Assembly: GCF_000499285.1 (NCBI RefSeq)
Contig: NZ_AWUN01000004.1
Span: 62,001 to 126,000 of the forward strand
Reading direction: 5' to 3'
DNA: 64,000 bases
Source of the DNA: Bifidobacterium sp. 7101
GTDB taxonomy: Bacteria > Actinomycetota > Actinomycetes > Actinomycetales > Bifidobacteriaceae
In this document: in pieces, positions 1 through 64,000 of the stretch
Numbering within the stretch: position 1 is the first letter of the stretch
How the letters are laid out: each line of letters starts with the position of its first letter
Translations under genes and position numbers: made by a program
Notes under the pieces: model-generated
What the model was told of the DNA's origin: nothing
What the model saw: only the letters and a program-made list of their open reading frames with translations
Databases searched by the model: none

Positions 1-1
1 C

Positions 2-988
<987 letters not shown>

Positions 989-1069
989 GCATATGCTGTA
1001 ATGAGAGTCATGGCTCCGGATCGGCTTGGCTGGTCCGGAGCCAATTATCATCGAACAGGAAGGACCCGC

Positions 1070-2095
1070 ATGCTGTCATTCGTCAACGACTATTCCGAGG
1101 GCGCCCACCCCGAAGTCCTGCAGCGGCTGATCGACACCAACATGGAGCACCTTCCCGGCTATGGCAAGGATCGATACTGCCTGTCCGCTGCTCAGAAGAT
1201 CGCCCAGGCCTGTGGCTGTCCCCAGGCCCAGGTCTATTTCCTGGCCGGTGGAACCCAGACCAACCAAGTCGTCACCTCCTGCCTGTTGAAGTCATACCAG
1301 GGAGTGGTCGCCGCGGACACGGGCCATGTCAACGTCCACGAGGCCGGTGCCATTGAAGCAATAGGCCACAAGGTCCTGACCATCCCCGGCGAACAGGGCA
1401 AGATTCTTGCAGAGGATCTCAAGGCCTTCCTGAATGGCTTCTACGCCGACGAAAACCATGAACAGATGGTCTTCCCAGGCATGGTTTACATTTCCCACCC
1501 CACCGAATATGGAACCCTCTACACCCGTCAAGAACTGGAGGACCTTTCGCAAATCTGTCGGGAACACAAGATTCCGCTCTACCTGGACGGGGCCAGGCTG
1601 GGGTACGGACTGGTGGCCCCCGGAACCGACGTTGACCTGACGGACATAGCCCGTCTCTGCGATGTTTTTTACATCGGTGGAACCAAGGTCGGTGCACTCT
1701 GCGGCGAAGCGGTGGTCTTCCCCAGGGGGAATGCTCCCGAGCATTTCAGCACCATGATCAAAAGGAGGGGTGCACTCCTGGCCAAGGGAAGGCTCCTGGG
1801 GGTGCAGTTCGATGCCCTCTTTACCGACGACCTCTACTCACGAATCAGCCGCAACGCCATACGGACGGCAGCGATGATCAAGAAGGCCCTGCGGGAGAAG
1901 GGATATCAGATCGTCATGGACTCCCCCACCAATCAGACCTTCGTCCGCCTGGACAATGAGCGCATGGAGGAGCTGTCCAAACAGGTCGCCTTCGATTTCT
2001 GGGAACGCAGCGATGCCACCCACACCGTGATCCGGCTGGCCACCTCCTGGGCGACAACAGTCGAAGACACCCAGGCTCTGATCAATTTGCTGTAA
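1070..2095 (+). CDS. Low-specificity L-threonine aldolase / beta-eliminating lyase family
   Basis: PLP-dependent fold-type I enzyme of the threonine aldolase family, predicted to split L-threonine or allo-threonine into glycine and acetaldehyde in the cytosol. 341 residues, the normal family length. The motif YLDGARLGYGL supplies the Asp that contacts the PLP ring, and the lysine in YIGGTKVGAL is the Schiff-base residue. The frame is open from 1001, but ATG 1070 is preceded by GGAAGGACC and starts at the conserved N-terminus (MLSFVNDYSEG), so it is preferred. Transcribed in the same direction as pntB and the alcohol dehydrogenase; no shared function with them is obvious. Substrate within the family is not certain. 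Confidence 0.85.
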   Translation: MLSFVNDYSEGAHPEVLQRLIDTNMEHLPGYGKDRYCLSAAQKIAQACGCPQAQVYFLAGGTQTNQVVTSCLLKSYQGVVAADTGHVNVHEAGAIEAIGHKVLTIPGEQGKILAEDLKAFLNGFYADENHEQMVFPGMVYISHPTEYGTLYTRQELEDLSQICREHKIPLYLDGARLGYGLVAPGTDVDLTDIARLCDVFYIGGTKVGALCGEAVVFPRGNAPEHFSTMIKRRGALLAKGRLLGVQFDALFTDDLYSRISRNAIRTAAMIKKALREKGYQIVMDSPTNQTFVRLDNERMEELSKQVAFDFWERSDATHTVIRLATSWATTVEDTQALINLL

Positions 2096-2168
2096 AAGCC
2101 GCTCAAGCTAAACCCAAGCAAATCAAAGCCATCCTCTCCCCTGTTGGTCATCCTTAGGGGAGGGGTAT

Positions 2169-2189
2169 TCGTATTTATACGAGAATTTT
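2169..2189 (+). terminator. Weak hairpin after threonine aldolase gene
   Basis: TCGTAT and ATACGA form a short AT-rich inverted repeat (2169-2182) followed by GAATTTTT. It could end the upstream transcript, but the stem is short and its loop very tight, so support is modest. Confidence 0.3.
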
Positions 2190-2221
2190 TCATCCGTCCC
2201 GTAAACACGGCCAATCCCACA

Positions 2222-2239
2222 TTGTTGGACATATCACAC
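2222..2239. promoter_or_regulatory. Possible Rex-like redox operator upstream of alcohol dehydrogenase
   Basis: TTGTTG-GACATA-TCACAC has the 6-6-6 layout of the Rex site TTGTGA-N6-TCACAA and matches 9 of its 12 defined bases. It lies about 115 bp before the alcohol dehydrogenase start. Rex represses NADH-oxidising genes such as adh in many Gram-positives, so the context fits. The match is imperfect and no rex gene is visible here, so this is a suggestion only. Confidence 0.25.
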
Positions 2240-2355
2240 TCGTTCGGGTGAGTGCGAAGCTGGTCTTCAGTAAGATTTTTATTGCAACGATGCTGATGCA
2301 CACACCTCCGCTCTGAGCATAGGGGCGGAAATGCTTCAACGATGAAAGGAAACTT

Positions 2356-3405
2356 ATGAAAGCCGTTGTTTTCGAACAATTCAACACCTTCCCCACCCTC
2401 AAGGAAGTGCCGGAGCCGACCCCTGGAAGCGGCGAAGTTCTGCTCAAGGTGGCTGGGGCAGGTTGCTGCCATTCTGACGTCTCCGTCTTCCAGGACTACA
2501 CCCCAGAAACTGGGAGCCACACCAAGCCTCCATTCATTCTGGGGCACGAAACCACCGGCTGGGTCGAAGAGGTAGGACCCGATGTCACGGGCTTCAAGAA
2601 GGGTGATGCCTACATCGTCTATGGGCCCACCGGATGCGGTCACTGCCCTCACTGCGTGGCCGGCCAGGAGAACTACTGCTCCAGCGCCGCGACCAATAAG
2701 TCACTGGCCCTGGGTCTGGGACGCGACGGCGGCATGGCTGAATACATGACTGTCCCTGCCCGCAACCTGGTGCCTCTGGGCGATGCGGATCCAATCGGCG
2801 CAGCACCCCTGGCTGATGCGGCCCTGACTCCCTACCACGCCATACGCGCTGCCATGCCACACCTGAACGGCGGTGGAAAGTACGCTCTGGTCATTGGCCT
2901 AGGCGGACTGGGCCAGATCGCCATTCAGATTCTGCACGCTCTGACCGGCGCCACCGTGATTGCCACCGACACCAAACCAGAGGCTCTAGCCAAGGCTGAG
3001 GCCAAGGGTGCCATTCCCGTTATGAGCGACGAGCACCAGGTGGAGAACATCAGGAAGATCACCCATGGCGAGGGCGTGGACGCCGCCTTCGATTTCGTGG
3101 GTGTTGCCCCGACCATTGCTGCCGCACAGGCTTCAGGTGGCCCGGGATCCCGGGTGACCGTGGTCGGCATCGCCGGCGGCAAGGCGGAATACGACTGGTA
3201 CTCCAAGCCCTGGGAGCAGGAGCTGCTTGGCGTTTACTGGGGCTCCATCCCTGAGCTCTACGATGTGGCCAACATGTACCGCAACGGCCAGATCGAGACC
3301 GAAATCGAAACCTACTCGCTGGACAATGCCCTGGATGCCTACCACAAGCTGGTCGACAACAAGCTCTCGGCCAGGGCTGTTATAGTGCCCCACACCAAGG
3401 CCTGA
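2356..3405 (+). CDS. Zinc-dependent alcohol dehydrogenase (MDR family)
   Basis: Medium-chain, NAD(P)-dependent alcohol dehydrogenase interconverting alcohols and aldehydes or ketones; in a fermentative bacterium it would regenerate NAD+. 349 residues, standard for the family. Catalytic zinc ligands appear in CCHSDV and GHETTGWVEEVG. The structural zinc site is the four-cysteine cluster in GCGHCPHCVAGQENYC. The Rossmann motif is GLGGLGQIAIQ. A good ribosome site (GAAAGGAAAC) precedes ATG 2356. It stands alone, with 260 bp upstream that hold a possible Rex-like operator and about 220 bp downstream that hold repeats. Overall it resembles actinobacterial Adh enzymes of the AdhA type; the substrate cannot be assigned. 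Confidence 0.9.
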   Translation: MKAVVFEQFNTFPTLKEVPEPTPGSGEVLLKVAGAGCCHSDVSVFQDYTPETGSHTKPPFILGHETTGWVEEVGPDVTGFKKGDAYIVYGPTGCGHCPHCVAGQENYCSSAATNKSLALGLGRDGGMAEYMTVPARNLVPLGDADPIGAAPLADAALTPYHAIRAAMPHLNGGGKYALVIGLGGLGQIAIQILHALTGATVIATDTKPEALAKAEAKGAIPVMSDEHQVENIRKITHGEGVDAAFDFVGVAPTIAAAQASGGPGSRVTVVGIAGGKAEYDWYSKPWEQELLGVYWGSIPELYDVANMYRNGQIETEIETYSLDNALDAYHKLVDNKLSARAVIVPHTKA

Positions 3406-3464
3406 TTTCCCCTTGATTGTAGACGGAGAAGCGACTCATCTATCAGCCGGACTTAAGCACAATC

Positions 3465-3519
3465 AGATTTAAGTACTGTTATTTAGATTTAAGTACTGTT
3501 ATTTAAGTTCTGTTAGATT
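3465..3519. repeat. 20-bp perfect tandem repeat with degenerate third copy
   Basis: The unit AGATTTAAGTACTGTTATTT occurs twice back to back (3465-3484 and 3485-3504). A partial, diverged third copy follows (AAGTTCTGTTAGATT, 3505-3519). The block is AT-rich, sits between convergent genes and encodes nothing I can see. Confidence 0.8.
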
Positions 3520-3550
3520 CATCTGCTGACACTATTCTCCGCCTATATGC

Positions 3551-3598
3551 GCAGCGGCCTGTCAAGGTCTTGCCATAAAGGCCATGGCAGGCCGCTGC
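3551..3598. terminator. Large inverted repeat between convergent genes
   Basis: GCAGCGGCCTG (3551-3561) and CAGGCCGCTGC (3588-3598) are perfect 11-bp complements around a 26-base spacer that has its own TGCCAT/ATGGCA pairing. It lies between the stops of the alcohol dehydrogenase (+) and the sensor kinase (-). A role as a bidirectional terminator is likely from position, although no U-run follows on either side. Confidence 0.55.
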
Positions 3599-3629
3599 AT
3601 CTTACCAAACGGTCGCAAAACCACGTTAT

Positions 3630-4535
3630 TCATAGTTCCTTCGGTTGAGGAACATCACTAAGTAGCAAGTGGACCAAGAAAATACCCTTGCTGGATTCCA
3701 GCCTCATAGAGCCCCCGAGTGAATCCACCAGGGAGTCAACAATGCTCAGACCCAGGCCTGTGCTTCTGATCTTGGTCCGTGATTGGTCGTCGGTCTGGAA
3801 ACGTTCCATGAGCCTGTCCACATCGACGGCCCCGCCCTTGGTTTTGTTGCCGAAGTCCAGACGGATCCGCCCATCTTCACCCTTGTTCAGTTCAACCCAG
3901 GCTGATTCCTCAGCATACTTGAGCCAGTTGCCGATCAGGTTCTGAATTATTCGACTCATCATGGTCTGGTCCGTCGTAATTTCCACATTAGTTTCAATTC
4001 TGGGCTTCACCGTGACGGACCGCGCAGTCAGCGAATCGAAAGCGCTGAAGAGCTCCTGCTGAACCAGTTCCGATAGGTTCACCCGGGTCAGATCCAGGCT
4101 CACACTCTTCTCTTGGATCAGATTGAAATCCATCAGGTAATGCAGATAGTGATCCACTGACTGCAGGTTGTTGAGGATCTTGCCCAATTGCTCCTGATCA
4201 GCCGATCCTTCCTTGAGCAGCTGGGCGTATCCCCTGGCCACGGTCAGCGGGGTCTTGATGTCATGGGTTAGGTTGGTCAGCATCTGCCGGACTTGCTTGT
4301 TCTGCTCAGCATGAGTGATCTGCAGCCGTCTGGTCTTGTTCAGAACGGCGTTGATCCTATCCGCCAGAGTGCGGATGAGCCCGATATTGGACCCAGTGGT
4401 TACCAAGGCATTAGTGTCGGCATGGTTGATGAAGTCCAGATCATCACTGATCCGTTTGAGGTCGGTAGTCAGCATTATCAGGCCAATCGCCAGGACGAGG
4501 ACGACAAGACCCAGAACAAGTGCAACCACCTTCAC
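3630..4535 (-). CDS. Two-component sensor histidine kinase, intramembrane-sensing type
   Basis: 301-residue membrane kinase. One strong hydrophobic segment (residues about 3-23) is followed at once by a linker and the dimerisation domain, so there is no sizeable extracellular sensor. The H-box LTNLTHDIKTPL carries phospho-acceptor His91. N-box asparagines lie at about 199-203 and the ATP-lid G-box STGLGLSI at 258-265. GTG start with GGAGGTGA just upstream. It follows the response regulator by 50 bp and is surely co-transcribed. The divergent ABC exporter next door is the usual target of this kind of pair, which in Firmicutes and actinobacteria senses peptide antibiotics or envelope stress; that role is inferred. 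Confidence 0.88.
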   Translation of the reverse strand: MKVVALVLGLVVLVLAIGLIMLTTDLKRISDDLDFINHADTNALVTTGSNIGLIRTLADRINAVLNKTRRLQITHAEQNKQVRQMLTNLTHDIKTPLTVARGYAQLLKEGSADQEQLGKILNNLQSVDHYLHYLMDFNLIQEKSVSLDLTRVNLSELVQQELFSAFDSLTARSVTVKPRIETNVEITTDQTMMSRIIQNLIGNWLKYAEESAWVELNKGEDGRIRLDFGNKTKGGAVDVDRLMERFQTDDQSRTKIRSTGLGLSIVDSLVDSLGGSMRLESSKGIFLVHLLLSDVPQPKEL

Positions 4536-4585
4536 GGATTCACCTCCGACGACCCCTTATTCATCGTTATTCCCTCCGTGTGAAT

Positions 4586-5278
4586 TCAAACCAGGCGAAC
4601 GCCGATGCCCCAGACCGACACGATGTAGCGTTGACTGCCGGCGTATCTGTTCAAACTGGTTCGTAAGGTGCTCAGATGCACATTGAGAGTATTTTCGGCA
4701 TTGATGTATGGCTGGTTCCAAACCTGTCGATAGAGGTCCTCCTTCTCGAAAACCCGATGTGGATGGTCCATCAGAAGCTCAAGGATGGCGAATTCCTTAC
4801 GCGCCAGTTCGACCCGGTGTCCATCAACGCTGACCGTGTGCTCCATCCGGTCCAGCTCAATCCCCTCGAAACAAATCTTGGCATCGGATTCACCTGCTGG
4901 ATCCGCATCCGCTTTCAGTGCCCCGGATTGGCGCAGCTGGACCTGGACACGAGCGCGAAGCTCGTCGATGTCAAAAGGCTTGGTCACATAATCATTGGCG
5001 CCCTGCTCCAAGAGGCTGACGGTCCTGGTCTTGTCCTGGATGGCCGTGAGGATGATGACCGGCACCGACGAGATACGTCGAATGGCTTTGAGGACACTGT
5101 CCCCGGTGACTACAGGGAGCATCAGGTCAAGAAGAATCAGGTCGGGTTCCTCCTGCTGGAAGCGGTCTAAGGCCTGGGCGCCCGTCGTCTCCTGGATGAT
5201 CCGATAGGTCCCGCCCAGCACATCCTTGAGCAGGGACTGGATGTCCTCCTGATCCTCCACGACCAGAATCGTCGGCAT
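4586..5278 (-). CDS. OmpR-family response regulator
   Basis: 230 residues. The receiver domain (about 1-115) has the acidic pocket VVEDQED, phospho-acceptor Asp51 in LLDLMLP and the conserved lysine in YVTKPFD (about 100). The C-terminal winged-helix domain (about 130-230) has ELARKEFAILELL and NTLNVHLSTLRTSL. First gene of a two-gene operon with the kinase. The 157-bp gap to the divergent ABC transporter holds spaced TTCTTA repeats that are good candidates for its binding sites. Ligand and exact regulon are unknown. Confidence 0.92.
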   Translation of the reverse strand: MPTILVVEDQEDIQSLLKDVLGGTYRIIQETTGAQALDRFQQEEPDLILLDLMLPVVTGDSVLKAIRRISSVPVIILTAIQDKTRTVSLLEQGANDYVTKPFDIDELRARVQVQLRQSGALKADADPAGESDAKICFEGIELDRMEHTVSVDGHRVELARKEFAILELLMDHPHRVFEKEDLYRQVWNQPYINAENTLNVHLSTLRTSLNRYAGSQRYIVSVWGIGVRLV

Positions 5279-5358
5279 ACTTTCTTCCTTTCGCAGGTCA
5301 CTCTCATGTTACTGAAGTCGTCTAACGAGGCCGATCTCGCCCAATCGGATTTATGAAA

Positions 5359-5391
5359 TTCTTAATGATTTCTTAGCCGAGCACTTAAGAA
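5359..5391. promoter_or_regulatory. Candidate response-regulator binding repeats
   Basis: TTCTTA at 5359-5364 and again at 5370-5375 gives an 11-bp, one-helical-turn direct repeat, typical of OmpR-family dimers. An inverted copy TAAGAA lies at 5386-5391. The block sits midway between the divergent regulator and ABC exporter genes, where it could control both. This is inference from spacing and position. Confidence 0.45.
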
Positions 5392-5435
5392 AGGCATTTT
5401 AGATTCTCTGATAGCGACATAGAGAAGGGAACCCC

Positions 5436-6368
5436 ATGGACGATACCATTCTGGATATTAGCCATGTCAGCAAACGGTTCGGCCGCTTCCAAGCACTGGA
5501 CGATCTCAGCCTCTCCATAAACAAGGGCGAGATCTACGGGCTGATCGGCGAGAACGGCGCTGGCAAAACCACCCTGATGCGTCTGATCACCGGACTGTCC
5601 CCCATACAAAAGGGGAGCATAAGGCTGATGGGGCACACGATTGGCAAGAACAGCCGGATACTAAGCAGGATAGGCTCAATCATTGAGGCCCCGGCTGCCT
5701 TCAAAAAACTCACCGTCAGCCAGAACATGAAACTGACAGCCATCCAGCACGGGCTGGCCGACGGCAAGGCCATCGATCAGACCATCGACTTCGTCGGCCT
5801 GAGCGAAAAGGCCAAGACTCGGGCCGGTCACCTCTCTCTGGGCCAGCGTCAACGCTTGGGTCTGGCCATGGCCATCCTCACCCGACCCGATTTCCTGATT
5901 CTGGACGAGCCCATCAACGGCCTGGACCCGGCAGGAATCATGGAATTCAGAACACTCCTGGACAAGCTCAACAAGGAGCGCCAGACGACCATTCTCATCT
6001 CCAGTCACATTCTGAGCGAACTTTACCTGGTCTCCTCCCGGTTCGGATTCATCAGCCACGGCCGCCTGATCAAGGAGGTAGACAAGGATGAACTGGATCG
6101 GATCAATCAGAATGGACTGTTGATCGACGTGGACCAGAGTTCCAAGGCCGCCATGATCCTGGATCGCGAGGGAATCGGCCCCTTCCAAGTCCTTGACGAC
6201 CATCAGATTCTGATCAAGCAGGGGAATCTGGAACCGGGCCCCATCAACAGACTTCTGGTTCAGGAAGGCATCCTGGTCAATCAAATCAACCAGCAGAAGG
6301 GATCGCTGGAGGAATATTTCGCAGATCTGCTGAACAAGGACTCTCAAGAGTCGAGGAGACAACAATGA
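5436..6368 (+). CDS. ABC transporter ATP-binding protein (bacitracin/lantibiotic-immunity type)
   Basis: 310-residue ATPase of the BcrA/NatA type that powers a separate membrane subunit. Walker A is GENGAGKTT, the signature is LSLGQRQRLG and Walker B is FLILDEPINGLDPAG. The C-terminal about 90 residues are the extension usual in exporters of this class. The start ATG has GAAGGGA in front. The stop overlaps the permease start by 4 bp, giving translational coupling. Its place opposite a two-component system suggests export of, or immunity to, a cell-wall-active compound. Confidence 0.9.
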   Translation: MDDTILDISHVSKRFGRFQALDDLSLSINKGEIYGLIGENGAGKTTLMRLITGLSPIQKGSIRLMGHTIGKNSRILSRIGSIIEAPAAFKKLTVSQNMKLTAIQHGLADGKAIDQTIDFVGLSEKAKTRAGHLSLGQRQRLGLAMAILTRPDFLILDEPINGLDPAGIMEFRTLLDKLNKERQTTILISSHILSELYLVSSRFGFISHGRLIKEVDKDELDRINQNGLLIDVDQSSKAAMILDREGIGPFQVLDDHQILIKQGNLEPGPINRLLVQEGILVNQINQQKGSLEEYFADLLNKDSQESRRQQ

Positions 6369-7141
6369 TTAACCAGATCAGGGCCGACTTTTACAGGCAG
6401 CGACGCTCCATCGGCATGTTGATTCTGCTGATTGCCACTGTGGCCCTCGGCATAGTGGCCACATGGTGCAAGACGACCATAGGAATTAGCACTGGGGGCG
6501 AAGAATACGATCATAAACTGATGGAAATCGAAGGCCAAAGCTGGACCATCAGGACTGGCCTGCAAGTGGGTGTCGCCTCCGCCTCATCTCTAATTTACTT
6601 TTACATCGCGGTCTTTGTTATCGTCATTGGTGCGGAATACAGCCAGCACACCTTGAAGAACACGCTGACATCGGGAATCTCGCGGATACAGTTCATCCTG
6701 GGCAAGTACGTGACCATCCTGACTGACATCATCCTTCTGACCCTGTGCTACTTCATCACTATTCTGCTGACCGGACTAGCCCTGGGAAGGAAGACTGGGG
6801 CCGGCTGGGGCATTTTGTGCACGGATGTCGCTGTCATGACCCTATCAGTCAGCTTCTGCATTTCCGTCATCATCAGCCTGGGCATCGTCCTGTTGATCAT
6901 TACCAAATCCCTGGTCATTCCAGCGGTGGTGATTGTGATATGGCCCATTCTGATCGGCATCGTGGAGTTCACTGCGAAATGGAAATGGCTGAAATACTTC
7001 GACTTCGTCGGGTTCGGCGAACAGATTGTCTTGAACACTCTGACGGCCGATCAGGTCTGGATCTATGCCGGAGTATCCATGGGCGTGGTCCTGGTGGCTA
7101 TCTTCGGGTCGGCTCTGATCATATCCAAGCAGGAGATCTAA
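6365..7141 (+). CDS. ABC-2 type transporter permease
   Basis: 258-residue integral membrane partner of the preceding ATPase. About six hydrophobic segments are visible: a first near residue 15-35, then a group from about 75 to the C-terminus, including IYFYIAVFVIVIGAEYS. The motif QHTLKNTLTSGISRIQFILGK (after segment 2) is the cytoplasmic coupling region typical of ABC-2 exporters of the YxdM/NatB kind. It begins inside the ATPase stop codon and ends tail-to-tail with the glycosyltransferase gene, sharing 4 bp. Substrate unknown. Confidence 0.82.
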   Translation: MINQIRADFYRQRRSIGMLILLIATVALGIVATWCKTTIGISTGGEEYDHKLMEIEGQSWTIRTGLQVGVASASSLIYFYIAVFVIVIGAEYSQHTLKNTLTSGISRIQFILGKYVTILTDIILLTLCYFITILLTGLALGRKTGAGWGILCTDVAVMTLSVSFCISVIISLGIVLLIITKSLVIPAVVIVIWPILIGIVEFTAKWKWLKYFDFVGFGEQIVLNTLTADQVWIYAGVSMGVVLVAIFGSALIISKQEI

Positions 7142-8325
7142 GCGGGGTTGGATTGCACCTGGTCCGGCTCTTGATCGCTGACGGCCTGCACAGCCATATG
7201 GGCAAAGGCCCTGACGGAGGTATCCAGAGAGTAGTGTTCCTTGGCATGTTCGGCATAGCGTCTAGACCAGACTGCTAGGACATCAGGATGGTCTATCCAC
7301 CAATCGATTTGCTCAGCCAGGGATCGGGCCCTGCCGACCGGGAAGAGCGAGTGCTGCGTCAGGGCGAAGTGTCCTGCGGCGCTCAGATCAGACTGGGCGA
7401 TGATCGGGACTGCGCCGCAGGCCATCCCCTCCAGGACGCTGACGGATTCCAGATCCGCGATAGACGGGTGAACCAGCAGGTCGGTCTGCCTGAGCAGATC
7501 AGGCATGGTCGCGTTCTGATGGAATCCAATCGAAACCTGCATGCCGGCCAGCTGCCGGGCGGCTTCCATTCTCAGCCGGCGCTCCATAGGACCTGTACCT
7601 GCTATGGTCAAGCGAATCCTGTATTTGTTCCTGCACAAGGCCAAGGCACGGATCAGGGTCAGATGATCCTTTTCCCGAGCCAGCCTGCCAGAGGCCACGA
7701 CCTGGATCAACCGACCGGATCGCTGCCGCTCGTATCGGCCCCTCTCATATCGGTTACCGGGGTTGAACCTAGGCTGGTACCCGTTGGATATGACATGCAG
7801 ACGGGCCCTGTACCCATGCGAGCGCAGCAGATCGGCCGTCAGCTGGGTGGGAACGTGGATGTGCCCGACATGATCGTAAAGCCAGAACCGAAACAGCCTG
7901 TAGATGGCCGCATCCACCCCGGGCAGCCAGCGTAATGGGCCTGCAGAATAGGTTATGTTTTCAGGTTGGATGTGAAACCCGGCGGTCACCGGTATACCCA
8001 TGGACCTGGCCTGCGCCAGGGCGGCGCGGCCGAAGGCGAAAGGTTCGTAGATATGGACCAGGTCCACACCGGCAAAGGCTCTTCGGAAGAGTTCCGGATC
8101 GGCACGAGCGAAGCTCATCTGCTGCCTGGCCGCCACTGCGGATACCAAAGGAATGCGATGCACCCGTGCCGGATAGTCGGTAGATCCCACTCCCACCAGA
8201 CGGACCTGGTGTCCAAGCGCCTCCAGACCCTGGGCGTATTGGATGGCGGAGTTGGAAGTCCCGTTGCCCCTGTTGCCGAAGGAATCCAGGACCAGGGCCA
8301 GCGTCAGGCTATCATGATCCCTCAT
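7138..8325 (-). CDS. Family 4 glycosyltransferase
   Basis: 395-residue GT-B fold enzyme transferring a sugar from a nucleotide- or phospho-sugar donor. The N-terminal half shows the acceptor-side loop GNRGNGTSNS and the HIYEPFAFGR region. The C-terminal half shows VVASGRLAREKD (donor-domain start) and the E-x7-E-like ESVSVLEGMACGAVP typical of GT4 retaining enzymes. A strong site GGAGGGAAGG precedes ATG 8325. It lies 77 bp after the second metQ in the same direction and may be read through from the methionine operon, but a biochemical link is not apparent. Donor and acceptor cannot be predicted; a mannosyltransferase acting on glycolipid is one possibility. Confidence 0.8.
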   Translation of the reverse strand: MRDHDSLTLALVLDSFGNRGNGTSNSAIQYAQGLEALGHQVRLVGVGSTDYPARVHRIPLVSAVAARQQMSFARADPELFRRAFAGVDLVHIYEPFAFGRAALAQARSMGIPVTAGFHIQPENITYSAGPLRWLPGVDAAIYRLFRFWLYDHVGHIHVPTQLTADLLRSHGYRARLHVISNGYQPRFNPGNRYERGRYERQRSGRLIQVVASGRLAREKDHLTLIRALALCRNKYRIRLTIAGTGPMERRLRMEAARQLAGMQVSIGFHQNATMPDLLRQTDLLVHPSIADLESVSVLEGMACGAVPIIAQSDLSAAGHFALTQHSLFPVGRARSLAEQIDWWIDHPDVLAVWSRRYAEHAKEHYSLDTSVRAFAHMAVQAVSDQEPDQVQSNPA

Positions 8326-8402
8326 CAGCCTTCCCTCCGCTGTACATCATTAGCAGGCTTGGGCCGGACCAAGACAGGGCGACGACCCGATTGCACCCAC
8401 TA

Positions 8403-9266
8403 TTAGTAGGAGAAGGCCGGGACGGCCGCACCGCGGTAATAGCGGTTGATGGCATCGGCCACATATCGACTGTGGTAGGCGGAAACCAGGGACTTGTAGG
8501 CGGGGTCGTTCTTGTCGGCCTGCCTGGCCACGATGATGTTGACATAAGGGTGATTGGCAGGCGATTTCAGATCGCCGGGCACCTGGTAGATGGCATCCTG
8601 GATTTTCATGCCGGCATCCAGGATGAAATTGGTGTTGGTGATGCCGGCCGCATAGTCGGGTAGAACCTTGACGATTCCCGGTGGATCGACCTGGTCCAGG
8701 ACCAGCCCACGTGGGTTGTCGACGATGTCCTCTGGAACCGGCGTGGTGGCCTTGGGGTCTCGCAGACCGATCAGCCCGGCGCTGGCAAGCACCTTCAGGG
8801 AGCGGCCCAGATCGATGGGATCACTGGGTATAGCCAGACGCTCGCCATAGCCAATCTGGTCAACACTCCTGTACTTCTTTGAGTAGAGGTTAAGGGGTGA
8901 GATGTAGGTGTCGCCGATGGCTGCGAACCGGTACCCGTGCTGCTTGGACTCCTGCTCCAGAAAGGCGTAGTGCTGAAAGGCATTCAGGTCGATCTCCCCG
9001 TTGGACAGCGCCTGATTGGCGTAGCGCCCATATTGGAAGGACCGGAGCTTGATTTTTATGCCGGCCCGGCGTTGGTCCAACTCGTGCTGAACAGCCTTCC
9101 AGATTTCCTCGTCGGCATCGCCCACCAGGCCGATGCTGATCTCCCGCTGGCCACGTTCGGGCTGGTTGACCTTGACATAGGCCACGCCCATCAGGACGGC
9201 GACCACCAGGATGACGACCGAGACAGCCGCGAGCTCTCTCTTGGCTCTGGTTCTTCTGGTGCTCAT
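8403..9266 (-). CDS. metQ: Methionine ABC transporter substrate-binding protein, second copy
   Basis: 287 residues of the NlpA/MetQ family, which captures methionine outside the membrane and delivers it to MetNI. The N-terminus is basic (STRRTRAKR) followed by a hydrophobic stretch (about 12-30). It has no lipobox and no cysteine at all, so it is probably held by an uncleaved signal anchor rather than lipidated. Family hallmarks are EIDLNAFQHYAFL, ISPLNLYSKKY, IPSDPIDLGRSLKVL and YVNIIVARQ. It is a diverged tandem paralogue of the adjacent gene (spacing 33 bp) and the last member of metN-metI-metQ-metQ. Confidence 0.88.
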   Translation of the reverse strand: MSTRRTRAKRELAAVSVVILVVAVLMGVAYVKVNQPERGQREISIGLVGDADEEIWKAVQHELDQRRAGIKIKLRSFQYGRYANQALSNGEIDLNAFQHYAFLEQESKQHGYRFAAIGDTYISPLNLYSKKYRSVDQIGYGERLAIPSDPIDLGRSLKVLASAGLIGLRDPKATTPVPEDIVDNPRGLVLDQVDPPGIVKVLPDYAAGITNTNFILDAGMKIQDAIYQVPGDLKSPANHPYVNIIVARQADKNDPAYKSLVSAYHSRYVADAINRYYRGAAVPAFSY

Positions 9267-9299
9267 ATCCGTCCTCCTTCATTGCTGGAACCTATCGCA

Positions 9300-10181
9300 T
9301 CAGGAAACCTTGAAGGCCGGCAGACAGGCGCCCTTGTAGACACGGACAATGGTGTCGGCCACGGGCTTGGAATGGTAGGCGCGCACCACTGCGGCATAGG
9401 TGGGGTTGTCCCGCTGATCCTTGGTGGTGACGATGATGTTGATGTAAGGCTTGTTGGCCGGGTTCTGCAGATCGTAGGGAACCTCGTGGATGGCATCGTG
9501 CACGCTGCGGCCTGCGTCGACCACGAAGTTGGCATTGGTGACCCCGCCCGCATAATCAGGCAGCAGGTTGAGGATGCCGGCCGGATCCACCTGCTCGATG
9601 TGCAAATGCTTGGGGTTGTCCACCACATCCTCGGGCAGCGGGTTGGTGGCCTCGGGGTCGCGTAGACCGATGAGTTTGGCATCGGCCAGGACCTTCAGGG
9701 CACGGCCCATGTTGGTGGCGTTGTTGGGGATGGCCACCCGGTCGCCATCCTGGAACTGCGAGGGCTTGGCATAGCGCTGCGAGTAGAGGTTCATGGGCGA
9801 GATGTAGGTATTGCCAAGCACGGCCAGCTGGTAGTGGTTGGTCTTTACATCGTCCTCCAGGTAGGCGTAATGCTGGGCGGCGTTGAAGTCCACCTCGCGG
9901 TTGGACGTGGCCTGGTTGACGTAGATGGCGTCCTGGAAGGGCTTGAGCTCGATCCTGATGTGTTCACCCCGCCGATCCAGCTCTGCCTGGACAGCCTTCC
10001 AGATCTGGTCGTCCGAACTGCCGATGACACCGACCCTGACGACCTTGACACCGGCACCCACCTGATTCAGACGCACATCGGTGCCTACAACCAGCGCCAG
10101 CAGGAGGACGATGACCAGGCTGAGTGCCGCCAGCTGTACCTTGGCTCTGTTCTTTTTGCCGACGCGATTACGACCGACCAC
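9300..10181 (-). CDS. metQ: Methionine ABC transporter substrate-binding protein, first copy
   Basis: 293-residue MetQ/NlpA protein. The same family signatures as its neighbour are seen: EVDFNAAQHYAYL, ISPMNLYSQRY, IPNNATNMGRALKVL and YINIIVTTK. It too begins with a basic patch and one hydrophobic helix (about 15-33) without a lipobox cysteine, pointing to a membrane anchor. GTG start. It follows metI by 25 bp. The two copies are clearly homologous but well diverged, so they may differ in affinity or in ligand (methionine, its sulfoxide or D-methionine, or short peptides). Confidence 0.9.
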   Translation of the reverse strand: MVGRNRVGKKNRAKVQLAALSLVIVLLLALVVGTDVRLNQVGAGVKVVRVGVIGSSDDQIWKAVQAELDRRGEHIRIELKPFQDAIYVNQATSNREVDFNAAQHYAYLEDDVKTNHYQLAVLGNTYISPMNLYSQRYAKPSQFQDGDRVAIPNNATNMGRALKVLADAKLIGLRDPEATNPLPEDVVDNPKHLHIEQVDPAGILNLLPDYAGGVTNANFVVDAGRSVHDAIHEVPYDLQNPANKPYINIIVTTKDQRDNPTYAAVVRAYHSKPVADTIVRVYKGACLPAFKVS

Positions 10182-10206
10182 GATAATCTGACCTTTCCAG
10201 GGTTGC

Positions 10207-10887
10207 TCAGTGTTCGAGGACTTCGGCCAGAAGCCGACCGAACAGTTCGATCAGGGCGATGAAGATCACCAGCACAATGATGGTGGCGATGGTCACGTCG
10301 TTCATGGACCGCTGGTAGCCCAGACGTATGGCGAAGTCACCCAGCCCGCCGCCGCCCACGATGCCCACGGTGGCGGTCTCCCCCACCAGGCTGACGATGG
10401 TGATGGTGGTCACCCGGATGATGGAGGGGATGCCCTCACGCAGGTAGACATGCCAGATGATCTGCCAGGTGGTCATGCCCATGGACTCCGCCGCCTCGAC
10501 ATACCCGGGGTCCAGACCGGCAAGGGCCGACTCGATCTGTCGTGAGAAGAAGGGGGTGATGCCCACGACCAGCGGGAAGATCGCCCCCTTGGGCCCGATG
10601 GCCGTGCCCATGAGCATCCTGGTCACCGGCACCAGGGCTGCCGCCAGGATGATGAAGGGGATGGAGCGGAAGAGGTCGATCAGCTTGTCCAGAATGGTGA
10701 AGACCAGGCCGTTGCGACGGATGCCGTCACGTCGGCTGATGATCAGTCCCACCCCGATGACCAGAGCCAGCAGGAAGGAGATCACCCCGGAGACGCCGAC
10801 CATAACCAGGGTCTGAACCATGCTGCTGAAGAACTCCGGCAGCCGGCTCATGACGTTGGGGAACCAAGTGGTAAGCAGGGACGTCAT
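10207..10887 (-). CDS. metI: Methionine ABC transporter permease
   Basis: 226-residue inner-membrane permease with about five transmembrane segments. The EAA loop that docks on MetN is visible as YVEAAESMGMTTWQIIWHV, and GETATVGIVGGGGLGDFAI is the characteristic MetI C-terminal motif. ATG overlaps the metN stop by 4 bp. It works with MetN and the two MetQ proteins to import methionine. Confidence 0.94.
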   Translation of the reverse strand: MTSLLTTWFPNVMSRLPEFFSSMVQTLVMVGVSGVISFLLALVIGVGLIISRRDGIRRNGLVFTILDKLIDLFRSIPFIILAAALVPVTRMLMGTAIGPKGAIFPLVVGITPFFSRQIESALAGLDPGYVEAAESMGMTTWQIIWHVYLREGIPSIIRVTTITIVSLVGETATVGIVGGGGLGDFAIRLGYQRSMNDVTIATIIVLVIFIALIELFGRLLAEVLEH

Positions 10888-11936
10888 GACTTAAGAACCT
10901 CGATTCCGATGTTGCGCGAGCGCAGGTATTCCATGGCCTGGCGAATATTTTCAGGATCGCCGCCCATTCTGACTACCAGTCCTCCCAGGGGCGCACCCTC
11001 CACCACGTCGATGTCGCCGAAGATGATGTTGACGTCCAGGTTGTAGCGACGGCTGATGGTGGAGACCAGAGCCTCGGAGACCTCCTTGGAGACATAGGAC
11101 ATGCGCATGAGGATCTGCCCGGGCTCCAGGGCCACCAGGGGCGAATCGGCGGCCAACAGATCCTTGACCTTGTCCAGGTTGGAGGTGGTGGCCACGAAGG
11201 ATTTGGTCAGTTGAGCCTTGGGGTCTGCAAAGACATCGAAGACCCTTCCCTGCTCCACGATGACACCCTGGTCGATGACCGCCACCCGGTTGCAGATCTG
11301 CCTGATGACCGACATCTCGTGGGTAATCATGACCACAGTGATGCCCAGCTGGTCGTGCAGGTCACGCAGCAGCTGAAGAATGGAGCGTGTGGTGGTCGGG
11401 TCCAGTGCGCTGGTGGCCTCGTCGCTGAGCAGGATATCCGGCTCGTTGGCCAGGGCTCGAGCGATGGCCACCCGCTGCTGCTGGCCGCCGGAGAGCTCGG
11501 CTGGATAATGGTCGGCCAGCTCGGTCAGCCCTACCAATTCCAGGAGCTCGGACACACGGGCCCGTCGAGATGCACGGTCGCGGCCGCTCCCTCGCAGAGG
11601 AAGGCCCACATTGTCGGCCACCGTCCTGGAGGGCATGAGGTTGAAGTGCTGGAAGATCATGCCGGTACGACGCCTCAAGTCCCTCAACTCGGCTGGAGCC
11701 AGATCCTTGACCTCGCGGCCGCGGACCTTGACGCTGCCTGAGTCATAATCCTCCAGCCCGTTGATGCAGCGGACCAGTGTGGACTTGCCAGCCCCGCTCA
11801 GTCCAATGATGCCAAAGATATCCCCAGCCTCGACGGTCAGATTGATATCGGCCAGTGCCGTCTTGTCTTCATCGTCGTCGCTGTGATAGGTCTTGGTCAG
11901 GTGCTCCATCCGCACCGCCGGTGTCCGCTCGCTCAC
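10884..11936 (-). CDS. metN: Methionine ABC transporter ATP-binding protein
   Basis: 350-residue ATPase. Walker A is GLSGAGKST, the signature is [12 protein letters not shown] and Walker B is [13 protein letters not shown]. The C-terminal about 95 residues form the NIL/ACT-like domain that binds methionine in MetN proteins and inhibits transport when the internal pool is high. GTG start with AGGAAGG upstream. First gene of the metNIQQ operon, divergent from purT across 134 bp. No SAM riboswitch or S-box structure is evident in that short leader. Confidence 0.94.
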
Positions 11937-12070
11937 GTTCCCGCCTTCCTGGTCGACTGCCTGACATGGTAATCGTCCCGGCGGTCAGCGGACAAGAAGG
12001 CCTCTATAGATGTCGTTTATAGGCATGTATCGATAATTCACCTGCTTGGTCTACGGGTCGGTGGCAGAAT

Positions 12071-13378
12071 ATGGGTATGAGCGCATCCGGTCAGCAGCGG
12101 ATTATCAAAACCATCAATCCTGGGGAGCGACCGTTCGGCTCTCCTCTGGGGCCAAGACCTACACGAGTCCTTCTCCTGGGAGCCGGCGAACTCGGCCGCG
12201 AGATTGCCATCAGCCTGATGCGGCTGGGTGCCTGGGTAGGTGCGGCAGACTCATACTCCGGCGCACCGGCCACCCAGGTGGCCCATGTCGGCTACCATGT
12301 AAAGATGAGTGATCCGCAGGCCCTGGAGGACCTGATCGACAAGGTCCAGCCTGATTTGATCGTGCCCGAAGTGGAGGCCATCGCCACAGACCGCCTGATT
12401 GGCGCCGCGGCCCGGGGCATCCAGGTAGTGCCTGCCGCTCCCCTGGCTGCCATGTGTATGGACCGCCGGGCCCTACGAGTCTTCGCCCACGAGCAGGTGG
12501 GCCTGCCCACCACCCCCTACCGATTCGCCGACTCCCCCGAAGAACTGGCCAGCGCGGCGGATCAGGTGGGCTACCCCTGCATGGTCAAACCCCTGATGAG
12601 CTCCTCCGGGCACGGACAGACCCTGGTACGGAGCAAGGAGGGCTTGTCTCAAGCCTGGAATTCGGCACTGACCCAAGGCCGGGCAGCCACCAGGCACCAG
12701 GGCAAAGCCGAGGTCATTGTGGAGGCTCTGGCCCCCCTGGCCCATGAGCTGACTGTTCTGACCGTGGCCTCCTCGGCTGGCGTGGCCACCTGCACGCCCA
12801 TCGGTCAGCGACAGGAGGACGGGGACTACCGGCTCTCCTGGCAACCGGCGGCGCTGAATCCCGACATCTTGCAGCAGGCCCGGAGCATGGCCACCCGACT
12901 GGTTGAGGCCATGACCTCCCTGGCCCGCCAAAGTGGCGAGACTGGTTGGGGAATCTACGGTGTGGAGGTCTTCGCCCTGCGCGACGGCTCGCTGCTCTTC
13001 AACGAGGTGGCCCCGCGCCCCCATGACACCGGCATGGTGACCATGATCTCCCAACGCCTGACCGAGTTCGACCTTCACGCCCGGGCCATCCTGGGCATTC
13101 CCGTCCATCAGGAGGATCTGGCCCTGAATCTGCCGGAGGGCACCTGCGCGGTCAGCCGACCCATCCTGGTCAGGGGCCAGGGACCGGTCAGCTTCCAAGG
13201 CCTGCCGCAGGCCCTGGACCACCCTGGCACCGATCTGCGCATCTTCTCCAAGCCCGAAGTGCATGGCCAACGTCGCATGGGCGTAGCCCTGGCCCTGGGT
13301 CCTGACCTGCAGACCGCCATCGGGCGTGCCGAAGCCGTGGTCAACAATCTGAAACCACGAGTGGGCGCGGGGATGTAA
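12071..13378 (+). CDS. purT: Formate-dependent phosphoribosylglycinamide formyltransferase
   Basis: 435-residue ATP-grasp enzyme catalysing step 3 of purine synthesis (GAR to FGAR) with formate and ATP instead of 10-formyl-THF. Motifs: [17 protein letters not shown] at the N-terminal fold, [27 protein letters not shown] in the ATP-grasp, and [15 protein letters not shown]. An ATG six bases downstream (12077) is an equally possible start. It opens the purine cluster and is followed after 77 bp by purC. Use of PurT suits an organism that makes formate with pyruvate formate-lyase. Confidence 0.93.
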
Positions 13379-13455
13379 CCCGGGCTTGCTATGGTGGTCG
13401 TGTCCCAAGCAGTGCAGAAGTTTCCAATTCGCAACAAACTCGAGGAAGGCGAACA

Positions 13456-14208
13456 GTGGAAAAGTTGGGAATGCGCTATCAAGGCAAGGCCAAGAAACTG
13501 TACGAGACGGATGACCCGGACATACTCTGGGTTGAGTACACTGACCAGGCAACCGCGGGGAACGGAGCCAAGAAGGCCAACATCGAAGGCAAGGCCAGAC
13601 TGAACAACAGGATCACCACGGTGATATTCTCCCTGCTGGCCCGCAGGGGCATCCCCAGCCACTTCGTACGCAGCATCTCGGATACCGAGCAGCTCAATCG
13701 CCGGCTGGACATGTTCCCCTTGGAGATCGTCATGCGCAACCGGGCTGCAGGCTCCTTCTCCCAGCGGTATGGGGTTGCGGAAGGCACTGCCTTGAAGCAG
13801 CCGGTGCTGGAGTTCTTCTACAAGTCCGATCCCCTGGATGATCCGTTTATCAATCGGGACGACATTCTGGCCCTGGGACTGGCCACTGAGCAGGATCTGG
13901 ACATCATCGCCGCAAAGACCCGTGAGATCAACGGGGCGCTGACCAGCATCTTCCGCGCCATCAACGTGGAGCTGGTGGACTTCAAGATTGAAATGGGCAA
14001 GACCGGATCGGGCATCATCCTTCTCGGCGACGAGATCACCCCCGACACCTGCAGGCTCTGGGCGATTGGCAACAATAATGACGGCCATGTCACCCACCTG
14101 GACAAGGACATCTTCCGCAGGGACCTGGGCAGCATCATTCCGGCTTATCAAACCATTCTGGATGGGCTGACCGAATTGGAGGAACGCGAAAGCCAATCGA
14201 ACAGCTGA
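13456..14208 (+). CDS. purC: SAICAR synthase
   Basis: 250-residue phosphoribosylaminoimidazole-succinocarboxamide synthase, which joins CAIR with aspartate using ATP. Motifs: [15 protein letters not shown] at the N-terminus, [17 protein letters not shown], and DFKIEMGK followed by [15 protein letters not shown] near the C-terminus. The start is GTG 13456, which has GAGGAAGG in front and gives the conserved N-terminus. It is followed by a good hairpin terminator before purL, so part of the transcription may stop here. Confidence 0.95.
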
Positions 14209-14216
14209 ATCGGTAG

Positions 14217-14249
14217 ACCCGGAAGCGAGCATATCGCCTCCGGGTTTTT
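14217..14249 (+). terminator. Intrinsic terminator between purC and purL
   Basis: ACCCGGA (14217-14223) pairs with TCCGGGT (14239-14245). The helix continues inward with GCGA/TCGC after one mismatch, around the loop GCATA. A TTTTT run (14245-14249) follows. It lies inside the purine gene cluster, so it may act as a partial terminator or mark the end of one transcript. Confidence 0.75.
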
Positions 14250-14287
14250 CATTGGTCCCCAACCAGTCCATCGCGAAAGGATCCATT

Positions 14288-17200
14288 GTGCTCTTCCGTG
14301 TCTATACCGAGAAAAAGCGGGGCTTTGACCAGGCCGCCGACAGGCTTGCCGAACAGCTCCGTACCCTGCCGGGCGTGCAAGGGCTGACCGGCCTGCGCAT
14401 AATCAATCGTTACGATCTGGAGGGAATCGACGAAGACCTCTTCAAACGTTGCCTGCCCACGGTCTTCGCCCAGCCCCAGACCGACCTGGTGGCCACCCGT
14501 CTGGAGGAAGCCCTGGGCATGAAGGACGCCGATGATCTGCCGCCACTGGACTCACCCAAGCTCTTCGCCGTAGCTCCCCTGCCTGGTCAGTTCGATCAGC
14601 GAGCCGACTCCGCAGCCCAGTGTGTCCAGCTGATCGGCCAGGGCGCCCGACCCCTAGTGGCCACGGCCACCATCTATCTGCTAAAAGGCGATTTGGACGC
14701 CGAGCAGATTAAAGCCATCCGCAATTACCTGGTCAATCCGGTCGACTCACGAGTGGTAGGACTGGAGCAGCCCAAGACCCTGGCCATGCCTGATGACGAC
14801 CCCGATCCAGTGCCCGTGTTGGACGGATTCCGTGATTTGGGTGATCCTGAACTCGAAGCGCTGATTGACAAGCTGGATCTGGCCATGGATCTGCCGGATA
14901 TCCGCTTCTGCCAGGACCACTACCGTCAGGAAAAGCGCGATCCCACCCTGACCGAGCTCAAGGTGATTGACACCTACTGGTCCGACCACTGCCGGCACAC
15001 CACCTTCAACACCAGGCTGGAGCGGATCGAGGCGGATAACCCCAGGGCTCGTGACACGCTGGAACGGTATCGGGCAATCCGCGAAGAACTTGGTCGCCAG
15101 GACCGACCGGAATGCCTGATGGACATGGCCACCATCGTGGCCAAGTACTTGCAGAAGCGCGGCATCCTGAACGACGTGGACCAGTCCGAGGAGGTCAACG
15201 CCTGCACTATCCGGACCAAGGTCGACGTGAATGGCCAGGATCAGGACTGGCTCTTCCTCTTCAAAAATGAAACACATAACCATCCCACCGAGATCGAGCC
15301 ATTCGGAGGCGCCGCCACCTGCATTGGCGGAGCCATACGCGATCCACTGTCCGGAAGGGGCTACGTCTACCAGGCCATGAGGGTCAGCGGAGCAGCAGAT
15401 CCCCGTCAGCCCCTGAATCAGACCCTGCCGGGCAAGCTGCCTCAGAGCCGGATCGTCCGTCAGGCTGCCGATGGCTACTCCTCCTATGGCAACCAGATCG
15501 GGCTGGCCACCGGGCAGGTGCGGGAGATCTACCACCCCGGCTATGCGGCCAAGCGGATGGAGGTGGGCGCAGTGGTGGCAGCCACCCCGGCCGACCATGT
15601 GATCCGTCGTCGACCCGCCCCCGGTGATCTGATCATCCTGGTGGGCGGAAGGACCGGCCGTGATGGAATCGGCGGCGCCACCGGAGCCTCCAAGTCCCAG
15701 GATGAAGAAAGTCTGGAACGCTGCGGGGCCGAGGTGCAGAAGGGCGATGCTCCCGAGGAGCGCAAGCTCCAGCGCCTCTTCCGACGCCCGGAGGCAGCCA
15801 GGCTGATTAAACGCTGCAACGACTTCGGAGCCGGCGGCGTTGCCGTGGCCGTAGGTGAGCTGGCGGACGGGCTGAGCGTGGATCTGGACCGGGTGCCGCT
15901 CAAGTACCAGGGGCTGGACGGAACCGAAATCGCCATTTCCGAAAGTCAGGAACGAATGGCCGTGGCCCTGGCTGCCGAAGACGCGCCCGCCTTCATCAAC
16001 TACGCCCGACAGGAGGACCTTGAGGCCACCGTCATCGCCGAGGTCACCGAGGAACCCCGGCTTCGGATGACCTGGCGGTCAGAAACCATCGTGGATATCC
16101 CCCGAGCATTCCTGGCCTCCAACGGCGCCCCTCATAAGACCGATGCCCAGGTACCGGTCCCTGCTCCCTACCACGCCCCCTTCGAAGTTCAAGGCAGCCT
16201 GAACGCACGCATGAGGGCCCTGCTTACAGACATCAACGTCTGCTCCCAGCAGGGTCTGGCCGAGCAGTTCGACTCCACAATCGGCGCAGGTACCGTTCTC
16301 ATGCCCTTCGGCGGAGCCCGACAGCTGACGCCGGCACAGGCCATGGTAGCCAAGCTGCCGGTGGATGGGCACACCACCACCGCCTCAGCCATGGCCTGGG
16401 GATTCAATCCCTGGATCAGTAGCCAGGACCCTTACACCGGCGCCTACCTGGCCGTGGTCGAGAGCCTGGCCAAGCTGGTTGCCAGCGGCTTCAGCCGTTC
16501 CCGGGCCCACCTGAGCCTACAGGAGTACTACCCCAAGCCCGGTGAAGACCCCCGACGCTGGGGACTGCCGGTGGCAGGTGTCCTAGGCGCCCTCCAGGCT
16601 CAGCTGGATCTATCCGTGGGTGCCATAGGTGGCAAGGACTCCATGTCCGGCAGCTTCGAGGACCTGGATGTGCCGCCCACCCTGATCAGCTTTGCCGTCG
16701 CCCTGGGGCAGGCCAGGGATGCAGTCTCCCCCGAATTCAAGGCAGCGGACCGCCAGGTCTATCTCTTGGCGCCCGAATACCAGGAGGACGGATTGCTACC
16801 CGATCCGGAGAGCCTGCGGACCGTCATGGACCAGGTCGAGACGCTGATCAGCCAGGGTCTGGTGGATGCTGCAGCCACTCCGGGCTACGGATGCATGGCC
16901 CAGTCGTTGATGGAGATGTGCCTGGGCAACAGAATCGGGCTGAATCTGGCGCCAGACACCGCCATATCAGCACTCTTCCGTCCCGCCTATGGGAGCTTCA
17001 TCCTGGAGGCCTCTGGTCCGGAGTCTTTATTCATTCAGAATTCCGGCCTGCATTTGCGCCTCCTTGGGCACACCCGCGAGGACTATCACCTACGCTGCGG
17101 CAGCGAGGATCTGGACTTGTCTGAGCTTGAGGAGATCCGTGCCACGGGTCTGGAATCAATCTTCCCATACCGAGGCCAGGGCGACCCGGTGCCGACCATT

Positions 17201-18067
17201 GGCCGCACCGACCGTGAGCCTGGCAGGCCTTCTGCGCGCAGAACCAAGGAGGCTTTCAGGACCGCCCGACCCAAGGTGGTCATGCCCGTCTTCCCCGGCA
17301 CCAACTGCGAGTTCGACTCCGCACGGGCCTTCCGGGACGCTGGAGCTCAGGTGGAGACTGTGGTCATCCGCAACCTGAATGCCGAAGACGTGACCGAGAG
17401 CTCCCGCCGCCTGGCCCAGGCCATCCGCAGCAGCCAGATACTGATGCTACCCGGAGGCTTCTCCGGCGGCGATGAACCCGACGGTTCGGCCAAACTGGTG
17501 GCATCCTTCCTGCGCTCGAACCAGGTTGCCGATGCCCTCCAGGAGCTTTTACAGGACCGTGACGGGTTGATTCTGGGCGTTTGCAATGGATTCCAGGCGC
17601 TGATCAAGCTGGGCCTGGTCCCCTATGGGAAAATCGTCACCGGCTCGTCCGAGGATCCCACCCTGGCCGTCAACACCATCGGCCGCCATCAGAGCCGTCT
17701 GGTCCACACCCGGATCAGCTCCACGCGCTCCCCCTGGCTGAGCGCCTGCCGGGTGGGCGACATCCATACCATGCCCATCAGCCACGGCGAAGGGCGGTTT
17801 GTGGCCGAGCCTGGCCTCCTGCGCACTCTGATCGACCGAGGACAGGTGGCCGCCCAGTATGTAGACGAGCAGGGTCGCCCCTCCATGGATCTGCGGGTCA
17901 ACCCCAATGGATCCGACATGGCCGTTGAGGCCATCACCAGCCCGGACGGCCGGGTGCTGGGCAAGATGGGCCATACGGAACGCAGCGGCCCTGACCTGTA
18001 TCTGAATGTGCCAGGAAACCGCACGCAGCCGCTATTCCAGTCTGGAGTGGATTACTTTGCCGCCTAG
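14288..18067 (+). CDS. purL: Phosphoribosylformylglycinamidine synthase, large single-chain form
   Basis: About 1259 residues, the fused form that needs no separate PurS or PurQ. It converts FGAR, glutamine and ATP to FGAM. The N-terminal PurS-like part begins LFRVYTEKKRGFD. The synthetase core contains TYWSDHCRHTTF, FKNETHNHPTEIEPFGGAATC and GGKDSMSGSF. The C-terminal glutaminase domain (last about 270 residues) has MPVFPGTNCEFDS, the nucleophile Cys in GVCNGFQAL and the histidine in SHGEGRFV. GTG 14288, with GAAAGGA seven bases upstream, matches the family start better than the longer frame from 14252. Confidence 0.95.
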   Translation: MLFRVYTEKKRGFDQAADRLAEQLRTLPGVQGLTGLRIINRYDLEGIDEDLFKRCLPTVFAQPQTDLVATRLEEALGMKDADDLPPLDSPKLFAVAPLPGQFDQRADSAAQCVQLIGQGARPLVATATIYLLKGDLDAEQIKAIRNYLVNPVDSRVVGLEQPKTLAMPDDDPDPVPVLDGFRDLGDPELEALIDKLDLAMDLPDIRFCQDHYRQEKRDPTLTELKVIDTYWSDHCRHTTFNTRLERIEADNPRARDTLERYRAIREELGRQDRPECLMDMATIVAKYLQKRGILNDVDQSEEVNACTIRTKVDVNGQDQDWLFLFKNETHNHPTEIEPFGGAATCIGGAIRDPLSGRGYVYQAMRVSGAADPRQPLNQTLPGKLPQSRIVRQAADGYSSYGNQIGLATGQVREIYHPGYAAKRMEVGAVVAATPADHVIRRRPAPGDLIILVGGRTGRDGIGGATGASKSQDEESLERCGAEVQKGDAPEERKLQRLFRRPEAARLIKRCNDFGAGGVAVAVGELADGLSVDLDRVPLKYQGLDGTEIAISESQERMAVALAAEDAPAFINYARQEDLEATVIAEVTEEPRLRMTWRSETIVDIPRAFLASNGAPHKTDAQVPVPAPYHAPFEVQGSLNARMRALLTDINVCSQQGLAEQFDSTIGAGTVLMPFGGARQLTPAQAMVAKLPVDGHTTTASAMAWGFNPWISSQDPYTGAYLAVVESLAKLVASGFSRSRAHLSLQEYYPKPGEDPRRWGLPVAGVLGALQAQLDLSVGAIGGKDSMSGSFEDLDVPPTLISFAVALGQARDAVSPEFKAADRQVYLLAPEYQEDGLLPDPESLRTVMDQVETLISQGLVDAAATPGYGCMAQSLMEMCLGNRIGLNLAPDTAISALFRPAYGSFILEASGPESLFIQNSGLHLRLLGHTREDYHLRCGSEDLDLSELEEIRATGLESIFPYRGQGDPVPTIGRTDREPGRPSARRTKEAFRTARPKVVMPVFPGTNCEFDSARAFRDAGAQVETVVIRNLNAEDVTESSRRLAQAIRSSQILMLPGGFSGGDEPDGSAKLVASFLRSNQVADALQELLQDRDGLILGVCNGFQALIKLGLVPYGKIVTGSSEDPTLAVNTIGRHQSRLVHTRISSTRSPWLSACRVGDIHTMPISHGEGRFVAEPGLLRTLIDRGQVAAQYVDEQGRPSMDLRVNPNGSDMAVEAITSPDGRVLGKMGHTERSGPDLYLNVPGNRTQPLFQSGVDYFAA

Positions 18068-18084
18068 GGGAAAGGACATAGACC

Positions 18085-19590
18085 ATGTCGTTGGAGCTTG
18101 AAGGCATCCACGAGGAGTGCGGGATCTTCGGGGTCTGGGGACACCCCGATGCCGCCCGGCTGACCTACTTCGGCCTGCACGCCCTGCAGCATCGCGGCCA
18201 GGAAGGTGCCGGCATCGTTTCCAACGACCAGGGGCACCTGATCGGACGGCGGGGCCTGGGCCTGCTGACTCAGGTCTTCCCGGACGAGTCCAGCCTGACA
18301 CCGCTGACCGGGGACCGGGCCGTCGGGCATGTGCGCTACGCCACGACAGGCTCAGGGTCCATCGAGAACATCCAGCCCTTCATCTTCCGCTTTCATGACG
18401 GGGACATAGCCCTGGCCCACAACGGCAACCTGACCAACTGCAACAGCCTCAAGGCGCAGCTGGAGGATCAGGGGGCCATCTTCCACTCCAACTCCGACAC
18501 CGAGGTGCTCATGCACCTGATTCGCCGTAGCCCTGAAAAGGACTTCATGGCGGCGCTCAAACAGGCTCTGCGCCAGGTCCATGGCGGCTTCGCCTACCTG
18601 CTCATGACCGAGGATGCCATGATCGGAGCCATGGATCCCAACGGCTTCCGTCCCCTCTCCCTGGGCCGGCTGCCAGGTGGGGCCTACGTTCTGGCTTCGG
18701 AGACCTGTGCATTGGACCTGGTCGGCGCCACCCTGGTGCGTGACATCGGCCCCGGCGAAATCGTCCGGGTGGATGACTCGGGTTACAGCATCGAGCGCTA
18801 TACCGATCAGACCTGCCTGTCCATCTGCTCCATGGAGTTCATCTACTTCGCCAGGCCCGACTCCAATATCTATGGGGTCAACGTCCACTCGGCCCGCAAG
18901 CGGATGGGGGCAAGGCTGGCCCGGGAGGCCCCGGTGGACGCCGACATGGTCATCGGGGTGCCCAACTCCTCCCTGTCGGCAGCCTCAGGCTATGCCGAGG
19001 CGGCCGGACTGCCCAATGAAATGGGGCTGATCAAGAACCAGTATGTGGCGCGCACCTTCATCCAACCCAGCCAGGCCATGCGCGAGCAGGGTGTCAGGAT
19101 GAAACTGGCCGCAGTGCGCGGGGTCGTGGCCGGCAAACGGGTGGTGGTCATCGACGATTCCATCGTCCGAGGCACCACCTCGCGCAGAATCGTCCGCCTG
19201 CTTCGGGAGGCCGGGGCGAGCGAAGTGCACATGCGCATCGCCTCCCCGCCCCTGCGCTACCCCTGCTACTACGGCATCGACATCCAACGGACCTCCGAAC
19301 TGATCGCTGCCAAGAAGTCCGTGGAGCAGATAAGAGAAGCCATCGGAGCCGATTCCCTGGCCTATCTGAGTCTGGACGGTCTGGTGGAATCCATCGGCCT
19401 GGGCCGTGATGCTCCCTACCAGGGGCTATGCGTGGCCTACTTCAACGGAGACTATCCAACGCGGCTTGACGACTATGAACAGGGCTTCCTGGCCTCGCTG
19501 ACTCAGGAGGACCGGGCCCGGCTGGAAGCATCCAAGGGATCCTACGGGCTTGACATGCCTGCAGGATCGAGGCAGGAAGCCAACCAATGA
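18085..19590 (+). CDS. purF: Amidophosphoribosyltransferase
   Basis: 501-residue first enzyme of the purine pathway, making phosphoribosylamine from PRPP and glutamine. A short propeptide (11 residues) precedes the N-terminal nucleophile Cys12 in EECGIFGVWG, as in processed Bacillus-type PurF. The glutaminase domain has LQHRGQEGAGI and RYATTGSGS. The PRPP-binding loop is VVVIDDSIVRGTTSR. It begins 17 bp after purL and has GGGGAAAGG in front, so it is co-transcribed. Confidence 0.95.
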   Translation: MSLELEGIHEECGIFGVWGHPDAARLTYFGLHALQHRGQEGAGIVSNDQGHLIGRRGLGLLTQVFPDESSLTPLTGDRAVGHVRYATTGSGSIENIQPFIFRFHDGDIALAHNGNLTNCNSLKAQLEDQGAIFHSNSDTEVLMHLIRRSPEKDFMAALKQALRQVHGGFAYLLMTEDAMIGAMDPNGFRPLSLGRLPGGAYVLASETCALDLVGATLVRDIGPGEIVRVDDSGYSIERYTDQTCLSICSMEFIYFARPDSNIYGVNVHSARKRMGARLAREAPVDADMVIGVPNSSLSAASGYAEAAGLPNEMGLIKNQYVARTFIQPSQAMREQGVRMKLAAVRGVVAGKRVVVIDDSIVRGTTSRRIVRLLREAGASEVHMRIASPPLRYPCYYGIDIQRTSELIAAKKSVEQIREAIGADSLAYLSLDGLVESIGLGRDAPYQGLCVAYFNGDYPTRLDDYEQGFLASLTQEDRARLEASKGSYGLDMPAGSRQEANQ

Positions 19591-19635
19591 GTAATAGCGA
19601 AGAGCAGAACAGACAGGGCAGAGAAAGGGGCAGCC

Positions 19636-20685
19636 ATGCCGAAAGCATATGAGCAGGCTGGGGTATCGGTGGAGGCCGGATACGAACTGATCGACAGAAT
19701 CCGCTCCCACACGGCCAGAACCCGCAGGCCGGGCGCCGGCGACATCGGCGGCTTCGGCGGCGACTTCGATCTGTCTGCGCTCAATTACCGACATCCTGTT
19801 CTGGTTTCGGGCACCGACGGCGTAGGCACCAAGCTGATGGTGGCCCGGGAAGCCGGCCGCCATGACACCATCGGCCAGGACTGTGTGGCCATGTGTGTCA
19901 ATGACATCATCGCCCAAGGGGCCGAGCCGCTGATATTCCTCGACTACATCGCCTGCGGGCACAACGACCCGGCTCTGCTGGAACAGGTTGTCAAGGGTGT
20001 GGCCGACGGCTGCGTCCAGGCCGGGGCCGCCCTGGTAGGCGGGGAGACCGCCGAGATGCCGGACATGTACCAGCCTGACGAATACGATCTGGCCGGATTC
20101 ACCGTGGGTGTGGTCGAGCGGGAGTCCCTGGTGGACGGATCGACCATCAAGGAAGGCGACCAACTGATCGGTCTGCCCTCCTCTGGCGTCCACTCCAACG
20201 GATTCTCCCTGATTCGTCAGGTCTTGCTGGACCAGGGAGGCATGAAGCTGGAGGACCGTCCCTATCAACTTGGCGGACGGACCCTGGGAGAGGAACTGCT
20301 GACGCCCACCCGCATCTACGTCAAAGCCCTGCGCCCGCTCTTCGCCTCCGGTCTGCTCAGGGGCGTGGCACACATCACCGGTGGCGGCTTCGTGGAGAAG
20401 GTGCCCCGTATTCTGCCAGACGGTCTGGCTGCCAGCTTCAACCTTGATGCCTGGAAGGTGCCGCCCATCTTCACGATGATTGAAGAGATGGGCAGGATCG
20501 ACCATCTGGAGATGTACAACATCTTCAACATGGGCATAGGGATGGTTCTGGTCGTCTCCCCTGACCAGCTGGACCAGGCCCGTGCAGTCCTGGATGAGGA
20601 GCAGGAGCCCTACAGCCTGATCGGACAGGTGACAGGTGCTCAAAACGGACAGCGGGTCATCCTTAACGAAAACGATCGTCAGTAA
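19636..20685 (+). CDS. purM: AIR synthase (phosphoribosylformylglycinamidine cyclo-ligase)
   Basis: 349 residues. It closes the imidazole ring of FGAM to give AIR with ATP. Motifs: [54 protein letters not shown] and [16 protein letters not shown]. It shares its fold with the PurL core. It sits between purF (45 bp upstream) and purD (18 bp downstream) in the same operon. Confidence 0.95.
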
Positions 20686-20703
20686 TAGCGAGAGGAGCCC
20701 GTC

Positions 20704-21975
20704 ATGGCGGACAAGGTACTGGTCATTGGGTCGGGAGCCAGGGAGCACGTTATCGCCACCACCCTGCTGTCTGGGCCAGGAGTGGATCGGGTCTGGTGCG
20801 CCCCAGGCAACCCGGGCATGGAGCCGGACGGCATCAGCCTGCTGCGAGAGGATTCCTCACAGCCTGAAAAACTGATCGCTGCAATACGCGAGCTGGGAAT
20901 CGACTGGGTCTTCGTTGGACCCGAGGCCCCTTTGACGGCCGGATTGGTCGACGAACTGCAGGCTGCCGGCATCCCCGCCTTTGGGCCCAGCAAGGCTGCA
21001 GCCCGAATCGAGGGATCCAAGGGCTTTGCCAAGGACCTGATGCGCAGGCATGGAATCCCGACCGCTGATTATGCGGTCTTCCATGACCTTGAGACAGCCA
21101 AGGCCTATGTACGCTCGCATGGCGCGCCTGTGGTCATCAAGGCTGACGGGCTGGCAGCTGGTAAGGGCGTGACGGTGGCCGCCGACCTTGACCAGGCTAT
21201 GCAGGCCCTGGATGCCATCTTCATCGATCATAAGTTCGGACAGGCCGGAGCCCAGGTGGTCATCGAGGATCAGCTGGTGGGTCAGGAGTGCTCGCTCATG
21301 TGCTTCGTCAGAGGTGAGCAGTTCTGGCCCATGCCTCTGTCCCAGGACCACAAGCCGGCCTATGACGGGGATAGGGGTCCCAACACCGGTGGCATGGGGG
21401 CCTACTCCCCTCTGCCGCAGTTCGGCCCGGAACTGACCCAAAAGGCCCTGGATACCATCGTCGCGCCCACCGTCCGTGCCCTGGCCCAGGAGGGCAGTCC
21501 CTTCACCGGAGTTCTGTACACAGGGCTGATGGTCACTGACAAGGGTCCTGAAGTCATCGAATTCAACGCACGACTGGGAGACCCGGAGACCGAGGTGGTG
21601 CTGCCTGCCCTTACCAGCGACCTGGGTACAGCCATCCGCACGCTGATGCAGGGTGGAGAGCCGCAATTCACCTGGGACGACTCCCACAGCCGCCTGGGTG
21701 TGGTCCTGGCAGCAGAAGGCTATCCTGGCAATCCCAAGACCGGGGTGCCCGTGCCCTTGATCGCTCCGGAGCAGGACCTCAGAGCCTACTACGCCGGAGT
21801 GTCCGGCTCGGCTTCAACTGGTCTGACATCCTCCTCGGGAAGGACGGCCCTGGTCGTGGCCCAAGGCGACGACCTGGCCCAGGCAGCCCGCCGAGTCTAT
21901 GACCGGCTGGATGGATTGTCGATGCCTGGCCTCTTCTATCGGCACGACATCGGCCACCGCGGCCTGGAAGCCTAA
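20704..21975 (+). CDS. purD: Phosphoribosylamine-glycine ligase (GAR synthetase)
   Basis: 423-residue ATP-grasp ligase for step 2 of purine synthesis. Motifs: VLVIGSGAREHVIA, VFVGPEAPLTAGLVD, FGPSKAAARIEGSKGFAKD, VIKADGLAAGKGVTVA, DGDRGPNTGGMGAYSP and EFNARLGDPETEVVLP. AGAGGAG lies before the ATG. Last gene of the purine cluster; its stop overlaps by 4 bp the stop of the convergent LtaS-like gene, leaving no room for a separate terminator. Confidence 0.95.
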   Translation: MADKVLVIGSGAREHVIATTLLSGPGVDRVWCAPGNPGMEPDGISLLREDSSQPEKLIAAIRELGIDWVFVGPEAPLTAGLVDELQAAGIPAFGPSKAAARIEGSKGFAKDLMRRHGIPTADYAVFHDLETAKAYVRSHGAPVVIKADGLAAGKGVTVAADLDQAMQALDAIFIDHKFGQAGAQVVIEDQLVGQECSLMCFVRGEQFWPMPLSQDHKPAYDGDRGPNTGGMGAYSPLPQFGPELTQKALDTIVAPTVRALAQEGSPFTGVLYTGLMVTDKGPEVIEFNARLGDPETEVVLPALTSDLGTAIRTLMQGGEPQFTWDDSHSRLGVVLAAEGYPGNPKTGVPVPLIAPEQDLRAYYAGVSGSASTGLTSSSGRTALVVAQGDDLAQAARRVYDRLDGLSMPGLFYRHDIGHRGLEA

Positions 21976-24134
21976 TTGGCCGAGCTGGTCGGACCCTCGC
22001 CGTCCTTATCTTGGCCCTGCTCCTCCTTGGCCTGCTCTTTGGTTTGACGCTCCATTTCAGCCTTCTGCCGTGCGGCATCCGAACGGCGGGTGGGAGTGGT
22101 ATTGAAACCGGTTCCCTGCAGGTAGTGCTTGCCTGCCATGATGTCGTACTGGATCAGCTTGTAGTCGTTCAGGAGCTGTCGGGTGGCCCGATCGAAGTCA
22201 CGGGCGTTCATGGGCCGGCCCTGGGCATCCAGATAGTTGGTCTGCCCTGCCGGGATCCTGTTCCAGTCCTGGATCTGATTGGCCACCGGAGGCTCGATGG
22301 CGCTGATCTTGTCGTGCAGCTCGGTCAGGAAAGCCGTGAAGGGCGAAACCTTAGCGCCCATGTGCTCGGCCGCCTGGGCCTGGAAGAAGTTGGGCGAGGA
22401 GTAGGCGCTGTTGCTGACCTGTGCTCCCGAGGAATCCGAGGCCTTGTTGGACCAGATGAAATAGTCGGTCAGATGCAGGGCCAGGGAGTTGTGCTCGTCC
22501 CAGCTGGCCGTACTATAAATGCCAGGCAGGTGATCCCCATAGAAGACCACAGTGACCGGCTTGCTCTGGGAGTCCAGACTGTTCAGGAAATCGGCAGTGG
22601 CCTGATCGGTCAGACTGACCCCCTTGGCGTAGGTGCGGATGGATTGCATCTCATCGTCGCCCAGGGGCATGTTGGGGTCAGAGGAGCTGACAGAGAAACT
22701 GTTGTTGTCATACCAATCGTTGTAGGGCATGTGGTTCTGCATGGTGATGACCTCGACGAACTGGTTGCCCTTATCGTCGCCCATCTGCTCCAGAGCGGAG
22801 TCGTAGGCTGAGCGATCCCCCACATACTGGCTACGGTCGATGCGGTCCTGGTGGGCTATCTGGTCAGGGCCCGTCAGCGAGTAGAAGTGCGAGAAGCCGA
22901 ACTTCTTGTAGTTCTCAGCCCTGGAGTACATGGAGGACTCATAGGGGTGGAAGGCCAGGGACCTGGATGGCGACCCCCAGGCCTGATTGACCGTAGGTAT
23001 CCAATTCAGATGAGGGATGACCTGCTGATAGGGGGAGGTCAGCGAAGGATCGAAGTTGGCCATGGACAGGCCGGTCATGGCCTGGAACTCCAGATTGGCC
23101 GTGCCCCCGCCGTAGCCGGAGGAGAGCATGAGCCCGCTGGTGGTGCCATCCTTGATGGATCTGATATGGGGCATGGGGTCCTGGTTGAGTGCGACGCCCG
23201 GTACCCGCGTGGGATCCGAGAACGACTCGGAGAGGATGTAGACCAGGCTCGACTCATTCATATAGGACTTGCGGTCACGGTTGATGCGGTCGGCCGAAAG
23301 CTGGTAGCGATGGGCCAGAGATTTCATGGTGGCACGGCTGTATCCGGCGGGCTGGTCCATGACCTTGGGCCGCAGCTGCCGGGAGAAGGACACGAAGACC
23401 CCGTTGCGCTGGGCGTCATAGACCGAGTCCCACATGGAGGGTATGTCACCCATGAACTGCGAGAAACGATAGGCGAGGCTGCCGTAAGTGCCCACAGTGG
23501 ACATGAAGAGCGCCACCACCAGGACCGGGACCAGGACCCCTACCGTACGCAGCCCGGCACCCAGGGGTTTGTTGCCGGTGGCCACAGGACGGCCACGACG
23601 GGCATCCATCCGTGTCACCACCCAGCAGAGCACGCCGAGAATAATCAGGGCCACGACACCCAACCCGATCATGAGCAGGGAACGGGCCGGCAGGAAGGAG
23701 ACCAGGTTGGCCGCATCGGCATGGAGGAAATCCAGATCGGAGGGCAGCACAGCCTCGTAGCGGGCGCGCACCTTGAAACGCTCGATGATGGCAATGATCG
23801 CGCAGATGGCCATGATCAGCCCTGATGCCGCCCAGAAGCGATTGGTCAGGTAGACCAGAGCCAGGTAGACCAGGCCCACAGCCAGCATGTTGAGCACCAG
23901 GACGAATCGACGCTGGGTCCACATGGCCGAAATGAAGCCCCAGAAGCCAATCAGCGGGTTGGACAGCTCAACGCGGGAGCTGTTCAGGGAGACCCCCCAC
24001 TGCAGGATGCCCACTGACAGGAAGTCGATCAGGATGAAGGTGAGCAGGTAGACCCACCCACGCACCCGAAGACGTCCGGTCACGATCTGCATCCAGGATG
24101 TCCACCGGCCGGGCTGACGTTCACGATCCTTCAC
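21972..24134 (-). CDS. LtaS-like phosphoglycerol transferase / sulfatase-fold membrane protein
   Basis: 720 residues. Five hydrophobic segments lie in the first about 200 residues, followed by an extracellular alkaline-phosphatase-superfamily domain. The metal-site glutamate is in YILSESFSDP, the probable catalytic threonine in GGGTANLEFQAMTG and the DH pair in VVFYGDHLPGI, as in lipoteichoic acid synthase. The last about 35 residues are a charged Lys/Glu/Gln tail. GTG start behind CAGGAGT. It probably adds glycerol phosphate from phosphatidylglycerol to an envelope polymer; bifidobacteria carry glycerophosphate-decorated lipoglycans, so that is a plausible target (inference). It stands alone, convergent with purD. 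Confidence 0.82.
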   Translation of the reverse strand: MKDRERQPGRWTSWMQIVTGRLRVRGWVYLLTFILIDFLSVGILQWGVSLNSSRVELSNPLIGFWGFISAMWTQRRFVLVLNMLAVGLVYLALVYLTNRFWAASGLIMAICAIIAIIERFKVRARYEAVLPSDLDFLHADAANLVSFLPARSLLMIGLGVVALIILGVLCWVVTRMDARRGRPVATGNKPLGAGLRTVGVLVPVLVVALFMSTVGTYGSLAYRFSQFMGDIPSMWDSVYDAQRNGVFVSFSRQLRPKVMDQPAGYSRATMKSLAHRYQLSADRINRDRKSYMNESSLVYILSESFSDPTRVPGVALNQDPMPHIRSIKDGTTSGLMLSSGYGGGTANLEFQAMTGLSMANFDPSLTSPYQQVIPHLNWIPTVNQAWGSPSRSLAFHPYESSMYSRAENYKKFGFSHFYSLTGPDQIAHQDRIDRSQYVGDRSAYDSALEQMGDDKGNQFVEVITMQNHMPYNDWYDNNSFSVSSSDPNMPLGDDEMQSIRTYAKGVSLTDQATADFLNSLDSQSKPVTVVFYGDHLPGIYSTASWDEHNSLALHLTDYFIWSNKASDSSGAQVSNSAYSSPNFFQAQAAEHMGAKVSPFTAFLTELHDKISAIEPPVANQIQDWNRIPAGQTNYLDAQGRPMNARDFDRATRQLLNDYKLIQYDIMAGKHYLQGTGFNTTPTRRSDAARQKAEMERQTKEQAKEEQGQDKDGEGPTSSAN

Positions 24135-24261
24135 CGCTTACTCCTGACTTTGGTGACTGGGCCCCATGGGCCTTTTACCGATACCTGTGCCATTGTTCCC
24201 ATTAAGGACGACAAGCCCTATAAAAACACCCCTTAGCGAACATGAAGAGCAAGCGGGCCCG

Positions 24262-25182
24262 TCAGGCCTTGGCACCCGGCACCTGCTGGACCAGGGCGCT
24301 GATCCAATCCTCCAGGTTCCGGTACTTATCGGGTCGCTGCTCGCTGACCTCGAAGACCGGCAGATGGGCCTTGCGGGCCTCAGTGGCTAGCTCCTTGGAG
24401 GTTCGATTGACCTCCTGGGTGTTGAGCACCAGCATATCCAACTGCCCGGAGGCCAGCAGGTGGCGGAAGGCCACCAAGTCCTCGGGCGAGGGCTCACTCT
24501 CGTTGGCGGCCGCCCGCAGGTACCCCTCTGGGGTCAGATCCTTCATGCCCAGATCATGGCAGAGATAGTAGGCAGCCGATTCCGTGGCCGCATAGTGACG
24601 TCCCTGGGTCTGCTTGCGCGCATCGGCAATCAGATTGTCCAGTCGGGCCTGTCGACCCTGCCAGTCCTGGTAGGCCTTGTCGAAGTCGGCCTCACGGCCT
24701 GGGCGCAGCTGCTGGTAAGCCTCATGCACGGCCTTGGCGGCCGCTCTCCTGCCCTGGGAGGAGAACCAGAGATGGGGGTTGTCGCCAGACTCGCGCCCCG
24801 ATGCCTTGGATACGTCCACCAGCCTGGCCTGCCCGGTTTCAGCGGCCTTGGCAGCCCAGTCGTCGATGCCGGCCCCGTTGACTATGACCAGATCGGCACG
24901 GCTGATTCGGGCGATGTCAGCCGTTGTCGGCTCATAATCATGGGCATCAGTCGAGGTGTTGCTCAAAATGGTATCCACCTGGGCCTGATCCCCGCCCAGG
25001 TCCTCGGCCAGGGACTGCCACTGATTGATGCTGGCCACCACCTGCAGAGGTCCGGGTCCGGAGGCGGATGGGGTCGATTCGCCCTTCCCGCAGCCTGTCA
25101 GGCTGGTCAGCAGAGTCAGTCCGGCCAGAAGGGCGGCGACCAAGGTGCGGGTCCGGCGAAGGCGTGGGCTGCTGGCATGCAT
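24262..25182 (-). CDS. Zinc/manganese-type ABC substrate-binding lipoprotein
   Basis: 306-residue cluster A-I (ZnuA/TroA) metal-binding protein. The signal peptide has an Arg-rich start and the lipobox LTSLTGC (cleavage before Cys about 31). Likely metal ligands include the His in TDAHDYEPT, the His in GDNPHLWFS and the His in GRHYAATESAAYY. ATG 25182 with AGGAAGGA upstream is the clear start, although the frame is open to 25482. No ATPase or permease partner adjoins it. A palindromic metal-repressor-like site lies about 65-75 bp upstream, and a Fur/Zur gene lies 4 kb away. Confidence 0.85.
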   Translation of the reverse strand: MHASSPRLRRTRTLVAALLAGLTLLTSLTGCGKGESTPSASGPGPLQVVASINQWQSLAEDLGGDQAQVDTILSNTSTDAHDYEPTTADIARISRADLVIVNGAGIDDWAAKAAETGQARLVDVSKASGRESGDNPHLWFSSQGRRAAAKAVHEAYQQLRPGREADFDKAYQDWQGRQARLDNLIADARKQTQGRHYAATESAAYYLCHDLGMKDLTPEGYLRAAANESEPSPEDLVAFRHLLASGQLDMLVLNTQEVNRTSKELATEARKAHLPVFEVSEQRPDKYRNLEDWISALVQQVPGAKA

Positions 25183-25245
25183 GGATGAGGGTTCCTTCCT
25201 GGCGACGGCCAGGGGCCTCTTAACGACCCTTGAACCGTTACTGAG

Positions 25246-25258
25246 ATTGATTATCAAT
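25246..25258. promoter_or_regulatory. Candidate Zur/Fur operator
   Basis: ATTGAT-T-ATCAAT is a perfect 13-bp palindrome flanked by AG and AAATCT, which extends weak symmetry. It lies between the divergent metal-binding lipoprotein and esterase genes. Fur-family boxes are AT-rich palindromes of this kind (for example GATAATGATAATC). A zinc regulator acting here is inferred from the neighbouring lipoprotein. Confidence 0.45.
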
Positions 25259-25371
25259 AAATCTACCATAGAACTATCAATGGCCAGAAAGGTTGCCCAT
25301 ACAAATGGCAGCCATCCGCCTAGACACTCCCTATACTGAACTGCGGATACGTTTTGGCTGGAAGGAATTGC

Positions 25372-26736
25372 ATGGGTACATGGCTGGCTAAGGTCCATCT
25401 GACCCAGGGATGGCTTCCCGCAACACTGTTCACACTGACGGCCCTGGCCCTGGCCCTGCTGGTGCTGACCGGACTGACGCATGGACGCTGGCGGACCCTA
25501 TTGAAACAGATCGCCATCGCCGTAGGCATAGGAGCCCTGGGACTGCTGGCCACCTGGCTTGTCTCCGACGTTTTCATGCTCTTCGGGGTTTCCCTGGGCT
25601 GGATGGTCATCATCACCGTGGCCTTGGGCTTCCTGGCCGTGGGGTTCACCGTATGCATCCTCATCACTGCACATGGATGGCGACGGCTCCTGGCAGCCCT
25701 GAGCGTCCTGCTCTGTCTGCTGTCCACCGGCCTGCGGGTGGATATCATCTACGGAGAGTTCACCACTCTGGGATCCCTGTTCGACGTCACTCTCTATCCC
25801 GACTACGGGAGCCATCAGGCAGTCAGACCAGCCATGAGTGTGGCCCAGTGGCGTGCCCGTGCCTCCCGGGGCAACCTGCCGACCTATCCCCGCACCGGCC
25901 GCTCCTACAGCGTGCACATCCCCAATGACAGCTCACGTTTCCTGGCACGTCCAGCCGATATTTACCTACCGCCCGCTGCGTTGAGCAAGAAGCCCCCCGC
26001 TCTGCCCGTCTTCGTCCTTCTGGCCGGTCAACCCGGCAGCCCCGACCGGCTCTTCACCGCCGGGTCCATCCCCGCCATGATGGATGCCTATGCGGCCGAA
26101 CACGATGGACTGGCTCCAGTGGTGGTCTCCCCCGACCAGAACGGGTCCTCCTTCCACAACAGCCTGTGCGTAGACTCACCCGTCTACGGAAAGGCCGAAA
26201 CCTATTTGAGCCGTGACGTGCCTGCCTGGATCCGGGCCAACCTGCCGGTCGACAGCAAACCCCAGCTATGGGCCATCGGAGGATTCTCCCAGGGAGGGAC
26301 CTGCTCCACTCAGCTGGGTGCGCGGCATCCCGACGTCTACGGGAACATGCTCCCGGCCGACGGGGAGCTGGAACCGACCCAGGGTCGACAGGACCAGATG
26401 ATCCAGGATTACTTCGGCGGCGACCGGAAACGCTTCCTGGCCCAGGTTCCCGCCAAAGCCATCAAGGATCGGGCGCCATCGAGCCAGCGGCTATTCACTG
26501 CCGCCGGTTCCAACGACAAGGAGTCCCAACACAATATGATGGTCATCGCCAAGGCCGCCGACCAGGCTGGTATGAGCGTGGAGGCCGTCATAACCCAAGG
26601 GTCGGGCCATGACTGGCATACAGTCAAGACAGCCTGGAAGCCCGGACTGGAATGGCTGGGCGAAGCCATGGGACTTGGACCAATGTCCCAACCAGTCCAG
26701 GACTTTCCGGATATTGTTGAGATGAACATCAGCTGA
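25372..26736 (+). CDS. Membrane-anchored esterase (esterase D / mycolyltransferase-like fold)
   Basis: 454 residues. Four hydrophobic helices occupy about residues 10-130, followed by an extracellular alpha/beta-hydrolase domain. The nucleophile elbow is GGFSQGGTCS and the probable catalytic histidine lies in GSGHDWHTVK. PVFVLLAGQPGSPD sits in the oxyanion region. ATG 25372 has GAAGGAA just before it. It is followed at 52 bp by the MprF-like gene, so the two are likely one operon. The substrate is probably an acyl ester in the envelope, but this is inferred from fold and location only. Confidence 0.75.
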   Translation: MGTWLAKVHLTQGWLPATLFTLTALALALLVLTGLTHGRWRTLLKQIAIAVGIGALGLLATWLVSDVFMLFGVSLGWMVIITVALGFLAVGFTVCILITAHGWRRLLAALSVLLCLLSTGLRVDIIYGEFTTLGSLFDVTLYPDYGSHQAVRPAMSVAQWRARASRGNLPTYPRTGRSYSVHIPNDSSRFLARPADIYLPPAALSKKPPALPVFVLLAGQPGSPDRLFTAGSIPAMMDAYAAEHDGLAPVVVSPDQNGSSFHNSLCVDSPVYGKAETYLSRDVPAWIRANLPVDSKPQLWAIGGFSQGGTCSTQLGARHPDVYGNMLPADGELEPTQGRQDQMIQDYFGGDRKRFLAQVPAKAIKDRAPSSQRLFTAAGSNDKESQHNMMVIAKAADQAGMSVEAVITQGSGHDWHTVKTAWKPGLEWLGEAMGLGPMSQPVQDFPDIVEMNIS

Positions 26737-26788
26737 AGCCGATACAGCAGGTCAATAGAGATCATCAGCAGAAAGAGCCGCCACAATC

Positions 26789-29398
26789 ATGCAGACAACG
26801 AATAAGGGATCCAGACTGATGGAACCTTCAGCCAAGAGTGTCTTGCTGACAGACTTGGCACGATGGGTCAGACGCCACGCCCTTGCACTGGCCTTCAGCC
26901 TCGGACTGATCCTGCTCAATCTGATCAGCTGGCTGCTGATCTGGCTGCTGCGCATTCCTGGCAGAAACCGGCTAGGCATGCCTCTGTCCGATCTGATTAT
27001 TCGTCAGGCCTCCCGGCCCTTCCATGGACAGGGTCGGCCCTCACTCCTGGTTCAGTTTGCACGACTGCTGGTATCCCTGGTCATCACCCCGGGTCCCCTG
27101 CCGCTGGTTATAGACGTTGCCCTGGTATTGGTCATATTGTGCATCGCCGAGACCCGGCTGGGGCGCAGGCGCACTGTGCTGGCTTCAGTCATTAGCGCTG
27201 TATGCGGTGCGGTGGTCGGTCTGATCATCTGCTGGCTGATCAATGCCCTTCAGGACCATTGGGCCTGGTTCATCAAAGTGCCCATGTCGCTCAGCCCTAT
27301 CATCCTGGTGGTCGGGTCCCTGATGGCATCCATCCCCTTCAGCGACTTCCTCTGGCGACGCAGGATCGCCACCATAGGTTACACAGCCTTGATCCTTATG
27401 GTGCTCTACACCGGCAACCCCGGCTCCTATTGCGCCCTGGCGGCAGCGCTGATCGGACACCTGACCGGCCACCTCTGGCACGGACCGGTCCAGGATGCCA
27501 ATCCGCACGGCCATAGCGGATCCTACGAGACCCGCCACCTGCTGGGGGCGGTCGCCACGGTTCTGGCACTTGGCCCCTTGGTCACCGTTTCCTCCCGCAT
27601 CCGCGCCGGCTTCCTCACCCCTCTTGGTACATTCATGGGCTCCAATACAGGCGGAAGCGCTGCACTGTCTCGTTGCCTTGCAGAAAACAACCAGGTCAGC
27701 TGCTACGCCCACTACGGCCTGGTCGCCGGTCACGCCCCCACTGGCATCTCCTCCCTAATCATGCCCACCCTGGTTATGCTGGTTGCAGCTTGGGGAATCT
27801 ACCACGGCCGCCGGGTCGCCGCTGTCACCGGGGTGGTTCTCAACGCCCTGACCGTCGTCATGGCCCTGCTCTATTTCCTGGTATTCCCACTGACCATCGG
27901 CGAAGGGCTGCCCCAGGCCATACGTCACGGCGCACTGCCCTCTCTGCTGATCATCACCCTGCCGCCGCTGATTCTCAGCTGGTTCCTGGTGCGAAACCTG
28001 GGAATCTTCCTGGTGCGGACCAAGACTTCACGTCTACAACTGGGCTGGGCAGCCATCGTCCTGGCCTTCCTGGCCACCGCCATGGGCTACATGGCCTTCA
28101 CTACCATCAGTCCCGGCTCCTTCAATCCCCGGCCCACCACCAGCAGAGCACTCTCCCAGCTGCCTTCGCTCTACCTGCCCAATGGAGTAGCTTCACGCTT
28201 CCTTCCAGCCCTGGTGCCGCGTACCCCCACAGGGAGAATGGTCAGCCATGGAATAGGGCTGATCTTCTGGCTGGTGGTTCTGGTGGTTCTGCTCTCCTGG
28301 ATGCGCAGCTCGGTCATCCAGAATGGCAGCGAACGCCAGGAGGCTGACAAGCTGGTCGAGTACGGTGGCGAAAGCATGTCCTTCATGACCACCTGGGAGG
28401 GCAACAGCTACTGGTTCTCCCCCAGCGGCCGCTCTGGCATCGCCTACCGGCTTTTGCACGGCATAGCCTTGACCACCACTGGCCCATTCGGCGACCCTGA
28501 GGAGTATGCGGACGACTTGGACGAATTCACGCACTTCTGCAACGCCCATTCCTGGTCGCCGGTCTTCTACAGCGTCCACAAGCCCCAGCGCGATCTGCTG
28601 GCTGCACGCGGCTGGTCAACCCTGACAGTCGGCACGGAGATGGTGGTCACTCCCAGCCTCTGGCAGACCAAGGGCAAGAAGTGGCAGGACATTCGCACAG
28701 CCATCAACAAAGCCAAGCGTGACAACATCACCGACGTGCTGACCACATTCAACGACGCCTCCTGGGATGTTCAGTCGCAGATCGTGGACATCTCCGAGCA
28801 GTGGGCCGAGCTCAAGGCGCTTCCTGAGATGAAGTTCACCCTGGGTGGTCTGGATGAGCTGAGGGACCCACGCATGGCCATCCTCTACGCCGTGGACGAC
28901 CAGGGCAAGGTGCTGGCCGTGACCAGCTGGATGCCCACCTACCGACAGGGCCAGGTGATCGGCTGGACCCTGGACTTCATGAGGCACAGGACCGACAGCC
29001 CCAATGGGATCATGGAGTTCCTGATAGCACGCATGGCCGAACGGTTGCGCGACCAGGGCACGGCGGAATTCATGAGCCTGTCGGCCGCTCCCCTGGCCGG
29101 AATGGACAGCGGCGAAGACGATGACGATGATCAGGGCGAGGATCGAACTGCCTTCCTGCAGCATGCCCTGCATATGGTAGCCGACCTGATGGAACCGGCC
29201 TATGGCTTCCGATCGCTCTTCTTCTTCAAGAAGAAGTTCCAGCCCAGCGAGCACCCGGTCTATATCTGCTATCCTGACCCGGCCCAGCTGGCCCAAATCG
29301 GACTGGCCGTGGTCCAGGCCTACCTGCCTAATCTCAAGGCTTCGCAGGCCTGGGATGCCATCAAGACCATCATGCCCAAGGGCCGGGAGAATCACTGA
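26789..29398 (+). CDS. MprF-like membrane protein with C-terminal DUF2156 (aminoacyl-PG synthase-like) domain
   Basis: 869 residues. The N-terminal about 500 residues contain many hydrophobic segments (roughly 12), the first part of which resembles a rhomboid-like membrane domain. The C-terminal about 330 residues are a GNAT-fold DUF2156 domain, seen from YWFSPSGRSGIAYRLL, TTTGPFGDPEEY, WQDIRTAINKAKRDN and MEFLIARMAERLRDQG. In MprF this domain transfers lysine or alanine from tRNA to phosphatidylglycerol, which protects against cationic peptides. An acidic insert (GEDDDDDQGED) lies near residue 775. A second possible start is ATG 26819. The stop overlaps the convergent Fur-family gene by 29 bp. 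Confidence 0.78.
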   Translation: MQTTNKGSRLMEPSAKSVLLTDLARWVRRHALALAFSLGLILLNLISWLLIWLLRIPGRNRLGMPLSDLIIRQASRPFHGQGRPSLLVQFARLLVSLVITPGPLPLVIDVALVLVILCIAETRLGRRRTVLASVISAVCGAVVGLIICWLINALQDHWAWFIKVPMSLSPIILVVGSLMASIPFSDFLWRRRIATIGYTALILMVLYTGNPGSYCALAAALIGHLTGHLWHGPVQDANPHGHSGSYETRHLLGAVATVLALGPLVTVSSRIRAGFLTPLGTFMGSNTGGSAALSRCLAENNQVSCYAHYGLVAGHAPTGISSLIMPTLVMLVAAWGIYHGRRVAAVTGVVLNALTVVMALLYFLVFPLTIGEGLPQAIRHGALPSLLIITLPPLILSWFLVRNLGIFLVRTKTSRLQLGWAAIVLAFLATAMGYMAFTTISPGSFNPRPTTSRALSQLPSLYLPNGVASRFLPALVPRTPTGRMVSHGIGLIFWLVVLVVLLSWMRSSVIQNGSERQEADKLVEYGGESMSFMTTWEGNSYWFSPSGRSGIAYRLLHGIALTTTGPFGDPEEYADDLDEFTHFCNAHSWSPVFYSVHKPQRDLLAARGWSTLTVGTEMVVTPSLWQTKGKKWQDIRTAINKAKRDNITDVLTTFNDASWDVQSQIVDISEQWAELKALPEMKFTLGGLDELRDPRMAILYAVDDQGKVLAVTSWMPTYRQGQVIGWTLDFMRHRTDSPNGIMEFLIARMAERLRDQGTAEFMSLSAAPLAGMDSGEDDDDDQGEDRTAFLQHALHMVADLMEPAYGFRSLFFFKKKFQPSEHPVYICYPDPAQLAQIGLAVVQAYLPNLKASQAWDAIKTIMPKGRENH

Positions 29399-29813
29399 CG
29401 CCTGTCTGACCGAAGCGGTCCCGACAGCTGCTGCACAGGCCGTAGACCTCCAAGGTGTGCGAGGAGACCGTAAAGCCATGTTCAGCTGCCACGGCCTTCA
29501 GCCAGCCATCATCGGGCGGGCTGATTTCGATGGTCCTGCCGCAGTGTTCACAGACCAGATGGTGATGGTGCCTCCGCTGGGCCAGGCAGACCCGGTAGAG
29601 GCGAATGCCTCCGTGCTCAATGCAGTCCAGGCTGCCGGACATCTGCAGGGACCCCAGCTGTCGATAGACCGTGGCCAAGCCGATTCGCTGGCCCGAATCA
29701 CGAAGAAGTCTGTGCAGCTCCTTGGCTGAGACGAAGTCGTTCTGGGCCTGAAGAACCCTCCAGATGGCATTCTTCTGCCGCGTCCGGCGGCCGACGGATG
29801 AGCCAGCGTTCAT
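29370..29813 (-). CDS. Fur-family transcriptional regulator, probably Zur
   Basis: 147-residue metal-sensing repressor. The N-terminal winged helix has KELHRLLRDSGQRIGLATVYRQL, the signature Fur recognition helix. The C-terminal part has the sensor segment HHHHLVCEHCGRTIEI and a second pair of cysteines in LCSSCRDRFG; together these two CxxC pairs form the structural zinc site. ATG 29813 is preceded by AAGGAG at a long spacing. The ligand set and the nearby zinc-type lipoprotein favour Zur over Fur or PerR, but assignment by sequence alone is provisional. Confidence 0.85.
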   Translation of the reverse strand: MNAGSSVGRRTRQKNAIWRVLQAQNDFVSAKELHRLLRDSGQRIGLATVYRQLGSLQMSGSLDCIEHGGIRLYRVCLAQRRHHHHLVCEHCGRTIEISPPDDGWLKAVAAEHGFTVSSHTLEVYGLCSSCRDRFGQTGVSDSPGPWA

Positions 29814-29882
29814 GATTAGATACACTCCTTGGACTCCACCAAGCCTACATCCGGATTACCGGGACAGATGTGAGGATTCGGT

Positions 29883-31049
29883 TCAGTCCAGGTCAGACCA
29901 GCAGCCTGTGGCCTCCAGATCCTTGGCTGTCCGCTCCGGATCGTCGGTCAGCACCGTCAGATGCCCCATCTTGCGGTCGGTGCGCACTTCGGCCTTGCCA
30001 TAATCATGCAGGAACCATTCGGGGTGCTCACCCAGCAGCCGCCTGACCGGGGCCACATGCTGGCCCAGAACGTTGACCATGACTGCTGGGCTGAGCAGGC
30101 GGGGATTGGGCAGGGGCCACCCGGCAATGCCCCGGACGTGGGCATCGAACTGATCCATGGAACAGGCCTCGATGGTGTAATGACCGGAGTTATGTGGGCG
30201 CGGAGCCAACTCGTTGACCACCAGACCGCCATCGGGCATGACAAAGAGCTCAAGGGCCAAGGTGCCGGCCAACTTGAAGCCGTCAGCCAAAGTCAGGGCC
30301 ATGTCACGCGCGCGGTCGGCCATCTCGGGCTCAACCTGTGCCGGTGCCAGGGTCATGTGCAGGATGTTGTGACGATGCTCGTTGTGCACCATGGGGAAGG
30401 TGACATAGTCCTTGCCATTGCCTGAGACCAGTATGGAGGCCTCGAAGGCGAAGTCCACGAATCCCTCCAGCACGGAGGGCGGGAAGTCCCGGCCCTTCAT
30501 CTGCGCTTTCAAGGCCCGCAGATCCTCCTTGGTGCGCAGGACCGCCTGGCCATGGCCGTCATAGCCGCCGGTTCGCGTCTTGAGCACAGCGGGCATTCCC
30601 AGCTCTTTCAAAGCCGTGTCCAGCTGGTCAAGACTGTCAACCTGCCTCCAAGGGGCGGTATCGATGCCATGACGGTTGATGAAGGTCTTCTCGTGGACCC
30701 GGTCCTGGGTGACCCTGAGCAGGTCGGTCCCCTGGGGAACGGCCACACGGTCCCTCACCTGATCCAGAGCATCGGCATCCACATTCTCGAATTCGTAGGT
30801 GAGCACATCACTGCGTTCGGCAAGCCGCTTAAGGGCATCGAGGTCGCCATAGTCGGCTGTCTCCTGGAAGTCGGCCACCTGGGCCGCGGGAGCATCGGGC
30901 GTGGGATCCAGCACACCGATGCGGAAGCCATGATAGCGGGCGCTCAGTGCCATCATCCGTCCCAGCTGGCCGCCGCCCACGATCCCGATGACGGACCCTG
31001 GCTCCAGGTAATCAATTCTTCCCTTGGTCTCCTCAGACAAGCTTGGCAT
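29883..31049 (-). CDS. purK: N5-carboxyaminoimidazole ribonucleotide synthase
   Basis: 388-residue ATP-grasp enzyme that carboxylates AIR to N5-CAIR with bicarbonate and ATP. Motifs: [36 protein letters not shown], the acidic metal site [20 protein letters not shown] and [13 protein letters not shown]. The start is ATG 31049, 17 bp inside the purE end, so translation is coupled. It forms an operon with purE and feeds the larger purine cluster at 12-22 kb. Confidence 0.95.
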
Positions 31050-31539
31050 TGGAAGCCTCCACGGATCGGGCCAGCTCGGCACGGTAGTCATCCAGGGCCT
31101 GGGCCAGCCTTGGATCGTTGATGGAGAGGATCGAAGCCGCCAGCAGACCGGCGTTGGTGGCCCCGGATGCCCCTATGGCAGTGGTCGCCACAGGAATACC
31201 GGCAGGCATCTGAACGATGGACAGGAGCGAATCAACCCCGCTCAAGGCATGGGACTTCACCGGCACCCCGATGACCGGCAGCGTGGTCTGGGCCGCCACC
31301 ATGCCCGGCAGATGCGCTGCCCCACCGGCCCCGGCGATGATGACCCCTATACCCTGACTACGGGCCTGATGCGCGAACTCCGCCATGCGGCCAGGTGTGC
31401 GATGGGCGGAGATGACCTCCTTGGTGTAGATGATAGCGAACCGGTCCAGCATCCGACAGGCTTCCTTCATCGTCTCCCAGTCGCTTGATGATCCCATGAT
31501 CACTGCGACACGTGCCCCTTCATGTGTATTGTCAGCCAT
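31033..31539 (-). CDS. purE: N5-carboxyaminoimidazole ribonucleotide mutase
   Basis: 168-residue class I PurE that converts N5-CAIR to CAIR. Motifs: [38 protein letters not shown] and [30 protein letters not shown] 31539 has an excellent GGAGGG site and matches the family N-terminus better than an upstream in-frame start. First gene of purEK, divergent from the DXS-like gene across about 180 bp. Confidence 0.95.
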
Positions 31540-31717
31540 TGGCCCTCCAATGTTCATACACATTCGATACTACGCAAGACCGGGGAGAATCAGCCAATCG
31601 TGACGGTCCTATGGATGTAAGGGCCGGGCCTGGTGAACATCGGGCCTTCAGCGGCTCCAAACCCCCGCCCCAGACCTAGAATCATTGGATTGCATCACAG
31701 AAACCGACAGGAGGGTT

Positions 31718-33613
31718 ATGGGCAAGCTTCTGAACAGCATCGACTCCCCACAGGATCTGAAGGTTCTCTCCTTGGAAGAGCTGAATCGACTGGCCGACGA
31801 GATCCGTCAGCTGCTGATTCGCTTCTGTCGACGTCACGGCGGCCACCTGGGCTCCAACCTGGCCACCATCGAGCCCATCATCGCCCTGCACTACGTCTTC
31901 GATATGCCTCATGATCATCTGATCTTCGACGTCTCCCATCAGGCCTACACCCACAAAATCCTGACCGGTCGGCGCCGGGCCTACACGGACCCCGAGCATC
32001 ATGAGGATCTGTCCGGATTCACCTCGCCCAAGGAGAGCCCCTACGACGACTTCATGCTGGGACACACCGGCACCTCCATCGGCCTGGCCTGCGGAATGGC
32101 CGCCCAGCGGGATGCGACCGGCGACAAGGCCAACATCATCGCCTTCATCGGGGATGGTTCACTGAGCAGCGGACCGGCCTTCGAGGGGCTGGACTGGGCA
32201 GCAGAGCAGGGCGGCAATCTGATCATCGTGGTTAATGACAACGAAATGTCCATCGCCGAGAACCACGGGGGACTCTACAAGAGCCTGGCGGCCCTGCGTG
32301 CCAGTGGGGGACGCAGCCCGGACAATCCCTTCCGCGCCCTCGGACTGGACTACCGCTACGTGGATAAGGGCAACCGGATTGAGAATCTGATTGAGGCCTT
32401 CCGTCAGGTTAAAGGCACCGACCATCCGGTGGTGGTCCATATCCACACCCGCAAAGGCCTGGGGCTGGGACAGGGCAGTCAGGGACAAATCGGCCCGACT
32501 TCCATAACTCAGAGCGATGGACAAACAGCTCATATGACTTCCCTGCCGGATTTGCCCGCTGAAGGTCCGGTGGAGGCCAACCACTGGCAGGACGGCTTGG
32601 ACTCTCTTGGTCGCCAGCCCAACTCACGAAAGACTTACGGAAGAATGGCCATGCAGGCCCTGGAGGCCAGGTTCCCACAAGAGCCGGGCCTGGTAGTCAT
32701 CTCCCCTGCTACGCCGCTGTCCAACGGTATCGATCCCGACTTCCGCCAGCGGGCCGGGAACCACTACCGGGACGTGGGCATCGCCGAATCCCACGCGATA
32801 GCCTACGCCGCGGGCATCGCCAAGGCCGGAGGCACGCCCGTGGTCGCCACATCGGCCACCTTCTTCCAGAGGGCCTACGACCAAATTGAGCAGGAGATGG
32901 CCTTGAACGGCAGCGCGGTGACTCTGCTGGTTTTTTCAACTGGCATTGCCAAAACCGATGCCACGCATTCAGGTACGGCCGACATGGTCATGATGCGAGG
33001 CATCCCCGGACTGACCTGCCTGGCTCCGACCAGCGGGGCTGAATTCCTGGACATGCTGGCCTGGGCCACGGGTCCGGCCCGGCAGCCGGTGGTCATCAGG
33101 GTGCCCGGCGAGCGCACGCTGGCGACAGAACGCACAGGCAAGCCAATGGAGCTGGTTGCAAATCCCTCGAAGACCAATGCTGAATGCGGATCGGACGCTG
33201 CTCCCTGGGATCACTATCGAATCCTGCAAGAAGGTAAGACCGTAGCCCTGCTGGCTCTCGGCGATGCCCTTCCACTTGGCCGCGATCTTGCTGATTCCTT
33301 GGAGAGGTCCACGGGGCTGAAGCCCACACTGGTGGACCCACATCGCTATGACCGCCTGGATGAGCAGACCCTGGATGCCCTGGCCAGTACCCACCCCCTG
33401 GTGGTCACCATCGAGGACGGTCAGCTGGACGGCGGCTGGGGCCAAGCCGTGGCTGCATACTACGGGCCTAGTCAGGTTCACACCCTGGCCTTCGGAGCGG
33501 CCAAGGAGTTCAACGACCGGGTCCCCAAGACCACCCTGCTGGAAAGGTATGGCATGACCGTTCCGGCAATGACTCGAGCCATATCGGATGCCCTTACCGA
33601 CCAGACTTCATAG
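31718..33613 (+). CDS. DXS-like thiamine-diphosphate transketolase-family enzyme
   Basis: 631 residues, close to DXS length (about 620). It retains GGHLGSNLATIEPIIALHYV, FDVSHQAYTHKILTGRR and the ThDP site GDGSLSSGPAFEG ending in NDNEMSI. It also retains the catalytic glutamate region VGIAESHAIAYAAG and THSGTAD. However, the DRAG segment of true DXS, whose Arg helps hold glyceraldehyde-3-phosphate, reads FSTG here. Bifidobacteria make isoprenoids by the mevalonate route, and no MEP-pathway gene adjoins. ATG 31718 with GACAGGAGGG is preferred over a longer TTG start. It may be a DXS supplying thiamine or pyridoxal precursors, or a different ketolase. Confidence 0.75.
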   Translation: MGKLLNSIDSPQDLKVLSLEELNRLADEIRQLLIRFCRRHGGHLGSNLATIEPIIALHYVFDMPHDHLIFDVSHQAYTHKILTGRRRAYTDPEHHEDLSGFTSPKESPYDDFMLGHTGTSIGLACGMAAQRDATGDKANIIAFIGDGSLSSGPAFEGLDWAAEQGGNLIIVVNDNEMSIAENHGGLYKSLAALRASGGRSPDNPFRALGLDYRYVDKGNRIENLIEAFRQVKGTDHPVVVHIHTRKGLGLGQGSQGQIGPTSITQSDGQTAHMTSLPDLPAEGPVEANHWQDGLDSLGRQPNSRKTYGRMAMQALEARFPQEPGLVVISPATPLSNGIDPDFRQRAGNHYRDVGIAESHAIAYAAGIAKAGGTPVVATSATFFQRAYDQIEQEMALNGSAVTLLVFSTGIAKTDATHSGTADMVMMRGIPGLTCLAPTSGAEFLDMLAWATGPARQPVVIRVPGERTLATERTGKPMELVANPSKTNAECGSDAAPWDHYRILQEGKTVALLALGDALPLGRDLADSLERSTGLKPTLVDPHRYDRLDEQTLDALASTHPLVVTIEDGQLDGGWGQAVAAYYGPSQVHTLAFGAAKEFNDRVPKTTLLERYGMTVPAMTRAISDALTDQTS

Positions 33614-33618
33614 ATCTG

Positions 33619-33642
33619 ACCCGCCGGTGGACCCAGGCGGGT
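33619..33642 (+). terminator. Hairpin after DXS-like gene
   Basis: ACCCGCC (33619-33625) pairs with GGCGGGT (33636-33642) across a 10-base loop, immediately after the stop codon. No U-run follows. TACAAT at 33642-33647, sharing its first base with the stem, could be the -10 element of the tRNA promoter. Confidence 0.45.
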
Positions 33643-33657
33643 ACAATGAAAGGGTTT

Positions 33658-33734
33658 GGCCCCGTAGCTCAGCTGGATAGAGCAACTGACTTCTAATCTG
33701 TAGGTCGAGAGTTCGAATCTCTCCGGGGTCACCA
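33658..33734 (+). tRNA. tRNA-Arg (anticodon UCU)
   Basis: 77-nt cloverleaf with encoded CCA. Acceptor GGCCCCG/CGGGGTC (one G-U pair), D arm GCTC-AGCTGGATA-GAGC, anticodon loop CTTCTAA giving UCU, T arm GAGAG-TTCGAAT-CTCTC. The anticodon stem ACTGA/TCTGT holds a U-U mismatch at its middle pair. It decodes AGA and AGG, rare codons in this GC-rich genome. Confidence 0.96.
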
Positions 33735-33742
33735 ATTGCGCT

Positions 33743-33770
33743 CCTTGCTCCTACATAAGAGGCAAGGGTT
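33743..33770 (+). terminator. Probable terminator after tRNA-Arg
   Basis: CCTTGC (33743-33748) pairs with GCAAGG (33762-33767), with a further TC/GA pairing past a bulge, followed by a short T-rich stretch (GTTCTTCG). It starts nine bases after the tRNA 3' end. Confidence 0.5.
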
Positions 33771-33890
33771 CTTCGTGTTCGTGTTGATATCGCTGTAGCA
33801 GCATGTATTACCCATGCACAACCCACGACGATTGCAGTGATAGAAGCAATATGGACAAGCCTAAATAGTTTTCAATGCGATGTCAGCTCT

Positions 33891-33917
33891 TTGATTGAGC
33901 CCCTCCAGAGATATAAT
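33891..33917 (+). promoter_or_regulatory. Promoter for TM2-domain gene
   Basis: A consensus -10 TATAAT lies at 33912-33917 with TTGATT at 33891-33896 as the probable -35 (15-bp spacer; the overlapping TTTGAT gives 16). The predicted transcript starts near 33924 and runs into the gene whose likely start is 33955. Confidence 0.55.
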
Positions 33918-33954
33918 GGAAGATTCCCCGATGGCATCCACAGGAAAGGCAACC

Positions 33955-34530
33955 ATGAACGATTGGCATAAACCAACAGATCAGCAAACAGACGACAACC
34001 AAGACCCGTCTCAGACAAGCCAGAATTACCCTGGCTACAAGGGATACGGCCAAGAGCCTGCCAACAGCAACTACGAGTCCGCTTCCCGACAGGAAATTCC
34101 CTCTACAGCTGCCAATGGATACCCTAACGCGGATCAGTCTTGGCAGGCTCCGAGCACGAGCACCCAGGGAGAGCCGCAGAATCCCTATGGCCAAACCACA
34201 TATACGCCTCAATCCAACAGCACCAGCGGACCGGCCCAAATTCAACCTTGGCAGCTTCAGGCCCAATATATCAACGGACCGGGTATGTCGAACAAGTCGA
34301 AGGTCACAGCAGCCATTCTGGCTTTCTTCCTAGGCGGCTTCGGCATACACAACTTTTATCTGGGTAAGACCGGGCGTGGGGTCGCACAGCTGCTGATCAC
34401 CATCTTCGTCCTCTTCATCGGCCCTCTCATCTCTTCAGTATGGGCCATCGTAGAAGGTGCGCAGATTCTTGGCTCACATCCAGGCTCGCCTTACCACATG
34501 GACGGCAAGGGACTCCAGCTGCAGGATTGA
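33955..34530 (+). CDS. TM2-domain membrane protein
   Basis: About 191 residues. The first about 110 residues are low-complexity and rich in Gln, Asn, Ser, Pro and Tyr, with no helix or fold evident. The C-terminal part is a TM2 domain: SKVTAAILAFFLGGFGIHNFY, GKTGRGVAQLL and a second hydrophobic helix to about residue 175. ATG 33955 has AGGAAAGG in front and lies downstream of a TATAAT box; an ATG at 33931 is a weaker alternative. TM2 proteins are common in actinobacteria but have no settled function. The disordered head could be cytoplasmic and interaction-prone (inference). Confidence 0.75.
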   Translation: MNDWHKPTDQQTDDNQDPSQTSQNYPGYKGYGQEPANSNYESASRQEIPSTAANGYPNADQSWQAPSTSTQGEPQNPYGQTTYTPQSNSTSGPAQIQPWQLQAQYINGPGMSNKSKVTAAILAFFLGGFGIHNFYLGKTGRGVAQLLITIFVLFIGPLISSVWAIVEGAQILGSHPGSPYHMDGKGLQLQD

Positions 34531-34555
34531 AGACGACAGACGCCGATTAATTGCG

Positions 34556-37213
34556 TCATGACACCCGCAGGATGCCATGCGCACCCTTCTCGGCCAGGCT
34601 CATGACGTGGTTGACTATGGAATAGTCGCCTGGCTGATCGACCTTGAGCTCCACAAAGCCACCTTGGGCCGGCAGCAGGGGTAGGACCTGCGCCCCGGCC
34701 GATGAAGCAGCGGTAGAATTCGCTCCTGAACCTCCGCCAATCAGGTAGCGGCCCTCGGTCCAGACCGTATCGAACTGGGTGCCCACGATGTGGAAGGACA
34801 GCGGCTGATTGGGACCCGCATCCAGAACCCAGATGCGGACCCTTTGCCCCTTCTCCAGCTTGAGAGGGTGGGCGTCATATTGAAAGGCCCGTCCGTTAAA
34901 GGTCATGATATCCGGGTTCATGGTCGCCACCTTTTCAGCATCGGCACTCCCTCCATTGGACCCCAGATAAATCTCAGACTGGACCAGAACATACTCCGCA
35001 GCCACTGGCGGCAGGGTACCGTCATCGACAACCACGGCCCCGTACATGCCGTTGGCGATATGGTTTGACATGGGGTCGCTGCTGCAGTGATACATCCAAA
35101 TGCCAGCCCGATCAGCGGTGAAGGTATACAGGAGCTCCTTGCCTGGCTCTATGTTGCGCATCATGGTCTGAGGGACGGCCGGGCCGGCGTGAAAGTCAAT
35201 GGAATGGCTCATACTTCCCTTGTTTCTGATGGTTACTTCAAAGGTGTCTCCCACCCGGCCTCTGAGCACCGGACCTTGAGCCAGGGGCCGCGATCCCTTA
35301 TCCCGTGAATCGCTCGCGTCGTCGAAGCTCCAGACCGTGCGCTCAAGCCCTGCTGCCACCTGCTCCTTGCGCTCTTTGACCACCAGCGTGTACTTTCTGG
35401 TTCCAGCCTTTCCCTGATTGTCCAGTGGCGGAAGAATGGCTTTGGCAGGATCGCTCTTTTCGGCTTGTGACTTGAGCTTGGCGGCTGATGGGATATGGCT
35501 TAGGGCCGTCTTCCCTGCGGAGGACTGACCTTGCCCAGCAACAGTTCCACCCTTTACCTGGACCTTGAGCTCCATACCCATCTGGCGATGCCCTGCCAGC
35601 GAGCACCAGCCCAGTGTGTCGCCCCCCAGGACCCCCACGTCGACCGAGACGCTCTGGCCCACCGGAACTGACCCGGTGCTCTTGCCATTGGCGAAAACCA
35701 AGTCATGCCGCTGATCTCCAGTATTTTGAAAATCTACAACCAGCCGGTCGCCTGCCTCGATGTTGATGACATCCGGCACAAAGGCCATACCCCGTACCCT
35801 GATTGAAGCTCTGCTGGTGTGACCCGTCGGCTGGACGCTCTTCGACGAAGCCTCATGGACGCCTCCGACACTGGGTGCTGCCCCGACCGAGACAGCCAGC
35901 GTCGGCCGCAGAGCCATCAAAACCACGGCGGCCACCAGGACCAACACTGCAGCCGAGGTGGCAATCAGGTCCGTCCTCAGGGCCAGGGTCCCCACTCGTT
36001 CGTTTTGCGAATCCTCGGGCTGACGCCGACGGTAGCGTTTGGACGCCAGAATCTGCTTGCCGCGAGCAGCCAGATACACCACGGTCAGCATCATGGAGAG
36101 GATTCCCAGAACATTCAGCAGGTTCCCTGCCTTCCACAAGGGCGTGTATACCCTGATGGCTCCAAGGAGCCTGATCAGCAAACCAACCTGCATAAGTGCC
36201 CAGGCACCCCAAAGGAGCGGGTGGAAGGGCAGAGGCCTTCGAATGACCGAAGGGACAATCATGCAGACATGGGCGATGACCATGGTCATGATGAATCCGA
36301 CAGCCAGCGCGTGCAGCGCCATGTCGCCCCAGTAGGTACTGGAATCGAGGGGTGCCACCATCCATATGAAAGCAGCCAGAAGCCCCCAAGCGTAGGCCGA
36401 CAGCATGCAGGTGCCCATGAATCCCGGCAGACCACCATGACGGAAGGTGCCCTTGGCCACATCATGACTGGCCATTACCAGAAGAAGCAGGCCCAGAGAC
36501 AGCCCCAGAAGTGGATAGCCGACCGAAGGCGCCATGGCCTGGACCGGCAGCATCAGGACGGTCAGGAGGCTGAGCCCCAGGATTCCTGATTCAAGACGGA
36601 TATCCGAGAAGACCGCCCTGGCCAGCTCCACCCGCTCACCGACGATGGTCAGAACCAGAAAGAAGAGCCAGGTTGGAGCTAGAACCGAGGCATCCAATCC
36701 TGCAACCCAGCCAGCGGCCCCGACCAGACCCACCAAGGACCCGAGAACCTGTATGAGCACCTCTGCAGAAGGCTGCCGACGCCAGATGGCCAAGTACATG
36801 GCCGTCAGAACCAACATGGACAAAGTCCACGGAATACCGCCAAAAAGCTCCACCCTGGCCCATGCCGGAGCAGTAGCGCGGCTTGAAACTATCAACGTCA
36901 GCAGGCAGAGCAGAGACCCCAAGAGGCCCAAGGCAGGAGCGAGAAACCCCCAAGATGGTTTGCTGGATCCGCCGCTACGGTAGGCCACTGCCCTCTCCAG
37001 GCCGATGGCAGCGCCCAAAAACCCATAGACCATGAGCATGCCGTGCAGATCAGCCAGGGGGACCCTGCCCGAGGGGTGGATCAGATCCGACCGGATCAAC
37101 GCCGCAACAAGGCCAAGCAATGCAGCCAGAACTGCGCCGATAAGGAGGACCATCCTGGACCTGGGCAAGGCCATTCTGCCGCCGGACTTGCGCATCTTCT
37201 GGTCATTGTGCAT
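34556..37213 (-). CDS. NnrS-like / cupredoxin / copper nitrite reductase (NirK-type) fusion
   Basis: 885 residues in three parts. (1) About 1-455 form a polytopic membrane domain resembling NnrS, with LADLHGMLMVYGF and LHALAVGFIMTMVIAHV. (2) About 475-560 are a plastocyanin-like cupredoxin with a full type-1 copper set: His in QRHDLVF, then Cys, His and Met in CSLAGHRQMGM. (3) About 610-885 are a two-domain NirK. Its ligand motifs are SHSIDFHA (two His plus the catalytic Asp), MYHCSSDP (type-2 His, type-1 Cys), NHIANGMYG (type-1 His, Met) and SFHIVG (type-2 His). Membrane nitrite-to-NO reduction with an on-board electron donor is predicted. The second catalytic His of NirK is not evident. Divergent from a Fe-S-type regulator. 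Confidence 0.82.
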   Translation of the reverse strand: MHNDQKMRKSGGRMALPRSRMVLLIGAVLAALLGLVAALIRSDLIHPSGRVPLADLHGMLMVYGFLGAAIGLERAVAYRSGGSSKPSWGFLAPALGLLGSLLCLLTLIVSSRATAPAWARVELFGGIPWTLSMLVLTAMYLAIWRRQPSAEVLIQVLGSLVGLVGAAGWVAGLDASVLAPTWLFFLVLTIVGERVELARAVFSDIRLESGILGLSLLTVLMLPVQAMAPSVGYPLLGLSLGLLLLVMASHDVAKGTFRHGGLPGFMGTCMLSAYAWGLLAAFIWMVAPLDSSTYWGDMALHALAVGFIMTMVIAHVCMIVPSVIRRPLPFHPLLWGAWALMQVGLLIRLLGAIRVYTPLWKAGNLLNVLGILSMMLTVVYLAARGKQILASKRYRRRQPEDSQNERVGTLALRTDLIATSAAVLVLVAAVVLMALRPTLAVSVGAAPSVGGVHEASSKSVQPTGHTSRASIRVRGMAFVPDVINIEAGDRLVVDFQNTGDQRHDLVFANGKSTGSVPVGQSVSVDVGVLGGDTLGWCSLAGHRQMGMELKVQVKGGTVAGQGQSSAGKTALSHIPSAAKLKSQAEKSDPAKAILPPLDNQGKAGTRKYTLVVKERKEQVAAGLERTVWSFDDASDSRDKGSRPLAQGPVLRGRVGDTFEVTIRNKGSMSHSIDFHAGPAVPQTMMRNIEPGKELLYTFTADRAGIWMYHCSSDPMSNHIANGMYGAVVVDDGTLPPVAAEYVLVQSEIYLGSNGGSADAEKVATMNPDIMTFNGRAFQYDAHPLKLEKGQRVRIWVLDAGPNQPLSFHIVGTQFDTVWTEGRYLIGGGSGANSTAASSAGAQVLPLLPAQGGFVELKVDQPGDYSIVNHVMSLAEKGAHGILRVS

Positions 37214-37236
37214 GAGTCTGTCCGCCTTGTCCTGGG

Positions 37237-37271
37237 TTGATAATTGATTTGATAGTTATACAATTTAATCG
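37237..37271. promoter_or_regulatory. Divergent promoter region of the redox island
   Basis: The 58 bp between the divergent copper-enzyme and regulator genes are strongly AT-rich. AATTG (37243-37247) and CAATT (37261-37265) form a spaced inverted repeat, and TATACA (37257-37262) could be a -10 for the regulator. If so, transcription would start within a few bases of ATG 37272, and no ribosome site is seen there, so the regulator mRNA may be leaderless. An operator for the regulator itself is plausible. Confidence 0.35.
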
Positions 37272-38003
37272 ATGAGTCAGGAAATTCAAGCCCACGGCAA
37301 GCGTAGAAGCGGGGAGGAGATCCGCTCTGCAATCTTGGATTATCTGCATATGGCGGCCGAACAGACCGGTACAGGTCTAACCGCACGGCAGATCGGAGAA
37401 GCCTTTGACATCCATCCGACGACCGCTCGTTTCCATCTTGAACGTCTGGTCGAACAGGGCGAAGCAGTCCGTCAGAGAAAAGACAGCGACGGTCAATCAA
37501 CCGGTCGAGGCAGACCGGCTGTCATCTACTCCCCCACATTCATGAACCGGGTCAGGGAGGATATGATCTCCTCGCTTTGCATGGCTCTGGAAACCGCCTG
37601 CCCCGATACGGACAGCAGGGATAGAGCCGCACTGAAAGCAGGTCAGGTCTGGGGTCGTGCCCTGGCCAGACAAAGCAGAGGGAATGCAGAAAAGGACCTG
37701 TCACCGAGCATGACGCGGACACTGTTGGATACTCTGGCCACCCTGGGCTTTGCTCCTGTTACGGCAGAACCGGATTCATCAAGCCTGTATCTGACCTCAT
37801 GTCCCTTCCTGGACAGCGTCAACACCCATCCCATTATTTGCACAATCCATCTGGGTATGGTCCTGGGACTTGTGGAGAACAGTAGCAGAGCGGTCAAGAA
37901 TAAAAAAGCCAGTATACTGCTGACACCTCTGTCTTCGCCAAAGGGATGCTTTCTGAAAGTAGCGAAAGTGGACAACAAACCAAGGAGGAAAGTAAAGCAA
38001 TGA
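37272..38003 (+). CDS. SufR-like helix-turn-helix regulator with cysteine cluster
   Basis: 243 residues. The N-terminal winged-helix domain (about 15-85) has [20 protein letters not shown] and a wing with RGRPAVIY. The C-terminal part has [14 protein letters not shown], exactly C-x12-C, then a further cysteine in SPKGCFLK. This layout matches SufR-type [Fe-S] regulators and their actinobacterial relatives. It probably senses O2, NO or iron-sulfur status. Its stop overlaps the ferredoxin start (ATGA), coupling the two, and it diverges from the copper nitrite-reductase-like gene, its most likely target. Ligand and regulon are inferred. Confidence 0.8.
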
Positions 38004-38386
38004 CCTACGTAATTGCCCAGCCCTGCGTGGACGTCAAGGACAAGGCCTGCGTGGACGAGTGCCCGGTGGATTGCATCTACGAGGGCCCCAGGAACCTGTA
38101 TATCAACCCCAACGAATGCATCGACTGCGGCGCATGCGAGCCCGTTTGCCCCGTGGAAGCGATTTTCTACGAAGAGGACCTGCCTGAGGAATGGACCTGG
38201 TTCAAGGATGCCTCCGAAGACTTCTTTGCCCAGGTCGGCGATGCAGGCGGCGCACAGGCCCAGGGACCCTACGATCATGACCATCCACAGGTCGCAGCTT
38301 TGCCCCACCAGGATAATTTCGTCTGCATTCAGCCGGAATCACGCGGCCAGCGCGCGGTCTGGGTACGCAAGGACCAAACGGAATGA
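38000..38386 (+). CDS. fdxA: 7Fe ferredoxin (FdxA type)
   Basis: 128 residues. The first half is a [3Fe-4S][4Fe-4S] ferredoxin with [17 protein letters not shown] (C-x7-C-x3-C-x3-C) and [16 protein letters not shown]. The C-terminal half, about 50 residues longer than the minimal fold, is the usual actinobacterial extension plus a Gln/His-rich piece. AAGGAGG lies 10-16 bp before ATG 38000. It overlaps both neighbours by ATGA junctions. It may supply low-potential electrons or buffer redox state under control of the upstream regulator. Confidence 0.92.
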
Positions 38387-38988
38387 AGGCCGGTTCAAGC
38401 CAGGACGGTCACCTGGTCTTCCCTGACTTTTTGGACCGTCCTGTGGAGGAGGCCGCCCGGATGCTTCTGGGCTGCCTGATCATCCGGGACTACGAGTCGG
38501 AAGGTGAACAGGCCAGAGTTCGGATCGTGGAAACCGAGGCCTACGATCAGAATGATCCGGCCAGCCATGCCTATCACGGGCGATCGGCCCGCAACGATGC
38601 CCTTTTCGGCCCCAGCGGACACATGTACGTCTACTTTACCTATGGAATGCACTACTGCATGAACGTCTCCTGTCAGGAGGACGGATTCGGCGCCGGGGTA
38701 CTGATTCGAGCCTGCCAGCCAGTGCAGGGTCTGGATCTTCTACGCAGTCACAGGCACGGCCGTCACCCGGATCGGGAATTGACCAACGGCCCCGCCAAGC
38801 TCTGCCAGGCATTGGACATCGACAAGCGTAACTACGGCCATGACCTCAGGAAACCGCCCATACGACTGGCAGCCGCAGGGCTGAATCAGGACGAGACCAT
38901 CACGGCAACCCCCCGAATAGGCATCTCCCATGCCAAAGAGACCCTACGACGATTCGTCATCACCGGCAACCCCTACCTGTCGCGATGA
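38383..38988 (+). CDS. DNA-3-methyladenine (alkyladenine) glycosylase
   Basis: 201-residue AAG/MPG-family base-excision enzyme that releases alkylated and deaminated purines. Motifs: [11 protein letters not shown], the catalytic glutamate region [37 protein letters not shown] and [17 protein letters not shown] overlaps the fdxA stop by 4 bp, so it is translationally coupled to regulator and ferredoxin. Nitrosative or alkylating damage would tie repair of deaminated bases to the neighbouring nitrite/NO gene, an inference from layout. Confidence 0.93.
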
Positions 38989-39034
38989 AAGGACAGAATC
39001 CTATAATTCTGATTTCTACAGCCTAAAGGGTGGC

Positions 39035-40282
39035 TTATTGCTCAATGTAGCGGGATTCCACACAGCTCTGGAAGCGGACAAGCGAGAGAATGACAGCAGC
39101 CAGCAGAGCGATGATCAGCATTCCTATGAAACTACCTGTTACCGGATCCAGACCAAACACTGATGAAAAAGCCTTGAAGGCCCAGGTGGATGCCGTAAAA
39201 CCGAGGCTGGTGGTGGCCGAAAAGATTCCCATTACCAGTGGATAGCGCTTGCGTGGAGTCAGATTGGACAGGAGGAAGGGGCAGGTAGCCATATTTATGG
39301 CACTGCCCAAACCAACCAAAAAGGCCGATAAACAAACCAGCGGGAAGGAGCGGGTGGTCAGGAAGAGCAGGGCGCCCAGGGCCATCAGAAGGAAGGCGAC
39401 CGGAATGGTCCATTGTCGACAAATCCGCTTGATGGCGTTGATACCAAGCCCGATCACGACCGAGGAACCCGTGTTGAACATCAGGGCCACCCCGGCTGCG
39501 CTGGTGCCGCCCAGACCGTACTTGGCTATGTAGACCGCGAGCTTGTTGTACAGGACCGCGACCAGGAAAATGCTCAGAAACCCGATGAGAATACAGGAAA
39601 TTGTAGCCCACCAGCATTGTCCGCTTTTTTTAGACGACGACGCCTCAGATCTTACGGCCTTTTCCGACTCCTCTTCGACGGCGCCGACCCCAGGAACCAT
39701 GAAGATGACCAAGACCAGGGCAGGCAAGGCCAGAAAATAGAGCCAATAGTTGTGTAGCCACCCTCCCCTAGCCAGGACACCGCCCAGAGCAAGAACCAAC
39801 ATGGAAGAGCCATCCTGAACAGCCAGAACCAATCCCATCAGCGCCGCCAACTGTTCTCCACGGAAGAACCTGGCCGACAGGCTGGGTAGAACCGTAGTGG
39901 CGATGCCCACGCCAAACCCGACAACCAAAGCAAACAAGAGCAGCTGGTTTACGCTGCTGTGCACAACAAGGGGCATCAAGCCACCCAGTGCAACGCACAG
40001 ACAGCTGATGCAGGCAGCGGTTCTGAAACTCATTCTGGTCAAGAGCTGACCAAACAAAAGAGCTGAAACTATGGCAGCCGAGGAGCCGATGGAAACCACC
40101 GACTCGACAGTGGAAGGATCGGCGCGCGGAAAGGATGCCTGAATGGCAGCCACGGAAGGAGAGATGATGGAGTCAAACCGCGACATGATGGCCAAGGCCA
40201 TGATTCCGACCAGAACCCCAAGGTTTCGTCTGGCCAATATTCCTGTGTTCTTAGGCTTAGATGCGCACGGGTCCGGTTCCAC
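39035..40282 (-). CDS. Major facilitator superfamily transporter
   Basis: About 415 residues with 12 predicted hydrophobic helices split by a charged central loop (about 195-220, EEESEKAVRSEASSSKKS). RMSFRTAACI stands where the MFS loop 2-3 motif is expected, and SLSARFFRGEQLAALMG is typical of the nitrate/organic-anion and CynX-like MFS groups. The start chosen is GTG 40282, preceded by GAGGGAGG; the frame is open to 40363. It follows the SLC13-like carrier by 55 bp and is convergent with the glycosylase gene. Substrate unknown. Confidence 0.75.
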   Translation of the reverse strand: MEPDPCASKPKNTGILARRNLGVLVGIMALAIMSRFDSIISPSVAAIQASFPRADPSTVESVVSIGSSAAIVSALLFGQLLTRMSFRTAACISCLCVALGGLMPLVVHSSVNQLLLFALVVGFGVGIATTVLPSLSARFFRGEQLAALMGLVLAVQDGSSMLVLALGGVLARGGWLHNYWLYFLALPALVLVIFMVPGVGAVEEESEKAVRSEASSSKKSGQCWWATISCILIGFLSIFLVAVLYNKLAVYIAKYGLGGTSAAGVALMFNTGSSVVIGLGINAIKRICRQWTIPVAFLLMALGALLFLTTRSFPLVCLSAFLVGLGSAINMATCPFLLSNLTPRKRYPLVMGIFSATTSLGFTASTWAFKAFSSVFGLDPVTGSFIGMLIIALLAAVILSLVRFQSCVESRYIEQ

Positions 40283-40337
40283 CGTTGCTGCCTCCCTCTC
40301 AATATCAGCGGCACCATTCCTGGTTGATGGGGGTAGT

Positions 40338-41519
40338 CTACTCCAGCAGCAGGGCCATGCCAACCAACACGACGAGGAAAAGCAGATTAAAAACGGTATA
40401 GATTTTCAGGTAATCGCCTTTCTTGCCTGGATACTGCTTGACTACAGCCTTGTAGGAAATCAGTGAGGCCATTGAAGCGACCAGGGTTCCGAGCCCACCC
40501 AGGTTGGTGCCCAGAATAATCGGACGCCAGGCTGTCGAAAAACCTGAGACCAGCAGGGCCGTCGGCACATTGCTGATGACCTGGCTGCACAGGACCGAGG
40601 TAATCAGAGGATGAATATTGACCAGGCCACTGACCAGGTTGTAGAACTGGGGGATCCGCCTGGCATTGCCTATGAAAATAAAGAAAGCCACGAAGGTCAG
40701 CAGCAGTCCCCAATCCACATGCAGAAAGATCCGCCTGTCACAGATCAGGAAAGTCACCGCCACCACCAGGACCATGGCCCATTGGGGAATCAGCTTGGCC
40801 ACACCCAGCAAGCAGACGAGAAAGAGCAGGAGATAGATGGCGATGCGCCATCCGCTGGACTGCTGCATCTCCTTGACCTGAGGCTGTATGCCCTCCTCCC
40901 TGGGTGCTAATATACTGCGTCGAATCTCTTGCGCATCCATGCCTTCAAACTTGTTCAGATGCTGATTCCTGAAGGCGAACCAGCAACACAGGAAGAGCAT
41001 CAAAGCGGCAACTAAGGCATAAGGCGCCATAAGGAGGAGGAACTCACCAGTAGGCATCTCGGAGCGGGCCTTGAGATATAAGTTATGAGCATTGCCGATG
41101 GGCGTCAGCATGCTGCCCACATTGGCACCCAGGGTCATCAGGGTGATGATCAGCAGAGCATGGTTTTCCAGCCCGGCCATGATGAGAACAGCAATAGCAA
41201 AGGGCACGAAGGTGACCAAGGCTACATCGTTCGTGATGAACATGCTGGAGAAGAAAGGCAGAGAAACCAGGACCAAGGCCAGGCCCCGCACCGAGCGGAC
41301 ACGACTCAGCAGGCCGGCACCAATGGCATGGAAGACCCCGATGCGTTGAAATCCGCAAACCACCATCATCAGGGATCCCAGCTGGGTGAGGGTATTGACG
41401 TGGATGTAACCCAGATATTGCCGATCGGGAGGAATGAGGATGCAGGATACGAGAGCGACGACTGCCGCGACGACCAGGACGGTCTCGTTTTTCAGCAGTC
41501 CGATCACCCGATGTTGCAT
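40338..41519 (-). CDS. SLC13/ArsB-type anion transporter (citrate-transporter-like)
   Basis: 393 residues of the ion transporter superfamily, with about ten or more hydrophobic helices. The paired conserved elements are FITNDVALVTFVPF with GANVGSMLTPIGNAHNLYL in the first half and VISNVPTALLVSG with LGTNLGGLGTLVASMASL in the second half. They correspond to the two substrate-binding hairpins. ATG 41519 has GGAGGTGA directly upstream. It shares an operon with the MFS gene downstream. Family members move dicarboxylates, citrate, sulfate or arsenite; no nearby gene narrows this. Confidence 0.82.
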   Translation of the reverse strand: MQHRVIGLLKNETVLVVAAVVALVSCILIPPDRQYLGYIHVNTLTQLGSLMMVVCGFQRIGVFHAIGAGLLSRVRSVRGLALVLVSLPFFSSMFITNDVALVTFVPFAIAVLIMAGLENHALLIITLMTLGANVGSMLTPIGNAHNLYLKARSEMPTGEFLLLMAPYALVAALMLFLCCWFAFRNQHLNKFEGMDAQEIRRSILAPREEGIQPQVKEMQQSSGWRIAIYLLLFLVCLLGVAKLIPQWAMVLVVAVTFLICDRRIFLHVDWGLLLTFVAFFIFIGNARRIPQFYNLVSGLVNIHPLITSVLCSQVISNVPTALLVSGFSTAWRPIILGTNLGGLGTLVASMASLISYKAVVKQYPGKKGDYLKIYTVFNLLFLVVLVGMALLLE

Positions 41520-41710
41520 GGTCACCTCCGGCGAACGAATTCCTCACTTAGTTTACGCGCCCACCCATGGCTTACAGGACCTCTCCTGGCGCTATTTTCC
41601 GCCCCTGATCCCAGGGTCGGAACACTTTGCGCTACTGGCTGCTAGTCTGTCCGGCCCCGACTTTTGACCCTTGTCGGATAGGCGCAGAGTCGGATGCTCA
41701 TAAAACGTGA

Positions 41711-41751
41711 ATAGGGGTCCTGCGGATAGGTTGCATTTGCAGGACCCCTAT
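41711..41751 (-). terminator. Strong hairpin terminator after MFS gene
   Basis: ATAGGGGTCCTGC (41711-41723) and GCAGGACCCCTAT (41739-41751) are perfect 13-bp complements around a 15-base loop. On the minus strand the hairpin follows the MFS stop by 12 bp and is trailed by CACGTTTTA, a weak U-run. Confidence 0.7.
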
Positions 41752-41763
41752 CAGATGGCAATA

Positions 41764-43212
41764 CTACTTGTCGTTCATTCGCTCCGGATCCGGAATCAGA
41801 TAGGACAGAGCCAGGGCAATCAGCACCAGCACGCCGCCGCCGATCATGGCCGCCACATAGCCGGTACGGGCTCCACCGGAAGCCGCCAAGCCGCTCATGA
41901 ATGCATAGAGGACCGCATAGCTCAGGCCTGAACCCAGGTTGAAGGCTCCGGCGTTGAGTCCCGGCAGATACCCGGTGTTGTCCGAAGGAGACAGAACCAC
42001 GCCCAGCCCGTTGAGCATGATGTTGGCCGTCCCCGCATAGGAGACGCCCAGGATCAGGGAGAGGAGCACCAGACTCCAGATACTGGGGACCAGGCAGACG
42101 TAGATGCCAAAGACCAGTCCCAGCACGCTGACCAACTGGCCCACTCTCAGAACCTTGAGGTAGCCGAAGCGCGAGGCCAGCGTCCCGGCCACCGGGCCGA
42201 AGACCAGGCCAACCAGGGCATATGGGGTCAGTGTGGCAAAGGAGACGATACTGGCCTTCAAGCCGACGCCGACCTCGCCGTCCTGGGCCAGAGCCGGAAC
42301 AATCCCGTTCATGATGGCGAAGACACCGACCATGGTGGTGAGAGTCGTCAGCAGCAGGCCCCAGGTACGCCGCTGCTTGAGGTAGGTGGTGGTGACCATG
42401 GGCGCCGAAGTGGTGCTCTCGACTTTCCAGAAGATCATGAAGAAGACCGCAGCCACCAGGATCTCGACGACTACCAGAATCCAGCGCGCCTGGGCCAGCT
42501 TCTCGACCTCATTGATAGCCAGGTAGGCCGCCAGGAAGGCGATGCACAGGAAGACCACACCGGCCCAGTCCATGCGGGGGCGATTGTCCGCATAGCTCTC
42601 ACGGGCGAAGAGGGCCACCAGGAGTACGGCGATTACCGCAATGGCCACCATGAACCAGAAGACCGAGCGGAAGCCGAAAGTGCCGGCCAACCAGCCACCC
42701 AGGATGGCATCCACGCCGCCGATGCCGCCGTTGACCGCAGTGAGGACAGCCATGAGCCTGGCGTAGCGGGCTTCATCAGTCACCTCGGCATGCAGCATGA
42801 TCAGGGTCATGGGGACGACCGGACCGGCCACTCCCTGAATGACGCGGCCAATCATAAGCACCGTCACATTGGGCGCCAGAGCAGAAACCACGCATCCCAG
42901 CGCCGTCAGGCTCAGCATGCCCAGCAGTACCTTCTTGCGGCCGGCCAGATCGCCCAGCCGAGGCAGAAAGAGAGAGAAGACCGCACAAGAAGTGAAGAAC
43001 ACCGTCTGGGTCAGACCGATGCTGGATCTGCTGGCATTGAGCTCGGTCCCCATGGTCGTCAGGGCCGGCGAGAGCATGGAGGCATTGAGCTGGAAGGCGA
43101 AGACGGCGGCCATCAGTGCCGTCATCAAGGCGACGATGGAAGAGCCTGAGCCGCCAACGGTCGTGGTATCGGGCTTGTCAGTCTTGGGTTCGACTGTGTT
43201 CGAAGTCTTCAT
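41764..43212 (-). CDS. MFS transporter, probably for nucleosides or a related drug-like solute
   Basis: About 482 residues with 12-14 hydrophobic helices, fitting the DHA2-like branch. RLGDLAGRKKVLLG is the MFS motif A between helices 2 and 3, and IGRVIQGVAGPVVPM is motif B/C-like. ATG 43212 lies 5 bp after the nucleoside hydrolase stop, so the two are one operon and uptake of the hydrolase substrate is a fair inference. The longer frame upstream of 43212 would overlap the hydrolase and is not needed. Confidence 0.8.
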   Translation of the reverse strand: MKTSNTVEPKTDKPDTTTVGGSGSSIVALMTALMAAVFAFQLNASMLSPALTTMGTELNASRSSIGLTQTVFFTSCAVFSLFLPRLGDLAGRKKVLLGMLSLTALGCVVSALAPNVTVLMIGRVIQGVAGPVVPMTLIMLHAEVTDEARYARLMAVLTAVNGGIGGVDAILGGWLAGTFGFRSVFWFMVAIAVIAVLLVALFARESYADNRPRMDWAGVVFLCIAFLAAYLAINEVEKLAQARWILVVVEILVAAVFFMIFWKVESTTSAPMVTTTYLKQRRTWGLLLTTLTTMVGVFAIMNGIVPALAQDGEVGVGLKASIVSFATLTPYALVGLVFGPVAGTLASRFGYLKVLRVGQLVSVLGLVFGIYVCLVPSIWSLVLLSLILGVSYAGTANIMLNGLGVVLSPSDNTGYLPGLNAGAFNLGSGLSYAVLYAFMSGLAASGGARTGYVAAMIGGGVLVLIALALSYLIPDPERMNDK

Positions 43213-43217
43213 TGATC

Positions 43218-44162
43218 TCATCCAATCGCGGTGATGGCCTTGACCACCAGGTCCCAGAATCCCTGGAAGTCCAGCTTGACGGCCACCTGGGTGTGGCAAT
43301 CCTCGGCAGAGGGCTCGGGACCACGCAGGTCGGCCACGGTCATCCCGCAGGTCAGGTCCCCGCGCAGCTCGACATCAACCGGACAGCGACGGGTGCTCAC
43401 AATAGAGGGGTCGATCAGATAGGCAACGGTGCAGGGATCATGCACAGGCGGATCCACAAAGTCCTGGTTGTCCTGGTAGGACTTGCGGAAGAAGTCCATC
43501 AGCCCGCTGACGAAATGGGCCAAATCGGTGCCGATGCCCTCGATGCGCTGCTGAACCTCTGGTGTGCACAGGGCCTGATGAGTCAGGTCCAGCCCCACCA
43601 TGGTGACCGGCCAAGACTCATTGAAGACGATATGAGCAGCCTCGGGATCCACCTTGATATTGAATTCAGCGACAGCGCTCCAGTTGCCCACATGGTAGCC
43701 GCCGCCCATGAGCACGACCTCGCGGACGCGATCAACAATGCGGGGTTCCTTGCGAACGGCCATGGCGATGTTGGTCAGAGGCCCAGTGGGAACCAGAGTC
43801 ACCGTGCCCGGCTCCTCGCGCATGATGGTCTCGATGATCCAATCGACGGCGTGGCCAGGATCCAGGGGCCGGGTAGGCTCAGGCAGCTCGACACCGTCCA
43901 GGCCGGTCTGGCCATGGATGGACGCGGCCACTTCCTGAGGACGCACCAACGGCCTATCGCATCCGGCATGGACCGGCACCTGGCGCGCATGAGCCTTTTC
44001 CAGCACAGCCCTCGCATTGTAGGTAACCTTGTCCTGACTCTGGTTGCCGCCAACCGTAGTCACTCCGATCAGCTCGATCCGCGGATCGCCTACTGCCAGA
44101 AGGATAGCCACCGCATCGTCATGACCTGGATCGCAGTCCAGGATGATCTTGCGCGTCGTCAT
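43218..44162 (-). CDS. Inosine-uridine-preferring nucleoside hydrolase family
   Basis: 314-residue hydrolase cleaving ribonucleosides to base and ribose. The calcium-binding signature DCDPGHDDAVAI lies at the N-terminus, with TVGGNQS, LVPTGPLTNIA, VLMGGGY, AEFNIKVDPEAA and the C-terminal active-site VHDPCTVAYL. ATG 44162 gives the conserved MTTRKIILDCDPG start. First gene of an operon with an MFS carrier. A 33-bp near-continuous palindrome lies 28-60 bp upstream of its start and may control it or end the preceding gene. Confidence 0.92.
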   Translation of the reverse strand: MTTRKIILDCDPGHDDAVAILLAVGDPRIELIGVTTVGGNQSQDKVTYNARAVLEKAHARQVPVHAGCDRPLVRPQEVAASIHGQTGLDGVELPEPTRPLDPGHAVDWIIETIMREEPGTVTLVPTGPLTNIAMAVRKEPRIVDRVREVVLMGGGYHVGNWSAVAEFNIKVDPEAAHIVFNESWPVTMVGLDLTHQALCTPEVQQRIEGIGTDLAHFVSGLMDFFRKSYQDNQDFVDPPVHDPCTVAYLIDPSIVSTRRCPVDVELRGDLTCGMTVADLRGPEPSAEDCHTQVAVKLDFQGFWDLVVKAITAIG

Positions 44163-44189
44163 ATACTCGCCTACACCTTTCTCATGAAT

Positions 44190-44222
44190 ATGTCCTGGGC
44201 CATGGATCATGGCCCAGGACAT
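44190..44222. repeat. 33-bp palindrome (15-bp perfect arms, 3-base centre)
   Basis: ATGTCCTGGGCCATG (44190-44204) and CATGGCCCAGGACAT (44208-44222) are perfect complements around GAT. It lies between the stop of the GIY-YIG/DUF2075 gene (44268) and the start of the nucleoside hydrolase (44162), both on the minus strand. It lacks a U-run. It may be an operator, a rho-assisted terminator, or an mRNA hairpin protecting the hydrolase leader. Confidence 0.8.
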
Positions 44223-44267
44223 GATACCGCTGATTGGCATTCAATCGATGTAGGCGCGTTAGGCTGG

Positions 44268-46421
44268 TCAGTCCCGGACCTGGGCGAACCCACCCACTGC
44301 CCAGGCCAGTCGATCCCGAAGCTCGGGATCGACCGCGAATAGCCCCAATCCGTGCACCCCTCGTTTGAGCAGCACATTGAACTCGTGCCGAAGATTATCC
44401 ACAGGATTCATCTCCGGCTCCGACCGCCGATTGGTCGCCAACGTGTTGCAACTGAGCTTTGGTTTGAATTCGATTTTTCCATTCCTGTAGGTAACTGAGG
44501 GGCCGATGATGACCCCCGCATAGTTGAGGTCAAAACCTTGGATGGTAAAGATGGAGCCCACCTCATCGATAGTAAAAGGCAATTCAGCCCAGGCAATCCG
44601 ATGATTTGCAGCAGAGTTTCCCTGTGCCTCATATAGCTCGTAATTCCAGGGCATGGCGAATTCACCTTCACCATCCTGCCCCTCCTCGGCCCACACCCAT
44701 CGGCCTGAATCCTCTTGGCGCAACACAACCTGCCAGTGTTTTGAGGGATCCTGTGGATCAGGATGATTCTTGCTGCTATAAGGCCAGTCATAGGTGGCTA
44801 GGAGTCGGCAGAGGCCCAAGGAACCCTCGCCCCTTTGCTCCTGGTCCTTTTGGCGAATAAACTTTTCCAAAACCTTAGGCGAGTCGAAAACCCTGATCTC
44901 GTAAGGATGCTCCCAAGGATCCGGATGCAGTGGGCCAATGATGCCATCCTTGGCTGTCATCCGATCCAGCCAGGCGCAGGTTGCAGGGTCAGCCTGAATG
45001 CGCATCTGTTGATCCAAACGAACATGACTGACCTGGAAAGTATCCTCGCGTGCATGCTGACCGTCCCGTGACCTTTCGCGGATAATCATGGGTCGTGAGA
45101 AGGTCTTTTCGGATTCAGAACCCGTCAATCCCAGAAGCCGACTTTCCTGGGCATCCACGAACTGGGATCCACGCAAGACCTGTTCCGGGTCGAAGACCAC
45201 GATGGCTACTTTTGCCCGCCGCAGAATGTCGTAGAGCTGGTTGCTTCCGGAGTAGCTCTGAGACCCTTGCGTCAGCAGCAGGTGCGCCTCGTCAATCAGC
45301 ACCACATCCGCCTGAGCGTCCACGCTATTCATGGGGTCCGCCGCCCTGCCCGTGGACCGACCATTTCGATTCGTGTGCTTGCTGAACCGGTTGATGAACT
45401 GAACAGCGCCAACCACGCACTGTCCGCGTTGCTTTTGCAATCCCAGCTTCAGAGCCATCTGGTTGTAGACGTTAGCCTGCTCGGCCTGGTTGACAATGAT
45501 GTAGGAACGCTGCCTGGCTTTTGCCGAACGGTCATCGTCCCTGCCGTTCAGGTTCCCATAGATGCCATATCTGGCACATATCTGGTAGAAGAGATGGCTG
45601 AGCAAAACGGTCTTGCCAGTCCCTGACATACCCTGAACGACAATAACCTGTGTATGGGCTTTATCGTTGATTCGAACCGGACCTGTCGATTCCGTCATCG
45701 AATGGAAACCCTCATCACGGTTTTGAATAATGACCGACTCCAGCACATGCAGAACAGCCTCTTCAGCCCGCCGTTGTTCATCGGTGAGTTTGCGGAAGGG
45801 CGAGGCCTTGAACAGGGCGGAGTCCAGGATCGCCTTCTCTTCCGGGAACAGATCGGGCTCCATCTCGTGCAGGGTCTGCCAGGCCTTGGAAAAGATGCTG
45901 TCGAACTCATCACTGGTGTAGTACATGTCCTGAGCGTTGGTTCTACGGTTCATAACCAGCTTGACCGTGTCGACGCTCTGCATATACCCCATCAACCGAT
46001 TTTCCATATCCAGGGTCAAGGACTTATTGAAGTGGCGATCACCGATAATGTACTGGCAGACCCTGTCCTGATGATTGCGCATGAATCGCACCAAGCGTTC
46101 CCAATCTGTCCGGGTCCGCGGATCCAGCTCAATGTGCTGCCTGGTTCGAGAACGGATGTCGTTGGTTTCCCCGACGTAAACCACATAAGGGGGCCCACCA
46201 CCATGCTTTTTGCTGCTGTCCCTTTCGTCTGCAGAGACAATATATACAGTGGGATAGCGTAGGAACAGCTCCTCAAGCAACCTCCCCTCCAACTTACTGC
46301 CCTTACTGCCAACAGCTTTCGCCTGCTTGTACTCGGTAATAGCCTTGGAAAAATCCTCATCTTTGAAATCGCCATAAGGCAGCGTCATCACCACAGGCTG
46401 CGGCGCGCTTGATGAATCCAT
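44268..46421 (-). CDS. GIY-YIG nuclease-DUF2075 (Schlafen-like) ATPase fusion
   Basis: About 717 residues. Residues about 45-150 form a GIY-YIG-type domain: YPTVYIVSAD, then PPYVVYVGETNDIRSRTRQH (YVGETND replaces the canonical second half). The rest is a P-loop NTPase of the DUF2075 group, with Walker A in QGMSGTGKTVLL (about 275), Walker B DE in DVVLIDEAHLLL and late helicase-like elements VGSIFTIQGFDLNYAGVIIG and NVLLKRGVHGLGLF. Predicted action is ATP-driven nucleic acid translocation with cleavage. Start ATG 46421 is preferred; ATG 46388 is possible. Divergent from a MazG-like gene 67 bp away. This pairing looks like a defence or nucleotide-stress unit, which is inference. Confidence 0.8.
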   Translation of the reverse strand: MDSSSAPQPVVMTLPYGDFKDEDFSKAITEYKQAKAVGSKGSKLEGRLLEELFLRYPTVYIVSADERDSSKKHGGGPPYVVYVGETNDIRSRTRQHIELDPRTRTDWERLVRFMRNHQDRVCQYIIGDRHFNKSLTLDMENRLMGYMQSVDTVKLVMNRRTNAQDMYYTSDEFDSIFSKAWQTLHEMEPDLFPEEKAILDSALFKASPFRKLTDEQRRAEEAVLHVLESVIIQNRDEGFHSMTESTGPVRINDKAHTQVIVVQGMSGTGKTVLLSHLFYQICARYGIYGNLNGRDDDRSAKARQRSYIIVNQAEQANVYNQMALKLGLQKQRGQCVVGAVQFINRFSKHTNRNGRSTGRAADPMNSVDAQADVVLIDEAHLLLTQGSQSYSGSNQLYDILRRAKVAIVVFDPEQVLRGSQFVDAQESRLLGLTGSESEKTFSRPMIIRERSRDGQHAREDTFQVSHVRLDQQMRIQADPATCAWLDRMTAKDGIIGPLHPDPWEHPYEIRVFDSPKVLEKFIRQKDQEQRGEGSLGLCRLLATYDWPYSSKNHPDPQDPSKHWQVVLRQEDSGRWVWAEEGQDGEGEFAMPWNYELYEAQGNSAANHRIAWAELPFTIDEVGSIFTIQGFDLNYAGVIIGPSVTYRNGKIEFKPKLSCNTLATNRRSEPEMNPVDNLRHEFNVLLKRGVHGLGLFAVDPELRDRLAWAVGGFAQVRD

Positions 46422-46488
46422 GGTTTTCACTATGCCACGAACCCGCACCAATCTGAAGGCAGGAGGGCCGGCTGATAGGCTCGGGATC

Positions 46489-46821
46489 ATGATCAGCAAG
46501 GAAACAGAAACAGCGGTGATGAATTTTGTGCACGAGCGCGACTGGGATCAATTCCACACGCCAGCCAACCTGGCCAAATCAATCTGCATCGAAGCTGCAG
46601 AGCTCTTGGAATGCTATCAGTGGGGGGATGATCCCAGGGACGGAGATGAAGACCACGCGGCCGACGAACTGGCAGACGTGCTCACCTATTGCATCCAGCT
46701 GGCGGACCGGCTGAATCTGGACATGGATCAAATTATCATGGATAAACTGCAAAGGACGACTGAAAGGTATCCGGTGGCCACTTCACGTGGCTCCAGTCGA
46801 AAATACCGGCCGCTGCACTAA
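46489..46821 (+). CDS. MazG-like nucleotide pyrophosphohydrolase
   Basis: 110 residues, all-alpha NTP pyrophosphatase of the MazG/RS21-C6 group. The metal-binding E-x2-E-x2-E lies in IEAAELLECYQW, and the second acidic motif is in ADELADVLTYC (E-x2-D). The N-terminal FVHERDWDQFHTPANLAKS is typical of these short proteins. Such enzymes hydrolyse non-canonical or canonical (d)NTPs. An AGGAGGG lies 22 bp upstream, too far for ATG 46489, so the start is a little uncertain. It is head-to-head with the DUF2075 ATPase and converges with the HAD gene. Confidence 0.85.
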   Translation: MISKETETAVMNFVHERDWDQFHTPANLAKSICIEAAELLECYQWGDDPRDGDEDHAADELADVLTYCIQLADRLNLDMDQIIMDKLQRTTERYPVATSRGSSRKYRPLH

Positions 46822-46831
46822 CTACATCAAT

Positions 46832-47605
46832 TCAACAAGTCCGCACATCTAGCGATCCTGATTGTCCGAGTCGCTTGGCAATCAGCGCGGTCAGATCATC
46901 CACGGTGACTCCCCTATAGTTATTTATGGAAGTGAACTGAGGACCTGATGAGGTGTCGACCGGGTTGGTGCCGGTATAGGCCACAGTGGTTGCTCCTGAG
47001 GCTACAGCTGAGGTGATACCGGTCAAGGTATCCTCGAAAGCCAAACAGGAGGCCATCAAATCATGGCTGTTGATGCCCACCAGACTGGCCGCATGCAGAT
47101 AGGGTGCAGGATCGGGCTTCTGCGCCAGCCCATCATCACCGCAAACGTAGTCGGCAAAAGCCCCCTCGGGCGCCTTAGCGACCACAGCCTGAGCCATGCG
47201 GCGTGGCGAAGTAGTGACCAGGATCGAGGGGATTCCAGCCTCAACCAGGTCTGTCAGAATGGCACGAACCCCTTCAATCCATGGCATGTGAAGCTCCTCC
47301 ATGGCGATCACTCCATCAATCAATAAATCTGGAATCTGATCCTCAGGAAGATCAAGACCACGCTCTCGCATCACCCTTGCCACCTTGGTCAGGGGTTTGC
47401 CGGAAACCTGCCAGCCCATGTCGGCATTCCAGTCTCCTCCATGCTCACGCACCAGATCAACCTCCGCCTGATGCCAATAAGGCTCTGAATCAATCAGGGT
47501 TCCGTCCATGTCCCAAAAGACCGCAAGCGGTCGGCGACCCACAGCAGACTGGGCTTTGTCATTCGACCCGGCACGACTTTCTTCCTCTTGATGCTCCGTA
47601 TTCAT
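46832..47605 (-). CDS. HAD-superfamily hydrolase (beta-phosphoglucomutase-like)
   Basis: 257 residues. Motif I is FWDMDGTLIDSEPYW with the nucleophile and acid Asp pair, motif II is SILVTTSPRR, the motif III lysine is in GDDGLAQKPDPAPYL and motif IV is CLAFEDTLTGITSAVA. The alpha-helical cap lies between about 45 and 115. Family members dephosphorylate sugar phosphates or isomerise them. The first about 28 residues are a charged, probably disordered extension. Convergent with the MazG-like gene (10 bp gap); the XRE regulator lies 49 bp upstream in the same direction. Confidence 0.88.
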   Translation of the reverse strand: MNTEHQEEESRAGSNDKAQSAVGRRPLAVFWDMDGTLIDSEPYWHQAEVDLVREHGGDWNADMGWQVSGKPLTKVARVMRERGLDLPEDQIPDLLIDGVIAMEELHMPWIEGVRAILTDLVEAGIPSILVTTSPRRMAQAVVAKAPEGAFADYVCGDDGLAQKPDPAPYLHAASLVGINSHDLMASCLAFEDTLTGITSAVASGATTVAYTGTNPVDTSSGPQFTSINNYRGVTVDDLTALIAKRLGQSGSLDVRTC

Positions 47606-47654
47606 GCATTCACCCTATCGGCAGGGCTTGTCTTGAGAATAGCGCTACTGCACA

Positions 47655-47933
47655 TTACTTAGTATGAAGATCCGGCCATGGATCAGGTAGCAGCTCATCC
47701 AGACTCAGATTAAGCACTTGAGCAACTGCCATTATGTTGATCAAACTGGGATTGGCTGGACTCCCAGGTCGGGACTGGCCATGCTCCAACTGCTGATATG
47801 CGAATCGGGAAAGGTTGGCATTATAGGCGACGAACTCTTGGCTGTAATGTAAAGCTGTCCTTCGGCGTTGTATGTTCAAGCCTAATACCGCAGCGTATTC
47901 CGCCCACCCACTCGGTACTTGAGAATGTGCCAC
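47655..47933 (-). CDS. Small XRE-family DNA-binding protein
   Basis: 92 residues, almost entirely a lambda-repressor-like helix-turn-helix: GLNIQRRRTALHYSQEFVAY, then RFAYQQLEHGQSRPG and a final helix ending in LNLSLDELLPDP. No effector domain. The start is GTG 47933 without a clear ribosome site. It is divergent from the alpha/beta hydrolase gene; the promoter between them carries dense inverted repeats that it might bind, although those repeats also resemble TetR or PadR sites. Confidence 0.8.
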   Translation of the reverse strand: MAHSQVPSGWAEYAAVLGLNIQRRRTALHYSQEFVAYNANLSRFAYQQLEHGQSRPGSPANPSLINIMAVAQVLNLSLDELLPDPWPDLHTK

Positions 47934-47961
47934 AGAGCCAAATTAGGTACAAAAAAACAAT

Positions 47962-48009
47962 TTGTCATGCCTTACCGGTAATACTATATTAGTAAGGCAT
48001 TACCGGTTA
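47962..48009 (+). promoter_or_regulatory. Promoter with interlaced operators before membrane hydrolase
   Basis: TTGTCA (47962-47967) and TATATT (47985-47990), 17 bp apart, form a good sigma-70-type promoter. The palindrome TTACCGGTAA (47972-47981) fills the spacer, and a near-copy TTACCGGTTA lies at 48000-48009 just past the predicted start. ATGCCTTAC (47967-47975) and GTAAGGCAT (47992-48000) are perfect complements that bracket the -10. Tight repression by a dimeric regulator is likely. Confidence 0.6.
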
Positions 48010-48116
48010 TCTGCACGGGGATCGATTACTGCGCTCTGTCTTGCACCAAAACAAGGTCTGCCGTAGTCGTTGCTGGTTTCGGCACCCATATACCCGATGA
48101 GCAAAGAGGATCATCA

Positions 48117-48173
48117 ATGAAAGAAACAATCCTGGACGACTACGCAAACATCGCAAAAAGGATGAATCCATGA
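48117..48173 (+). CDS. 18-codon leader reading frame coupled to membrane hydrolase
   Basis: ATG 48117, with AGAGGA in front, opens a frame encoding MKETILDDYANIAKRMNP. It stops at TGA 48171-48173, overlapping ATG 48170 of the hydrolase in an ATGA junction. Its 3' end holds the AAAAAGG ribosome site of that gene. It could be a translational-coupling leader or the remnant of a lost upstream gene such as a regulator. No function is known for the peptide. Confidence 0.5.
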   Translation: MKETILDDYANIAKRMNP

Positions 48174-50089
48174 AAAAATCCGACATTATTCATAATCCAG
48201 CCGTCGGTCTGGCCATTTCCCTCATTCTCTGTCTGGCGTGTGGACTTATGTCCAATCTGGCTCAAACCGATGGGGGACACGTTACCAAGGAGACGTTGCA
48301 AATTGAATCGCCGTCAGGCCACCGATTGAGCATGGATATGCTCCAGCCAAAAACAGCTTCTCCTAAACACCCGGCACCTGCCATTGTCTTTGCTCACGGA
48401 GGCAACACCAACAAGGAAAAAAGCGATGACTTCCAGATTGAGTGGGCTCGCAGAGGTTTCGTGGTGGTATCTTTCGACCTTTATGGCCATGGTGAATCCG
48501 AAATTCTCAATGACCAGGAATGGCTGGTAAACGGACGAGGACTTTATGACACAGTGGAATACCTCACCTCGCTCCCCTTCGTCGATGCTGACCGGATAGG
48601 AGTTTCAGGACATTCAAGAGGTGGGAACACCATCCATGAATCCATCCTGATCGACAACAAGCGCCAGCATCCACTGATCAAGACCGTGCTCTATGTCAGC
48701 CGAGACCCGGTGTATAAGGACAACGAGACAGCCGCCTTCGGGTATGTTCCCGGCAAGACGAACGTCGTCGAAGCAGCCAAGAAAAACACCAATGGCAAGT
48801 ATTTCAACTACTACCGCGAGCGCACCGTTGGAGTACTCGCAGGCAAATACGATGACTACTCTTTCAAGGAAAAAGATACGTCAACTGGCAAAATCAAGCC
48901 CAACCCGCAGTACCTCAAATCAAATAACGCACGATCCTTCCTCAACTTCGGCATCACGCCCACTGACCATACACCGGCAGGGGTCAGCGGCCGGTGGTAC
49001 CACAAACAGATCAATGGCCATCAAGCCTCGCACGTCATTTACATGGAGAACGGGACGCACGGAACGGTGCTCTTCCTATCCCAGCCATGCACCGATGCTG
49101 TTCAATTCATGGTTAGAGCTTTCAACATGCAAACCAACCTTGCCGACAGCAATCATATCTATCCTGTCAAAATGATCGGAGGGCTTCTTGGACTGATCGG
49201 CCTCATGCTCTTCATGGTCTATGGAACACTATGTCTAGTCAGAACCAGCCTCTTCAAAAAGGCCGGATCAGAGGAACCGGCACGCATGCGTCAAGCTGAT
49301 GCCTATAAGGGAGGTTCAGTATGGCTTTGGGTCTGCCTTCTGTTGGCCACCGCCTTCTCAGTTGCCAGCGCCTTGACGTTGTTCGGGCTGAAAGTCGACA
49401 AGCATATCGGCAACTACTTTCGGCAAGGTATGCCCTTGTTCTATGGTGTGTGGGGCTGCCTGAACGCCATATTCATGATTGCGCTGACAGTTCTGTGGTA
49501 CCGCATGTATGCCCGAAAGAGGGGCACCAAAGTCTCGGACTTGGATCTGCCTATCGGCGGAAAAAGACTGTGGCAGACAATAACACTTGCACTGACGGTG
49601 AGTCTTCTGGCGATATTGCTGATCTTCACCTGCAAGTTCCTTTTCAACTCCGATTTCAGGTTCTGGTACTGGGCCGCCAGGCCATTCACTGCTGACAAGA
49701 TTCCTGAGATGCTCAAGCTACTGCCCTTCTTCCTTGTAGCCTACGGAACCACATCGGTCTTCATCAATAGCCTGAATTACTCCACCTCATTCGGGAGGAA
49801 CTCAACAGCCAACATAGGTCTGCTGGCATTCTTCAACATGCTGCCGGCCCTGCTTATAGCAGTGGTTGGATATGGGTATTTCTTCGTCACTGGAGTCAAC
49901 GGCCTGTTCGGCAACAACACGCAGATACCGGACTGGATGCTGACACCCTTGGTCCCGCTGGCCGTCATGCCTCTGGTGACCCGGGCGATCTACCGTCACA
50001 CCAGAAATCCCTATCTGGGTGGCATCATTACCGCGATCATCGTCACTGTGATGACCTGCATCAACTCCCAGATCTCATTCCCCGCCTAA
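48170..50089 (+). CDS. Membrane-bound alpha/beta hydrolase
   Basis: 639 residues. An N-terminal signal-anchor helix (about 12-30) is followed by an alpha/beta-hydrolase domain with VFAHGGNTNKE (oxyanion), VSFDLYGHGES and the nucleophile elbow VSGHSRGGN. A possible catalytic histidine is in MENGTHGTVLF. From about residue 320 to the end there are roughly seven hydrophobic helices. The nearest type is the dienelactone hydrolase/acyl-peptidase-like group with a membrane tail. It is less GC-rich than its neighbours, which may point to horizontal transfer. Control by the interlaced operator promoter upstream is likely. Substrate unknown. Confidence 0.78.
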   Translation: MKKSDIIHNPAVGLAISLILCLACGLMSNLAQTDGGHVTKETLQIESPSGHRLSMDMLQPKTASPKHPAPAIVFAHGGNTNKEKSDDFQIEWARRGFVVVSFDLYGHGESEILNDQEWLVNGRGLYDTVEYLTSLPFVDADRIGVSGHSRGGNTIHESILIDNKRQHPLIKTVLYVSRDPVYKDNETAAFGYVPGKTNVVEAAKKNTNGKYFNYYRERTVGVLAGKYDDYSFKEKDTSTGKIKPNPQYLKSNNARSFLNFGITPTDHTPAGVSGRWYHKQINGHQASHVIYMENGTHGTVLFLSQPCTDAVQFMVRAFNMQTNLADSNHIYPVKMIGGLLGLIGLMLFMVYGTLCLVRTSLFKKAGSEEPARMRQADAYKGGSVWLWVCLLLATAFSVASALTLFGLKVDKHIGNYFRQGMPLFYGVWGCLNAIFMIALTVLWYRMYARKRGTKVSDLDLPIGGKRLWQTITLALTVSLLAILLIFTCKFLFNSDFRFWYWAARPFTADKIPEMLKLLPFFLVAYGTTSVFINSLNYSTSFGRNSTANIGLLAFFNMLPALLIAVVGYGYFFVTGVNGLFGNNTQIPDWMLTPLVPLAVMPLVTRAIYRHTRNPYLGGIITAIIVTVMTCINSQISFPA

Positions 50090-50181
50090 CAGGAAACCTC
50101 ACCTAGTCCAAGTCCTCTCCGTCCCTGTTACATGAAAAACTTCGACAAGGACTGGGAGGACTAACCTATCTGATCACCAGT

Positions 50182-52272
50182 TCACTCGGCGTTGCCGAAG
50201 ACCTGGTTGCGCAATTCGTTGCGTTGGGTCTCGTATTGGGTGAGCTGGCCAAGAAGGTCGAACTTCTCCTGCCCGTCTGGCAACTGGTTCATCCGGTGTT
50301 TTGCTGAGGCAATCAGCCTCATGTAAGTGGCATCCAGCAGTCTTGCCAGCAGCTCCGAGGCGTACTGACGCTCCTCCGCGCTAGGCTGCTTCAACTGAAC
50401 ATCCACGTCATCGGAGCCTGCGCCCTGATCGCCCCCCTCATTGCCTTTCTTGGAACCCAGTCCTGAGCCCCTCTGCTTATCCTCCTGCTTTTCCAAATTC
50501 AGCGGCAGTGGCATGACGGCCAGCTCATTGATGGCCGACTCCAGCATGGGCCCGCCCGCCTTGGTCAGATTATGCATCCACAGTCCCTGGGGCGTCTTCC
50601 TGTCAGGCAGCCCTCCGGCGGCCTGCACCGCCCGATAGAGCGAGCGGAAAATAGGAACCTCGAAACTGTCCGGACTCAGCTGCGCGAAAGCATCCGATCC
50701 GACCGCTCTAGGAATCTGGATAAGCACACCCATGAACTGCTGCTCACAAATGAAGACGGAATCATCGATGTGATGGTAACCCTGTCGGAGGGCGTCCTCA
50801 CGTTGTATCCTGCGGCGTCGCATGGCATCGTCACTGCCATGGCCCGCGCGACCTTCCGATTCACCCGCACCGCGGTGAGGAGTGCGGACCGCATAGGCAT
50901 CCTGATCCTTCACATGCAGCTTGCGACGGGCCTTGTTGACCTCCTGGCGCAGCAGATCCAGATCCACGCCGATTTTTCTGGCGGTCTTGCGGGTATAGGC
51001 CCCCACCAGGGAGCGATCCCTGATTTGGGCCAGGATGGGCGCCACAGCCTTGACCGCCCCCATTTGCCCGGTGGTGTACTGCGTATCGAACATGGCCACG
51101 GCGGTGTCGATGACGAAGTCGTACAGCGGCCGGGCGTGCTCTACCAGGGATCGCACAGCCTCATCGCCATAGCGGATGCGCAGGTCACAGGGATCCAGAT
51201 TCTCCCGGGCCACCGCCACGAAGGTCTGCGTCAGAAAACTCCCGTCAAGGCCGAAGGCATGCAAGGCGGCTTTCTGCCCGGCGGCATCCCCGTCGAAGGT
51301 GAAGACCACGCGGGAGCCTTGGACCGGCCCCACCAGCTGAATGGCACCAAGGGCATCGTCGGAGATGAGCCGGCGGACGATCTTGGCATGATCCTCGCCG
51401 AAGGCAGTGCCGCAGGTGGCTACAGCTGTGTCGACACCGGCAAGGTGGCAGGCCATGACGTCGGTATAGCCTTCCACGATGACCACCTGCCGCTTTTTGA
51501 CGATGGCGTCCTTGGCCAAATCGATGCCGTAGAGCACCTGGTTCTTGCGGTAGAGCTGTGTGTCCGGCGTGTTGATGTACTTGGCGTTGATGCCGTCGTC
51601 CTCATAGAGCTTGCGAGCGCCGAAGCCCAGGGTGCGACCCGTGGAATCCCTGATAGGCCAGGTGACCCTGCCCCGGAAGTAGTCGTAAACCCCACGTTGC
51701 CCCTGCCTGGCCAGTCCGGCATCCAGCATCTCCTGCTGGGTGAAACCCTTGGTGGACAGGTGGCGAACCAGGTTGTCCCATCCGCGTGGGGCATATCCGC
51801 AGCCAAAATGCGCGCTGTCAGCCTGGGAGAAGGTCCTGCCTGCCAAGAGCTTACGCGCCGCCAACGCCTCCTTGCTCATGATCTGCGAGACGAAGAAACG
51901 CTGGGCCTCCTCATTGGCCTCCAGCAACCGGGAACGTTTGGACCCGCGGCGCTTATCCTGACGGGAGTTTTCGTAATGCAGCTCGATCTGGTACTTGTCT
52001 GCCAGAATCTCGACGGCATCGCCGAACTCGACGTTCTCCTCCTGCTCCACGTAGGTGAAGACATCACCGCCCAGACCGCAACCGAAGCAGTGCCAGACCC
52101 CCATTGACGGACGCACCGAAAAAGAAGGAGACTTTTCGTCATGGAAGGGGCACAGACCCATGTAAGTACCGGAACCGGAAGGCTTCAGGGTCACGCTTTC
52201 AGATACAATCTCATACAGATCGGCCTTGGCTCTGACCTTCTCGATGTCTTCCTTCTTGATCATTCCGGACAT
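50182..52272 (-). CDS. dnaG: DNA primase
   Basis: 696-residue replicative primase. The N-terminal CHC2 zinc finger is in LCPFHDEKSPSF and WHCFGCGLGGD. The central TOPRIM catalytic domain has VIVEGYTDVMACHLAG and VFTFDGDAAGQKAALHAF. The C-terminal helicase-binding region (about 490-696) contains a low-complexity insert rich in Gly, Lys and Gln around 610-640. It lies 57 bp after dgt in the same direction, an arrangement seen widely in actinobacteria. Confidence 0.95.
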   Translation of the reverse strand: MSGMIKKEDIEKVRAKADLYEIVSESVTLKPSGSGTYMGLCPFHDEKSPSFSVRPSMGVWHCFGCGLGGDVFTYVEQEENVEFGDAVEILADKYQIELHYENSRQDKRRGSKRSRLLEANEEAQRFFVSQIMSKEALAARKLLAGRTFSQADSAHFGCGYAPRGWDNLVRHLSTKGFTQQEMLDAGLARQGQRGVYDYFRGRVTWPIRDSTGRTLGFGARKLYEDDGINAKYINTPDTQLYRKNQVLYGIDLAKDAIVKKRQVVIVEGYTDVMACHLAGVDTAVATCGTAFGEDHAKIVRRLISDDALGAIQLVGPVQGSRVVFTFDGDAAGQKAALHAFGLDGSFLTQTFVAVARENLDPCDLRIRYGDEAVRSLVEHARPLYDFVIDTAVAMFDTQYTTGQMGAVKAVAPILAQIRDRSLVGAYTRKTARKIGVDLDLLRQEVNKARRKLHVKDQDAYAVRTPHRGAGESEGRAGHGSDDAMRRRRIQREDALRQGYHHIDDSVFICEQQFMGVLIQIPRAVGSDAFAQLSPDSFEVPIFRSLYRAVQAAGGLPDRKTPQGLWMHNLTKAGGPMLESAINELAVMPLPLNLEKQEDKQRGSGLGSKKGNEGGDQGAGSDDVDVQLKQPSAEERQYASELLARLLDATYMRLIASAKHRMNQLPDGQEKFDLLGQLTQYETQRNELRNQVFGNAE

Positions 52273-52329
52273 GACACCCAGCCTACCGGCCCAGGGCGAT
52301 GTGTTGCGCCCGGCATAAATACCGCAGGC

Positions 52330-53613
52330 CTACGGACAGACCAGGGAATGCAGGGCCAGCGCCGAACCGTCCGTCAGTGAGGCCACCTGGTCGATGGCCA
52401 CCCTCAGGCGCTCCCCATCCGAACCCGCCTGGCGCCAATCCTCCAGGAAGACATCCTCCAGAGCATCCGAGGGTGCTGGCGAGTCGGCCATCATTACCTC
52501 AACCAGGTCAGTCACAATCTTCAATTGCTCCTCGTGGAAGGGTTCCTTCTCGCGTGGAGCCATGACGAAGTAGACGGCAATCCCCTTCAAGGCCACAATC
52601 TCATAGGAGGTCCGGGGAGGAATGACCAGCCCAGCCGAGTACCTGGTCAGCGGACCTTGGCCGTGACGGCTTCGAGTGGCTGCCTCCACGGAGTCGGCAA
52701 AGCGGCCTATCAGATAGCTGGTGGTGTTCTTCAACGTAGCCAGGGCGCGGCGTGACCCATCGAAACCCAGCGGCAACATGCCACGGACGGTCTCCAATGC
52801 CCGGACCAGCTGGTCAGCATTCCAACGGTCCCCATACCAGGATCGGGCGGCCCGGACCACGCCATCGATGATTCGAGGCTCAGCCAGTCGTTCGGGCACG
52901 AATGAGCCGACCACGATGGCATCCTCCACGTCGTGAACGCTGTAGGCGATGTCATCAGCCAGATCCATGACTTGGCACTCCATAGGCGTGCTGGCCTGCG
53001 GTGCTCCCTGCTTAAGCCAATGGAAGACCTCCTGGTCATCGGGATAGACGCAGAACTTGGCGGTCCTCTCCCCCTTGGGATGAGCCGAGGCCTCGGCCAG
53101 GGTCCAGGGATATTTGACCGCAGCGTCCAGGGCGGCCCTGGTCAGGTTGACCCCTGCTGAACGTCCGTCCGGGTGGAAGACCTTGGGCTCCAGCCTGGTC
53201 AGTAGGCGAAGGGTCTGCGCGTTGCCCTCGAATCCTCCTATTTCGGAGGCCAGCGAGGACAGGGCACGCTCGCCGTTGTGGCCGAAGGGCGGATGACCCA
53301 GGTCATGGGCCAGGCAGGCGCAGTCCACCACATCGGGGTCGCAGCCCAGCATGGTGCCGATCTGCCGTCCGATCTGGGCCACCTCCAGGGTATGGGTCAG
53401 CCGTGTGCGGGCAAAGTCGTCAGTGCCGGCGACAAGGATCTGCGTCTTGGCCCCCAACCGACGCAACGCCGAAGAATGAACCAGGCGCGCCCGGTCACGT
53501 TCGAAGGCAGTCCTGCTACTGGTCTTCGGAGGCTCCGGTGCCCACCGTTCCTGATCATGGGCGGAGTAGCCCTCAGCCAGCAGGCGAGATCCGCCCTCCT
53601 CGTCAGTGCCCAT
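52330..53613 (-). CDS. dgt: Deoxyguanosinetriphosphate triphosphohydrolase-like protein
   Basis: 427-residue HD-domain enzyme that converts dNTPs to deoxynucleoside and triphosphate. Metal ligands: the first His in RTRLTHTLEVAQIG, the HD pair in CLAHDLGHPPFGHNGE and the later Asp in MDLADDIAYSVHDVEDA. SSALRRLGAKTQI is the usual N-terminal stretch. It probably restrains dNTP pools and is co-transcribed with dnaG. Cellular dNTPase proteins of this family can also limit phage, but a housekeeping role is the default. Confidence 0.93.
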   Translation of the reverse strand: MGTDEEGGSRLLAEGYSAHDQERWAPEPPKTSSRTAFERDRARLVHSSALRRLGAKTQILVAGTDDFARTRLTHTLEVAQIGRQIGTMLGCDPDVVDCACLAHDLGHPPFGHNGERALSSLASEIGGFEGNAQTLRLLTRLEPKVFHPDGRSAGVNLTRAALDAAVKYPWTLAEASAHPKGERTAKFCVYPDDQEVFHWLKQGAPQASTPMECQVMDLADDIAYSVHDVEDAIVVGSFVPERLAEPRIIDGVVRAARSWYGDRWNADQLVRALETVRGMLPLGFDGSRRALATLKNTTSYLIGRFADSVEAATRSRHGQGPLTRYSAGLVIPPRTSYEIVALKGIAVYFVMAPREKEPFHEEQLKIVTDLVEVMMADSPAPSDALEDVFLEDWRQAGSDGERLRVAIDQVASLTDGSALALHSLVCP

Positions 53614-53631
53614 CAGGCGCGTCCGCTCCGT

Positions 53632-54090
53632 TCAGTCGAAATCGTCCACGACCACCACTTCAGTGGGCACATTGCCCGCCGTGGCCTTGGAATATGGGCA
53701 GAGTTCCTGAGTGCGTTCCACCAGGCGGGTGGCCAGCTCACGATCGACGCCGGGCAGGCAGACCTCGATCAGAGCCTTGATACCGAAGGACTCGCCTTGG
53801 TCGCCGAGGGAGATATGGGTACGCACCCTGCTCTGAGCCAGCTTGGTGGCCGGCACGCGCAACTCCTTGCCGGCCAGACCCATGGCTCCCTGGAAGCAGG
53901 CACCCCAGCCGATTGCGAAGAGCTGCTCGGGGTTGGTGCCTTGACCCTTGCCCCCCATGGCCTTGGGTGTATCCAGGTCCAGGGAGAGATCGGGCTCATG
54001 GCTGTCCGCATGGCCCTCGCGGCCACCGGTGATGTCAGCTACAGCTGTGTATGATATATTATTTGGTTCATTTCCTGTATATGTAGTCAT
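53632..54090 (-). CDS. ohr: Organic hydroperoxide resistance protein (Ohr/OsmC family)
   Basis: 152-residue thiol peroxidase that reduces organic hydroperoxides. The two redox cysteines are in IGWGACFQGAM (about 63-73) and TQELCPYSKA (about 130), the Ohr rather than the OsmC pattern. GQGTNPEQLFAIG is the dimer-interface stretch. A short AT-rich leader is present, but no OhrR gene or clear OhrR palindrome is seen. It separates dgt from alr, all on the minus strand. Confidence 0.93.
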   Translation of the reverse strand: MTTYTGNEPNNISYTAVADITGGREGHADSHEPDLSLDLDTPKAMGGKGQGTNPEQLFAIGWGACFQGAMGLAGKELRVPATKLAQSRVRTHISLGDQGESFGIKALIEVCLPGVDRELATRLVERTQELCPYSKATAGNVPTEVVVVDDFD

Positions 54091-54160
54091 AACTTCATCT
54101 CACCACTTATATTGCGCCTTGACAAGGCCCCAAGCCTAGGTTCTACCTGTGATAGTTGTC

Positions 54161-55519
54161 TCAAAGAATGGATTCAGGTGCAATCAGGTGCAGGTCGGCG
54201 GGGTCGACCACCTCATGCACGCCCACGTAGAGCCGTGGAATCCGACTACTCAGGCAAGTGAAAATCTCATAGCTGATGGTGTCGGCAGCCCGGGCCCAGT
54301 CATCTGCGGTTGGCTCAGCCTGATCCTCCCCCCGACCTGGCCCGAAGAGAACAACGGTATCGCCTTCGCTGGTCCCCAAGTCGGAAGCCATACCCTTGAG
54401 ATCAAGAACGCACTGGTCCATGCAGACCCTGCCAGCGACGCGAACCAACTTGGGCCCTTGGCGAGTCATCAGACGGACGGGGCCACCCAGGCGCTCTCGG
54501 CCCATAGCGCCCTCGCGGTCGAAGCCTGAGGCGGATCGGTGAATCCCGTCGCCGTATCCCAGGGGCATGATGGCCGTGCTTGTCGGCTTCTCCGTCAGAT
54601 AAGTGCGTCCGTAGGATATGCCATGACCGGCCGGCATATCCTTGACGGTGCCCAGCTGGGCCTGGAGGGTCATTGCTGGACGCAGACCATAATCGGCCGA
54701 AGCCCCCATGGAGGGATCGGGCTCGTATCCGTACAGGCCGATGCCAGGACGTGTCAGGTCATAACGTATTCCTGGACGGGTGAGCGTGGCGGCGGTGTTG
54801 GCCAGATGCCGGATTGCGGGCTTCATGCCGGCGGCCGTCATCCTGTCAGAAAACTCCTCGAAGAGGGCGATTTGCTCGTCAGTGGACGACACGAACTCGT
54901 CAACGTCAGGCATGTCGGCCACTGCCAGGTGGCTGAAAAGACCTACAGGCTCCAACAGGCCCTGAGCAGCCAGGCGGGAGAGCTCGCGCAGGGCATCCCC
55001 GAAGGTTTCAGGAGTAAAGCCGTTGCGTCCGAAGCCTGTGTCCACCTTGATGTGGACACGGGCAGGCCTACCAACCTGATCTGCTGCCTGCGCCGCCATG
55101 TCCATGGTCTTCAATGAACCGACCCCCAGGTCGATGTCAGCCCGAATCAGCTGGTCGAAGGGGGCGCGGTCCCCATTGAACATCCAGGACAGAATCCGGC
55201 AACGGTCGGATCCGATGCCTGCTCGGCGCAGACGCAGGGCCTCTCGGGACTGGGCCGTACCCAGCCAGGTGGCCCCGCCGGACAAGGCCGCCAGAGCGGC
55301 GGGGATGAGCCCGTGGCCGTAGGCATCGGCCTTGACCACTCCCATGACTGCAGCACCAGGGTTCGTGGAATGAACCAGCTTAACCAGGGTGGCCATATTG
55401 GCCTTCAAGGTCCGCAAGTCCACGATAATCTGCCCAGGATAGGCCCGAAGAGCTTGCTCGTAATGCCGCTGACCCTCGGGCCCGGAGAACTGCCATGCCG
55501 GTGCTGCACTCAATGTCAT
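54161..55519 (-). CDS. alr: Alanine racemase
   Basis: 452 residues (a little longer than the usual 370-390, owing to an N-terminal extension and a C-terminal insert). The PLP lysine lies in VVKADAYGHG and the second catalytic tyrosine in GISYGRTYLTE. VDTGFGRNGF and CMDQCVLDL are further hallmarks. It supplies D-alanine for peptidoglycan. The GNAT gene lies 42 bp upstream in the same orientation. Confidence 0.95.
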   Translation of the reverse strand: MTLSAAPAWQFSGPEGQRHYEQALRAYPGQIIVDLRTLKANMATLVKLVHSTNPGAAVMGVVKADAYGHGLIPAALAALSGGATWLGTAQSREALRLRRAGIGSDRCRILSWMFNGDRAPFDQLIRADIDLGVGSLKTMDMAAQAADQVGRPARVHIKVDTGFGRNGFTPETFGDALRELSRLAAQGLLEPVGLFSHLAVADMPDVDEFVSSTDEQIALFEEFSDRMTAAGMKPAIRHLANTAATLTRPGIRYDLTRPGIGLYGYEPDPSMGASADYGLRPAMTLQAQLGTVKDMPAGHGISYGRTYLTEKPTSTAIMPLGYGDGIHRSASGFDREGAMGRERLGGPVRLMTRQGPKLVRVAGRVCMDQCVLDLKGMASDLGTSEGDTVVLFGPGRGEDQAEPTADDWARAADTISYEIFTCLSSRIPRLYVGVHEVVDPADLHLIAPESIL

Positions 55520-55561
55520 GGCTCCATTGTGCGACGGCGCTGCGACGGTCTGGCCCCGCTC

Positions 55562-56212
55562 TCAGACTGTGACCAAGCGCCTGGCCTCTCTTTCGCGCTC
55601 AGCAAGGTCAAGAGGACGATCGTGCCGCTGGTAGGCCACCCGCACGTTTTCGATCTCCTTGTTCTCAGGCATGATGATGTTGCCGCAGCGGGTGAAGCCA
55701 TGAGTCTCCAGGATGTGCTGCATAGCATAGTTCTTTAGCCCCGTATCGGCGCGGATGTTCTCGTACCGGCGCATGCTCCAATCAAGCAGGTCCCCGGCCG
55801 CGTGACGCCCCAGTCCCGAGGCAGCCACCCGATGGATGGTGGTATAGGGCCGGTCATCCAGCCAGCTGCCATCGATGACCCGATAATCAGGTTCCGGATC
55901 ATGGAAGAGGGCGAAGACGCCGATGATGCGCTCGTGGCTGCCCTTATGCTCGTCCAACTCAGGTTCAGGGTAGACGGGATCCTCAGGGATTTGATCCATA
56001 CCAGCTGCATCGTCAACCAAGAGCATGGTGTGGCCCCCGGCGATGTCCTCGCGGATGCGCTCGGGCAGGGGATACTTGTCCCCCCACTGACGGGGGTTGC
56101 CGGTCTCGGCCATCCGCTTTCTGGCGTAGGCGTAGACAGGCATGATCGCTTCAAAGTCGTCCATTGTGGCATGACGGATCCAACGTGCAGTTTCCATCGC
56201 GTACCTGCTCAC
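55562..56212 (-). CDS. GNAT-family acetyltransferase
   Basis: 216 residues. The N-terminal strand-helix is WIRHATMDDFEAIMPVYAYARKRM. The acetyl-CoA loop region is TIHRVAASGLGRHAAGDLLDW, and MQHILETHGFTRCGNI is the typical terminal element of the fold. The first frame codon is GTG 56212 with AGAGGTAG upstream; ATG 56197 is an alternative. It lies just upstream of alr and may share its transcript. Acceptor unknown. Confidence 0.82.
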   Translation of the reverse strand: MSRYAMETARWIRHATMDDFEAIMPVYAYARKRMAETGNPRQWGDKYPLPERIREDIAGGHTMLLVDDAAGMDQIPEDPVYPEPELDEHKGSHERIIGVFALFHDPEPDYRVIDGSWLDDRPYTTIHRVAASGLGRHAAGDLLDWSMRRYENIRADTGLKNYAMQHILETHGFTRCGNIIMPENKEIENVRVAYQRHDRPLDLAEREREARRLVTV

Positions 56213-56535
56213 TGTGGCTACCTCTTTCTCGACCGGTGCGGCAGGGGCGAGACCCGCCCCCGCGATTGCCGAAGTACGAGTGTATCCATCAGCAGGCAGT
56301 CACGAAGTGAGTACGCATTGAGCGAATCGGGGAATAGTTTGGGCTATTCTGCGCTCTCCTGAACCCGGCCTTCCGAGCGCAGACGACGGGCACGGGTCAT
56401 GTTGACCACGCTATGCCGGCTGACCAGACGGGTTAGCATGACCACATGCCACTGGAGCTCCTTGCCCCGAACGAACACCAAAAATCAGGCGCAAGAGACC
56501 GATTCGCACCACACGTTTTAGACGGAAAGACTTCA
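56213..56535. other. Intergenic region without a recognisable gene
   Basis: Between the GNAT start and the luxS terminator, about 320 bp hold no convincing frame in any phase. Visible structures are a GC hairpin GGGGCG/CGCCCC near 56248-56264 and a short palindrome GGTCA-TGT-TGACC (56395-56407). Neither resembles a known RNA. The promoter of the GNAT-alr pair presumably lies in the first 100 bp. Confidence 0.6.
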
Positions 56536-56536
56536 T

Positions 56537-56573
56537 AAAAAAAACTGGGCAGGGTTCAGCCCTTGCCCAGTTT
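56537..56573 (-). terminator. Intrinsic terminator of luxS
   Basis: On the minus strand AAACTGGGCA and TGCCCAGTTT (plus-strand arms 56542-56551 and 56564-56573) form a 10-bp stem. An eight-T run follows (plus-strand A's at 56537-56544, the first three shared with the stem). It lies 16 bp after the luxS stop. Confidence 0.92.
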
Positions 56574-56588
56574 CCACGTTTTTGAAGC

Positions 56589-57071
56589 TCAGACCAGCTT
56601 GCGCTCGTAAGGATCGGAGCTGATACCAGCTGCTACGATGTCGCGGCTCCACTGCTTGGCCGAGAAGAGCGAATGGTCACGGTAGTTGCCGCAGGAAGTG
56701 ATCTCGGTGCCGGGCACATCATCCCAGGTGGCCTTTTCGGCGATGAATTCCAGCGACTCCTTCAGAGCCTTGGCCACATCTTCGGTCGAATGACGACCCC
56801 AGGCCAGCAGGTGGAAGCCCGTCCGGCAGCCGAAAGGCGAGCAATCGATATAGCCGGGAATGCGCTCGCGCAGGAGCACGGCGATTGTGTGCTCAATGGT
56901 ATGCAGCCCGGCAGTCGGAATGGCATTCTGGTTGGGCTGAACCAAGCGCAGATCATAGTTGGAGATGATGTCTCCCTGGGGGCCCTTCTCCTCGTCGATC
57001 AGACGAACATAGGGCGCCTTGACCTTGGTGTGATCCAGCTGGAAGCTCTCCACAATAGGTTTGTCAGCCAT
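56589..57071 (-). CDS. luxS: S-ribosylhomocysteine lyase
   Basis: 160 residues. It splits S-ribosylhomocysteine to homocysteine and DPD, the precursor of autoinducer-2. The metal site [13 protein letters not shown] (H-x3-H) and the third ligand cysteine in [12 protein letters not shown] are present; [12 protein letters not shown] is the N-terminal active-site region. AGGAAAGG precedes the ATG. It follows recQ by 78 bp and ends at a strong terminator. It serves methionine recycling alongside the met importer in the window. Confidence 0.97.
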
Positions 57072-57149
57072 TGTTATTTCCTTTCCTGTCGGGCGCCCGG
57101 TATGAAAGGCAACCTTGATGAAGTCATGTATATCTCATGGTAGGCCGAC

Positions 57150-59153
57150 CTACCTATCAGATCCGGCGGCACCCATGATCACATTCACTGCTTTTCTGGC
57201 CGAGAACTCTGAGATGACCCCCATGAACTGGGGTCCATACTGCTCCAGCTTGTGCTGCCCCACTCCGTTGACAGCCAGGAAGGTCGCATCATCGACGGGC
57301 CGAAGGCGACACATATCGCGCAGCGCCTTGTCGGAGAAGACGATATAGGGAGGCTTGCCGATCTCGCGGGCTATGCTGGTCCGCAGGTCGCGCAGCTTCT
57401 GGAAAAGTTCCTCGTCCTCTGGGCTGGCATCGCTTGCACCGGCCTGCTCGAGACCGTCATCGCCGAGTGTCGAAGAAGTCCCGCCACCAAAGACCTTGCC
57501 TGAAGCACTCGGGCGTTCCGTCCGTTTGATCTCATAATGAAAGTCCGGACTGACCGTCTGCGCGGCCTTTGGTCCGAAGTGGACCATAGGCAGCCGTCCT
57601 TCGGTGATGTACAGATACCCGTCCGAAGCCATCTGGTTGAGCACGTCGCGGATTCGTGCCTCTGGAACCTGGGCCAGGACGCCATAGCTGGGGCACCGAT
57701 CCAGCCCGCGCCGAAGAAGGTCCTGCGAGCGCGAGCCACGGAGGATCTGGGCGATCTTGGCGGAACCGAACCCCTGATGCACGTCATGTACGCATCTGCT
57801 GATGGCACGGGCCACATCGCTGACATCGATGGTCGTGAAGGTGCTCAAACAGTTGGAACAGTTCTGGCAGCCGCCGCTGCCCGTCTCGGGACGCCCTGCT
57901 GGTACGGATTTGCCCTTATCGGCCTCGGCAGGGGAAAGACCTGCAGCAGCCTGGTCCACCTCTTCGCCGAAGTACCGCAGCATGTACCGGTGAAGGCAAC
58001 CAGTGGTTCGACAGTAGCCGATCATGACATTGAGCAACCGCCGGTGTTCGGCCCTGACGGCTTCAGCCTGCTCACCAGTCAGTCTGTCGTTGCCGTTGTC
58101 CATGTCCAGCAGGCGCCTGCGGGTGACGATGTCGCTCTCGTTCCACAGCAGGGAGCAACGAGCCGGCTCGCCGTCGCGTCCCGCCCTGCCGGCCTCCTGG
58201 TAGTAGGCCTCGATGCTCTCAGGCATGTTGTGATGGATGACATAGCGCACATTGGACTTGTCGATGCCCATACCGAAGGCATTGGTGGCCACGACCACCT
58301 GCACCTTGTCGTTGACGAAGTCCCGTTGCGCCTGTTCCCTGTCCTGGGCATCCATGCCAGCGTGGTAGCTGACAGCGCCGACACCGGCCTTGGTCAGATC
58401 ATCCGCCAGGGCTTCGGTCTCCTTGCGGGTGGCGCAGTAAACGATGCCTGAGTCATCGCCATGCTTCAGGGCATACTGGACCACCCAGCGATTCTTGTAT
58501 TTGCTCTCCAGCTTGATCACGTCGAAGAAAAGGTTGGGCCTGTCGAATCCCGTCACCGCGACGTAAGGGTCGTCCAAGCCCAGCATGTATACGATATCGC
58601 GCCGGACCTTCTCGGTCGCCGTAGCGGTGAAGGCTGCCACCGTGGGCCGGTTAGGCAGGGATCTTATGAAATCGCCGATGCCCAAGTAGGCAGGGCGGAA
58701 GTCCTGACCCCACTGGGATACGCAGTGGGCTTCATCCACAGCCAGCAGGGAAATTTTTGTATGCTGGGCGAATTCCCTGAATCTAGGGGCATCCAACCGC
58801 TCGGGTGCCACATAGAGGATCTTGCTACGTCCCTGGGCGGCCTGAGCCAGGGCCAGGGACTGCTCATCCATATCCTGGGTCGAATTGACGAACCCGGCCT
58901 GAATGCCGGCATCCTCCAACCCGTCCACCTGGTCCTTCATCAGGGAGACCAAGGGAGAGATGACGATGGTCAGACCGTCCAGAAGAGTGGCAGGAATCTG
59001 ATAGCAGATGGACTTGCCGGCCCCAGTCGGCATAACACCCAGGCAGTCCCGCCCATTCAGGATGGCCTTGACCAGATCCTCCTGACCCGGGCGAAAGGAC
59101 TCATATCCGAAATACCGCTTCAGCGCCTGCCCTGCATCCTGGATGTCCACCAT
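57150..59153 (-). CDS. recQ: ATP-dependent DNA helicase RecQ
   Basis: 667 residues. Superfamily 2 motifs: GVMPTGAGKSICYQIPA (I), LLAVDEAHCVSQWGQDFRP (II), AAFTATAT (III) and YYQEAGRAGRDGEPA (VI). A cysteine set (CRTTGC, then CQNCSNC) forms the RecQ zinc domain, and a C-terminal HRDC domain is seen from LRTSIAREIGKPPYIVF to LEQYGPQFM. ATG 59153 is chosen because the longer frame runs into non-conserved sequence. It lies downstream of the ABC permease by 88 bp and upstream of luxS. Confidence 0.94.
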   Translation of the reverse strand: MVDIQDAGQALKRYFGYESFRPGQEDLVKAILNGRDCLGVMPTGAGKSICYQIPATLLDGLTIVISPLVSLMKDQVDGLEDAGIQAGFVNSTQDMDEQSLALAQAAQGRSKILYVAPERLDAPRFREFAQHTKISLLAVDEAHCVSQWGQDFRPAYLGIGDFIRSLPNRPTVAAFTATATEKVRRDIVYMLGLDDPYVAVTGFDRPNLFFDVIKLESKYKNRWVVQYALKHGDDSGIVYCATRKETEALADDLTKAGVGAVSYHAGMDAQDREQAQRDFVNDKVQVVVATNAFGMGIDKSNVRYVIHHNMPESIEAYYQEAGRAGRDGEPARCSLLWNESDIVTRRRLLDMDNGNDRLTGEQAEAVRAEHRRLLNVMIGYCRTTGCLHRYMLRYFGEEVDQAAAGLSPAEADKGKSVPAGRPETGSGGCQNCSNCLSTFTTIDVSDVARAISRCVHDVHQGFGSAKIAQILRGSRSQDLLRRGLDRCPSYGVLAQVPEARIRDVLNQMASDGYLYITEGRLPMVHFGPKAAQTVSPDFHYEIKRTERPSASGKVFGGGTSSTLGDDGLEQAGASDASPEDEELFQKLRDLRTSIAREIGKPPYIVFSDKALRDMCRLRPVDDATFLAVNGVGQHKLEQYGPQFMGVISEFSARKAVNVIMGAAGSDR

Positions 59154-59241
59154 GATTCCCCAGTCTATTGCCCCGGCAGGAGTCAAGCAGTGGGCGAACG
59201 ACCATGTGGTCAATCGTCGCCGGGATGCAACCATCCTGCCA

Positions 59242-60204
59242 CTAATTGAGAATGCTGAACCCTTGGATGGCCGATAGCTGCCGACGACTGGTGAGCCAGT
59301 AGCTGAACAGAATGCATATGGCGGAGAAGACCAGGGTGAAAACCACCTGGGGCCAGAGCACATACACGGTGAAGTATCCCCATAGGTCAGTATTCATGAA
59401 GGGACTCAAGGTCTTGTACATCCAATGGCCGCGCGCCAGGTTGATCATCTGAACCGCCGTCTGCGGCCATCCCCAGAAATTCCAGCCGGAAATCGAATGC
59501 CAGAAACCAACACAGATCAACAACCCTACCAGCAGCAGGCATCCGCCTTTTAAATCAAGACGGGCAGCGAGGTCACCCAGCACCTGACCCAGCAGAACGA
59601 AGACCACCTGCACCATAAAGATATGCAGCGCCAGAGCCAGCCAACGGGACGGCTGCTGGACATACGAATGGTTAAAGCATGACACGCTCCAGGGATCAAG
59701 AGTCAGCCTCCAAGGCGAACAGCCCTGTTCGAGAAATCTTTGGTAACTTTCCGTAAAAGGCATCCATCCGATTTGGCCTAGGCTGCTGATAATCGCGATC
59801 ACGATCATGAAAGTGGTTGTCGCCAGGGCCATGACCACATTGGAGATGGTCTGGGTCCATGCGATTGTAGAACGGGTCACAGCGTTGGAGATCAGGGGCC
59901 GGAAAGTCGTCAGTGAGCAGACAAAGGCGGTGGCCATGAGTACCATCTCGGTGAACAGACCGGTGAATCCAGAGCTCAAGGGGATAAACCCCATAACTCC
60001 CAGAGCGAGGACGAGAGCCCAAATCAAAAAGACGATCAGCCTCGGCATCACCTGTAAGCGCAAGGTCATCCGGGTCTGCACCGCAGGCGACAGGAAGCTC
60101 TTGATTCGAGCCCGGCCTTCAGCATGTCCAGCACCTAGGTCGGGGCTATCTGGCCCCGGCTTGGCCTTCGTCCCTACCGACTCTGCAACTTGCGTGTTAC
60201 TCAT
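59242..60204 (-). CDS. ABC transporter permease of a GntR-regulated (YtrA-type) exporter
   Basis: 320 residues. A hydrophilic head (about 1-50) is followed by about six hydrophobic helices; one outside loop between helices 3 and 4 is rich in aromatic residues (WMPFTESYQRF, then SVSCFNHSY). No enzymatic motif. ATG overlaps the ATPase stop by 4 bp. With the GntR regulator and ATPase it makes a three-gene operon like ytr of Bacillus, which answers cell-wall antibiotics. Exported substrate unknown. Confidence 0.75.
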   Translation of the reverse strand: MSNTQVAESVGTKAKPGPDSPDLGAGHAEGRARIKSFLSPAVQTRMTLRLQVMPRLIVFLIWALVLALGVMGFIPLSSGFTGLFTEMVLMATAFVCSLTTFRPLISNAVTRSTIAWTQTISNVVMALATTTFMIVIAIISSLGQIGWMPFTESYQRFLEQGCSPWRLTLDPWSVSCFNHSYVQQPSRWLALALHIFMVQVVFVLLGQVLGDLAARLDLKGGCLLLVGLLICVGFWHSISGWNFWGWPQTAVQMINLARGHWMYKTLSPFMNTDLWGYFTVYVLWPQVVFTLVFSAICILFSYWLTSRRQLSAIQGFSILN

Positions 60205-61061
60205 TGTGCCGCACCTTCCGTAATCTGGACGAAGTAGGTCTGCAAATCCATGGGGGCGACAATAAGCCCCTTGGGCTGCTCGTCGGGCACCGGACCCTCG
60301 AAGCTGACGCGCAGCAGGTCGCCGATGCGCTGCCTGCCCAGCAGCTTCGGATCGCCCTGTGCAAGGTAGCCCTCCACGTCGCGCGGACGGCCGGTGACAG
60401 TGGTCCCCAGGGCTGACAGATCATCCACGCTGAAAGATCGCAGGACCCGCCCCTGGTCGATGATCGTGGCGCGGGAGATGAGCTGGCTGACCTCGTTGAG
60501 GATATGGGTGGCGATGATCATGGTCGGTCCGCGACGCTGATAGGCCTCCAGAAGAAAGGAGTAGATCCTCTCCCTGGCCGCCGCATCCATTCCTGTCGTC
60601 GGTTCATCCAGAATGAGGTATTCCACAGGCAGGCAGAGTCCGATGACATCCTTTACCACCTGACGTTGCCCCATGGAAAGGGAGGCAAAGGTGTCAGTGG
60701 GCCTCAACGCGAAGCTCTTAAGAATACCCTCAGCCAAGTCCCAGTCGAAACCGCCGTAAAACCCCTCGGCCATGGCAAATGCTTGTCTAATGTGCCGTCG
60801 GGATGGATAGGGCCAGGTTTCGTTGACCAGGGCCACGCGGCGAGCGATTCTTGAGTCGTTGACCAGATCGCTTCCATCCAGGTGGATCAGCCCCTGGTCA
60901 GGAAGTGCCCTGCCCGTCATCAGATTGCACAGGGTGGACTTGCCGGCCCCGTTCCGCCCGAAGAGTCCGTATATATTGCCGGGCTCAAAGCAGAGTGAGA
61001 TCTCATCCAGGGCCTTCAGCTTTCCGTACGATTTGTCCACCTTGGAAACTGTCAGACTCAT
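60201..61061 (-). CDS. ABC transporter ATP-binding protein, YtrB-like
   Basis: 286 residues. Walker A is GLFGRNGAGKSTLCNL, the signature is FASLSMGQRQVVKD and Walker B is YLILDEPTTGMDAAARE. The C-terminal about 70 residues are a family-specific tail. It overlaps the GntR stop by 4 bp at its start and the permease by 4 bp at its end, so all three genes are translationally coupled. Confidence 0.9.
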   Translation of the reverse strand: MSLTVSKVDKSYGKLKALDEISLCFEPGNIYGLFGRNGAGKSTLCNLMTGRALPDQGLIHLDGSDLVNDSRIARRVALVNETWPYPSRRHIRQAFAMAEGFYGGFDWDLAEGILKSFALRPTDTFASLSMGQRQVVKDVIGLCLPVEYLILDEPTTGMDAAARERIYSFLLEAYQRRGPTMIIATHILNEVSQLISRATIIDQGRVLRSFSVDDLSALGTTVTGRPRDVEGYLAQGDPKLLGRQRIGDLLRVSFEGPVPDEQPKGLIVAPMDLQTYFVQITEGAAQ

Positions 61062-61423
61062 TGGTAGACCCTTTCTATGATGGCGTCCAGGTCCTCACGG
61101 GATACTTCCAGAGCCTTGGCTTCTTCGACCAGATCCTGGAACCTTCCGTTCAGGAGTTCCCTCCTGCGACGCTCACGAACACTCCGGCCCGCACCGGCAG
61201 CGACAAACATGCCCAGTCCCCGCCGTTTCTCCAGAAGGCCCCGGTCGACCAGTAGGTTCATCCCCTTGAGAACGGTGGCCGGGTTGATCTGGTAGGCGGT
61301 GGAGATTTCCGTGGTGCTGGGAATCCTTTCACCGTCGGCGACCAGACCCTCGGCTATGGCTTCGGCCAACCGGTCTGCCACCTTCACAAAAACGGGCCGA
61401 CCATCCGGTATTTCGATCGCCAT
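61058..61423 (-). CDS. GntR-family regulator, YtrA subfamily
   Basis: 121 residues. The winged helix is at about 10-75 (VKVADRLAEAIAEGLVADGE, then IPSTTEISTAYQINPATVLKG), followed by only about 40 residues of dimerisation tail, which is the mark of the YtrA subfamily. It leads the operon of ATPase and permease. A 20-bp perfect palindrome 67-86 bp upstream is its likely operator, making this an autoregulated unit. Confidence 0.92.
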   Translation of the reverse strand: MAIEIPDGRPVFVKVADRLAEAIAEGLVADGERIPSTTEISTAYQINPATVLKGMNLLVDRGLLEKRRGLGMFVAAGAGRSVRERRRRELLNGRFQDLVEEAKALEVSREDLDAIIERVYQ

Positions 61424-61489
61424 CGTTTGACCGCCTTGTCTGCCTTGATTCGGAGCGTCGAATTAGGACCTTTTACAACTGTTTATTAC

Positions 61490-61509
61490 TTAGTTACTTG
61501 AGTAACTAA
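61490..61509. promoter_or_regulatory. Operator palindrome for the GntR regulator
   Basis: TTAGTTACT-TG-AGTAACTAA is a perfect 9+9 palindrome. It lies between a TTGGTT element and TAATAA on the minus strand, so it overlaps the probable promoter of the gntR-ABC operon. YtrA-type regulators bind AT-rich palindromes in this position. Confidence 0.7.
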
Positions 61510-61634
61510 CCAACAGTCTACGACTCCCTCTCACAACCGTCAAATCACATGCAGTCCTCATCCGCCCGATTGCTCTGCGCATGTGCTCCCGCCGCCCACC
61601 TTCATCCCGGCCAGGACGGGCATGTCCTCATGTA

Positions 61635-61666
61635 ATTCCGCTTACCGGAATGCCGGATGAATCCGG
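61635..61666 (-). terminator. Pair of short hairpins after the peptide transporter ATPase
   Basis: CCGGAT/ATCCGG (61653-61666) and ATTCCG/CGGAAT (61635-61651) lie just downstream of the dppF-like stop on the minus strand. No clear U-run follows, so termination is only suspected. Confidence 0.35.
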
Positions 61667-61669
61667 TAC

Positions 61670-62518
61670 CTACAGGGTCGCAGCTGCCAGTAACTGCCTG
61701 GTATAGGACTGCTTGGGATGATTGAGAATGGCGTTCACCGGCCCCTCCTCCACCACCTTGCCCCGGACGAGCACCATGACCCTGTCTGCGATGTGCTGGA
61801 CAACGCCCAGATCATGGGAGATGATGATCATGGACATGCCATTCGACGGATCGGCCTGCTGCCTGGACTGTGCCATGATGGATTGAAGTGTATGGAGAAT
61901 CCCTACGCGCGCCGAGACGTCGACGGCGCTCATAGGCTCATCAGCCAAGAGTATCCGGGGCTTGACAATCAAAGCCCGGGCTATGGCCGCCCGCTGGGCC
62001 TGGCCTCCGGACAGATCCGAGGGATAGGCCGTCATAAGCCTGTCGGGGTCAAGCTGAACCGCTGACAAGACTTTGGCCACCTGATCGGCAAGACCCGTCC
62101 CGTCCTGACGACGATGCCATAGGTGCCCGCTCCCCCTGCGTCTGGCAGCCAGAAGAGGCTCAGCGACTGACCGGCCAATGGTCCACCGGGGATCCAGGGA
62201 GGCAAAGGGATTCTGAAAGACCAGAGCAGAGTCCCGGGCAAGCGCCTTGGCGGCCTGGGAACCATGCAGAACTGGTCTGCCCTCGTATGCCACCTGTCCG
62301 GCATCAGGCCTCAACTGGCCAAGGAGCAGACGGGAAAGCGTGGTCTTCCCTGAACCAGACTCCCCTATGATTGCCAGGCACTCCCCCGGCAGGAGTGAGA
62401 CATCGATTCCGTCAACCGCGGCCTTTCGAGCCATGCCGCTGCCCGTGGAGGCATAGACCTTGGTCAGGCCCTTTCCGGTCAGGATCGGATCGGCAGGTGC
62501 ATCGTCAGTCAGCCTCAT
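61670..62518 (-). CDS. Oligopeptide/dipeptide ABC transporter ATP-binding protein (DppF/OppF-like)
   Basis: About 282 residues. Walker A is GESGSGKTTLSRLL, the Q-loop is FQNPFASLDP, the signature is LSGGQAQRAAIARAL and Walker B is ILLADEPMSAVD. The short linker insert GSGHLWHRRQDG after the Q-loop is unusual. Start ATG 62518 has GGAGG five bases upstream and overlaps the preceding gene's stop by 14 bp. Second ATPase of the importer. It lacks the long Cys-rich C-terminus of iron-sulfur-type OppD/F proteins. Confidence 0.87.
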   Translation of the reverse strand: MRLTDDAPADPILTGKGLTKVYASTGSGMARKAAVDGIDVSLLPGECLAIIGESGSGKTTLSRLLLGQLRPDAGQVAYEGRPVLHGSQAAKALARDSALVFQNPFASLDPRWTIGRSVAEPLLAARRRGSGHLWHRRQDGTGLADQVAKVLSAVQLDPDRLMTAYPSDLSGGQAQRAAIARALIVKPRILLADEPMSAVDVSARVGILHTLQSIMAQSRQQADPSNGMSMIIISHDLGVVQHIADRVMVLVRGKVVEEGPVNAILNHPKQSYTRQLLAAATL

Positions 62519-63299
62519 GCTTGCCTCCATCTGCGCTCAGCGTCAACTCTCTGGCAGCTCTCACCAGAGTCCTGCCCTGTGGACTGGATGGGTCGCGCAG
62601 AATGCTCTGCGTCTGCCCGCTTTCCACCAATCGGCCCGCGTCGAGGATGTAGCAGTAATCAGCAACCCGGGCCAGGACGGAGAAGTCATGGGTAATGAAC
62701 AGGAGGGAGGCCCCGCTCTGGTCGACCAGGGAGACCAGTAGGTCAACAATCTGCCGCTGGGTGATGGCATCCAGGGCTGTGGTGGGCTCGTCTGCCAGTA
62801 TCAGTCTGGGCTTGGTGACGAGGGCCGTGGCTATAGCCGCCCGCTGCTGCTGACCCCCTGACAGCTCATGCGGATAGGAGCCAGCCAGATCCGCATCCAA
62901 CCCGACCCGTTGCAATATCTCCATGACCCGCCTGCGCCTTTCCTGGGCGCTCAAGCGGTAGTGGCGGCGAAGAGGGAGCTCTACCTGGCTGTAGACCTTC
63001 TTGACCGGGTTCAGAGCCGTGGAAGGATTCTGAAAGATCATGCCCATCCGAGAACCGCGCAAGTCCGCCAGGGACCGGTCATCGGAACCTAGAATTTGAA
63101 GCCCATCCACCAGAATGGATCCCGAAAGGGAGGCCGTCAGAGGTGCTGTACCCAGGACACTGCGGGCAATCATCGACTTTCCGGAGCCTGAGGAGCCGAT
63201 CAGGCCGACCCGTTGCCCATCCGCTACCCTGAGGTTCACCCGGTCAAGAATGGTGCGGCCATTGATGGACAGGCTCAGGCCGTCAATACTCAGCGACAT
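62505..63299 (-). CDS. Oligopeptide/dipeptide ABC transporter ATP-binding protein (DppD/OppD-like)
   Basis: About 264 residues. Walker A is GSSGSGKSMIARSVLG, the Q-loop is IFQNPSTALNPVKK, the signature is [15 protein letters not shown] and Walker B is LILADEPTTALDAITQRQ. At about 264 residues it is shorter than typical OppD (about 330), lacking most of the C-terminal extension. ATG 63299 has GGAGG in front and lies 17 bp inside the permease gene's end. It feeds energy to the membrane subunits encoded upstream. Confidence 0.87.
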   Translation of the reverse strand: MSLSIDGLSLSINGRTILDRVNLRVADGQRVGLIGSSGSGKSMIARSVLGTAPLTASLSGSILVDGLQILGSDDRSLADLRGSRMGMIFQNPSTALNPVKKVYSQVELPLRRHYRLSAQERRRRVMEILQRVGLDADLAGSYPHELSGGQQQRAAIATALVTKPRLILADEPTTALDAITQRQIVDLLVSLVDQSGASLLFITHDFSVLARVADYCYILDAGRLVESGQTQSILRDPSSPQGRTLVRAARELTLSADGGKHEAD

Positions 63300-64000
63300 C
63301 ATTGCCTCCCTCGCCTGCATGGATCGCGTTATCGACATGATGATCGGAGTCGTCTAATTGCGCAGATGCTTCCTGGTACTCCTCAGACCGAAGAGCGGAC
63401 CGTCCGGCGGCAGCTACAGCGGCCCTGAGCCTGGGGTTGGCAACCGGATCGATGGCATCCCGCAGGGCATCTCCGAACAGGTTCAACGCCACCACCACCA
63501 TGGTGACCACCAGGCCAGGCCAGAGCACGGTCAGCGGAAAGACGTTGATGAACTTGACCGAGGTGGTCAGCGAGTGCCCCCAGGAGGGTAGACCGGCGGG
63601 AACACCCACCCCCAGGTAGGTCAACCCTGCTTCAGCCAGAACGGAGGTCCCCGCCGACATGGAAAGCTGCACGCACAGGACCGGAATGACATTGGGCACC
63701 AGATGGGTGCAGAAGATTCTGAAGGACCCGACTCCGCTGTGCCGGGCGGATTGCACATAGTCCGACTCCGCCGCCAGGAGCGCCTGGGGCCTTACAATTC
63801 GGGCCAGGTTGAGTCCGTAGCCGAATCCGCAGGCCACGACAACCACGGCGATGCTGGGCCCCAGGGGAACGGCCAGGATCAGAGCCAACAACACTGTAGG
63901 CAGGGAGATCAGAGCATCGACCAGGACTACGACCGTCTGCGATACTCCAGAGCGGTGCGAAACCATGGCCATGACCAGAAGAAGTCCCAGTACGCCTGAC
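63283..64000 (-). CDS. Oligopeptide/dipeptide ABC transporter permease (DppC/OppC-like), 5' end outside window
   Basis: About 239 C-terminal residues are visible; the frame stays open to the window edge (reading GVLGLLLVMAMVSH), so the start lies beyond 64000. The EAA motif, ESDYVQSARHSGVGSFRIF, couples to the ATPases, and YLGVGVPAGLPSWGHSL is typical of DppC. Four to five hydrophobic helices are seen. The polar tail after about residue 195 is unusually long for DppC. The substrate-binding protein and DppB are expected upstream. Confidence 0.88.
   Translation of the reverse strand, partial: SGVLGLLLVMAMVSHRSGVSQTVVVLVDALISLPTVLLALILAVPLGPSIAVVVVACGFGYGLNLARIVRPQALLAAESDYVQSARHSGVGSFRIFCTHLVPNVIPVLCVQLSMSAGTSVLAEAGLTYLGVGVPAGLPSWGHSLTTSVKFINVFPLTVLWPGLVVTMVVVALNLFGDALRDAIDPVANPRLRAAVAAAGRSALRSEEYQEASAQLDDSDHHVDNAIHAGEGGNDVAEY

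Follow-up and report, generated by a model that had tools for sequence, protein, structure and literature searches.

Within the window, the 64,000-nucleotide stretch of DNA analyzed here, which is part of the genome of a honey-bee-gut bifidobacterium of the Bifidobacterium asteroides group, two divergent genes encode a GIY-YIG-helicase fusion and a MazG-like pyrophosphatase. The question that this locus raises is whether the two proteins act together against phage and, if so, what each would contribute. An initial annotation had put them forward as a candidate two-gene module, and its coordinates, motifs, 67-bp gap, and divergent orientation proved right for both genes (Table 1). The GC content is 54% for the pair and 59% for the window. 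Because the whole 2.1-Mb host genome contains only one such MazG-like gene, and because the pair recurs in unrelated genomes, the adjacency of the two genes is more than chance.

Table 1. Positions of the gene pair and its features in the window
Feature	Position	Strand	Basis
GIY-YIG nuclease-SLFN-g3 (DUF2075/PF09848) helicase fusion, 717 aa	44268..46421	-	PF09848 E 4.8e-73; homologue alignment
GIY-YIG nuclease domain, approximately residues 56-160 of 717	45942..46256	-	Conserved columns; PF01541 in 9/15 homologues; secondary structure of a low-confidence model
SLFN-g3 helicase domain, with Walker A, DEAH, QMRI, TIQGFDLNYAG, and RGVHGL motifs	44328..45650	-	Pfam; invariant columns
Divergent intergenic region, 67 bp	46422..46488	.	
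MazG-like/DCTPP1-like all-alpha NTP pyrophosphatase, 110 aa	46489..46821	+	PF12643 E 8e-17; DCTPP1/RS21-C6 PDB match
Segment swapped in sister species G024 for Dam-family methylase and type II restriction enzyme	44264..46893	.	blastn breakpoints (approximate), gene identities

A probable nuclease-helicase and a dCTP-pyrophosphatase-1-type enzyme

The longest open reading frame for the helicase spans 44268-46499 on the minus strand, and it is to this long form that 743-aa numbering applies. Its first 26 residues are not common to the homologues in an alignment with 14 of them. We therefore placed the start at the ATG at 46421, which is conserved while the residues upstream are not. The helicase part is unambiguous in its family, with a PF09848 score of 246.9 bits against a Pfam cut-off of 24. 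Walker A (GMSGTGKT) lies at 45609-45632 and DEAH at 45282-45293, and both GxxGxGKT and DEAH are kept in the 14 aligned homologues, which are 25-47% identical. The Pfam scan found neither DUF3427 nor any other known reader domain in the helicase, nor a PLD nuclease domain in the protein, and a Schlafen RNase core was not among the matches at E<=0.1.

For the N-terminal region, the PF01541 (GIY-YIG) score of the window protein itself is 16.4 bits, under the Pfam cut-off of 22.6; the homologues that match this family do so at E<=0.01, the best at E 4e-6. Residues Y108, R118, H122, and E166 in 743-aa numbering are invariant, and Y86 is nearly so, in homologues down to 25% identity (Y60, Y82, R92, H96, and E140 in order of position in 717-aa numbering). 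By alignment, the catalytic Tyr, Tyr, Arg, and His and the Glu metal ligand of GIY-YIG are thus all in place, Y108 being the tyrosine of the YIG strand, and the R-H spacing of 4 and the R-E spacing of 48 are presumably those of I-TevI. An AlphaFold model made from a shallow alignment has a secondary structure compatible with GIY-YIG, at low confidence (mean pLDDT, 54).

Stronger evidence comes from a sister group of helicases, which has instead an N-terminal extension of 250-300 residues without GIY-YIG. This extension carries D84-X17-E102-L-K104, followed by Q-W, in 30/30 sequences, which on inspection reads as a putative PD-(D/E)XK nuclease motif. A scan of the extension in six N-extended helicases named no Pfam family, and remote homology of the extension to GIY-YIG was considered and rejected (hhalign probability, 0.1). 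Two nuclease types that bear no relation to each other thus share this helicase and this neighbor, which marks the N terminus as a slot for a nuclease. The PD-(D/E)XK-motif form is a large family (L109, L115, L116, L118, L123, L124, and L303-L316), in which a DCTPP1-like MazG gene is mostly found downstream at about 15-30 bp. From its motifs, we consider the window fusion to be a probable DNA-cutting nuclease-helicase, and DNA is likely to be the target of its nuclease.

The closest solved structures to the MazG-like protein are RS21-C6 and dCTP pyrophosphatase 1 (PDB match, E 1.5e-19). The ExxE...ExxD metal site is almost without exception in the partner enzymes compared, with E35 and E38 in 60/61 and E60 and D63 in 61/61. 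Three further positions, W19 (60/61), H23 (58/61), and W45 (57/61), align to W47, H51, and W73 of RS21-C6, which we take to have a role in the cytosine pocket. DCTPP1 prefers dCTP and 5-methyl-dCTP (PMC4491611). The initial annotation had also suggested that the pyrophosphatase might remove a signal nucleotide, and we see no support for this reading in an enzyme of this type. Because it is of the dCTP-pyrophosphatase-1 type and conserves the tryptophans at RS21-C6 W47 and W73, dCTP or a modified dCTP is the better guess, and judging from these residues the substrate is probably dCTP or a cytosine analogue.

Recurrence and exchange of the pair

Among 46 well-flanked GIY-YIG-helicase genes, 32 have a MazG-like gene no more than 600 bp away, with a usual distance of 0-90 bp. 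The corresponding count is 21 of 33 for the N-extended helicases, compared with none of seven short helicases and none of 20 control DUF3427 helicases; these counts take in related species. The adjacency first noted in Bifidobacterium thus extends beyond this lineage, into unrelated genomes. The MazG-like gene can be upstream or downstream of the helicase gene, in either relative orientation, and because all four arrangements occur, the neighborhood must have been assembled or rearranged several times. About 30% of the GIY-YIG-helicases have no adjoining MazG-like gene, so this partner is not indispensable.

The coupling was also apparent in the Coriobacteriia, sampled as 248 genomes with one representative per species. 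The helicase was present in 44 of them, across 31 genera, and the MazG-like gene in 39; 37 genomes had both, two had MazG only, and seven had the helicase only. The MazG-like gene was therefore found in 37/44 helicase-positive genomes versus 2/204 helicase-negative ones (Fisher p 1.6e-34, a value that overstates independence, given the relatedness among these genomes). Of the 39 MazG-like genes, 34 had a helicase within about 1 kb. At L319, L320, L334, L336, and L342 (G652, G559, G563, G658, and G545), DCTPP1-like MazG genes of Coriobacteriia have no helicase adjacent on the contig. Distances among helicases correlate with those among their partners, with a Mantel r of 0.37 in the GIY-YIG group and 0.87 in the other, N-extended group, so the two genes for the most part move as a unit, and a degree of re-pairing has taken place in the GIY-YIG group.

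Within the genus, a full-length GIY-YIG-helicase is found in about 12 of 27 genomes, while the neighboring HAD-hydrolase gene is found in all 27. In G024 the whole segment (Table 1) is swapped out between flanks that are 92 and 90% identical by blastn, and the genes in its place encode a Dam-family adenine methylase and a type II restriction enzyme. The latter is a DUF6996-DUF6997-DUF7226 protein that matches a PADLOC model for type II restriction enzymes; the two genes lie at L199:2892-5091. G026 has an insertion of a GIY-YIG-helicase gene, with no MazG beside it, at a point where about 190 bp stand in the close relative G022, between flanks that are 92 and 98% identical (blastn). Two sister species, G003 and G019, have lost the helicase; the MazG left on its own is intact in G003 and carries a frameshift in G019. 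In G025 it is the helicase that carries a frameshift, and MazG is intact. The place of the helicase in G003 (L197:2466-6648) and G019 (L198) is taken by a block coding for an iron-containing dehydrogenase, a PRA-isomerase-like protein, and a pair of PfkB kinases, of which one is pseudouridine-kinase-like. The count of about 12 in 27, the restriction-modification replacement in G024, and the empty site in G022 show that the pair is not core here; the locus is horizontally exchanged, and it looks like an exchange point for defense genes.

Relatives of the pair are found on Lactobacillaceae plasmids with several kinds of neighbors. These are type III CRISPR genes; a SauUSI-like enzyme together with NUDIX and with a pair made up of an AAA protein and a DUF2357 nuclease; a restriction endonuclease with a DUF262 protein; and type I restriction-modification genes. 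In Actinomycetota the neighbors include Cas9, Cas3 with GmrSD, HSDR_N, a SauUSI-like enzyme with NUDIX, and a C5 methylase with a GHKL ATPase, as read from neighbor tables in which gene calls in high-GC DNA are rough. A comparison of 100 neighbors with PADLOC, made without a matched control, recovered type IV enzymes, Cas10, Cas1, Cas6, and methylases. The pair is also carried by a phage. On a temperate-phage contig (IMGVR_UViG_2806310834_000001; L208:7863-9915), overlapping helicase and MazG-like genes are flanked by lysin-like and integrase-like genes, and between lysin and integrase genes is a usual place for phage-borne accessory defense genes.

On the L. plantarum plasmid NZ_CP028230.1 (L039:2246-12666), a seven-gene run has the order NUDIX, SauUSI-like helicase, MazG, GIY-YIG-helicase, a protein of unknown function, an AAA protein (PDC-M26A-like), and DUF2357-PD-(D/E)XK. 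Two pairs of a pyrophosphatase and a nuclease-helicase therefore adjoin in this run, and the same two pairs occur in an actinobacterium (L136). At L101:4557-9585 (G308), genes for a C5 cytosine methylase, a GHKL ATPase with a Hypoth_Ymh domain, MazG, and the GIY-YIG-helicase stand in a row, and this cluster looks like a four-gene restriction-modification operon. We also considered NUDIX as a general stand-in for a missing MazG, and rejected it, since occurrences of the motif were limited to the vicinity of L039, L040, and L136 and to one unrelated gene of L092. NUDIX pairing was confined to the full-DUF3427 subfamily (L262-L264) and clusters L039 and L136.

A proposed joint attack and its alternatives

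Because the genes travel together, are found on plasmids and phage, and often lie beside anti-phage systems, the pair has the looks of an undescribed two-part defense system. The original proposal of a two-gene defense module is well supported in that the pair is not lineage-restricted, is not core, and keeps the company of defense genes, and we think it highly likely that the pair defends against phage. The sequences themselves show the domains with their catalytic motifs intact, a nuclease slot whose content can be swapped, a partnership that recurs, and a patchy location in defense islands, plasmids, and phage.

We put at about even the chance that this is a horizontally exchanged, restriction-like two-part anti-phage module made up of a helicase-driven nuclease and a pyrophosphatase acting on the dCTP pool. 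In such a module, the SLFN-g3 helicase motor would load the GIY-YIG nuclease onto foreign or replicating phage DNA, which the nuclease would then cut. The DCTPP1-type pyrophosphatase would meanwhile turn dCTP or modified dCTP into the monophosphate, so that either dCTP falls or the modified dCTP used by some phages is removed. Phage DNA synthesis, or the synthesis of protected modified phage DNA, would then fail during nuclease action. That phage DNA and its precursors come under joint attack by the two enzymes, and that neither enzyme serves to regulate the other or to protect against it, is plausible, with a chance that we put just short of even. Against the module speak the GIY-YIG-helicases with no MazG-like neighbor, the MazG-like gene that persists by itself in G003, and the frameshifted helicase of G025 with its intact MazG.

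A division of labor closer to type IV restriction would have the nuclease-helicase cut DNA with modified cytosine (5mC or 5hmC) and the pyrophosphatase keep modified dCTP out of host DNA, a form of self-protection in the role that the methylase has in ordinary restriction-modification. It is consistent with this that the pair occurs in operon-like clusters with a SauUSI-like PLD-helicase-DUF3427 enzyme (L039, L044, and L136), SauUSI being 5mC/5hmC dependent (PMC3874153). In two of these three clusters (L039 and L136), the SauUSI-like enzyme has its own adjoining NUDIX pyrophosphatase, which has relatives called CTP pyrophosphohydrolase, and 5-methyl-dCTP is hydrolyzed by both the NUDIX enzyme Orf135 of E. 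coli and DCTPP1 (PMC10742078). However, the window helicase is without DUF3427 or another known reader domain in Pfam, the window's own genome encodes a C5-cytosine methylase, and at L101 one pair lies directly behind a C5 methylase gene. C5 DNA methylases are in fact more common with the GIY-YIG-helicase, occurring in 21/27 Coriobacteriia that have it versus 115/221 others (p 0.013, overstated in the same way by relatedness). This excess may merely reflect defense-rich genomes. As the co-occurrence is positive and not negative, and a C5 methylase is present in the window's genome, 5mC-dependent restriction was rejected as a general rule, and we consider the type IV reading as a whole to be unlikely.

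Alternatively, the pair could be an abortive or toxin-antitoxin-like unit, in which the nuclease-helicase harms its host and is held back or set off by the pyrophosphatase via the nucleotide pool. The short intergenic gaps and the coupled presence of the two genes would fit such a unit, as would the case of G019, where the helicase is gone and the solo MazG is decaying through a frameshift. Intact helicases without a MazG-like gene are nevertheless numerous, the lone helicase in G026 among them, which disallows the role of an obligate antidote, and the occurrence of all four gene orders is a further argument against a reading that we likewise judge to be improbable.

The same two activities might serve genome maintenance, with the helicase-nuclease acting on replication or repair intermediates and the pyrophosphatase as a house-cleaning enzyme for damaged dCTP. 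GIY-YIG nucleases are generally known to act in repair as well, and house-cleaning is an established role of DCTPP1 and MazG (PMC4491611); in the bee-gut clade, moreover, the pair occupies one and the same site in most species. The patchy distribution, allelic replacement by restriction-modification genes, carriage by plasmids and phage, and defense neighbors all speak against a maintenance role, to which we assign a low probability. Finally, defense islands are generally known to collect unrelated small genes, and the MazG-like gene could be a mere hitch-hiker in them, a reading already disfavored by the 0-90-bp gap kept in four arrangements, the count of 0/20 at another defense helicase, and the 2/204 among helicase-less genomes, so that its probability is minimal.

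Relation to known systems

In line with the first impression that this was not a named system, no PADLOC 2023 model matched over most of its length: the best match was to Nhi, at 22 bits over 27 residues around the P-loop, and the GIY-YIG region gave only partial PDC-S14 matches. In the open-access journal literature searched, no description of a DUF2075-GIY-YIG/MazG pair was found. It is possible, and we suggest it tentatively, that the pair represents a new two-part class of immunity, in which a modular nuclease-helicase (GIY-YIG or PD-(D/E)XK slot) is joined to a dCTP-pyrophosphatase-like pool enzyme for joint attack or for self-protection against modified cytosine.

If the proposed module is real, the joining of a DNA-cutting motor with an editor of the dCTP pool has happened repeatedly in bacteria, which would link restriction with dNTP-pool immunity. 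This would explain many orphan gene pairs annotated as "DUF2075" and "nucleotide pyrophosphohydrolase" and would give bacterial relatives of human DCTPP1 a testable role. With the nuclease swapped and the partner kept, the hypothesis lends itself readily to dissection, and the parallel pair of NUDIX and a SauUSI-like enzyme in the same clusters would make the combination of pyrophosphatase and nuclease-helicase a general principle.

Among known systems, the SauUSI-type type IV enzyme (PLD-SF2 helicase-DUF3427; with NUDIX, the PADLOC candidate PDC-S07) is also a nuclease-helicase fusion of defense islands. Its full-DUF3427 subfamily likewise has an NTP pyrophosphatase (NUDIX) next door, and SauUSI-like enzymes cluster with the pair itself in L039, L044, and L136. 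The nuclease and helicase families of the two proteins are unrelated, however, and the window protein is without DUF3427. A modified-cytosine target has been shown for SauUSI (PMC3874153), whereas such a target would be hypothetical for the window pair. Bacterial and animal Schlafens share their group-3-type helicase domain (PF09848) with the window protein, in which, unlike in Schlafens, no Schlafen RNase core was found by Pfam and the N-terminal nuclease is of another fold (GIY-YIG, or PD-(D/E)XK in the sister group). By its domain content, then, the window protein is neither a Schlafen proper nor a SauUSI-type enzyme.

The MazG-like enzyme belongs to the same all-alpha NTP-PPase family as mammalian DCTPP1/RS21-C6, with the ExxE, ExxD, and W/H/W positions in common, but differs in being bacterial, 110 aa long, and tied to a nuclease-helicase. 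Anti-phage systems that deplete dNTPs (dCTP deaminases and dGTPases) offer another parallel, since the window pair would likewise act on the dNTP pool. They use other enzyme folds, and in them the pool enzyme is itself the effector, whereas here it would have a nuclease partner. Taken together, the pair would belong to the known kind of nuclease-helicase defense, and its partnership with a pool enzyme would be new in principle.
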